27,212 nt of DNA from a virus. The stretch's first letter is position 1; the number at the start of each line of letters is the position of its first letter. The position numbers and the translations under genes were made by a program. The notes under the pieces are model-generated. The model ran no database searches, was not told the origin of the DNA, and was given only the letters and a program-made list of their open reading frames with translations. Positions 1 to 27,212 of the stretch are shown piece by piece. The DNA lies in IMG/VR virus record IMGVR_UViG_3300031772_000232, positions 1 through 27,212 of that record; one strand, written 5' to 3'.

Positions 1-126
1 TTCTGTTCAGATTTCGTCTGGTGCTGGTATCCTGAGGAAAACAAACTTGTTTCGGCCAAGTCGACGGAAAAGCCCGGAGAATCGTTCTCTGAATTTCAGA
101 GGCTGCTGCAAGCAAAAGCACCGTGA
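1..126 (+). CDS. C-terminal end of an unidentified protein (5' partial)
   Basis: An open frame enters from the left edge and stops at TGA 124-126, giving 41 residues with an aromatic, Cys-containing start (FCSDFVWCWYPEEN) and a polar end. Too little remains to assign a family. It is followed by 86 bases without a gene before the next start. Confidence 0.6.
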   Translation, partial: FCSDFVWCWYPEENKLVSAKSTEKPGESFSEFQRLLQAKAP

Positions 127-212
127 TCAATTTGCACATAAACGACAATTATTACAGTAGTGTAATTCTGTGTCGGAAGATGTTAACCTTGTCTAGAGAT
201 GGGTGATCACAG

Positions 213-455
213 ATGTCAAGTCACACAAAGACGATCGCAGAAATTCGAGGAACCGTGGGTTCACCTCCCAAACAAGCGACGGAACTGACGCCTGAGTTGT
301 ACACAGCATTGCTCGAGGCCTTGGGTCAGGCGGACACGCTGGTCACCCTGGTGATCCAGGGAGATTCGCACCGAGCCATTCCTGCGGCCCTGCAGGTTGC
401 TCGTGCACTGTCAGAATTGCAGCGACGATTCCGCGTCAAGGTCCCGGTGCGTTGA
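213..455 (+). CDS. Hypothetical protein, 80 aa
   Basis: This is a small soluble protein of unknown function, with no signal peptide or membrane segment. The middle (about residues 25-70) looks helical, with LTPELYTALLEALGQADTL followed by a second helix rich in Ala, Leu and Arg, and the C-terminus is basic (RRFRVKVPVR). A GGGTGA stretch about 7 bases before the ATG can serve as ribosome binding site. The stop overlaps the next ATG in a TGATG junction, so the two are probably translated together. Confidence 0.65.
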   Translation: MSSHTKTIAEIRGTVGSPPKQATELTPELYTALLEALGQADTLVTLVIQGDSHRAIPAALQVARALSELQRRFRVKVPVR

Positions 456-826
456 TGACGTTGTTGCCTGCAGGGTCGTACAAGACCTCAGCCATTGTCA
501 AGCTGCTAGTTTGGGAATCCGTATGGGCCGACGAGTTTAAGCAGAACCACGAGGCAATATTGAAGGGATTGCCAGTTCCATTCCAACTTCGTTATCCGAT
601 CCCCGTGACCGTCGCGCTGGGTAAAGAGGTCACCATCGAGTATGGCTCAAGGAGCACGCTCTTCAGCGTCGGAATCGACCTTCCACGGGCGACAAATTCT
701 CTCGAGGTGACAGTCACCATCGGTAAGCAAGTGTACCGTGGGATCACCCTTGCGTACGACAATTTTATTCCGGCAGTTTTCGATGATCACACCGCGCTGC
801 GGCCTGTGAAGAAACGTGCTAAATAA
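455..826 (+). CDS. Hypothetical protein, 123 aa
   Basis: I do not recognise this protein. The start is ATG 455, which shares one base with the upstream TGA; a TTG three bases earlier is possible but less likely. The sequence is soluble and beta-strand-like in its second half, with alternating hydrophobic residues (VTVALGKEVTIEYG, LEVTVTIGKQVYRGITLAY), and ends in a basic KKRAK tail. The short gap after it holds a strong promoter, so this gene probably ends one transcription unit. Confidence 0.65.
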   Translation: MTLLPAGSYKTSAIVKLLVWESVWADEFKQNHEAILKGLPVPFQLRYPIPVTVALGKEVTIEYGSRSTLFSVGIDLPRATNSLEVTVTIGKQVYRGITLAYDNFIPAVFDDHTALRPVKKRAK

Positions 827-829
827 AAG

Positions 830-858
830 TTGTACAGCACACACTCAAGGTATATAAT
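830..858 (+). promoter_or_regulatory. Sigma-70 type promoter with -35 and -10 boxes
   Basis: TTGTAC (830-835) and a perfect TATAAT (853-858) are separated by 17 bases, the optimal spacing for a housekeeping sigma-70 promoter. It lies 65 bases ahead of the GTG start at 924 and so would drive the two-gene unit that includes the phage sigma factor. Most other candidate promoters in this window have only a -10 box. Host RNA polymerase could therefore switch on the sigma gene first; that order is an inference. Confidence 0.7.
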
Positions 859-923
859 TACTTCATTAGGTTGTAAACATTCAATGTTTGAACAGTGGAA
901 TTCTTTCACTGAGGAGACACATA

Positions 924-1319
924 GTGGCGAAAAACACGAAGCAGAAGCGTTTCCCGTCGTCCAATTCTTACAGTGAAGGCGTCTCTTCACAGAAACACGA
1001 ACACGCGATTCAATCGCGGTATGTGGTCGCTGGTCCAGAAGTTTTCAACATGGACGACATCGCAGCAATGCTTGATGAAGACCTGTACTCCCACCTCAAC
1101 ACAATGGAAGACGGTCGTTCCAAGGCCTATGAATCCCGACAGGATACTCGTCTGTGGGAGGAAGAAATTGCCTACCTTCGCCGCGAGATTCAGCTGCGCC
1201 GCGGCCGCCGAGAGGCCCATGAGAAGTATGTGGCTGAAACGTCACGGTCGTTTGCTGACGAAGAGCGTGGATTGCCAGCCGCAGATTTTGACAACCTCAA
1301 GTACGTGGTGAGCAACTGA
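924..1319 (+). CDS. Hypothetical charged protein, 131 aa, upstream of sigma factor
   Basis: GTG 924 is chosen because GAGGAG (911-916) stands 7 bases before it; a TTG at 888 would extend the frame but has no ribosome site. The N-terminal 30 residues are basic and Ser-rich. A likely helix follows ([20 protein letters not shown]), then a strongly charged region (about 70-110: [21 protein letters not shown]) with coiled-coil character. No membrane segment is visible and I do not recognise the family. Its stop overlaps the sigma factor start (TGATG), so the two are translationally coupled and share the promoter at 830-858. That position suggests, but does not show, a role with the sigma factor or RNA polymerase. 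Confidence 0.7.
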
Positions 1320-2113
1320 TGCAAAAAGAAGATAAGACAACTGCGGTAGGCGAGTACCTTGACCAGCTACACTCATTTCCACAGTTGAAGCATCCCGAGG
1401 TCGTGGAGCTGTTTCAAACCTACGAAAAGGGTGGGCAACTGGCTGACAAGGCCCGCAGAAAGCTCATCGAGTGTAACCTAAGGTTGGTCGTCTCAATCGC
1501 CAAGCAATACAAGGGTCACAATATTCCGATCGAAGACCTTATCCAGGAGGGCAACATCGGCCTGATGAAAGCTGTTGAACGTTTCAAGTGGGAAAAAGGA
1601 TTTCGTTTTTCGACGTACGCCACCTGGTGGATCAAGCAGGCGATCGGTCAACACGTGTTGAAGCGCAAGCGGATGATCAGGCTGCCAGCTCACGCGGCGA
1701 CGGTTCAACGCAAGTTGATGCAAGCCGCTGAAGAATACCGTGAGACGATGGGCTGTGAGCCGACTCAAGAAGAGCTGACCGATATCATCGGTGCTTCTAA
1801 GACAGTCGTCAAGGCCACCATGCACTCAGGGCGCCAGGTCATCTCGTTGTCGCAGCCCATCTCTAGTTCAGGCGACGGTGACAACATCGGCGACAAAGTC
1901 GTCGACATGCGGCCCGAGGCCGATCCATTCGACAATGTGGCCCAAAAAGAACTGTTGATGATCGCTCGAGCCGTCTTGGCCGACCTATCACCCAAGGAGG
2001 CGGCAATCTTGAGATTGCGATTTGGCCTCGTTGATGATGAAGCCAACAGCAATACTTATCCCATCACGCTCGACGAGGCTGAAGCCGTGATGTCAGGTAA
2101 GGGCCTCAGGTGA
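1319..2113 (+). CDS. RNA polymerase sigma-70 factor, truncated before region 4.2
   Basis: This protein directs RNA polymerase to promoters. Domains visible in order are region 1.2-like ([16 protein letters not shown], residues ~13-30), region 2 with the core-binding [12 protein letters not shown] and the -10-reading [19 protein letters not shown] and [11 protein letters not shown] (~48-112), a sigma3 region ([13 protein letters not shown] and [12 protein letters not shown], ~120-180), and region 4.1 ([15 protein letters not shown], ~222-236). Housekeeping relatives continue with a region 4.2 helix-turn-helix that binds the -35 box. Here the frame runs only about 28 residues further ([15 protein letters not shown]) and stops, so the -35 reader is missing. 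The 264-residue length fits this loss. The analogy is T4 gp55, which lacks a usable region 4. A separate HTH protein at 2554-2868 may substitute. The start is ATG 1319 with GGTGAG 7 bases upstream. Confidence 0.93.
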
Positions 2114-2119
2114 AATGCA

Positions 2120-2233
2120 TTGGAAGAAGCGGTAAAAACCATCATCGAAGTAATGGCGACATTTGGCATCGCTAGCTTTGTTGGTTTTACCATTTTGATC
2201 ATCACAGCATTTATTCCTCCTAGAAAAAAATAG
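2120..2233 (+). CDS. Small single-pass membrane peptide, 37 aa
   Basis: A TTG start at 2120 is preceded by AGGTGA (2109-2114), a strong ribosome site that overlaps the sigma stop. The peptide has a short acidic N-terminus, one hydrophobic segment of about 21 residues (TFGIASFVGFTILIITAFI) and a PPRKK cytoplasmic anchor. It lies in the same reading frame as the sigma gene with only two sense codons after the TGA, so stop readthrough would append a membrane anchor to sigma. Separate initiation is the simpler reading. Function unknown. Confidence 0.5.
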   Translation: MEEAVKTIIEVMATFGIASFVGFTILIITAFIPPRKK

Positions 2234-2234
2234 C

Positions 2235-2537
2235 ATGGAACTTGCAATCATTGTCCTGTGCATGGGCCTAGGGATCGGTTCTATCATCGTGGCCGCGGCC
2301 TGGGCATACAGGGTAATCGGTGAAACGCAAATAAAAGCAAAAATTCTTACCAGAGAATCAAAAGAAGAAGCTAAAAAAGATGAAGTGGCTGCCGATCTTG
2401 AACGCCGCCTCGAGGCCCTGGGCCACGAGAGGTTCGGCGTCCCGATGAGAATCGTTCAACGTCCAGGAAAATCAATCAAGATTCGACCTTGCCCGACACC
2501 GTTGGTCGGAACCGGTCGCAACAAAAATTCACTCTAA
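2235..2537 (+). CDS. Single-pass membrane protein with charged cytoplasmic helix, 100 aa
   Basis: The N-terminal 25 residues form a membrane segment (LAIIVLCMGLGIGSIIVAAAWAY). A long charged helix follows (KAKILTRESKEEAKKDEVAADLERRLEALGHE, ~32-65) that may be a coiled coil, then a basic tail. The arrangement resembles small phage membrane proteins of the spanin or Rz-like type, but there is no lysis partner beside it, so I make no functional call. It begins one base after the stop of the preceding membrane peptide, so the two probably form a pair. Confidence 0.7.
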   Translation: MELAIIVLCMGLGIGSIIVAAAWAYRVIGETQIKAKILTRESKEEAKKDEVAADLERRLEALGHERFGVPMRIVQRPGKSIKIRPCPTPLVGTGRNKNSL

Positions 2538-2553
2538 GGAAAGAGGAATCGGA

Positions 2554-2868
2554 ATGGCATTGAAAAAGGGTGCGCATGTGGACCGAGGTTACGCCACTGT
2601 CGCTGATGAGGAGGGTGTTAATTACCGCGAGATCGCGGACATCATGTGTGAACTGGGGTTCCAGATGAACCACTCTTCGGCACGCAACTATGTGCTCCGC
2701 GTCATGCGAAAGTTTGTGGTTGCATTTTCTGAACAATGGGACCTCAATGTCCCAGAGTCTCGGATCAATGACATTGCTAAGTCTCCCGATTTCCAGCAGG
2801 GAGTCGCTGATGTCCTTCATGGAATTGAAGCTCGACGTCGCGAGGTTCGCGATCGATCTGGGCCATAG
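2554..2868 (+). CDS. Small HTH protein resembling sigma region 4
   Basis: A helix-turn-helix is visible at about residues 22-55: YREIADIMCELGFQMNHSSA followed by RNYVLRVMRKFVVAF. The pattern (REIA...LG...HSSARN...LRAMRK-like) matches the layout of sigma-70 region 4.2, where the second helix reads the -35 box and a basic helix follows. It is only 104 residues long, has no region 2, and begins 440 bases after a sigma factor that ends just before region 4.2. I therefore infer that it could act as a split sigma4 domain or coactivator, comparable in role to T4 gp33. A stand-alone transcription regulator is the alternative. An AGAGGAA ribosome site precedes the ATG. Confidence 0.7.
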   Translation: MALKKGAHVDRGYATVADEEGVNYREIADIMCELGFQMNHSSARNYVLRVMRKFVVAFSEQWDLNVPESRINDIAKSPDFQQGVADVLHGIEARRREVRDRSGP

Positions 2869-2875
2869 ATATAAC

Positions 2876-2892
2876 CGCGGCGCTTCGCCGCG
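2876..2892 (+). promoter_or_regulatory. Intercistronic GC hairpin
   Basis: CGCGGCG (2876-2882) pairs perfectly with CGCCGCG (2886-2892) around a CTT loop. It begins 8 bases after the HTH gene stop and ends before the next gene's GAGAGG ribosome site. No T-run follows, so it is more likely an mRNA-stabilising or processing hairpin than an intrinsic terminator. Confidence 0.5.
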
Positions 2893-2905
2893 ATCGAGAG
2901 GCACG

Positions 2906-3343
2906 ATGAGCAGGATTCATGTTAAAAACTTGCCTCGTCTGAAGTTGACTGACCTACTACGCCGTCGTAAGATGACGCTGAGGCAGTTGCTCGACGAGTT
3001 TGGAATCACCACCTATGAGGGACTCTTGTCCCGCTGTGAAAGGATGGGTGTCGCGGCGCCCGATAACAAAGAATTTGCTGCGGCTGACCCACCGGTTGTC
3101 AATTCTCCGACTGAGGGCGTCGTCGTCCTCGAGGCACCGCGCGTCGTGAAGGAATCTACGGGCAAATACATAGACCCCGATGTTCCTGTCGTTGACCCCA
3201 TTGACGTGGTGGTGTTGACAGAGCCAGGACAGTTCGAACAGTTGTTGTCGACAGCTCTCACGGAACAAATCGGGCCCACAGAAGGGTCGACGAAAAAGTT
3301 GAGAAAAAAGAAGGATGGTCAATCAGGTACCACAAGTGAGTGA
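2906..3343 (+). CDS. Hypothetical protein with N-terminal HTH-like segment, 145 aa
   Basis: ATG 2906 is chosen for its GAGAGG ribosome site 4-5 bases upstream and because earlier in-frame starts lie inside the preceding gene. Residues ~8-45 (LPRLKLTDLLRRRKMTLRQLLDEFGITTYEGLLSRCERMGV) read like a compact helical DNA-binding or adaptor domain. The rest is a low-complexity acidic stretch rich in Val, Pro and Asp, ending in a basic KKLRKKK tail. The family is not recognised. Its nearness to the sigma and HTH genes makes a transcription-related role possible, but that is inference from context only. Confidence 0.7.
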   Translation: MSRIHVKNLPRLKLTDLLRRRKMTLRQLLDEFGITTYEGLLSRCERMGVAAPDNKEFAAADPPVVNSPTEGVVVLEAPRVVKESTGKYIDPDVPVVDPIDVVVLTEPGQFEQLLSTALTEQIGPTEGSTKKLRKKKDGQSGTTSE

Positions 3344-3719
3344 TTCACAGGACAACCCGAGTATTGCGGGTTCACGGAGGGTTGTTCTTGAGATGACGAC
3401 CCCAAACATAGAAAAGACGCCTAGAAAACGAAAAAGACACCGTGGTGGAAATAACAAACCTCTCGGTGAAAACCATGATGCATTGCCTGAACCACTGCCT
3501 CTTGAGATGACACCAGTGGTTCAGGCAATCAAAGAGTACGGACGTCGGACCCATGCTTTGGGTGCCCTGCAAGGAGCTCATGCAATCAGATTGCTCCTTG
3601 ATCGTGTTCGCGTCATAGGACCTGACATTTCAGGTGACACCATGATGGAACTGGCCCGTGAAGGTGAGAAGATGATCTCCGATCTTAAATCGTACCTTCA
3701 CAAGGTATACGAGGACTGA
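3315..3719 (+). CDS. Hypothetical basic protein, 134 aa
   Basis: The frame is open from ATG 3315, which overlaps the previous gene by 29 bases. A second ATG at 3393 has CGGAGG 12 bases upstream and may be the true start; neither has ideal spacing. After a disordered basic stretch (RKRKRHRGGNNK), residues ~65-134 form likely helices (TPVVQAIKEYGRRTHALGALQGAHAIRLLLDRV and TMMELAREGEKMISDLKSYLHKVY). The family is not recognised. The basic arm suggests nucleic-acid contact, as inference. Confidence 0.65.
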   Translation: MVNQVPQVSDSQDNPSIAGSRRVVLEMTTPNIEKTPRKRKRHRGGNNKPLGENHDALPEPLPLEMTPVVQAIKEYGRRTHALGALQGAHAIRLLLDRVRVIGPDISGDTMMELAREGEKMISDLKSYLHKVYED

Positions 3720-3739
3720 AAACGTCATAGCTATAATCT

Positions 3740-4183
3740 ATGAGATCGACCCAGTTCGAACTTGTAGATAGACTAGATGAGTGGTTTGCAGAGCGTCTGG
3801 ACACGCTGCAGTGCCGTGGAGATACTCGAGCCTATGTTGTCGGAGTGATGGCCAAATATCGTGGGCCCAATGATGATCTGAGTCGTCGATCAATCGTTCT
3901 AGAATACGTTGAAGCCCGTCAGGCGGGTGACTTTGCCACCTACCAGCGCATCGGCGATTGGGTCCTGTGGTCGTCAGTCGTTCACCCAGATTCATTCAAT
4001 GGACATCACACGGTGATTGAGACAATGGGTCGCATGTCGTACTACGCCTGTCACCGGTTGATGAGGTCAACGTGGCCCGTCTATGAACAGCTAGCAGATG
4101 AATTGCCAGATATTGCCCGTGAGACTCGCGAGCTCCTCAGCCAACGACCGATAATCATCGGTGAATTTGTTCGAAAACAGTGA
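3740..4183 (+). CDS. Hypothetical helical protein, 147 aa
   Basis: I do not recognise this soluble, mostly helical protein. Notable stretches are FELVDRLDEWFAERLDTLQ at the start, YVVGVMAKYRGPNDDLSRRSIVLEYVEAR in the first half, and MSYYACHRLMRSTWPVYEQLADELPDIARETRELL in the second. A perfect TATAAT (3732-3737) ends only 2 bases before the ATG. That is closer than the 6-base spacing seen elsewhere in this window, so either the true start lies further in or the box is fortuitous. There is no Shine-Dalgarno. Confidence 0.7.
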   Translation: MRSTQFELVDRLDEWFAERLDTLQCRGDTRAYVVGVMAKYRGPNDDLSRRSIVLEYVEARQAGDFATYQRIGDWVLWSSVVHPDSFNGHHTVIETMGRMSYYACHRLMRSTWPVYEQLADELPDIARETRELLSQRPIIIGEFVRKQ

Positions 4184-4214
4184 AAGGCGGCCGCCAACCA
4201 TGGTACCATGAATC

Positions 4215-4835
4215 ATGGTCAGCCAAAAGAAGAGTTCCCCAGACCTTCCTCGTACGATCCGGGACGATATCGCGGCCATCGAGAGTGAAATCCGTGAACT
4301 GTTTGCCCTACGAACTGGCTACCTGGGCAACATTGCGGCCCAAATTCACCAAATTTTCACTGTGAACAATGGCTGTGAACAGTGCCATGGCCGCGGGTGG
4401 ATCGTCACTTGGGACACTTTGGATTCCATGTCGGGGGCATATGCCGAATACGGCCGGTGCACCAACCCAGAGTGCAATGACGTCTCGCGGCAAAAGAGCG
4501 GCCTCGATTCTTCTTGGACAAAGTACGATCGTAATCGCGGTGTCAATGACCCCTGTGGCCCGTGGAATCCTGCATACAAAACACTGGTGGTGCCACTCGA
4601 TGTGATGATTCGTGATCTAACTGCTTCCATGGAACGTCTTATCAACAACAGTCGCCCTCGAGTAGGAGACAGTGTTGTCGTGGTCGCGGGTCGCAAGGCA
4701 CCAGTAGGAACTAAAGCGAGAATAGCGTACATTCACCCAAACGGAGGAATCCTCATCAAGGATGAAGCCTCCTGGAAAGACCGGCACTCAAACGGCACCT
4801 GGGTCCGCGCCCAGAACATTTCGAGACTCACATGA
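4215..4835 (+). CDS. Zinc-knuckle protein with C-terminal KOW/SH3-like domain, 206 aa
   Basis: An N-terminal helix (~12-45) leads into a DnaJ-like zinc motif: CEQCHGRGW at ~54-62, paired with CTNPEC at ~82-87. The C-terminal third (RVGDSVVVVAGRKAPVGTKARIAYIHPNGGILIKD) has the pattern of a KOW or SH3-like beta barrel, as found in RNA- or ribosome-binding proteins. The product is therefore probably a nucleic-acid or ribonucleoprotein-binding adaptor. No enzyme motif is visible. A TACCAT box (4204-4209) lies 5 bases before the ATG and there is no clear ribosome site. Confidence 0.75.
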   Translation: MVSQKKSSPDLPRTIRDDIAAIESEIRELFALRTGYLGNIAAQIHQIFTVNNGCEQCHGRGWIVTWDTLDSMSGAYAEYGRCTNPECNDVSRQKSGLDSSWTKYDRNRGVNDPCGPWNPAYKTLVVPLDVMIRDLTASMERLINNSRPRVGDSVVVVAGRKAPVGTKARIAYIHPNGGILIKDEASWKDRHSNGTWVRAQNISRLT

Positions 4836-4859
4836 GTGTAATGTCAATGTCGACAATGG

Positions 4860-4871
4860 TATGATTAAACC
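4860..4871 (+). promoter_or_regulatory. -10-only promoter for a leaderless transcript
   Basis: TATGAT (4860-4865), preceded by TGG in extended -10 position, ends exactly 6 bases before ATG 4872. There is no Shine-Dalgarno. Transcription starting about 7 bases after the box would begin at the start codon. Confidence 0.6.
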
Positions 4872-5144
4872 ATGGCAAAGCGAAGAGAAAAGACGCAAGA
4901 TATCTCCCGAGCAGAGGCTTCACGGGTTCTCAATACGATTGCGTATCTGGTCCGAACGTCTACGGTCTCAGGTCGCGATGAAAAGCTCACCTCGACCTTG
5001 ACTGAAATTTTCACCGAGGCTGGAATCCGACTTCCGAGACCTTGTCCTGGAGAGGCCCACGAGAATCCTAACATCGATCACTGTTCACTGTGTATGCCCG
5101 ATTGGGGAATCATTTATCATATGATCAGCGTGAAGAAGTTATGA
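4872..5144 (+). CDS. Hypothetical protein with possible zinc site, 90 aa
   Basis: A basic N-terminus (MAKRREK) is followed by two likely helices (~12-50, including EASRVLNTIAYLVRTS and EKLTSTLTEIFTEAG). A C-terminal part carries Cys and His in a CPGEAHENPNIDHCSLC pattern that could bind one metal ion. The family is unknown. The start is set by the TATGAT box six bases upstream. The stop overlaps the next gene in an ATGA junction, so this gene and 5141-5377 form an operon. Confidence 0.65.
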   Translation: MAKRREKTQDISRAEASRVLNTIAYLVRTSTVSGRDEKLTSTLTEIFTEAGIRLPRPCPGEAHENPNIDHCSLCMPDWGIIYHMISVKKL

Positions 5145-5377
5145 TCACGAGCAAATCACGCCGCTGGGATAAGTTCGATTACCTCAAGGCCGCGCAAGAA
5201 TTCGTGCTCAGCTACGGGTCTAACTCTCATTGGGACGAATTCGTCAATGAGTACTGTGCCTCGTACGAAGCGCTCGGATTCAGGCTCAATGCTGACGTCT
5301 TGGTAAAAGCGATCTCACGGGGCATGCGATCGTATAGTCGATCTCAAGTCAACGGCACTCTAACGATGGATGATTGA
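5141..5377 (+). CDS. Hypothetical protein, 78 aa
   Basis: ATG 5141 is chosen because it overlaps the upstream TGA (ATGA) and has GAAGAAG just before it. The protein is soluble and aromatic-rich (RRWDKFDYLKAAQEFVLSY, SHWDEFVNEYCASYEALGF), with no known motif. It is probably helical throughout and is translationally coupled to the preceding gene. Confidence 0.65.
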   Translation: MITSKSRRWDKFDYLKAAQEFVLSYGSNSHWDEFVNEYCASYEALGFRLNADVLVKAISRGMRSYSRSQVNGTLTMDD

Positions 5378-5380
5378 CAC

Positions 5381-5584
5381 ATGGGAAAGCTTCTGAAGTT
5401 TGAAACAGAACGTTGGATTGAAGTCTTCAATGAATCCGGTGTCCAAGTCAGGCTCTCTACCCGCGGGAACGTTGACTTCGTCGTCACCGATGCCGACACC
5501 GGCGAAGAGGCATACTCTAACACCCTCAAGACAGAACAACTGTTGCGTCTGGCCCAAAACTTGACACAGGCTTTCACCGACTGA
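5381..5584 (+). CDS. Hypothetical protein, 67 aa, possible paralogue of the next gene
   Basis: This is a small alpha-beta protein. Strands WIEVFNESGVQVRLSTRG and VDFVVTDADTGEEAYSNT are followed by a helix (TEQLLRLAQNLTQAF). The same order of strands, DTGE/DEGE-type turn and terminal helix is seen in 5594-5857, so the two are probably a tandem duplication. Function unknown. It starts 3 bases after the preceding stop. Confidence 0.65.
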   Translation: MGKLLKFETERWIEVFNESGVQVRLSTRGNVDFVVTDADTGEEAYSNTLKTEQLLRLAQNLTQAFTD

Positions 5585-5593
5585 AGAAACTTC

Positions 5594-5857
5594 ATGGCAA
5601 AGCTCAAGGACAATGTAATCAGTCTCGAGGACTACCTCTACAGTTGGGAGTCGGTGTTTCGTATCGACGACCCCGTCAATGGCAGCACTCTGTCGATCTA
5701 CGTCAACACCAGTTCACGACAGTTCGACGTGGTCCAGACCAACGATGAAGGTGAATCGATCACGACACACCTCACGGCTGACACCGGTAAGGCTTTTTTG
5801 GCCGCAATCAACAGACTCAATGGTTTAACACATGGACGTCCCGAGCGTCGGCCCTGA
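5594..5857 (+). CDS. Hypothetical protein, 87 aa, possible paralogue of the previous gene
   Basis: Strands WESVFRIDDPVNGSTLSIYVNT and RQFDVVQTNDEGESITTHLT lead into a helix (TGKAFLAAINRLNGL). This mirrors the preceding 67-residue protein with a longer N-terminus (MAKLKDNVISLEDYLYS). GAAGAAAC serves as a ribosome site. The C-terminus overlaps the next start by 26 bases. No family is recognised. Confidence 0.65.
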   Translation: MAKLKDNVISLEDYLYSWESVFRIDDPVNGSTLSIYVNTSSRQFDVVQTNDEGESITTHLTADTGKAFLAAINRLNGLTHGRPERRP

Positions 5858-6050
5858 GGGTCTCGAGAACTGGAAACGTTTCCTGCAGGCCGACGCCCGA
5901 AAGAACGGAGGGACAGCCTCAGCGCTGCTCCTCTTGAAACCCGACAACGTCCCAGTCAAGGTGACTTGTTGTTCACAGGTCATCATTGTCTATGAATTGA
6001 ACGATTTTGAATTCTTGTGCGAACAAACCAATTGGTTCGCACCGGAGTGA
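5832..6050 (+). CDS. Hypothetical protein, 72 aa
   Basis: This small soluble protein begins inside the end of the previous gene. It has a helical start (GLENWKRFLQADARKNG), then a hydrophobic strand region with a Cys pair (VKVTCCSQVIIVYELNDFEFLCEQTNWF). Nothing identifies a function. It is the last gene before the ligase promoter at 6071. Confidence 0.6.
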   Translation: MDVPSVGPEGLENWKRFLQADARKNGGTASALLLLKPDNVPVKVTCCSQVIIVYELNDFEFLCEQTNWFAPE

Positions 6051-6070
6051 ATTTCCTGTCACCCGTGAGG

Positions 6071-6082
6071 TAGAATTAGACC
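6071..6082 (+). promoter_or_regulatory. -10-only promoter for leaderless DNA ligase mRNA
   Basis: TAGAAT (6071-6076) ends exactly 6 bases before ATG 6083. The surroundings (TGAGG-TAGAAT-TAGACC) are nearly the same as at 9693-9710, ahead of the VWA gene. No Shine-Dalgarno and no -35 box are visible. Confidence 0.65.
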
Positions 6083-7441
6083 ATGAAGACAGTGATCACC
6101 ATCCTGGAAGAGCTAGAATCAACGGGCGGGAGCCTCGCCAAACGTGATATTCTCAATCGTCACCGTGATTTGAGCCTACTGAAGCGGGTCTTCGAGGCTG
6201 CCCAAGATCCCTACACGGTCTACTACATCAATAAATTTAAAATGCCCAAGCCGGCGGCTGACTCGGACTCCGAGGACGTCACCCTCGAGGTTTTCCTCGA
6301 TATCATCAATGAGAAGTTGGCCACCCGCGGGGTGACAGGCAACGCAGCCAAGGACCTGGTCACCCACATGTTCGCCAAGATGACCTCCCGCGAGCAGAAG
6401 TGGTGTGAACGGGTCCTCCTCCACAATCTTCGCTGCGGTGTCCAGGAGTCGACAGTCAACAAGGTTTGGCCCGGGACGCTGAAGAGCTTCGCGGTGGCGC
6501 TGGCAGCTACGCTGAAAAGCGAGTTCGTCAAGGGAACAGGCATCAAGATCCTCGATCCTGTTTCATACCCCGTTCGCGTGGAGCCCAAGCTTGACGGACT
6601 GCGATGCATCGCAGTGAAGAAAAACGGTGCAGTGACATTTTTCACCCGCAATGGAACCGTTTTGGAAACCCTACCCCAGATCAAGGCTGCATTGGAAGCT
6701 GCAGAATACGACGATGTCGTCTTGGACGGCGAGGCCATGGGTGAAGACTGGAACGAGTCCACCTCTGTGGTGATGTCGAAGAAGACCAAGAAAGATGACA
6801 GCAACATCTTCTACAACGTCTTCGACGCGATGGAACTTTCCGACTGGGTTGCTCAGAAGTGCGACAATCCGTACGTGAAACGCACTGACATTGTCCGTGA
6901 GGTCGTCATGAAGTGTGACGAGAAGTCTCCTGTTCGCCAGGTTCCACACATCATGGCAAAGAACGAGGGTGAACTCAAAGCATACTTTGCCAAGTGTATG
7001 GACGAGGGATATGAAGGCGTCATGTTGAAGACCCTCGACACGGGATACAAGTTCAAGCGCAGCGATCACATCCTGAAGCTGAAACCCTGTGTCACCTATG
7101 AGGGCGTCATCGTCGGTCACTATGAAGGTCGCCACGGGACCAAGCGCGAAGGCCTGTTCGGTGGGTTCAACGTGGTGTTGCCCAACGGTATCATCACCCG
7201 TCTGGGTGGTGGTTTCAATGACGCCGTCCGCGCCCAGATCCAGCTCGAGGATCCTGATACCTGGATCGGTAAGATTGTGGAGATGGAAGCGCAACCAGAT
7301 CCGCTCACCAGTGATGGCCTGACCAAGGACGGCAAGGCCCGCTTCCCGGTCTACATGCGTACCCGCGATGAGAGTGATGTGGATCCCAAGGTCATCGAGG
7401 CCTTCGTGGCCTACCTGGCAAAGGATCACAGTGATGAGTGA
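6083..7441 (+). CDS. ATP-dependent DNA ligase
   Basis: This enzyme seals nicks in duplex DNA through an enzyme-AMP intermediate, normally in replication and repair. The nucleotidyltransferase motifs are clear: motif I EPKLDGLR with the AMP-accepting Lys169, FTRNG, LDGEAMG (motif III), EGYEGVMLK (motif IV) and ILKLKP (motif V). The 160-residue N-terminal helical domain (ILNRHRDLSLLKRVFEAAQDPYTVYYINKF) resembles that of T4 gp30. A C-terminal OB-fold region follows (VIVGHYEGRHGTKREGLFGGFNVVLPNG). The length of 452 residues is close to T4 gp30 (487). All catalytic residues I looked for are present. The start follows the -10-only box at 6071. The end overlaps the next gene by 8 bases. Confidence 0.95.
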   Translation: MKTVITILEELESTGGSLAKRDILNRHRDLSLLKRVFEAAQDPYTVYYINKFKMPKPAADSDSEDVTLEVFLDIINEKLATRGVTGNAAKDLVTHMFAKMTSREQKWCERVLLHNLRCGVQESTVNKVWPGTLKSFAVALAATLKSEFVKGTGIKILDPVSYPVRVEPKLDGLRCIAVKKNGAVTFFTRNGTVLETLPQIKAALEAAEYDDVVLDGEAMGEDWNESTSVVMSKKTKKDDSNIFYNVFDAMELSDWVAQKCDNPYVKRTDIVREVVMKCDEKSPVRQVPHIMAKNEGELKAYFAKCMDEGYEGVMLKTLDTGYKFKRSDHILKLKPCVTYEGVIVGHYEGRHGTKREGLFGGFNVVLPNGIITRLGGGFNDAVRAQIQLEDPDTWIGKIVEMEAQPDPLTSDGLTKDGKARFPVYMRTRDESDVDPKVIEAFVAYLAKDHSDE

Positions 7442-7679
7442 CATTCACTTTGATGTGCCCTTCACACGCTACAAGCACGTGGAATTCGAGTTCACCAAGG
7501 ACAACCCAAAGGATTTCTCGGTCAGGTTGAACCTGACCACCAAAGGCGACCACACTGGCTTGAGATTTTACGTTGAGCTGGGACGTCTCTTTTTCGGTGC
7601 CACGTTCTACGATGACCGTCACTGGGATTGGAACAACGACACCTACGAAAACTACGAAAAGAAAGGTGAAGACCAATGA
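7434..7679 (+). CDS. Hypothetical protein, 81 aa
   Basis: ATG 7434 overlaps the ligase stop and is preferred over an upstream start buried in the ligase gene. The protein looks all-beta (KHVEFEFTKDNPKDFSVRLNL, LRFYVELGRLFFGATFYDD) and ends in a Trp/Tyr-rich acidic tail (HWDWNNDTYENYEKK). No family is recognised. Coupling to the ligase and to the next gene (ATGA overlap) suggests one operon from 6083 to about 7960. Confidence 0.65.
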   Translation: MSDIHFDVPFTRYKHVEFEFTKDNPKDFSVRLNLTTKGDHTGLRFYVELGRLFFGATFYDDRHWDWNNDTYENYEKKGEDQ

Positions 7680-7960
7680 AGGACATGATCGGTAGAGACA
7701 TCAAGGTCGGCGACAAGATCGCCTATGCATCGAAACCATACTGCGGCGTGAGATTGACGATCGGCACCGTCATCGCTGTCGATGAGAACAGCATCAAAGT
7801 TGAACGAATCCACGCAGGAGGATGGAACGGCGTCAAAGACAACCTTCAGGTCAAGCGGACGTGGAACGTTGAGACGACTAAATTTGTCGACACAATTGTC
7901 AAGCCACGGACGACCACGGTTTGTATGTCCGGACGGTGTTGCATCGTCAATGACTCCTGA
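7676..7960 (+). CDS. Hypothetical protein with SH3-like fold, 94 aa
   Basis: The sequence GRDIKVGDKIAYASK...LTIGTVIAVDENSIKVERI has the alternating strands and Gly turns of a small SH3/KOW-like barrel. A Cys-rich end follows (VCMSGRCCIVNDS). The start codon overlaps the previous stop (ATGA). Function is unknown; similar short barrels are common as uncharacterised phage proteins. Confidence 0.65.
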   Translation: MKDMIGRDIKVGDKIAYASKPYCGVRLTIGTVIAVDENSIKVERIHAGGWNGVKDNLQVKRTWNVETTKFVDTIVKPRTTTVCMSGRCCIVNDS

Positions 7961-8001
7961 GATAATTTCGCCCGGTCTCTATTTAGAGATCAGAGACGAA
8001 A

Positions 8002-8106
8002 ATGTATATTTGGGGATTCTGTGTCTGTGCAGTGTTGATCATCGGCTTTGTGATAGCATGTGTTGTCGCTAACATATTTGAAGACTTAACACATGGCTTA
8101 TCGTAA
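8002..8106 (+). CDS. Small single-pass membrane peptide, 34 aa
   Basis: ATG 8002 has GAGACGA just upstream. The product is almost entirely one membrane segment (YIWGFCVCAVLIIGFVIACVVANIF) with a short DLTHGLS tail. The last 14 bases overlap the next gene's start. It is too short for most gene callers, but the ribosome site, hydrophobic pattern and overlap support it. Confidence 0.5.
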   Translation: MYIWGFCVCAVLIIGFVIACVVANIFEDLTHGLS

Positions 8107-8356
8107 GAATCACGCTTGTCCGACGTTGCCGGAAGAGATGCTTCCCGGCACGCTGGCATACGTTAAACGCCGTGTGCGGCCGCATGCTGACAATGGTGGA
8201 ATTGTCAGGCATACGTTTGTCATTGTCCTCTGTCGGGCCTGGGAACCGCCAGAACAGATGACGTCGTCACTTTCGTACGGATGTTTTTTGGGTGAACCTC
8301 ACAATCGATTCGACATTCTGGCGCACGTTGATCTTGTGTTGGCAGCCTCATCGTAG
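8093..8356 (+). CDS. Hypothetical protein, 87 aa
   Basis: A soluble protein with a basic N-terminal half (RKNHACPTLPEE, YVKRRVRPHADNGG) and a strand-rich middle (RHTFVIVLCRAWEPP). It has three Cys residues and no known motif. It ends 18 bases before the secreted FGE-like gene. Confidence 0.6.
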   Translation: MAYRKNHACPTLPEEMLPGTLAYVKRRVRPHADNGGIVRHTFVIVLCRAWEPPEQMTSSLSYGCFLGEPHNRFDILAHVDLVLAASS

Positions 8357-8374
8357 AGTAGTACGATCAGCGTC

Positions 8375-9244
8375 ATGAAGAAGACGATGTTCATGATTGC
8401 ACTGGCAATCACAACTGTTGCAATGGCGCCGACGCCTGTTCACACGTGGAGACTCATCGACGGCAAGGCCTGGCAACGCATGTCTCCTGCTGTCGCCCAG
8501 ACAGTGCAGCCTGAATCAGAACATTGTTCTGTTGGAATGCTTCTCGTGACTGGCATGATGAAACAAGACAGAGGGAAACACCCGTGGATGTCAGACTCTG
8601 TGGAAGAACTACAGAAGACCACCTGCACCAAGTGGATCAATCGCAATTATCCTGAGCGCTGTGCAGAGTTTGACCGGGAGGCCTGGCTGCGACTGTCGCG
8701 TGATTTGAAGACGCGGACCATGAATTTCTGTGTTGACAAGTACGAGTATCCGAACGTAGCTGGACAAAATCCAGCCGTGTCGGTGACATGGGATAATTCG
8801 CAGGCTCTGTGTGCCAAAGAAGAGAAGCGCCTGTGTACTGAAGATGAATGGACGTTTGCCTGCGAAGGGCCCGAGGCGAGACCGTATCCGTACGGATATT
8901 CCCGCGATGACAAAGCGTGCAACATTGACAAGCAATGGATCATGTTCAGGCCTGAGCAGCTATCGTCAAATGACACAAGCAAAGTCACCGCTGAACTCGA
9001 GCGCCTGTGGCAAGGCGAACCTTCTGGCTCGCGTGAAGGCTGTGTTTCTGTCTTTGGTGTCCACGATATGACAGGCAACATCGATGAGTGGACAGTGTCA
9101 ACCCAAACAGGAGGAAACAAGACGATTCTCAAGGGCGGCTACTGGTCGCGGGTTCGAACACGCTGTCGCCCGAGCACACGAAATCACAATGAAATGCACC
9201 AATTTTATCAACAAGGATTTCGTTGCTGTCAGGATTCCAGGTGA
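8375..9244 (+). CDS. Secreted formylglycine-generating-enzyme (FGE-sulfatase) domain protein
   Basis: An N-terminal signal peptide (MKKTMFMIALAITTVAMA, cleavage near residue 18-24) targets export. From about residue 105 the FGE/SUMF1 fold is clear: FCVDKYEYPN, AVSVTWDNSQALCAKEEKRLCTEDEW, a PYPYGYSRDDKACNID segment, GVHDMTGNIDEWT, and the closing ILKGGYWSRVRTRCRPSTR...QGFRCC. True FGEs oxidise a sulfatase Cys to formylglycine. Many bacterial relatives lack that activity and act as binding or scaffold domains, and I cannot confirm the catalytic Cys pair here. The wording of RLCTEDEWTFACEG and CNIDK is typical of Myxococcota secreted proteins. A phage copy is unusual and could alter the host envelope or be virion-associated. 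TACGAT ends 7 bases before the ATG. Confidence 0.85.
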   Translation: MKKTMFMIALAITTVAMAPTPVHTWRLIDGKAWQRMSPAVAQTVQPESEHCSVGMLLVTGMMKQDRGKHPWMSDSVEELQKTTCTKWINRNYPERCAEFDREAWLRLSRDLKTRTMNFCVDKYEYPNVAGQNPAVSVTWDNSQALCAKEEKRLCTEDEWTFACEGPEARPYPYGYSRDDKACNIDKQWIMFRPEQLSSNDTSKVTAELERLWQGEPSGSREGCVSVFGVHDMTGNIDEWTVSTQTGGNKTILKGGYWSRVRTRCRPSTRNHNEMHQFYQQGFRCCQDSR

Positions 9245-9440
9245 CATTGCACTTTCACAATTATACCCGAGGTGTAATTTTCATGACGGTGTAATCACTC
9301 ACGGGCCTCACGGTGAATGGGTACAGAGGTTACCTTATCCTGGTCACAAAAGACTTTCTGTGAGGCCCGTGAGGGCACAAAATTGGCTTGAGAACCCTGT
9401 CAGAGGCTGGGTTGTCGATCGCTGTGGGTTGACAGTGTAA
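9189..9440 (+). CDS. Hypothetical protein, 83 aa
   Basis: The frame starts at ATG 9189, 56 bases inside the FGE-like gene; no later in-frame start exists. The protein is basic, with His and Pro (YPRCNFHDGVITHGPHGEWVQRLPYPGHKRLSVRPVRAQNW). The overlap is longer than usual here, so the call is less sure than its neighbours. Confidence 0.5.
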   Translation: MKCTNFINKDFVAVRIPGDIALSQLYPRCNFHDGVITHGPHGEWVQRLPYPGHKRLSVRPVRAQNWLENPVRGWVVDRCGLTV

Positions 9441-9458
9441 AGACTGCCGGGCCTGTGA

Positions 9459-9470
9459 TATGATTGAACT
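9459..9470 (+). promoter_or_regulatory. -10-only promoter for a leaderless transcript
   Basis: TATGAT (9459-9464), with an upstream TGA in extended -10 position, ends exactly 6 bases before ATG 9471. The block GTGATATGATTGAAC is repeated ahead of the GNAT-like gene at 19329-19343. A TTGACA at 9429-9434 is 24 bases upstream, too far for a normal -35. Confidence 0.65.
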
Positions 9471-9671
9471 ATGAAATGGAACCTTGTCAAGGTGGGGACA
9501 GAAGTCACTTGGGAAACGGGTGACATCCGCGGGAAAATCGTGGAAGCGTTTCCCAAGGAACGCAATTGCACTGTGGAACTCACCCACGATTACCGATCTC
9601 CGTGTGGTCATGTACACCCGCGGGGGCAGCAGCTGTTGATTCCCGCGATGATTCTTCGTTTGACCAACTGA
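9471..9671 (+). CDS. Hypothetical SH3-like protein, 66 aa
   Basis: A short protein with a likely small beta barrel (VKVGTEVTWETGDIRGKIVEAFPKERNCTVEL), then CGHVHPRGQQLLIPAMILRLTN. The VxVGxxV...GxIxEA pattern resembles the KOW/SH3-like proteins at 7676 and 4215. Function unknown. It is expressed from its own -10-only box. Confidence 0.65.
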   Translation: MKWNLVKVGTEVTWETGDIRGKIVEAFPKERNCTVELTHDYRSPCGHVHPRGQQLLIPAMILRLTN

Positions 9672-9698
9672 TCGGTGCAAAGTCACCCCCAACTGAGG

Positions 9699-9710
9699 TA
9701 GAGTTAAATC
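9699..9710 (+). promoter_or_regulatory. -10-only promoter for leaderless VWA-protein mRNA
   Basis: TAGAGT (9699-9704) ends exactly 6 bases before ATG 9711, with the same GAGG-TAGARTTA block as the ligase promoter. No ribosome site is present. Confidence 0.65.
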
Positions 9711-11114
9711 ATGGCCCACTGGAAAACCTGCGAATCGACGTTCAACATGGAACGTCACCTCATCGTCTTCCTGACGGAGAACGCGTTTTACGCGACGATT
9801 TCACGGCACCTGCGCAAGGTTCCCACCATCGACATGCCCACTGCCGGGGTCACCTATGATCCTGTGAACGATGAACTGTGTCTCTACTACAATCCCTTCT
9901 TCTTCGGCGGCGGTGAGTACGCCGAGCCTGGGACAGGGAAGAGCATCACGTGTGAGGGGCTCTCCAATTGGGAAATTCGCGGCGTCCTACAGCACGAGTT
10001 CGACCACATCACCTTCGGTCACATCAGTGCCCGCCGGCGGACGCCTCACAAGATGTGGAACATCGCTACCGATCTGGCGATCAATTCTCTGATCGTCGGC
10101 CATGGAGGTTCACGGAAGGAAGACGATCGCCTCGATGCCCGCCCACTGCCGAAGTGTGCACTGATCCCGGGTCAGCGACCGTGGGTCGATCCTGCGGAGA
10201 TGGCCAAGATGACGCCCGAGCGCCAGGCTGCAGTCACCGAACTTTCTGACATCATCGAGAAATTTCCGAAGGACCAGCCGTCCGAGTTCTACTTCAACAA
10301 GCTGCAGGAGATCGCGCAGCAAAAGAAGAACCAGAAGGGACAGAAGGGTGATGGAGAAGGCGAGCCTGGCGATGAGTTTGGCGATCTTGTCGGTGGCATG
10401 GACGACCACGATGGTTGGGACAACATCCCCGAAGAGATGCGCGAATATGTCGAAGGCAAGATCAAGGCCCTCGTCGAAAAGGCCGTCGAGGCCGCAGACA
10501 AGAATTCTGACGGATGGGGCAACATCCCAGCACACATCCAGGCCGAGATCCGAAAGAGCATCTCCAACGTCGTCAACTGGCGTGCGGTGCTCCGGCAGTT
10601 CGTCGGGTCACTGACACGGGGCGAGCGAACCAGCAGCATCAAGCGCATCAACCGGCGCTACCCGTACATTCACCCGGGCGTCAAGCGCGGGTACACGGCG
10701 CGGCTCTGCATCGCCATCGACCAGTCGGGTTCGGTGGATGACGGGCAGCTGGAATCTTTCTTCTCTGAGCTGGGCTCACTGACGAAGCGGGTCAGCGTCG
10801 ACATCCTGCCTTTCGACTGCGGTGCCGACGAGAAAGACATCTTCGAGTGGCGCAAAGGGGCCAAACCCGCAGTGAAACGTACTCGCGGGGGTGGCACCAA
10901 TTTCAACGCTCCTACTAACATCATCAATGACCCCAAGAACCGCGGGCGCTGGGATGGTTACCTCATCATGACCGACGGTGAGTGCTACGCTCCCGGTGGC
11001 TCGCGGGTGAAGCGTGGCTGGGTCCTGAGCAAGGGTCACAAGCTGCTCTTCGAGACCAACGAGATCCAGGTCTTCCTGGATGACGCCAAGCCGATGACGG
11101 GTGCCTGGCGATGA
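9711..11114 (+). CDS. Zincin-like metallopeptidase plus VWA-like protein (DUF2201 type)
   Basis: The N-terminal half carries a zincin motif HEFDH (residues 95-99) followed by ITFGHIS. A charged linker (~205-235, KKNQKGQKGDGEGEPGDEFGD) leads to a helical region and then a C-terminal VWA-like domain. In the VWA domain DQSGSV (337-342) fits the metal-binding DxSxS, and RGGGTNFNAP and IMTDGE are the other characteristic segments. The order metallopeptidase then VWA matches the DUF2201 family. In bacteria these often sit beside a MoxR-type AAA ATPase, which is absent here. Expression is from the -10-only box at 9699. The protein may be a metal-dependent protease or chaperone-like adaptor; substrate unknown. 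It overlaps the next gene by 4 bases. Confidence 0.88.
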   Translation: MAHWKTCESTFNMERHLIVFLTENAFYATISRHLRKVPTIDMPTAGVTYDPVNDELCLYYNPFFFGGGEYAEPGTGKSITCEGLSNWEIRGVLQHEFDHITFGHISARRRTPHKMWNIATDLAINSLIVGHGGSRKEDDRLDARPLPKCALIPGQRPWVDPAEMAKMTPERQAAVTELSDIIEKFPKDQPSEFYFNKLQEIAQQKKNQKGQKGDGEGEPGDEFGDLVGGMDDHDGWDNIPEEMREYVEGKIKALVEKAVEAADKNSDGWGNIPAHIQAEIRKSISNVVNWRAVLRQFVGSLTRGERTSSIKRINRRYPYIHPGVKRGYTARLCIAIDQSGSVDDGQLESFFSELGSLTKRVSVDILPFDCGADEKDIFEWRKGAKPAVKRTRGGGTNFNAPTNIINDPKNRGRWDGYLIMTDGECYAPGGSRVKRGWVLSKGHKLLFETNEIQVFLDDAKPMTGAWR

Positions 11115-11356
11115 AAAGGGCGGACGTCATTCCCGGGGCTGTGATGATCGTCAAGAAAGGTCACAGCCTCGAATTGGATGCACACATGTGTCTTTCTGGG
11201 CATGCCAAAGAAATGTTGAGTGGGGGTCAACTCGTGGTGGTGACCAAACCGCGAAAGAACGAACATCACATCAACCTGGTTCGCGTTAGGGTCAATACTC
11301 AAGATGAATTCGAGTGTTTCTACTGCGACGTTCTCAAACACTGTGAGGTCGTGTGA
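11111..11356 (+). CDS. Hypothetical protein, 81 aa
   Basis: Coupled to the VWA gene by an ATGA overlap. It has a basic start, then strands (GAVMIVKKGHSLELD, GGQLVVVTKPRKNEHHINLVRVRV) and an acidic end with two Cys (ECFYCDVLKHC). It may be another small barrel. The family is unknown. Confidence 0.6.
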   Translation: MKRADVIPGAVMIVKKGHSLELDAHMCLSGHAKEMLSGGQLVVVTKPRKNEHHINLVRVRVNTQDEFECFYCDVLKHCEVV

Positions 11357-11619
11357 TGCACATCCTATTGTTCCTAGTCCTGATCGGTCTCGCGGTGTTG
11401 TTCCCCCGCGGGATGAAATACATGATCGCGGCACCGGTCATCGGCTTCTGTTTGGGCGGTTTTGCCTGGGGAATCATTTCTCTCATCTGGAGCCCGCTGG
11501 TGTCGCCTGAGGGTTTTGGTGGATTTTTGCTGGGAGGAATCTTGGCGACTGAGGCGTTGTTTTTGTTCATCAGCGACAAATTACAAAGTGAAAGAAAGGT
11601 CATATCAAGTGATTTCTAA
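11356..11619 (+). CDS. Small membrane protein, three segments, 87 aa
   Basis: ATG 11356 overlaps the preceding TGA. Three hydrophobic segments are visible: residues 1-17 (HILLFLVLIGLAVLFP), 21-45 (KYMIAAPVIGFCLGGFAWGIISLIW) and 53-72 (GFGGFLLGGILATEALFLFI), then a charged tail. Function unknown. It is the first of three consecutive membrane genes. Confidence 0.65.
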   Translation: MHILLFLVLIGLAVLFPRGMKYMIAAPVIGFCLGGFAWGIISLIWSPLVSPEGFGGFLLGGILATEALFLFISDKLQSERKVISSDF

Positions 11620-11842
11620 ATTGATAACGAGTCTTGTGTTGGCACTGACTACAATCCTATTGACGGTAATTGGAGTCCTGGTGGGTACGGTATTTCTCTA
11701 TGCAGGTTGGAACTGGGGGTTGGTCCCAGCCGTTGGTGCGCATACTGTGACTCTGCCCGTGGCCTTCTGGTTGTCGCTCTGTTTTGCTATGATAGGATCA
11801 CTCCTGAAGGGTGGTTCTGCTTCGATGAAGAAAAACGATTGA
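11609..11842 (+). CDS. Small membrane protein, two segments, 77 aa
   Basis: GTG 11609 is chosen because an AAAGG ribosome site lies about 9 bases upstream and it overlaps the previous gene by 11 bases. Two membrane segments are visible (LITSLVLALTTILLTVIGVLV and TVTLPVAFWLSLCFAMIGSLL), ending in SMKKND. Function unknown. Confidence 0.6.
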   Translation: MISKLITSLVLALTTILLTVIGVLVGTVFLYAGWNWGLVPAVGAHTVTLPVAFWLSLCFAMIGSLLKGGSASMKKND

Positions 11843-11843
11843 C

Positions 11844-12059
11844 ATGAAAAAATTCATCAAGCTAGCCATGAACCTGGCTCCCATTGCATGGGGCTGTCTG
11901 GCCGTGTTTTGCCTGTTGGGTGCCGCAATGGGAAAGCCTCAGGCACCAATTGTCACAAGTGTCATGGTAGTGATGTGGGCACTGATGAAAATCCTCCATG
12001 AGGCCTTTGCAGGTGCAATGGTACTTTTTGCCGGCGACAAAGACAACGATAAGTTGTGA
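11844..12059 (+). CDS. Small membrane protein, two segments, 71 aa
   Basis: It starts one base after the previous stop. A positively charged start (MKKFIK) precedes hydrophobic stretches LAPIAWGCLAVFCLLGAAMG and IVTSVMVVMWALMKILHEAFAGAMVLF, with a charged DKDNDKL end. Together with its two neighbours it makes a membrane-protein cassette whose role I cannot name. Confidence 0.65.
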   Translation: MKKFIKLAMNLAPIAWGCLAVFCLLGAAMGKPQAPIVTSVMVVMWALMKILHEAFAGAMVLFAGDKDNDKL

Positions 12060-12065
12060 CCGACC

Positions 12066-12077
12066 TACGTAGTCTTA
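12066..12077 (+). promoter_or_regulatory. Possible -10-only promoter (TACGTA)
   Basis: TACGTA (12066-12071) ends 6 bases before GTG 12078. It matches the spacing seen elsewhere but departs from TANNNT at the last base, so it is weaker evidence. Confidence 0.35.
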
Positions 12078-12359
12078 GTGAAGATACGCGCTGGTGACTT
12101 GGTCAAAGCTGCTAGCATCGTTGGTTACACAGTCGACTTGTCATCGTCACCGAATGTCTTGTTGGGAACCGGTGTCATCACTGGACGCTTGGGGGCCCGT
12201 GATTGTGGGCTAGCCCTAGCACTTGATCGTTCAGACGGCAGGTGTGTCTACGTCATAGGGTCCAACGGGTGTGGTTGGACCTTTGGTGCATTTCTAGACA
12301 AGGTTTTATTTAAGGCACCTGACACGGTGTACCATGATCCACATGAAGACACCCATTGA
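12078..12359 (+). CDS. Hypothetical protein, 93 aa
   Basis: GTG start without a ribosome site, six bases after a TACGTA box. The protein looks beta-rich (GDLVKAASIVGYTVDLSS, VLLGTGVITGRLGARDCGLALALDRSDGRCVYVIG), a layout again like a small SH3-type barrel. A Trp/Cys-containing GCGWTFGAF segment follows. Function unknown. Confidence 0.6.
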   Translation: MKIRAGDLVKAASIVGYTVDLSSSPNVLLGTGVITGRLGARDCGLALALDRSDGRCVYVIGSNGCGWTFGAFLDKVLFKAPDTVYHDPHEDTH

Positions 12360-12582
12360 AAAAGGTGAACGTGTGGTGGTCGGTGGATTTCGAAATCACA
12401 TGTCGCGTGTGACAGACGTGGTTTGGATCCCTCACGAGGCACGGTGGATGATCACCCTTGATTGGGGTGTTTTTGGTACCAGTCGCATCTACCACCATGA
12501 TGAAGGAAAAATCTGGTACCGATACTCGAGCTGCAATTTATCGGTGTCGCTCGGGCCATATGTATTGTCGAGGCACACATGA
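12343..12582 (+). CDS. Hypothetical SH3-like protein, 79 aa
   Basis: ATG 12343 is preferred to ATG 12334 because TACCAT (12330-12335) ends 7 bases before it. The start PIEKGERVVVGGFRNHMSRVTDVVW...WMITLDWGVFGTSRIYHHDEG fits a small barrel binding protein. It overlaps both neighbours. Function unknown. Confidence 0.6.
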   Translation: MKTPIEKGERVVVGGFRNHMSRVTDVVWIPHEARWMITLDWGVFGTSRIYHHDEGKIWYRYSSCNLSVSLGPYVLSRHT

Positions 12583-12926
12583 TCATCAATTGGAATTTGG
12601 ACGGCGCCCTGGATGCCTACATCGCTGACAGCGTAGAAAATGACGGGCTGAGTATCAACTGGCCTGACGGAGATTTTACCGTTGAAGTCTATGACAATTA
12701 TCAGCCTATGTTCACGTCAGCGACCTGGTCAGTAACTGTCAAGATCAATGGTAAGATCGTCACCTCGAGTTTGCCGGTCGACAAACCTCACAGTATCAAT
12801 TTTATCAATCGATGGGGTAGACAGGTAATCCGTGATCACAAAAAATGGATGAAGTCCATCGGCGTCAACATAGAGGCCGAATACCGGCGCCTGGGCGGCG
12901 ATCCCGAGGACCTCAATGAGTACTGA
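12579..12926 (+). CDS. Hypothetical protein, 115 aa
   Basis: Joined to the previous gene by an ATGA overlap. The N-terminal half is beta-rich with many aromatics (FTVEVYDNYQPMFTSATWSVTVKING). The C-terminal half is helical and basic (FINRWGRQVIRDHKKWMKSIGVNIEAEYRRLGG). No known motif. Confidence 0.65.
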   Translation: MIINWNLDGALDAYIADSVENDGLSINWPDGDFTVEVYDNYQPMFTSATWSVTVKINGKIVTSSLPVDKPHSINFINRWGRQVIRDHKKWMKSIGVNIEAEYRRLGGDPEDLNEY

Positions 12927-13140
12927 CAACTACGTGCACTGGTCAACACATGCCTTGTTCGGGTACCTGGTCATGACGGAGGCCTTGTTGTCAGGGACCG
13001 TGACTGAGTCGCGGCGCGCCGATTACTTTGCCCGAATTGAAGCGGTCAACTGTGAACTAGCAGCCCGTGCAGGGGCCTTCGCGAGCCGGAGTTTGGCATT
13101 TCCATCGGAAACTCTGGCGTCTGGGAGCTCTGGGACATAG
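12916..13140 (+). CDS. Hypothetical protein, 74 aa
   Basis: Overlaps the previous gene by 11 bases. A helical region (HWSTHALFGYLVMTEALLSGTV, SRRADYFARIEAVNCELAARAGAF) ends in a Ser/Ala-rich tail. No signal peptide and no known family. Confidence 0.55.
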   Translation: MSTDNYVHWSTHALFGYLVMTEALLSGTVTESRRADYFARIEAVNCELAARAGAFASRSLAFPSETLASGSSGT

Positions 13141-13148
13141 TTAAGACT

Positions 13149-14027
13149 ATGCCTGATCTCTCTATCGCAGTTCCAGACGTTCCTAAAACCGCAACACAGT
13201 TCATCAACGAAGTCAAGTTGTTTAGTCTCTCTCACCGCGACGAGGTGGCACGACAATATTTGCTCGACGGACACGTTCCGTCACACATGCGATCATTTGT
13301 CGATGTGACGCAGACGTTTCGCAGTGTGGACGGGAACACCCACACGTTGACATTGTCTGTGTTGCCTGACGTGTTGTGCATCGGGACTGACGATGATTAT
13401 GTGCGTATTCCCTTGACGCCGCTGACGGCACAACAGATCTGTGATGCCTGGGGGTGCATGTTGCCGACGACGAGGATGTCGGACATCATCTGGCACGCCG
13501 CTGTCAACAAACTGCAGCCGTTGCCTTGGGGTCCGCCGTACGATGCATCGATGCAGAGCACTGACCGCGTCGTGGTGCACAATCAACGCATCAACGACCT
13601 GATCAAAAAGAATGGGTTCGATGCAACGAAACTGTCAGCAGGTCACAAGAAAGACGTCGTCATGACTCCGAGGTTGGTGAAGAAACCCAAGCAAGTTTCA
13701 ATATATGGCTGGCACCAGCTCAACGGCAAGCCGATCCAACCATTGTACCTCGGCCATGAAAATACGTACGAAGACTACAGCCATGGCCTGAGGATGGTCT
13801 CGCTATCGTGCATCCTCGACGGGCAACCTGCCAGCGTTCAGGATATCATGGCAGACGCTAACGTGTGCACGGCAGTAACGAGCGAGGGTGCCAACTCGAC
13901 GGTTTCACAGCCTCCCGGGTTATCACCGACGATCACTGTGAAGAAAAAGCACCCAGACCTCATTTTAGAGTGTACGATTCGGTGTTACCGTGATAAAGTA
14001 TTCTTTACCAAGGCCCCATCTTACTAA
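13149..14027 (+). CDS. Conserved-looking hypothetical protein, 292 aa
   Basis: A soluble protein with recognisable blocks but no named function: TPLTAQQICDAWGCMLPTTRMSDIIWHAA (~95-125), INDLIKKNGFDATKLSAGHKKDVVMTPRL (~148-178) and VSIYGWHQLNGKPIQPLYLGHENTYEDYSHGLRMVS (~182-218). The GHKKD and HENTYEDYSHG segments are rich in potential catalytic or metal ligands, so an enzyme is likely, possibly acting on a polymer. I recall similar uncharacterised proteins in environmental bacteria but cannot verify that. TAGTTA lies 5 bases before the ATG. The last 16 bases overlap the first tRNA of the array. Confidence 0.7.
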   Translation: MPDLSIAVPDVPKTATQFINEVKLFSLSHRDEVARQYLLDGHVPSHMRSFVDVTQTFRSVDGNTHTLTLSVLPDVLCIGTDDDYVRIPLTPLTAQQICDAWGCMLPTTRMSDIIWHAAVNKLQPLPWGPPYDASMQSTDRVVVHNQRINDLIKKNGFDATKLSAGHKKDVVMTPRLVKKPKQVSIYGWHQLNGKPIQPLYLGHENTYEDYSHGLRMVSLSCILDGQPASVQDIMADANVCTAVTSEGANSTVSQPPGLSPTITVKKKHPDLILECTIRCYRDKVFFTKAPSY

Positions 14028-14086
14028 CGGCTTAGGTGGTCGCCTTCTCAAGGCGAAGGTGGTGGGTTCGAATCCCCCTGGGGTCA
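14012..14086 (+). tRNA. tRNA-Glu(CTC)
   Basis: The acceptor stem GGCCCCA/TGGGGTC and anticodon stem TCGCC/GGCGA hold the loop TTCTCAA, giving anticodon CTC. The D stem is poor and the T stem has one mismatch. The 5' end overlaps the stop of the preceding coding gene. CCA is not encoded. Confidence 0.75.
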
Positions 14087-14228
14087 CCCGAGAATCACGC
14101 AGTAGACGAGAAAACAGCCATGACGAGCATGTCAACAGAACGAACGGGAAAGATGATCGAACGCAGAAGCGTATCGCGGTCAACCACTACCCTACGCTCT
14201 ACGCTCGGTAGTCTGTTGCCGTTTACCG

Positions 14229-14281
14229 AGCCGCACCCCCATAGGGGTTGAAGAGCGGCTTGCCGGGGAGAGACACCCGGC
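14229..14281 (+). ncRNA. Two consecutive strong hairpins in a 210-base gap between tRNAs
   Basis: AGCCGC (14229-14234) pairs with GCGGCT (14255-14260) around an inner CCCC-ATA-GGGG hairpin (14237-14247). Next, GCCGGG (14262-14267) pairs with CCCGGC (14276-14281). The gap between tRNA-Glu and tRNA-Pro otherwise holds only a doubtful 43-codon frame (14120-14251). This could be a structured small RNA or a processing signal. Confidence 0.4.
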
Positions 14282-14295
14282 ATAAAAGAAGGAAT

Positions 14296-14372
14296 CGGGA
14301 AGTAGCACAACCTGGTAGTGCGCGTGCTTTGGGAGCACGTTGTTGCTGGTTCAAATCCAGTCTTCCCGACCA
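14296..14372 (+). tRNA. tRNA-Pro(TGG)
   Basis: Perfect acceptor CGGGAAG/CTTCCCG, anticodon stem CGTGC/GCACG, loop TTTGGGA with anticodon TGG, normal T arm, and encoded ACCA at the 3' end. Confidence 0.92.
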
Positions 14373-14428
14373 TCGAAAAGGTCCGCAAGGCCCTGCTCGT
14401 GTTGTTCTATGACAACCTGCGTTCAAAT

Positions 14429-14524
14429 GGGCCCGTGGTGTAATGGGCATACAGGACATTCAACTCCCACTGTCATGGGCGTGATGGTGTCCGACAGGGC
14501 GGTTTAATTCCGCAGGGCCCACCA
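14429..14524 (+). tRNA. Unusual tRNA-like gene with enlarged anticodon region, possibly Asp(GTC)
   Basis: GGGCCC pairs with GGGCCC of the 3' end followed by ACCA, and a D arm (GTGT/ATAC) and T-arm-like GCGG-TTTAATT-CCGC are present. Between them GGACA (14446-14450) pairs with TGTCC (14478-14482) across 27 bases. These contain an inner CCCA/TGGG hairpin with the loop CTGTCA. That loop would read GTC (Asp), a specificity not otherwise found here. The extra helix could be an insertion or an intron-like element. Identity is uncertain. Confidence 0.45.
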
Positions 14525-14528
14525 ACAT

Positions 14529-14603
14529 TGGCGATTAACTCAGAGGCAGAGTACCACTTTCACAGTGTGGGAGCCGAGGGTCCGAGTCCCTCATCGCCAA
14601 CCA
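14529..14603 (+). tRNA. tRNA-Val(CAC)
   Basis: Acceptor TGGCGAT/ATCGCCA and D stem ACTC/GAGT are perfect. The anticodon stem CCACT/TGTGG has a T-T mismatch next to loop TTCACAG (anticodon CAC). T stem GAGGG/CCCTC; encoded ACCA. Confidence 0.8.
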
Positions 14604-14604
14604 A

Positions 14605-14676
14605 CAGCGTGTAGCCTAGAGGACAGGTGCTTGATTTGGAGTCAAGATCACGTGAGTTCGATTCTCACTGCGCTGA
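14605..14676 (+). tRNA. tRNA-Pro(TGG), second copy type
   Basis: Acceptor CAGCGTG/TGCGCTG (two wobble pairs), D stem GCCT/AGGT, anticodon stem CTTGA/TCAAG with loop TTTGGAG (TGG), T stem GTGAG/CTCAC. No CCA. The body differs from the first Pro tRNA and resembles the next gene, so amino-acid identity from the anticodon alone is provisional. Confidence 0.7.
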
Positions 14677-14683
14677 CAAATTT

Positions 14684-14756
14684 CAGGGAGAAAGGGATAT
14701 GGAGCCCTGCTCAGTTCGGATCTGAGAAAATGTGAGTTCGAGTCTCACCTTCCTGA
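14684..14756 (+). tRNA. tRNA-Pro(CGG)
   Basis: Acceptor CAGGGAG/CTTCCTG, D stem AGGG/CCCT, anticodon stem CTCAG/CTGAG with loop TTCGGAT (CGG), T stem GTGAG/CTCAC. Position 8 is A instead of the usual T. Shares its body with the preceding gene. Confidence 0.7.
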
Positions 14757-14759
14757 CCG

Positions 14760-14801
14760 ACAGCATGTTCCGCGGGTAATCGGTGAATAACCGAGTGCTG
14801 T
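14760..14801 (+). ncRNA. Mini stem-loop element between tRNAs
   Basis: ACAGCA (14760-14765) pairs with TGCTGT (14796-14801), enclosing TCGGT-GAATA-ACCGA (14780-14794). It fills the gap between tRNA-Pro(CGG) and tRNA-Thr(CGT). It also contains GGTGAA, a part of the motif repeated in later gaps, and may be a reduced relative of those elements. Confidence 0.4.
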
Positions 14802-14805
14802 TTCC

Positions 14806-14881
14806 GCTGGTGTAGCACAAAGGCAGATGCACCTCTCCCGTAAAGAGGATCATGTGGGTTCGAATCCCATCACCAGCTCCA
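14806..14881 (+). tRNA. tRNA-Thr(CGT) with C33
   Basis: Acceptor GCTGGTG/CACCAGC, anticodon stem CCTCT/AGAGG, loop CCCGTAA giving CGT. Position 33 is C instead of the nearly universal T. T73 and CCA are encoded, as in Thr tRNAs. Confidence 0.85.
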
Positions 14882-14885
14882 CCAC

Positions 14886-14959
14886 CCTCCCGTAGCTGAG
14901 GTGGCTTTTAGCGCGTGCCTGAAGAGCACGAGATGTCGGTTCGACTCCGACCGGGAGGA
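14886..14959 (+). tRNA. tRNA-Phe(GAA)
   Basis: Acceptor CCTCCCG/CGGGAGG, anticodon stem CGTGC/GCACG with loop CTGAAGA (GAA), T stem GTCGG/CCGAC, A73. CCA is not encoded. Confidence 0.9.
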
Positions 14960-14960
14960 C

Positions 14961-14975
14961 TATACTTAGATCATC
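14961..14975 (+). promoter_or_regulatory. -10-like box after tRNA-Phe
   Basis: TATACT (14961-14966) starts two bases after the tRNA and ends 9 bases before ATG 14976; the overlapping TACTTA leaves 7. No -35 box and no Shine-Dalgarno are visible. Confidence 0.45.
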
Positions 14976-15362
14976 ATGAGAATCAAATTGTCAGAACTCC
15001 GCGAGGTCATCCGATCAGTCGTCGAAGAATCATACGGTTGGCCCGTGGCCTCAGAGATGCACCTCTACGGGACACCGACAAAGATCGATGTGCAGAATCC
15101 CAGAGATCCCAAGAACAGCGCGTTGAAACTCCCCAAAGGTCCCAATTCACGGTCTGACATGAACGAAGGCTTCAAACGGCCGACCCAGAAAGAACTCGCA
15201 GAGTGGGCCAAAGGCAACTATGACGAGGTCGATGAAGTGTCCGGTGACGCAGATCCCTGCGAGCAGTGCGGTGAGATGACCCCCTCGGGCAGCCTGACAA
15301 AGACTAAAAACGAAGCTGGCAAAGAGTCTTACGTGTGTCAAATGTGCCTGTCAGGGCACTGA
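14976..15362 (+). CDS. Protein with N-terminal LRxxI-type tag and zinc ribbon, 128 aa
   Basis: The start MRIKLSELREVIRSVVEE closely resembles the start of the 24120 protein (MKISISKLRQIIKEAVGE). Such short amphipathic N-termini (MKITKxxLRxIIxEE style) recur in many unrelated large-phage proteins and may be a targeting tag; the function is inferred. The middle is disordered and the C-terminus carries a possible zinc ribbon, CEQCG at ~97-101 and CQMC at ~122-125. It is embedded in the tRNA array after its own -10-like box. Confidence 0.75.
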   Translation: MRIKLSELREVIRSVVEESYGWPVASEMHLYGTPTKIDVQNPRDPKNSALKLPKGPNSRSDMNEGFKRPTQKELAEWAKGNYDEVDEVSGDADPCEQCGEMTPSGSLTKTKNEAGKESYVCQMCLSGH

Positions 15363-15368
15363 AATAAT

Positions 15369-15441
15369 GTCGCGGTACGCCAATGTTTGAGCGGCGAGTC
15401 TGCAAAACTCGTGCATGTGGGTTCAAGTCCCACCTGCGACT
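15369..15441 (+). tRNA. tRNA-Cys(GCA)
   Basis: Acceptor GTCGCGG/CTGCGAC, anticodon stem CGAGT/ACTCG with loop CTGCAAA (GCA), T stem GTGGG/CCCAC. The trailer TTCTTC pairs with the leader of tRNA-Thr(GGT) through the element described next. Confidence 0.9.
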
Positions 15442-15451
15442 CCTTCTTCAC

Positions 15452-15566
15452 AGTAACCAAAACCAGAGCAGTAATCAATGGCGAAACAAGGCAAACGCGG
15501 CCGTCCTAAAAACGGTGGTCACGCAAGTGACGTGTGGGTTCGAGTCCCGCTTGATGGCAGGTGAAA
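15452..15566 (+). other. Loop-E-flanked intergenic element 1 (encloses Leu-like tRNA)
   Basis: AGTA (15452) and GAA (15563-15565) fit a bulged-G motif. ACC (15456-15458) pairs with GGT (15560-15562) inside it. Outside, TTCTTC (15444-15449) pairs with GAAGAA (15568-15573). The element spans the whole gap between tRNA-Cys and tRNA-Thr. Confidence 0.6.
15472..15558 (+). tRNA. tRNA-Leu(TAA)-like, acceptor stem eroded
   Basis: A class II body with variable arm GTCAC-GCAA-GTGAC and T stem GTGGG/CCCGC. The anticodon stem GCCGT/ACGGT holds CCTAAAA (TAA, with C33). The inner five acceptor pairs form (ATCAA/TTGAT) but the outer two do not. It may be a functional divergent tRNA or a decaying gene. Confidence 0.6.
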
Positions 15567-15576
15567 GGAAGAAATT

Positions 15577-15651
15577 GCTGATGTAGCCTAGAGGCCAGGC
15601 CCCTCCTCGGTAAGGAGGTACACGAGAGTTCGAGTCTCTCCGTCAGCTCCA
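15577..15651 (+). tRNA. tRNA-Thr(GGT) with C33
   Basis: Acceptor GCTGATG/CGTCAGC, anticodon stem CCTCC/GGAGG with loop TCGGTAA (GGT), T73 and encoded CCA. C at position 33. Confidence 0.85.
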
Positions 15652-15659
15652 TTAAATTT

Positions 15660-15731
15660 GCGATTGTAGTTCAGTGGTAGAACGCAACCTTGCCAAGGTT
15701 GATGTCGAGGGTTCAAATCCCTCCAATCGCT
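15660..15731 (+). tRNA. tRNA-Gly(GCC)
   Basis: Acceptor GCGATTG/CAATCGC, anticodon stem CAACC/GGTTG with loop TTGCCAA (GCC), T stem GAGGG/CCCTC, T73. CCA is not encoded. Confidence 0.92.
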
Positions 15732-15738
15732 CCTCGCG

Positions 15739-15823
15739 AGTAACCGATTACAACCGTTCAATGGTGAACACCAGGCGTCCAATCCTGGCATGCTGGATTT
15801 CGATATTCAGGGAGAAGGTGAAA
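15739..15823 (+). other. Loop-E-flanked intergenic element 2 (encloses degenerate tRNA)
   Basis: AGTAACC (15739-15745) and AGGTGAA (15816-15822) flank a tRNA remnant: a D-arm-like GTTCAATGGTGAAC, a CCAGG/CCTGG stem with an 8-base loop CGTCCAAT, and a T-arm-like CTGGA...TTCAG. The outer helix is weak (CG/GC next to the motif). Confidence 0.5.
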
Positions 15824-15828
15824 GCTAT

Positions 15829-15900
15829 GCTGACGTCGCCCAACGGTCGGGTCCCTGTTTTGTAAATAGGCCTGTGAGGGTTCGAGTCCCTTCGTCAGCT
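15829..15900 (+). tRNA. tRNA-Thr(TGT)
   Basis: Acceptor GCTGACG/CGTCAGC, anticodon stem CCTGT/ATAGG with loop TTTGTAA (TGT), T stem GAGGG/CCCTT, T73. Confidence 0.88.
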
Positions 15901-15907
15901 CCGATTC

Positions 15908-15954
15908 AGTAACTGTAGCATGGTAGACACGATAGGTGGTACTAGTAGGTGAAA
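15908..15954 (+). other. Loop-E-flanked intergenic element 3 (short)
   Basis: AGTAACT (15908-15914) and AGGTGAA (15947-15953) are only 32 bases apart, with a vestige (GTAGCATGGTAGAC) that recalls a D arm. GATT (15903-15906) pairs with GATC (15555+400, i.e. 15955-15958) outside the motif. Confidence 0.5.
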
Positions 15955-15965
15955 GATCACAGCAC

Positions 15966-16054
15966 GGAAGGTTGGCCGAGCGGCTTAAGGTTCTCGTTTT
16001 GAAAACGAGCGACCCCTGAAAAGGGGTCCATGGGTTCAAATCCCATACCTTCCT
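15966..16054 (+). tRNA. tRNA-Ser(TGA)
   Basis: Class II tRNA. Acceptor GGAAGGT/ACCTTCC, anticodon stem CTCGT/ACGAG with loop TTTGAAA (TGA), long variable arm GACCCC/GGGGTC, T stem ATGGG/CCCAT. Confidence 0.93.
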
Positions 16055-16087
16055 CCCACATCAGTGTACAGCTTCACACCCTTAGGA

Positions 16088-16099
16088 TAAGGTTGATTT
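16088..16099 (+). promoter_or_regulatory. -10-only promoter for a leaderless small membrane peptide
   Basis: TAAGGT (16088-16093) ends exactly 6 bases before ATG 16100. An overlapping TAGGAT is 11 bases away. No ribosome site is present. Confidence 0.5.
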
Positions 16100-16237
16100 A
16101 TGGACATCTCTCGTTACATCAAGGCAGCCGGAATCGCGGCAGCGATCGTGGTGGCAATTGCAGCCACGGTGATCATCGTCAAAAAGGTCAAGGCAACTAT
16201 CGAGGAAAACAACCCCGAGGATGCGTTAGAAAACTAG
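16100..16237 (+). CDS. Small membrane peptide inside the tRNA array, 45 aa
   Basis: The 45-residue product has a short N-terminus, one membrane segment (IAAAIVVAIAATVIIV, ~12-27), a KKVK stop-transfer cluster and an acidic tail (EENNPEDALEN). It sits between tRNA-Ser and tRNA-His. Its -10 box spacing matches other genes here, which supports it as real despite its size. Confidence 0.6.
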   Translation: MDISRYIKAAGIAAAIVVAIAATVIIVKKVKATIEENNPEDALEN

Positions 16238-16292
16238 CGGCACCAAAAACCGCCAGGGTTCCTCCGGATTTGTCCAAAAAGTCCGGTTTATG

Positions 16293-16368
16293 GTGGCTGT
16301 AGTGTACCGGCTGTGCATGCCTGGTTGTGAGCCAGGAGGTGCGGGATCATCCCCCGTCAGTCACCCCA
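16293..16368 (+). tRNA. tRNA-His(GTG)
   Basis: Acceptor GTGGCTG/CAGTCAC, anticodon stem CCTGG/CCAGG with loop TTGTGAG (GTG). A G at -1 (16292) can pair with C73, as His tRNAs require. CCA is encoded. The T loop is ATCATCC, lacking the usual TTC. Confidence 0.9.
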
Positions 16369-16450
16369 TAGTTAACAAGTTAGCGGTTGCCATCACCCGG
16401 AAAGAAGCTGCAGGCCGAGAAAAAGCTGAGCAGCGACAGGTGGCAGTTAT

Positions 16451-16525
16451 GGCTCCATCGTCTAGAGGCTAGGACACGAGGCTTTCAATCTCGCTACAGG
16501 GGTTCAATTCCCCTTGGAGTCACCA
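16451..16525 (+). tRNA. tRNA-Glu(TTC)
   Basis: Acceptor GGCTCCA/TGGAGTC, anticodon stem CGAGG/TCTCG with loop CTTTCAA (TTC), T stem GGGG/CCCC, encoded ACCA. Confidence 0.92.
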
Positions 16526-16607
16526 GGATTCAGGTATCACCAAACCACACTTGCAGTGGCACTGAACAAAAACAGGCGTACCGTGAACTGACCTGACTCG
16601 CGGCTCC

Positions 16608-16693
16608 GTCATCGTGGTGGAACTGGCAGACACACTGGATCGAGAGTCCAGCGCTCCCAACGGGGCGTGAGGGTTCAACCCCCTCCGATGGCA
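16608..16693 (+). tRNA. tRNA-Leu(GAG) with C33
   Basis: Class II Leu body (TGGTGGAACTGGCAGACAC). Acceptor GTCATCG/CGATGGC, anticodon stem CTGGA/TCCAG with loop TCGAGAG (GAG, C33), variable arm CGCTCCC...GGGGCG, T stem GAGGG/CCCTC. Confidence 0.85.
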
Positions 16694-16705
16694 CCTCACT
16701 GTGCA

Positions 16706-16772
16706 AGTAACCTTTGGCTCGGGTGTGACTCCTGAGGACCCGTAGGGGTCTGCAGCGGAGCAGCAGGTGAAC
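16706..16772 (+). other. Loop-E-flanked intergenic element 4
   Basis: AGTAACC (16706-16712) and AGGTGAA (16765-16771). Outside, CACTG (16697-16701) pairs with CAGTG (16775-16779). The 52 bases inside hold hairpins (GACCC-GTA-GGGTC type) but no recognisable anticodon or T arm. Confidence 0.55.
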
Positions 16773-16785
16773 GTCAGTGTTTTAT

Positions 16786-16870
16786 GTCGAAATGGCGGAA
16801 CTAGGCAGACGCGACGGTCTCAAAAACCGTTGCCCGCAAGGGCGTGTGGGTTCAATTCCCACTTTCGACA
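16786..16870 (+). tRNA. tRNA-Leu(CAA)
   Basis: Acceptor GTCGAAA/TTTCGAC, anticodon stem ACGGT/ACCGT with loop CTCAAAA (CAA), variable arm GCCC-GCAA-GGGC, T stem GTGGG/CCCAC. Confidence 0.93.
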
Positions 16871-16896
16871 CCGGAGAAAAGAATTTCTTCATTTAC

Positions 16897-16969
16897 GCCC
16901 TCGTAGTTCATCGGACAGAACGCCTGGCTTCGAACCAGGATGCAGCGAGTTCAAATCCTGCCGGGGGCG
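16897..16969 (+). tRNA. tRNA-Arg(TCG)
   Basis: Acceptor GCCCTCG/CGGGGGC, anticodon stem CCTGG/CCAGG with loop CTTCGAA (TCG). The T stem GCGAG/CCTGC has one mismatch. G73. Confidence 0.87.
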
Positions 16970-16975
16970 CCTCAT

Positions 16976-17060
16976 GTCAATGTGGTGGAATTAGGCAGAC
17001 ACACCGCACTCAGAATGCGACGCCCGCAAGGGCATGGGGGTTCGATTCCCCCCGTTGACA
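16976..17060 (+). tRNA. tRNA-Leu(CAG)
   Basis: Acceptor GTCAATG/CGTTGAC, anticodon stem CGCA/TGCG with loop CTCAGAA (CAG), variable arm GCCC-GCAA-GGGC, T stem GGGGG/CCCCC. Confidence 0.9.
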
Positions 17061-17064
17061 CCGA

Positions 17065-17160
17065 AGTAACAAGTAACCGAAGATAGATGTAGCTCAGACG
17101 GTAGAGCCAGTCTTTACTTGACTCGGTCGAAGGTTCGATTCCTTCCATTTGCAGGTGAAC
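17065..17160 (+). other. Loop-E-flanked intergenic element 5 (encloses Val-like tRNA)
   Basis: AGTAAC occurs twice (17065 and 17072), the second as AGTAACC. AGGTGAA lies at 17153-17159. ACCG (17060-17063) pairs with CGGT (17160-17163) outside the motif, using the first copy. Confidence 0.55.
17083..17153 (+). tRNA. tRNA-Val(TAC)-like, slightly degenerate
   Basis: Body ATAGATG-TAGCTC...GAGC, anticodon stem AGTC/GACT with loop TTTACTT (TAC), T stem GAAGG/CCTTC. The acceptor pairs from position 2 inward with wobbles, and position 1 is mismatched. A second, sound Val(TAC) lies at 22745. Confidence 0.6.
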
Positions 17161-17173
17161 GGTACTTCATCAT

Positions 17174-17247
17174 GCCCCCGTAGCTCAACGGATCAGAGCA
17201 CCTGACTACGAATCAGGCGATTGTAGGTTCGAATCCTACCGGGGGCG
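17174..17247 (+). tRNA. tRNA-Arg(ACG)
   Basis: Acceptor GCCCCCG/CGGGGGC, anticodon stem CCTGA/TCAGG with loop CTACGAA (ACG), T stem GTAGG/CCTAC, G73. A34 would need conversion to inosine by TadA to read CGC and CGA. Confidence 0.93.
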
Positions 17248-17258
17248 CTACACAAGAG

Positions 17259-17311
17259 AGTAACCTCAGGGGCACTGAGCTCACTAGGTTCGAATGAACC
17301 GGCAGGTGAAA
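17259..17311 (+). other. Loop-E-flanked intergenic element 6 (T-arm remnant)
   Basis: AGTAACC (17259-17265) and AGGTGAA (17304-17310). The outer helix CACAAGAG/ATCCTGTG (17251-17258 with 17311-17318) has six Watson-Crick pairs, one A-C mismatch and a G-A next to the motif. Inside, a T-arm-like AGGTTCGAATGAACC remains. Confidence 0.6.
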
Positions 17312-17325
17312 TCCTGTGCAACTTT

Positions 17326-17399
17326 GTCCTCGTAGTTCAATGGATCAGAGCGCTCGCCTCCGAAGCGAGAAGTTGCAGGTTCGAATCCTGCCGAGGACG
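17326..17399 (+). tRNA. tRNA-Arg(CCG)
   Basis: Acceptor GTCCTCG/CGAGGAC, anticodon stem CTCGC/GCGAG with loop CTCCGAA (CCG), T stem GCAGG/CCTGC, G73. Confidence 0.93.
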
Positions 17400-17413
17400 C
17401 CGTTAAATTCAAT

Positions 17414-17487
17414 GCCTGGTTAGCTCAGAGGCAGAGCGCCTGTTTCATAAGCAGGGTCACGCGAGGGTTCGAGTCCCTCACCCGGCA
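17414..17487 (+). tRNA. tRNA-Met(CAT) (or Ile2)
   Basis: Acceptor GCCTGGT/ACCCGGC, anticodon stem CCTGT/GCAGG with loop TTCATAA (CAT), T stem GAGGG/CCCTC, A73. A CAT anticodon can also be tRNA-Ile2 if C34 is modified; an Ile(TAT) gene is present at 26185. Confidence 0.88.
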
Positions 17488-17597
17488 CCCTAAGGGCCAT
17501 CTAGGAGCCCCCACGTTTAATCAAATCAATTGGTTGAGGGGTTACCCATCACCATTTTATTGAACAATTCCACGGGCCTAGGATACTTTTGGGCCCC

Positions 17598-18200
17598 ATG
17601 CTAAAGTCTAATCGAACTAAACGATTCATTGCTGTTGCACTGGTTTTGCTCAGTACCCTGACCGTCGCTTCGGAGGTACAAGGTCGTCAGTTGGGCGGAC
17701 CTGTCCAGTTGCCTGAAAAACGACAGCCCAAGACGTTGACGCCGTTGTCAGACGTGCAGTTGCTGCGCATTCTACGGGATTCTCATGTGGAAGTCTTTGG
17801 AATTGAACCCTCGATAAGAAGGCTAGCAATGGCCTGGGCCCAAGTGGCGCTGGAAAATGGACAAGGCAAGTTTCTGTGGAATCACAACCTAGGAAACATC
17901 GGGCCCGGATCATCCCAACAAGAATACTACTCACATTCTAGTTTCACTACGTACCGTGCCTTTGAAGGATTTTTGCTGGGTGGCCAAGCTTACTGGCAAA
18001 CGATCGAGCGCTCTACGGTGATTTTGAGACAATTTGAGAGCGGCGACCCGCGAGGCGTGGCAACATCGTTGAAAAATTCAGGTTACTACGGGGCTGACTG
18101 TGAAACATACGGTACCGGAATGGTAGGATTGTACTGGCACGCCATCCAGAAGGTGATTCCGGAGGAGCGCCAGGAGGCTTCCCGTGTCGGACAAGATTGA
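17598..18200 (+). CDS. Exported lysozyme/glucosaminidase-like cell-wall hydrolase, 200 aa
   Basis: A signal sequence (basic start, then FIAVALVLLSTLTVASEVQG, ~9-28) precedes a lysozyme-superfamily domain. Key stretches are RRLAMAWAQVALENGQGKFLWNHNLGNIG (~78-106), where the Glu in ALENG fits the catalytic acid of glucosaminidase/FlgJ-type hydrolases. YRAFEGFLLGGQAYWQTI and VATSLKNSGYYGADCETYGTGMVGLYWHAI (~150-190) complete the fold. It likely cleaves peptidoglycan during lysis or entry. TACTTT ends 8 bases before the ATG. The gene's 3' end overlaps the original NADAR start at 18184. Confidence 0.8.
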   Translation: MLKSNRTKRFIAVALVLLSTLTVASEVQGRQLGGPVQLPEKRQPKTLTPLSDVQLLRILRDSHVEVFGIEPSIRRLAMAWAQVALENGQGKFLWNHNLGNIGPGSSQQEYYSHSSFTTYRAFEGFLLGGQAYWQTIERSTVILRQFESGDPRGVATSLKNSGYYGADCETYGTGMVGLYWHAIQKVIPEERQEASRVGQD

Positions 18201-18225
18201 TCGTTTCATCGGCGAACATGCTTGA
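18184..18225 (+). pseudogene. Orphan 5' end of the NADAR gene, cut off by the HNH insertion
   Basis: GTG 18184, with a perfect AGGAGG six bases upstream (18172-18177), encodes MSDKIDRFIGEHA and then stops at TGA 18223-18225. The intact NADAR gene downstream begins MIKKIDRFVGEHA and continues FLSNFYPS. The 13-codon fragment is therefore the original start of that gene, left behind when the HNH cassette inserted after the Ala codon. The two copies differ at many synonymous positions. Confidence 0.8.
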
Positions 18226-18238
18226 TAATCTTATCAAG
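18221..18238 (+). repeat. Palindrome at the HNH insertion junction
   Basis: CTTGATAA (18221-18228) and TTATCAAG (18231-18238) are perfect inverted repeats with a 2-base centre. It sits exactly where the HNH cassette begins. It could be a terminator-like hairpin, an operator, or part of the endonuclease recognition region. Confidence 0.55.
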
Positions 18239-18246
18239 CGTAAACA

Positions 18247-18258
18247 TACTTATCATGA
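18247..18258 (+). promoter_or_regulatory. -10-only promoter for the HNH gene
   Basis: TACTTA (18247-18252) ends exactly 6 bases before ATG 18259. No Shine-Dalgarno. The same TACTTA-6-ATG layout precedes the gene at 24120. Confidence 0.5.
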
Positions 18259-18864
18259 ATGCCAAATCAACACAAACCAAGTAAATGGTCTCAAGACGCC
18301 AATCTAACAGAAAAAATTCAGGAAGCATTGCGAAAGTGTGGCGGCGGATCTACGGCGGCTGCAGAACTATTGGGAATGTCTTCAATGACTTTTTACCGAT
18401 ATTGTTCTAAGTTGGGCATCAGAAAACGACGGCCCGGTGGTCGTGGAACCTCTTGTATGAAACCTAGTGTGCCGCTACAAGATATTTTGTCAGGAGCATC
18501 TCCTTGCGGTTCAACGGTCCTTCTTCATAAATTGTTTAAGGAAGATCTTAAACAAGAATTGTGTGAAGAGTGTGGCATCGGTTCCACGTGGAATAATCGT
18601 CGATTGACTCTTCAACTTCACCACAAGAATGGTGACCATAAAAATAATGGTCTAGAAAATCTTCAAGTATTGTGTCCCAATTGTCATACACAAACAAATA
18701 ACTGGGGTGGGAGACGCTGTCGGATCAATAATCTTGATGACGAAACGCTCCGGCAACAACTGTTGATTGCAAATCAAAATGGAAAAACACTTCACTGCGC
18801 GGCATCGACGATGGGAATTTCTGCTTCACATTTTCGTAAACTCCTGATTAAATTTGAACTCTGA
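18259..18864 (+). CDS. HNH homing endonuclease with HTH domains
   Basis: The central HNH domain carries CEECG, LQLHHKNGDHKNNGLENLQVLC and PNCHTQTNNWGGR (~108-155), including the catalytic HH and Asn/His plus two Cys pairs for zinc. An N-terminal HTH (GGSTAAAELLGMSSMTFYRYCSKLGI, ~24-52) and a C-terminal HTH (KTLHCAASTMGISASHFRKLLIKF) give DNA specificity. Such free-standing enzymes cut a homologous gene in competing phages and are copied into the break. The gene is visibly more AT-rich than its neighbours, pointing to transfer. Its stop overlaps the rebuilt NADAR start (TGATG), and it sits inside the ancestral NADAR gene. Confidence 0.9.
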   Translation: MPNQHKPSKWSQDANLTEKIQEALRKCGGGSTAAAELLGMSSMTFYRYCSKLGIRKRRPGGRGTSCMKPSVPLQDILSGASPCGSTVLLHKLFKEDLKQELCEECGIGSTWNNRRLTLQLHHKNGDHKNNGLENLQVLCPNCHTQTNNWGGRRCRINNLDDETLRQQLLIANQNGKTLHCAASTMGISASHFRKLLIKFEL

Positions 18865-19331
18865 TGATTAAGAAAATCGATCGATTTGTAGGTGAACATG
18901 CATTTCTTAGCAATTTTTATCCGTCATCTATTTGGATCGATGGAAGGCAATATCAAACTTGTGAACACGCCTACCAGGCCTCCAAGACGTTGGTCGACAG
19001 TGAACACGAGGTGATCCGCGGAGCCAAGACCGCGGGCGAGGCCAAGAAGCTAGGCAGGTCTGTCAACCTAAGACGTGACTGGGAAAGTGTCAAAGTCGAC
19101 TTGATGCGTAAGTTCGTCCGGCTGAAATTCGAGAATCCGTTGCTCCGTGAGTTGTTGCTGGCCACAGGCGATGCCGAGCTGATCGAGGGAAATCACTGGA
19201 ACGACACGTGCTGGGGCGTGTGTCGCGGGACGGGACAAAATTGGTTGGGGAAGATACTTCAAGAAGTCCGTGAGGGAATCACTGTTGAAACCTTGACTGA
19301 CTCGACGGTGCAACGCGCAGAACTCGAGTGA
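18864..19331 (+). CDS. NADAR-family N-glycosidase (YbiA-like), rebuilt 5' end
   Basis: Signature segments are GEHAFLSNFYPSSIWIDGRQYQTCEHAYQASKTL (~9-42), AKKLGRSVNLRRDW, and EGNHWNDTCWGVCRGTGQNWLGKIL (~111-135). NADAR/YbiA proteins cleave N-glycosidic bonds in riboflavin-pathway intermediates or ADP-ribosylated substrates, and phage versions may counter ADP-ribosylation or NAD-based defence. The first ~100 bases are AT-rich like the adjacent HNH gene, and base use then returns to the local style near 18965-18985. This suggests a co-conversion tract brought in with the endonuclease. All family motifs look intact, so the protein is probably functional. Confidence 0.9.
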   Translation: MIKKIDRFVGEHAFLSNFYPSSIWIDGRQYQTCEHAYQASKTLVDSEHEVIRGAKTAGEAKKLGRSVNLRRDWESVKVDLMRKFVRLKFENPLLRELLLATGDAELIEGNHWNDTCWGVCRGTGQNWLGKILQEVREGITVETLTDSTVQRAELE

Positions 19332-19344
19332 TATGATTGAACCA
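19332..19344 (+). promoter_or_regulatory. -10-only promoter for the GNAT-like gene
   Basis: TATGAT (19332-19337), preceded by TGA in extended -10 position, ends 7 bases before ATG 19345. The block GTGATATGATTGAAC is identical to that at 9456-9470. Confidence 0.6.
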
Positions 19345-19746
19345 ATGCACCTCCCTCAGGGATACACCTATTCGGTGAAACCAACGGGCACCGCGACTGA
19401 TTACACGGTGACGCTGTTTTATGAGAGGAAAATCATCGGTACCGTGCGGGTGTCTGAGGCCACAGCAAAGTGCGCTGGCAGGTCAGTCCGTGTTCACGAG
19501 ACGCATTGTAGCCCGGGTCTTGATCCGACGCATCGTAACAAGGGTCTCGGAATTTTCATGTACGCGGTGGCCATCGAACACGGCCTCCGTCAGGGCTTCA
19601 CAGTCGTCTCCTCATGGAACCCCAGCGCCCTGGCACAACGCGTCTGGCGCTCGCAGAGGCTATCTGAAAGGTTCATGGTCAACAAATTTGCCAAACGTTG
19701 GTGGACAAGTCCACCACGAGTCATTGAAGAAGAGGTCATCAAGTAG
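19345..19746 (+). CDS. GNAT-like acetyltransferase, 133 aa
   Basis: ATG 19345 is chosen from the -10 box spacing; ATG 19333 lies inside that box. Residues ~50-90 (HCSPGLDPTHRNKGLGIFMYAVAIEHGLRQGFTVV) match GNAT motif A, with RNKGLG as the acetyl-CoA pyrophosphate-binding loop. SSWNPSALAQRVWRSQ follows as the motif B region. The N-terminal strands are short. The substrate is unknown; phage GNATs may modify host proteins, tRNA or toxins. It lies directly before the second tRNA block. Confidence 0.7.
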   Translation: MHLPQGYTYSVKPTGTATDYTVTLFYERKIIGTVRVSEATAKCAGRSVRVHETHCSPGLDPTHRNKGLGIFMYAVAIEHGLRQGFTVVSSWNPSALAQRVWRSQRLSERFMVNKFAKRWWTSPPRVIEEEVIK

Positions 19747-19754
19747 CAACACAT

Positions 19755-19837
19755 GCACCCGTGGCGGAACGGCTGACGCGCCGCGCTTAGGACGCGGTGC
19801 CCGTAAGGGCGTGGGGGTTCAAGTCCCTCCGGGTGTA
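19755..19837 (+). tRNA. tRNA-Leu(TAG)
   Basis: Acceptor GCACCCG/CGGGTGT, anticodon stem CCGCG/CGCGG with loop CTTAGGA (TAG), variable arm GCCC-GTAA-GGGC, T stem GGGGG/CCCTC. Confidence 0.92.
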
Positions 19838-19851
19838 CCGATCGATCGACC

Positions 19852-19944
19852 AGTAACTGAGCAACACGCTGTGGAGCAACGGTAGCTTGTCTCGCTTGTA
19901 ACGAGAAGGATGTGGGTTCGATCCCCACCAGCTAGTAGGTGAAA
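19852..19944 (+). other. Loop-E-flanked intergenic element 7 (encloses Thr-like tRNA)
   Basis: AGTAACT (19852-19858) and AGGTGAA (19937-19943). Outside, GATCGA (19844-19849) pairs with TCGATC (19946-19951). The inner helix is ACT/GGT with one T-G wobble. Confidence 0.6.
19865..19936 (+). tRNA. tRNA-Thr(TGT)-like, acceptor stem imperfect
   Basis: Anticodon stem TCTCG/CGAGA with loop CTTGTAA (TGT), T stem GTGGG/CCCAC, D arm AGC-AACGGTA-GCT. The acceptor CACGCTG/CAGCTAG has mismatches at positions 2 and 3. A better Thr(TGT) lies at 15829. Confidence 0.65.
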
Positions 19945-19959
19945 ATCGATCATCATTTT

Positions 19960-20033
19960 GTCCTCGTAGTTCAATGGATCAGAGCACCGGTCTGCGAAGC
20001 CGGAAGTTGCAGGTTCGAATCCTGCCGAGGACG
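19960..20033 (+). tRNA. tRNA-Arg(GCG)
   Basis: Acceptor GTCCTCG/CGAGGAC, anticodon stem CCGGT/GCCGG with loop CTGCGAA (GCG), T stem GCAGG/CCTGC, G73. Nearly identical to Arg(CCG) at 17326 outside the anticodon arm, so a recent duplication is likely. Confidence 0.92.
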
Positions 20034-20047
20034 CTAAGAGGAGAACG

Positions 20048-20141
20048 AGTAACTGACATTCTGCGCTGGTGTAACGGAAAGCACTTCCGGCCTTTTAAAC
20101 CGGGTGATATGGGTTCAAATCCCATGCGCATGCAAGTGAAA
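20048..20141 (+). other. Loop-E-flanked intergenic element 8 (covarying inner helix)
   Basis: AGTAACT (20048-20054) and AAGTGAA (20134-20140). Here both sides of the inner helix changed together (ACT/AGT instead of ACC/GGT), which keeps all three pairs. GAAC (20043-20046) pairs with GTTT (20142-20145) outside. Confidence 0.6.
20060..20133 (+). tRNA. tRNA-Lys(TTT)-like, acceptor end imperfect
   Basis: Inner acceptor pairs TGCGC/GCGCA, D stem GTG/CAC, anticodon stem CCGG/CCGG with loop CTTTTAA (TTT), T stem ATGGG/CCCAT. Position 2 of the acceptor is mismatched. Confidence 0.65.
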
Positions 20142-20148
20142 GTTTGGT

Positions 20149-20191
20149 CCCGTTGTTCGGCGTGTGTAACTCACGCGATCGTGGCAACGGG
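20149..20191 (+). ncRNA. Mini-tRNA-like fold: 7-bp stem plus 7-base-loop hairpin
   Basis: CCCGTTG (20149-20155) pairs perfectly with CAACGGG (20185-20191), an acceptor-length stem. Inside, GCGTG-TGTAACT-CACGC (20160-20176) is a 5-bp stem with a 7-base loop like an anticodon arm. D and T arms are absent. GGTGA follows at 20190-20194. Confidence 0.45.
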
Positions 20192-20197
20192 TGATTT

Positions 20198-20277
20198 GCC
20201 GTCGTATTCCCTCGGTTTCCTAAACCGTTGAAAGGATAGCTGGATACACGTGGGTTCGAACCCCTCCGACGGCGCCA
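20198..20277 (+). tRNA. Aberrant tRNA-Arg(CCT)-like gene without a normal D arm
   Basis: Acceptor GCCGTCG/CGACGGC is perfect, GCCA is encoded and a T arm is present. A hairpin CGGT-TTCCTAA-ACCG gives anticodon CCT. Only eight bases stand where a D arm should be, and 22 bases separate the anticodon and T arms. GTATTCC and GGATAC could pair as an alternative stem. It could be functional, degenerate, or a different RNA fold. Confidence 0.5.
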
Positions 20278-20280
20278 ACG

Positions 20281-20350
20281 AGTAACCAAACATCCCGAAG
20301 AGGGTGATTCATTTTACGAATCAGGAGGGTGCAATACCCCGCAGGTGAAA
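20281..20350 (+). other. Loop-E-flanked intergenic element 9 (degenerate tRNA)
   Basis: AGTAACC (20281-20287) and AGGTGAA (20343-20349). CAA/TTG-type outer pairs (20277-20279 with 20351-20353). Inside, GATTC-ATTTTAC-GAATC looks like an anticodon arm reading TTT, and a GGGT/ACCC stem lacks the usual TTC loop. Confidence 0.5.
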
Positions 20351-20357
20351 GTTTTAT

Positions 20358-20435
20358 GCCCCCGTGGTCTGAACGGATTAGGCGCCTGACTTCTAATCAG
20401 GACACATGCAGGTTCGAGTCCTGCCGGGGGCGCCA
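20358..20435 (+). tRNA. tRNA-Arg(TCT)
   Basis: Acceptor GCCCCCG/CGGGGGC, anticodon stem CCTGA/TCAGG with loop CTTCTAA (TCT), T stem GCAGG/CCTGC, encoded GCCA. Confidence 0.92.
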
Positions 20436-20466
20436 ACAGTAACGTATCACTTGTTTATGAACAGTG

Positions 20467-20478
20467 TACAGTGTGATC
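20467..20478 (+). promoter_or_regulatory. -10-only promoter for the EXORDIUM-like gene
   Basis: TACAGT (20467-20472) ends exactly 6 bases before ATG 20479. No ribosome site. This spacing is the reason to prefer ATG 20479 over GTG 20464. Confidence 0.55.
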
Positions 20479-21615
20479 ATGTCACGATCACTTCAAGGCC
20501 TCGTCACCGCGTTCTGTGTTGCGTTGTTGCTATTTGTCGCATGCGCAGGTGGTGAACTCGATGCTAACCCAATGATTCCTACATCAGCTTCGTTTGTTGC
20601 TGGGGCTGCTGGCAGTCCTTCTGCCGCGGCCGGAAAAAGTGGTTCTGCTGGAATTGCGGGAAAGGTGGGTTCTGCAGGACAAGGTGGTGCTGGTAAAACT
20701 GGTACCGGCGGAACGGGAGGATTTCCGGTGACAAACTACTGTTCCTATGATTCAGGTCAAGAATCGCAGTGCGACGGACTACAAAAAGGTTACGGACCGG
20801 TGAAGTACTCCGGAGGCCGCGTCATGACACAGCCAATCAACGTCTATCATGTTTGGTACGGTGACTGGGAGGGAAATACTGCGCCTGAGATTCTCGAACA
20901 TCTGATCAAGAATTTCGGCGAATCAAAATATCACGAGATCAACACAACGTACTACCAAGAACTCGCTCATCGTCATGATGGGAATATTAAGACAGAATCG
21001 TCCCGTGAGTATGTCAGTTCAAAAGTCACATTTGTTACGAACGTCTACATAGGGTATCCGTACGGCACTAGTCTCACCGACAAGAACATTCGTGATCTGA
21101 TCTTCAACATGATTGATTCTGGTGTTCTTCCCAAGGATGAAAATAGTACATTTTTTGTTTTGACGTCGAAGGACGTTGAAAGCCTGTTCATTCAAGGATA
21201 TCCATATGAATTCTGCGGTGATTTTTGTGGCTGGCACTATTTCGCCAAGAAAGACGACGTCACCATCAAATATGCATTCATCGGTGATCCAGATCGATGC
21301 CCTGACGCCTGCGGCACACGAAATGCATCAAAAAAGATGGGAATCAATAACAGCCCAAACAACAACTGGGCCGCCGATGACATGGCTAGCGTCCTCGTCC
21401 ATGAGTTGTCTGAGATGGTCACTGATCCTGAGATCAATGCCTGGCGCGATGATTCATCATATGAAACGTCTGACAAGTGCGCTTGGATTTTCGGAAGCAC
21501 ATACTGCACAGCCTCGGGCGCCCGGGCCAACGTCAAGTTCGGTGCCCGCGATTTCCTGGTCCAAGAAAATTGGGTCAATGATTCCAAGTGCTTGCATTGC
21601 GCAATGAAATTGTGA
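20479..21615 (+). CDS. Exported EXORDIUM/PHI-1-like lipoprotein with Gly/Ala-rich linker, 378 aa
   Basis: A lipoprotein signal (hydrophobic LVTAFCVALLLFVAC, lipobox Cys22) precedes a low-complexity Gly/Ala/Ser/Thr linker (~40-85) of the kind common in Myxococcota lipoproteins. The main domain matches the phosphate-induced protein 1/EXORDIUM family: INVYHVWYGDWEGN (~123-136), FCGDFCGWHYFAKK, YAFIGDPDRCPDACG, and LVHELSEMVTDPEINAWRDDSSYETSDKCAW from residue ~306. The HELSE...D element resembles a metal-protease-like His/Glu motif conserved in the family. The biochemical role is not established; plant members promote growth and some bacterial ones are secreted. Finding one in a phage is unexpected, and it may change the host surface after infection. 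Confidence 0.82.
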   Translation: MSRSLQGLVTAFCVALLLFVACAGGELDANPMIPTSASFVAGAAGSPSAAAGKSGSAGIAGKVGSAGQGGAGKTGTGGTGGFPVTNYCSYDSGQESQCDGLQKGYGPVKYSGGRVMTQPINVYHVWYGDWEGNTAPEILEHLIKNFGESKYHEINTTYYQELAHRHDGNIKTESSREYVSSKVTFVTNVYIGYPYGTSLTDKNIRDLIFNMIDSGVLPKDENSTFFVLTSKDVESLFIQGYPYEFCGDFCGWHYFAKKDDVTIKYAFIGDPDRCPDACGTRNASKKMGINNSPNNNWAADDMASVLVHELSEMVTDPEINAWRDDSSYETSDKCAWIFGSTYCTASGARANVKFGARDFLVQENWVNDSKCLHCAMKL

Positions 21616-21655
21616 CAGTGTAACATCGGTCACCACCGTGGTACATTGAACTAGG

Positions 21656-21838
21656 ATGAAAAACATCGTCAGTGTGTGTCTGCTACTATTGTCGACTGGG
21701 TGTTATGCAGAGTGGGACATCCCGAAATCGCCACGAAAAGACCCATGCACCGGTGTCGTTGAAAACAAAATCGTGTACGTCAATCCGACGTGCAGGTATC
21801 CAACACCGCCACAGCATCCTGCTGTGATGGTTCAGTAG
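21656..21838 (+). CDS. Small lipoprotein, 60 aa
   Basis: A signal peptide (MKNIVSVCLLLLSTGC) ends in the lipobox LSTGC, so Cys16 is the probable lipid-bearing residue. The mature part is short, Pro-rich and has two more Cys. This size and type recall phage lysis or superinfection-exclusion lipoproteins, but nothing specific identifies it. TACATT ends 8 bases before the ATG. Confidence 0.7.
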   Translation: MKNIVSVCLLLLSTGCYAEWDIPKSPRKDPCTGVVENKIVYVNPTCRYPTPPQHPAVMVQ

Positions 21839-21880
21839 CAAAAACAGTCAGATCGATCGCAAGGTCGAGGAGAAGACAAC

Positions 21881-22228
21881 ATGGCACGAGAAGGTATTCT
21901 TCGCGGTAAGAAAGACAACAGTCGGCGGAAGTTCACGGGAGGAGGGCCCAGGCCTGATCTCAACGAACTCAAGCGTGAGGAGGCTGAAGAGCGTAATGCG
22001 GCCTTTGCTCGGATGACGGGAAAAGAGCAACTGGCGAGCCTCGATCGCCGCCTCGGACCCGGTATGGGTGCCCAGAAGCAGCGAGCAAAGATTCAGGCCA
22101 TGATCGATTCACCGCCGCCTGTAAAACAGGCTGCACCGGTCGAAGTCGCCAAGAAGTCGGCAGGTAAGAAAGCTAAAGACCGGCGCGCCGACGAACAGAC
22201 CAAGCGGGCATCGAAGTTAGCGTCCTAG
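21881..22228 (+). CDS. Hypothetical highly charged protein, 115 aa
   Basis: GAGGAGAAG just upstream gives a strong ribosome site. The N-terminus is basic (RGKKDNSRRKF). The middle (EERNAAFARMTGKEQLASLDRRLGPGMGAQKQRAKI, ~45-80) is probably helical, and the C-terminus is Lys/Ala-rich and disordered. The ARM...LDRRLG...GAxKQR block looks conserved, but I cannot name the family. A DNA- or RNA-binding role is possible. Confidence 0.7.
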   Translation: MAREGILRGKKDNSRRKFTGGGPRPDLNELKREEAEERNAAFARMTGKEQLASLDRRLGPGMGAQKQRAKIQAMIDSPPPVKQAAPVEVAKKSAGKKAKDRRADEQTKRASKLAS

Positions 22229-22234
22229 GTTCTG

Positions 22235-22252
22235 CCTCCATACTTATGGAGG
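22235..22252 (+). terminator. Perfect hairpin with 2-base loop after 21881-22228
   Basis: CCTCCATA (22235-22242) pairs with TATGGAGG (22245-22252). It begins 7 bases after the stop codon. No T-run follows, so it is either a weak terminator or an mRNA-end stabiliser. Its centre (ATA-NT-TAT type) resembles the palindrome at 18221. Confidence 0.45.
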
Positions 22253-22268
22253 TCTGCTATGCACTCAC

Positions 22269-22294
22269 GTGTCACTTTGTGTCTCAAGTGACAC
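22269..22294 (+). promoter_or_regulatory. 9-bp hairpin in the Pth2 leader
   Basis: GTGTCACTT (22269-22277) pairs perfectly with AAGTGACAC (22286-22294) around an 8-base loop, 22 bases upstream of the Pth2 ribosome site. It could be an operator for a dimeric repressor or an mRNA control hairpin. Confidence 0.5.
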
Positions 22295-22328
22295 CATGAG
22301 TGATCTTGAAAATCGAAGGAGAAAGACC

Positions 22329-22727
22329 ATGAAAGAAGTCAAACAGGTCATCGTAGTTCGCAAAGACTTGCACATGCGTACGGGCAAAATTGCTGCCCAG
22401 GTCGCGCATGCTGCCATGAAATTCCTCCTTGACAACAATGAAGCTGACCGCGGAGATGAGGTCGTCATCAAATTGACAGCCTCGGAGGCCATGTGGTTGA
22501 CGGGATCCTTCACCAAGGTTGTCGTCGGTGTCGATTCTGAAGAGGCCCTCAATGACCTGATCTTCAAGGCTGAAATGTCCGACGTGGAAGTTCACTCGAT
22601 CATCGATGCCGGTAGGACTGAATTCCACGGTGTGCCGACACTGACCTGTGCAGCCTTCGGACCATGTTCTTCTGAAGAACTCGACAAGATTACCGGGAAC
22701 CTCAAACTTATCTTAGAATTACCCTAG
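22329..22727 (+). CDS. Peptidyl-tRNA hydrolase, Pth2 family
   Basis: Pth2 releases tRNA from prematurely ended peptidyl-tRNA. The 132-residue product carries the family blocks KQVIVVRKDLHMRTGKIAAQVAHAA (~5-29), including the Lys and QVAHA residues of the active site, TGSFTKVVVGVDSEEAL, and IDAGRTEFHGVPTLTCAAFGPCSSEELDKITGNLKL (~95-131). ATG 22329 follows AAGGAG by 7 bases and gives a protein of standard Pth2 length; earlier starts lie in the leader hairpin. Pth2 is typical of Archaea and eukaryotes but recurs in large phages. Its place among tRNA genes fits a role in recycling tRNAs. Confidence 0.93.
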   Translation: MKEVKQVIVVRKDLHMRTGKIAAQVAHAAMKFLLDNNEADRGDEVVIKLTASEAMWLTGSFTKVVVGVDSEEALNDLIFKAEMSDVEVHSIIDAGRTEFHGVPTLTCAAFGPCSSEELDKITGNLKLILELP

Positions 22728-22741
22728 ACTAATCATCTAGG
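22723..22741 (+). terminator. Hairpin overlapping the Pth2 stop codon
   Basis: CCTAGA (22723-22728) pairs with TCTAGG (22736-22741) around a 7-base loop. It lies immediately before tRNA-Val and may separate mRNA from tRNA during processing. No T-run follows. Confidence 0.4.
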
Positions 22742-22744
22742 CAT

Positions 22745-22816
22745 GGGCGCATAACTCAGTGGTAGAGTGTCTCCCTTACGAGGAGAAAGTCGGGGGTCCG
22801 AATCCCTCTGCGCCTA
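22745..22816 (+). tRNA. tRNA-Val(TAC)
   Basis: Acceptor GGGCGCA/TGCGCCT, D stem ACTC/GAGT, anticodon stem TCTCC/GGAGA with loop CTTACGA (TAC), T stem GGGGG/CCCTC. Confidence 0.92.
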
Positions 22817-22827
22817 CGAAATAAATT

Positions 22828-22912
22828 GGAGACGTGGCCGAGTGGCTTATGGTTCTCGGTTGCTAACCGAGCGAGGGTAACACCTCCGTGAGTTCGAATC
22901 TCACCGTCTCCG
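22828..22912 (+). tRNA. tRNA-Ser(GCT)
   Basis: Class II. Acceptor GGAGACG/CGTCTCC, anticodon stem CTCGG/CCGAG with loop TTGCTAA (GCT), variable arm GAGGGTAACACCTC, T stem GTGAG/CTCAC, G73. Confidence 0.93.
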
Positions 22913-22941
22913 CAAGTAGATACATCTCGTTGCTCACCGGA

Positions 22942-22953
22942 TAAAATTTGTGC
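22942..22953 (+). promoter_or_regulatory. -10-only promoter for a leaderless transcript
   Basis: TAAAAT (22942-22947) ends exactly 6 bases before ATG 22954. No ribosome site. The spacing favours ATG 22954 over the GTG six bases earlier. Confidence 0.6.
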
Positions 22954-23454
22954 ATGACGAAAAGAAACATCACCATCGAACTGATCTACGAAAAGGGCAT
23001 GCGTGAACCTCGTGAAGGTGAACTCAACCACGAGTTGAAGCGCATCATCGTGAAACATTGTACCAAGCAACCGCTCAAACAAGCGGTGAAAAGCGTACAA
23101 GTGGCTGTCAGTCGGCTCGCTAACAGATTCGGTATCCATGAATTTACAGTTGATTATGAGCGACATACTGACACGCGCTCTGATAACAAGCCTTGGGTCA
23201 ATGAGAGCATCGGTGTCAGAATGTATCGCCGACGTCCAAACAGAACGATGGCAATCCACCGGGCAGGAGCCAGCTCTTACCCTCACTTTTTTCCAAAAGG
23301 AATAAAGAATCGTGCCAACCTCGGCGCGCCACGGGATATCACTATTTTTTACGGGATTGATGACCCATATGATTGGCGTCAACATTCCTGTAAGAAACCT
23401 CGAGCGAGCCTTCGTGCGAAGTGGGCCCGTGATGAACGAAAAAACATCAAGTGA
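22954..23454 (+). CDS. Hypothetical basic protein, 166 aa
   Basis: A soluble, strongly basic protein with no motif I can name. Blocks are KRNITIELIYEKGMREPREGELNHELKRIIVKH (1-36), VKSVQVAVSRLANRFGIHEFTVDYERH (~45-72), IGVRMYRRRPNRTMAIHRAG, and ITIFYGIDDPYDWRQHSCKKPRASLRAKWARDERK at the end. The composition suggests RNA or DNA binding. It is expressed from its own -10-only box after tRNA-Ser and overlaps the next gene by 4 bases. Confidence 0.65.
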   Translation: MTKRNITIELIYEKGMREPREGELNHELKRIIVKHCTKQPLKQAVKSVQVAVSRLANRFGIHEFTVDYERHTDTRSDNKPWVNESIGVRMYRRRPNRTMAIHRAGASSYPHFFPKGIKNRANLGAPRDITIFYGIDDPYDWRQHSCKKPRASLRAKWARDERKNIK

Positions 23455-23663
23455 TCATCCCGTGTCCTAATAACTGTCAATCACCGGTGATCATCAATTC
23501 ACCGCCAGTCCGTGGTCCCAACCCCAACGGGACTGAAGCCTGGATATGTCTCTGGTGTGAACAGGTCATCTGCTCGGGATGCTATGTAAAACACACGGAA
23601 AAAGAGCACCCAGAGAAGTACGGGCTGCCCACCAGTGGGCACAAGAAAAACAAGAAAAAATAA
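23451..23663 (+). CDS. Small zinc-binding protein, 70 aa
   Basis: GTG 23451 overlaps the previous TGA. Cys and His residues are spaced like two zinc sites: CPNNC at 5-9, CLWC and CSGC (~33-43), and H...H in YVKHTEKEHPEKYG, reminiscent of a B-box or ribbon finger. A Lys-rich tail (GHKKNKKK) follows. It is probably a nucleic-acid or protein adaptor; function unknown. Confidence 0.65.
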   Translation: MIIPCPNNCQSPVIINSPPVRGPNPNGTEAWICLWCEQVICSGCYVKHTEKEHPEKYGLPTSGHKKNKKK

Positions 23664-23685
23664 GAGGTGGTTTCATACCTTTTAT

Positions 23686-23777
23686 GGAAGGATTGGCACA
23701 TAGGTAAGTCCGACAGTTTCGAAAACTGTTGTGCGTAGAAATGCGTACTGAGCGTTCGACTCGCTCTCTTTCCACCA
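23686..23777 (+). tRNA. tRNA-Ser(CGA)
   Basis: Class II. Acceptor GGAAGGA/TCTTTCC, anticodon stem ACAGT/ACTGT with loop TTCGAAA (CGA), variable arm GTGCGTAGAAATGCGTAC, T stem GAGCG/CGCTC, encoded ACCA. The D arm is atypical. Confidence 0.88.
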
Positions 23778-23798
23778 TACGTAATAAGAGACAAAAAA

Positions 23799-23996
23799 AT
23801 GTGTTACCTTTGCATGCTCCATAATCCCTACGCTGTTTCCACAGATTCTTCGAGTCCCAGGTACAAGCGTCAGCGCTTGATGGAGATCAAGCAGATGATG
23901 CGAGCAATTGAAGGTGACAAATCTTGTAAGTTCGGCCGTGAATCACTCGAGGTCCTCAAGGACGAGCAATACCGACTATCGCGTGAGTTGTTATAA
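23799..23996 (+). CDS. Hypothetical protein, 65 aa
   Basis: A small protein between two Ser tRNAs. It has a CYLC start, a Ser-rich turn and a helical basic region (KRQRLMEIKQMMRAIEGDKSCKFGRESLEVLKDEQYRLSREL). It has four Cys in all and no named family. The stop lies 4 bases before tRNA-Ser(GGA). Confidence 0.6.
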   Translation: MCYLCMLHNPYAVSTDSSSPRYKRQRLMEIKQMMRAIEGDKSCKFGRESLEVLKDEQYRLSRELL

Positions 23997-23999
23997 CAT

Positions 24000-24099
24000 G
24001 GAAGGGTGGCTGAGCGGTTTAAGGCACCTGCTTGGAAAGCAGACGGGGCGGCGCCTGAGGCGCATGCTCCCACGGGTTCGAATCCCGTTCCTTCCTCCA
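24000..24099 (+). tRNA. tRNA-Ser(GGA)
   Basis: Class II. Acceptor GGAAGGG/TCCTTCC, anticodon stem CTGC/GCAG with loop TTGGAAA (GGA), an unusually long GC-rich variable arm, T stem ACGGG/CCCGT, encoded TCCA. Confidence 0.92.
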
Positions 24100-24107
24100 A
24101 TTGGTGA

Positions 24108-24119
24108 TACTTAATCAAC
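24108..24119 (+). promoter_or_regulatory. -10-only promoter for the 24120 gene
   Basis: TACTTA (24108-24113), preceded by TGA, ends exactly 6 bases before ATG 24120. No ribosome site is present. Confidence 0.5.
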
Positions 24120-24701
24120 ATGAAGATCTCTATCTCTAAGCTTCGCCAGATCATCAAAGAAGCCGTTGGTGAACTATCAAAGTGGCCTTCCTGGGAAGAG
24201 CTATCAGAGAAAGAGCGCATCGCAAGCACGTATTCTGACGTATATAAGGAAAAGCACGGCATCCGGCCTCGGTGGATGGAGTGGGATAAGATGACCGATG
24301 AGGAGGCTCAAGCTGAGCTCGATCGCCTCTATGATGAACCCGCGGACGATGATCCATGGGATGATCTGGAACTTGATGAACCTCCCTTTGAGATGGCCGG
24401 CGATGTGACAAACGTACCACCTGATCCCCGTGAAGAGCTCGATATTTCTGCACCTCCTGGAAAGATTCCCATGAAGGGTGGCAATGAATACGATGCCTTG
24501 TCGCACGCGGCAAAAGGATTGCACACTTTCCGGGCAGGCGAAAGAAAAACAGCAAAGAAATCTTACAATCGACGCCTTCGCAAGGCGTTACACCTGCGGG
24601 AATCGCCTAATGGTAGGGCACCAGCTTTCCAAGCTGACGCAGATATGCACTGTGAGTTCAAGTCTCACTTCCCGCTCAGACGACAAGTAACCATCACATG
24701 A
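24120..24701 (+). CDS. Acidic protein with N-terminal LRxxI-type tag; 3' end runs through a tRNA gene
   Basis: The start MKISISKLRQIIKEAVGE matches that of the 14976 protein (both I/L-S-x-LRxxI). A charged region (WEELSEKERIASTYSDVYKEKHG, ~24-48) and an acidic Asp/Glu/Pro-rich segment (~60-100) follow, then a basic helix (AAKGLHTFRAGERKTAKKSYNRRLRKALHL, ~128-158). Beyond residue ~159 the frame reads through tRNA-Gly(TCC) at 24596-24676 and stops at 24701. The last ~35 codons are therefore tRNA sequence, and the functional protein probably ends near the tRNA or was extended when the tRNA inserted. The tag may direct proteins to the virion or another site; that is inference. Confidence 0.7.
   Translation: MKISISKLRQIIKEAVGELSKWPSWEELSEKERIASTYSDVYKEKHGIRPRWMEWDKMTDEEAQAELDRLYDEPADDDPWDDLELDEPPFEMAGDVTNVPPDPREELDISAPPGKIPMKGGNEYDALSHAAKGLHTFRAGERKTAKKSYNRRLRKALHLRESPNGRAPAFQADADMHCEFKSHFPLRRQVTIT
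24572..24588 (+). promoter_or_regulatory. Hairpin just upstream of tRNA-Gly(TCC)
   Basis: ACGCCTT (24572-24578) pairs perfectly with AAGGCGT (24582-24588) around CGC, 7 bases before the tRNA and inside the coding frame. It could aid processing between mRNA and tRNA. Confidence 0.4.
24596..24676 (+). tRNA. tRNA-Gly(TCC) with extended variable region
   Basis: Acceptor GCGGGAA/TTCCCGC, anticodon stem CAGC/GCTG with loop TTTCCAA (TCC), T stem GTGAG/CTCAC, T73. The variable region is about 15 bases (GCA-GATA-TGC hairpin possible), long for a Gly tRNA. It lies wholly inside the 24120 reading frame. Confidence 0.85.
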
Positions 24702-24740
24702 GAATTTCTCAAGGCGGTCGAACCCGCCCCGAAGGTGAAA
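24686..24740 (+). other. Loop-E-flanked intergenic element 10 (T-arm remnant)
   Basis: AGTAACC (24686-24692) and AGGTGAA (24733-24739). GACGA-side pairs (24679-24683 with 24742-24746) form a 5-bp outer helix. Inside are GAGAA-TTTCTC and GGCGG-TCGAACC-CGCC, the latter like a T arm. It joins tRNA-Gly(TCC) to tRNA-Gly(CCC). Confidence 0.55.
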
Positions 24741-24748
24741 ATCGTTGT

Positions 24749-24823
24749 GCAGCCGTAGTTCAGTGGTAGAACGCTGCGTTCCCAACGCAGATGTCGCGGG
24801 ATCGTGACCCGCCGGCTGCTCCA
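24749..24823 (+). tRNA. tRNA-Gly(CCC)
   Basis: Acceptor GCAGCCG/CGGCTGC, anticodon stem CTGCG/CGCAG with loop TTCCCAA (CCC), T stem GCGGG/CCCGC with unusual loop ATCGTGA, encoded TCCA. Confidence 0.9.
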
Positions 24824-24824
24824 C

Positions 24825-25148
24825 ATGTCACAAGAAAAGAAACAAGTCCGTGATGACTTTCGCAGTGCTACGTTTGCCCGCGACAAGTACCACTGTCGCG
24901 GGTGTGGTACCAAGAAGGCCGATTATCTCAGATTTCTCGATGCTCACCACATCACTGATAGAAACCTGATGCCTCACGGGGGTTACGTCAAAGAAAACGG
25001 CATCTCACTGTGTCCCCTGTGTCACGAGAAGGCCGAAGTCTTTCACTCAACCGGAACAGCGATTTCGGGTTTTGCACCCGAAGACTTGTACAAGATGATT
25101 GACTCGTCGTACGATTCAGCAGTCAAGGCTTCCGAGAAACTGAAGTGA
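24825..25148 (+). CDS. HNH endonuclease, 107 aa
   Basis: The HNH fold is compact: FARDKYHCRGCG (~17-28), FLDAHHITDRNLMPHGGYVKENGISLCPLCHEKAE (~38-73), with zinc Cys pairs CRGC and CPLC and the catalytic AHH. ATG 24825 follows the tRNA by one base; earlier in-frame starts lie inside the tRNA. The gene may be a second free-standing homing endonuclease targeting this tRNA region, or a repair nuclease. It overlaps the next gene in a GTGA junction. Confidence 0.85.
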   Translation: MSQEKKQVRDDFRSATFARDKYHCRGCGTKKADYLRFLDAHHITDRNLMPHGGYVKENGISLCPLCHEKAEVFHSTGTAISGFAPEDLYKMIDSSYDSAVKASEKLK

Positions 25149-25282
25149 AACTCAAAACGATCAACACAGTGTTGCGAAAACTAGGATTGGTCCTCGTCGT
25201 CCGTGCTGAACCTGAGAGACCGACTGAATTGTGGATCGAGCGTAGCAAAAAGTTTGACAAGAGAACTAAAAACGCAGGCTGA
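25145..25282 (+). CDS. Hypothetical basic peptide, 45 aa
   Basis: GTG 25145 overlaps the HNH stop. The peptide (MKLKTINTVLRKLGLVLVV, then ERPTELWIERSKKFDKRTKNAG) has a short amphipathic helix and a basic end. It fills the gap between two coupled genes, and the junctions on both sides (4-base overlap, 1-base gap) support it despite its size. Confidence 0.5.
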   Translation: MKLKTINTVLRKLGLVLVVRAEPERPTELWIERSKKFDKRTKNAG

Positions 25283-25283
25283 A

Positions 25284-25448
25284 ATGAAAAAGAAAGTCAA
25301 GCACAGTTCACGGAAGGTGACCCAAGAACAGGTTGACGCAATGAACCGTGAGCTCGAACTCCGCTGCGGGGCATGTGCAAATTATCGCTATGCAGTCGGC
25401 GGGGACGGTCGACTCGTTAAATCTCAAGTCATAATTTGGTGGTGCTAA
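25284..25448 (+). CDS. Hypothetical small Cys-containing protein, 54 aa
   Basis: ATG 25284 lies one base after the previous stop. The protein is basic at the start (KKKVKHSSRKVTQEQVDAMNRELELR) and carries a CGAC motif with a terminal Cys (WWC), possibly a partial zinc ribbon. Its stop overlaps the AAGGA ribosome site of the RNA ligase, suggesting coupling. Confidence 0.5.
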   Translation: MKKKVKHSSRKVTQEQVDAMNRELELRCGACANYRYAVGGDGRLVKSQVIIWWC

Positions 25449-25458
25449 GGAACGCAAG

Positions 25459-26157
25459 TTGTCAAAAGACAATTATCACAGGCGACCAAGGACCATCGAT
25501 GACATTGATGGCGATGAGCGACATTCACAGGACAAGATCGTGAAATCATACCCATCAATTTCTTATGCTACTGAGTGTCGCGTTCCCATCGTGGCCTTCG
25601 ATAAGTTGGACGGTAGCAACGTCCGTGCCGAATGGTCGCGCAAGAAGGGATTCTACAAGTACGGTACTCGAACGAGATTGGTCGATGCGAGTGATCCCTT
25701 GTTCGGTAAAGTTCCAGTGCTAATCGCTGACAAGTATGCTGCCGAGGTCGACCGTGTCATGCGTGAGACCAGATGGGATTCAGGCTATTTCTTTTTTGAG
25801 TTTTGGGGCCCGTCATCATTTGCTGGTATGCACAATCTCAACGAACAGCAGACTGTCACCTTGATCGACGTTGCCCCTTTCGGGGCGGGCATCCTTGAAC
25901 CTGAACGACTGTTGAAGTTGTTCGGTCACATGGACCATGCCAAGATCCTGTACCAGGGAGATGTCACTCCAGAGTTCATTGAATCTGTCCGTGATGGTTC
26001 ACTGTCGGGCATGACTTTTGAAGGCGTCGTCTGCAAAGGCAAGAACGACAAGAAAACCAAGGCCCCTGTGATGTTCAAGCAGAAATCCCGTGGATGGCTC
26101 GATAAGCTCCGCGAGCACTGCGGCGACAATGATGAACTGTTTAGGACGCTGCGATGA
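25459..26157 (+). CDS. RNA ligase, Rnl2-like family
   Basis: This enzyme reseals broken RNA, typically tRNA nicked by host anticodon nucleases. TTG 25459 is supported by AAGGA 7-8 bases upstream. Motif I is DKLDGSN with the AMP-accepting Lys49. Further motifs are FFEFWG (~115-120), TLIDV, GMTFEGVVCKG (motif IV, ~187-197) and VMFKQKS (motif V). The 232-residue length is shorter than T4 Rnl2 (334), so the C-terminal domain is reduced. With a large tRNA array in the same region, tRNA repair is the most likely role. The gene ends 27 bases before tRNA-Ile. Confidence 0.9.
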   Translation: MSKDNYHRRPRTIDDIDGDERHSQDKIVKSYPSISYATECRVPIVAFDKLDGSNVRAEWSRKKGFYKYGTRTRLVDASDPLFGKVPVLIADKYAAEVDRVMRETRWDSGYFFFEFWGPSSFAGMHNLNEQQTVTLIDVAPFGAGILEPERLLKLFGHMDHAKILYQGDVTPEFIESVRDGSLSGMTFEGVVCKGKNDKKTKAPVMFKQKSRGWLDKLREHCGDNDELFRTLR

Positions 26158-26184
26158 TATCTGATTGCTGGTGTAGAGTGACAC

Positions 26185-26257
26185 CCGATCAGGTAGGAGT
26201 GGTCCTCCTAATACGTCTTATAAGCGTGTAAAGCCAGTTCAATTCTGGATGATCGGA
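26185..26257 (+). tRNA. tRNA-Ile(TAT)
   Basis: Acceptor CCGATCA/TGATCGG, anticodon stem ACGT/GCGT with loop CTTATAA (TAT), T stem GCCAG/CTGGA-type. The D arm AGGAG/CTCCT is atypical. A GGTGT-AGAGTG-ACACC hairpin lies immediately upstream (26170-26185). Confidence 0.75.
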
Positions 26258-26299
26258 CAATCAATACCCTACGGGTTGTTGTACGATCGACTCACGGAC

Positions 26300-26641
26300 A
26301 TGTCTGACTCTCCTGATGATCTATTGACAGTCATTGCCAAGGTCGTGGCACATCACGAGAAGATGATCAATTCACTTGCAGTGGGCCACGGTGACACAGC
26401 ACGGTTGTTGCACTCAACATGGACACGGTGTGAGGTCATTGAATGTGGCAAGGCCTGCACTGTCGTCAATCAAAAAAACGGCACTGTGATGTGTGATCAC
26501 CACGCAGCTATCGCGGTTGTGAATCAGTCTTCACAAGAAGATGACTGGTCAGATATACCACTGGCTGATTCGATCAGACGACTCGATGATTATGTCAACA
26601 TGTTGAAAAGCGTGTTGCCCACCGTTCCAGTGTTCCATTGA
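26300..26641 (+). CDS. Hypothetical protein with possible zinc site, 113 aa
   Basis: The frame is open back to ATG 26249, but that codon lies inside tRNA-Ile, so ATG 26300 (MSDSPDDLLTVIAKVVAHHEKM) is preferred. A second half with CEVIECGKACTVVNQKNGTVMCDHH looks like a small zinc-binding module. The C-terminus is helical (LADSIRRLDDYVNMLKSVL). Function unknown. Confidence 0.6.
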   Translation: MSDSPDDLLTVIAKVVAHHEKMINSLAVGHGDTARLLHSTWTRCEVIECGKACTVVNQKNGTVMCDHHAAIAVVNQSSQEDDWSDIPLADSIRRLDDYVNMLKSVLPTVPVFH

Positions 26642-26653
26642 AAGGCACAAACA

Positions 26654-27115
26654 GTGAAGAAAGTTAGAATTGAATTGAAACCTGACGTGGCAATGAAATC
26701 ATTGCTCGTCTTTGATTCTTCTGAATCGCTCTATGTGTGGCTCAACGACGTCGGAGCAGGGCCTCAACCGTTGGGTTCATTTTCAATCGACGTCATGACA
26801 GGTGAATTCATTGAAGTCGAATGGAGAGGTTGTGAGTACATTTATGACGGACCTCTTGTCAGGCGCCTCGATGCGATCAGACTAGCAAAAGGTTCACCAA
26901 CCAAGAATGCATCTGGCATGCTGGTCAGCGTTCACTATGGTTGGATCACTGATGACGTTATCGCATTTCGCGACCGCGAGGAACAAGATTCCTTCACCAT
27001 GTTGTTGCACTCTCCGGCAGACTGGAAACTCGATCTAGGCCTGTTGTTTGCAGACGATGAACAACAAGATCCAGACGGAGAAGATGAAGTGGAACCTGAA
27101 CCTTCGGACGGTTAA
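26654..27115 (+). CDS. Hypothetical acidic protein, 153 aa
   Basis: GTG start. The N-terminal 110 residues look beta-rich (VRIELKPDVAMKSLLVFDSSESLYVWLNDVG, FSIDVMTGEFIEVEWRGCEYIYDG). The C-terminus is strongly acidic (FADDEQQDPDGEDEVEPEPSDG). Such acidic tails occur in many phage proteins, including DNA mimics and SSB-like proteins, but no motif decides. I do not recognise the family. Confidence 0.65.
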   Translation: MKKVRIELKPDVAMKSLLVFDSSESLYVWLNDVGAGPQPLGSFSIDVMTGEFIEVEWRGCEYIYDGPLVRRLDAIRLAKGSPTKNASGMLVSVHYGWITDDVIAFRDREEQDSFTMLLHSPADWKLDLGLLFADDEQQDPDGEDEVEPEPSDG

Positions 27116-27157
27116 GTTTTCTATAGGCTTCATGGTGAAGCCCGGTGGTTCGTGGTG

Positions 27158-27212
27158 ATGCACGATGTGCCGAACAATGACCTTGACGCCTGGGTGTTTG
27201 TCCTGCAGCGCC
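27158..27212 (+). CDS. Start of an unidentified gene (3' partial)
   Basis: ATG 27158, with GGTGG 9 bases upstream, opens a frame (MHDVPNNDLDAWVFVLQR) that runs off the window. GTG codons at 27152 and 27155 are alternative starts. Too short to identify. Confidence 0.4.
   Translation, partial: MHDVPNNDLDAWVFVLQR

Follow-up and report, generated by a model that had tools for sequence, protein, structure and literature searches.

The lysozyme-HNH-NADAR locus

The window analysed here is the whole of IMG/VR record IMGVR_UViG_3300031772_000232, 27,212 bases of DNA from an uncultured virus that carry 33 tRNA genes and are probably a piece of a larger phage. A tRNA-Met gene (17413-17490) is followed by genes for a lysozyme-like protein, an HNH protein, a NADAR protein and a GNAT acetyltransferase, and then by a tRNA-Leu gene (19755); the features in between are listed in Table 1.

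Table 1. Features of the locus, in window coordinates
Feature	Position	Strand	Remark
Lysozyme-like gene	17598..18200	+	Adjoins or overlaps NADAR in relatives
AGGAGG, ribosome-binding site of the native NADAR start	18172..18177	+	6/6 match
Displaced native NADAR 5' end, 13 codons and TGA	18184..18225	+	Resembles the L002 NADAR start
Inverted repeat / RNA hairpin over the left junction	18218..18241	+	10-bp stem, -11.3 kcal/mol
HNH endonuclease gene, helix-turn-helix segments at both ends	18259..18864	+	PHROG, Pfam
Replacement NADAR 5' end, AT-rich foreign tract	18864..18965	+	GC3; nucleotide identity compared with L002
Native remainder of NADAR	18966..19331	+	75% nucleotide identity to L002; GNAT next, as in L002
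GNAT acetyltransferase gene	19333..19746	+	PF00583 at its cut-off; neighbour conserved

The lysozyme-like protein matches no Pfam or PHROG family, and its label is therefore taken from the earlier note on this DNA and is unconfirmed. Exact patterns retrieved no relatives of the gene from IMG/VR, nor were any found in GenBank phages, and relatives were located via NADAR loci: the protein is 46% identical over 156 amino acids to the product of the gene that adjoins NADAR in the related phage L003, and similar genes precede NADAR in eight other phages. Downstream, GNAT follows NADAR in L002 and L054/L062 as well. The NADAR gene is complete (18864-19331), its product containing the PF08719 domain over most of its length (residues 11-139, 6.2e-27, 95 bits) and having PDB relatives in 2b3w (YbiA) and 8bau.

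The HNH gene is intact, with its own start and stop codons. Its protein matches PHROG HNH families (3e-22 and 1e-20) and, in Pfam, HTH_8 above and HTH_23 just below the respective cut-off, while the HNH domain (PF01844) scores 19.7 bits against a cut-off of 21.4. The protein nonetheless keeps CEEC, LHH, NL and CPNCH, the metal-binding and active-site positions, and by these features the gene belongs to the HNH endonuclease family. It is free-standing, outside any intron or intein. A group I intron reading of the window was rejected, since an Rfam scan of the window returned tRNA only and no intron, and NADAR has its own start and a complete frame. As exact peptide patterns found no close relatives of the HNH protein in IMG/VR, a family alignment was used. 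The protein is only ~30–45% identical to most relatives.

Two other features of the window were recorded. The product of 20464-21615 carries the Pfam domain 'phosphate-induced protein 1' (1e-25) and is 37% identical to a relative encoded close to NADAR in L003, and a second HNH gene, of other HNH families, adjoins tRNA-Gly at 24804-25148.

A displaced NADAR start upstream of the HNH gene

Overlapping the end of the lysozyme-like gene by 17 nt is a short frame with the peptide MSDKIDRFIGEHA, whose codons are GTG TCG GAC AAG ATT GAT CGT TTC ATC GGC GAA CAT GCT TGA. Its GTG (18184) lies at a six-base spacing from AGGAGG, a perfect Shine-Dalgarno match, and its TGA occupies 18223-18225. Such a start, short peptide and stop had been described in the earlier note, and all are present after small coordinate corrections. 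The note had further claimed that this stub and the start of the NADAR gene encode, in 13 codons each, nearly the same peptide with many synonymous differences. This is borne out: counting the start, three codons are identical, six synonymous and four different, so that 25/39 bases match and 10/13 residues are identical. In a comparison of the stub peptide with all frames of the window, the second-best match scored 49 and the third 21, and shuffling the window in blocks six times gave no score above 26. The likeness is not due to chance.

Which of the two starts is the resident one can be judged from L002, whose NADAR gene, the closest among the relatives in its 3' part, begins with GTG and MSAKIDRFINEFA. 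The stub shares 9/12 amino acids and 24/39 nucleotides with this start, the replacement 5' end 7/12 and 18/39. As the L002 start is nearer to the stub, we read the stub as native and the 5' end of the present NADAR gene as foreign. The stub has a GC content of 0.49, which is ordinary composition, and joining the flanks without the insert yields a single open NADAR frame. At the left joint itself, no clear homology was seen. The palindrome that spans it is the sole one of its kind in the window; its hairpin reaches z = -3.4 when a 47-nt piece is folded but -0.4, which is not significant, when 126 nt are folded. A terminator was looked for at this hairpin and none was found.

The NADAR gene is a hybrid

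The HNH gene and the first ~100 bases of NADAR had been described as AT-rich, with base use returning to normal thereafter. Our measurements agree, GC and GC3 being 0.42 and 0.33 in the HNH gene, 0.33 and 0.24 in the first 99 bases of NADAR, and 0.56 and 0.70 beyond them. The change point in GC3 lies at codon 34 (position 18966), with a likelihood ratio of 24.2 that was matched in 0 of 20,000 permutations; among 14 other genes of the window, the highest ratio was 11.0. Nucleotide identity shifts too: it falls from 0.75 in the 3' part to 0.52 in the 5' part of the gene against L002 and from 0.70 to 0.52 against L003, and rises toward the 5' part against the AT-rich L025/L027 (0.54 to 0.66). Across 85 NADAR relatives, the match of the GC-rich ones is much better in the 3' than in the 5' part, and that of the AT-rich ones shows the opposite trend; GC3 correlates at -0.53 with 5'-part identity and at +0.72 with identity over the rest. 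Since composition feeds into identity, this shift is not fully independent of the GC3 result. A foreign tract beside the gene, as left by co-conversion around homing endonuclease genes, thus extends to NADAR codon 34, and both the change point and the identity shift support the earlier proposal of co-conversion from a foreign donor. By these sequence comparisons, NADAR reads as a chimera of a foreign 5' end and a native remainder. A search for the donor with the foreign segment gave nothing.

A Shine-Dalgarno sequence is missing before the HNH start and before the restored NADAR start alike. The HNH stop and the NADAR ATG share the letters TGATG, and translation of NADAR probably now relies on stop/start coupling to the HNH gene. 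In T4-type phages, hairpins and coupling occur at endonuclease starts (PMC2988022). The recoded NADAR start may, in addition, resist the nuclease.

Empty sites in related phages

A lysozyme-like gene and a NADAR gene adjoin or overlap without an HNH gene in about nine distinct records (L003, L016, L019, L021, L023, L034, which equals L036, L037, L043 and L051). The exact NADAR start is ambiguous in several, including L003 and L016; those with a clear start have overlaps of 14, 17 or 20 nt, all in phase with the 17-nt overlap of the window. This uninterrupted overlap is what the earlier note had predicted for relatives lacking the HNH gene. In the junctions inspected, the lysozyme frame continues directly into NADAR and no separate stub is present. 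The locus therefore shows presence and absence at one site among related genomes, a mark of homing endonuclease genes, with nine phages empty; a second occupied copy of the lysozyme-HNH-NADAR site was not found among the relatives. Taken together, empty sites, stub and chimera support the view that the HNH gene invaded NADAR and supplied it with a new 5' end.

In L002, a possible decayed HNH gene (L002:3508-3732) lies in the interval between tRNA-Arg and tRNA-Leu, ~1.3 kb upstream of the uninterrupted NADAR gene.

Relatives of the HNH gene at tRNA genes

Among named genes, those closest to the window HNH gene are free-standing HNH genes from the tRNA clusters of phages, T5 hegA for example, and 81 of the 89 HNH loci examined have a tRNA within 400 nt. 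Many of these genes are directly preceded by a tRNA 5' half, the break commonly falling at the anticodon loop. Two arrangements recur. In the first, the HNH gene sits in an intron-like insertion in a tRNA gene, mostly at the anticodon loop of tRNA-Leu: ARAGORN reports a split tRNA-Leu in L126, L158 and L197, the last with an Rfam group I intron at 1870-2069, and L120, L121 and L189 also belong to this set. In the second, a tRNA gene is broken into two halves, their acceptor ends pairing 7/7, and the space between them is taken up by the HNH gene together with a complete tRNA. Naming each locus by its complete tRNA, a systematic search yielded L104 (Leu), L110 (Tyr), L133 (Val; identity of the broken tRNA uncertain), L148 (Val) and L175 (Tyr), and L132 and L224 were judged by eye to have the same arrangement. 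Rfam found no group I intron in any of these loci.

Nine loci have matching 5' and 3' tRNA halves on the two sides of the HNH gene, where mismatched loci lead one to expect 0.11, and five of the nine also contain a complete tRNA; this count is a corrected and not a blind one, its limits having been adjusted after two earlier counts missed loci through upstream limits that were too tight or a change in tRNA calling. L131, L168 and L170, where a complete tRNA accompanies a 5' half but no matching 3' half is present, perhaps contain a truncated neighbour and were left uncounted.

With tRNAs masked, 205 distinct HNH loci were compared, and none but the window gave a clear case in a protein gene. 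In a first comparison of upstream and downstream peptides (89 loci), high scores came from translated tRNA, and the scores that exceeded the window's after masking were low-complexity, GC-rich matches.

The T4-like phage Pu-Krd-SF5 (L098) offers a close comparison. Of tRNA-Gln, only the first nine bases remain here; from the tenth on, the HNH gene has taken its place and ends just before an intact tRNA-Leu, whereas U115, Maryam and W143 (L180, L181, L184), at ~94–98% identity, have the empty arrangement. As in the window, the left joint truncates and the right joint is clean, but no gene is restored.

A model for the insertion

We conclude that an HNH segment entered NADAR and put a foreign 5' end in place of the native one, and propose that the likely driver was a break made by the HNH protein and repaired one-sidedly; the account as a whole we hold at a probability of about three in four. 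The resident order would have been lysozyme-NADAR with a 17-nt overlap, into which a homing-type HNH gene from a more AT-rich phage would have inserted after NADAR codon 13. The HNH protein would have broken NADAR, and the end of the stub would mark either the cut site or the point reached by trimming of the end. On the right, homologous recombination between the incoming NADAR 5' end and the resident gene would have taken place in the conserved EHAYQA region (~18965), giving a hybrid NADAR of ~34 foreign and ~120 native codons; on the left, the HNH segment would have been joined illegitimately, leaving the gene unrestored and the 13-codon stub in place. One-sided illegitimate repair of breaks is documented for T4 introns (PMC2988022). 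We also count in favour of this model the two unlike joints of Pu-Krd-SF5 and the fact that HNH relatives elsewhere break tRNA genes and adjoin a replacement, although the tRNA cases differ from the NADAR case in carrying a whole gene and keeping a 3' stub, and in the details of their joints. Counting against it are that the searches yielded neither a donor nor another occupied site and that the window HNH is distant from most of its relatives.

Alternatively, the nuclease may have been uninvolved, with illegitimate recombination with an AT-rich relative moving the HNH gene and the NADAR 5' end as part of a passive mosaic exchange. The resulting DNA would look alike, and a left joint without clear homology fits such an event. 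However, the inserted cargo is little beyond an intact HNH gene, and its relatives lie repeatedly where tRNA genes are broken, in many cases at the anticodon loop, and we regard passive exchange as improbable, though the most serious competitor. Homing, on the other hand, normally copies an existing arrangement together with its flanks (PMC2988022), so that the donor might already have had stub, HNH and NADAR in this order, two-sided homing having copied them and the formative event being older and elsewhere. Against this inheritance speak the ordinary GC content of the stub, its resemblance to L002, which is closer than that of the replacement, and the lack of an occupied site among the relatives found, and we consider it distinctly less probable still. 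For a single uncultured 27-kb record, a metagenome assembly artefact joining two phages also has to be weighed, but its two joints would have to restore the gene order of relatives, and a repeat search revealed no long identical stretch at the joints, which leaves it very improbable. Least credible of all is a tandem duplication of NADAR with most of the first copy deleted and the HNH gene gained between the copies, which would explain why one strand has two similar 5' ends, but not why the copies differ at 14/39 bases and in composition, nor why the second is chimeric within the gene.

Relation to known systems

It has long been asked how a homing endonuclease gene can first settle in a conserved gene and leave its host alive; the textbook answer is introns and inteins. 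The window suggests another, in which the element carries a replacement end and the displaced original is still adjacent. The tRNA relatives suggest that carrying a replacement is a habit of the family, and thus a route by which a selfish gene enters new genes without harm to the host. In its general form, namely that the family enters genes intron-free and carries a replacement, be it a whole tRNA or the 5' end of a protein gene, with the intron-borne members representing an alternative solution, we give this idea roughly even odds. Family members from T4-like phages of E. coli would allow laboratory tests of it.

The nearest parallel is provided by mobile ORFs of fungal mitochondria, found in Allomyces atp6 and in Glomus atp6, atp9, cox2 and nad3 (PMC3630166). 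There as here, a free-standing endonuclease gene sits in a protein gene that has become a hybrid with a foreign end, and the displaced native end lies adjacent. In the fungal cases, however, which are mitochondrial and mostly of the LAGLIDADG type, the 3' (C-terminal) end is replaced and the native one displaced downstream, whereas in the phage window, with its HNH enzyme, it is the 5' end that has been exchanged, and the native one lies displaced upstream. Enzymes of the T5 HegA / F-TflIV type, among the nearest named relatives, share the helix-turn-helix and HNH segments with the window protein, but the latter is distant in sequence, has a C-terminal extension with a second helix-turn-helix and is encoded within a protein gene. 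T4 mobA and Aeh1 mobE are likewise HNH genes inserted in phage protein genes, yet they leave the gene in pieces, whose separate polypeptides assemble (PMC2988022), while the window gene is restored as one. Compared with group I introns carrying HNH genes, as in the intron-like tRNA-Leu insertions of some family members, restoration here is by replacement DNA and not by splicing. In the part of the literature that we covered, there was no report of 5'-end replacement in phages or of an HNH gene and a tRNA lodged together in a broken tRNA gene.

Two further observations concern the HNH loci of other phages. A bacterial-type RNase P RNA (112 bits) lies in the phage tRNA cluster of L110 (L110:1573-1869). 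In loci L095-L264, the exact T4 late-promoter sequence TATAAATA occurs within the 70 nt upstream of the HNH start in 34 of 116 genes, against 1.4 expected by shuffling.
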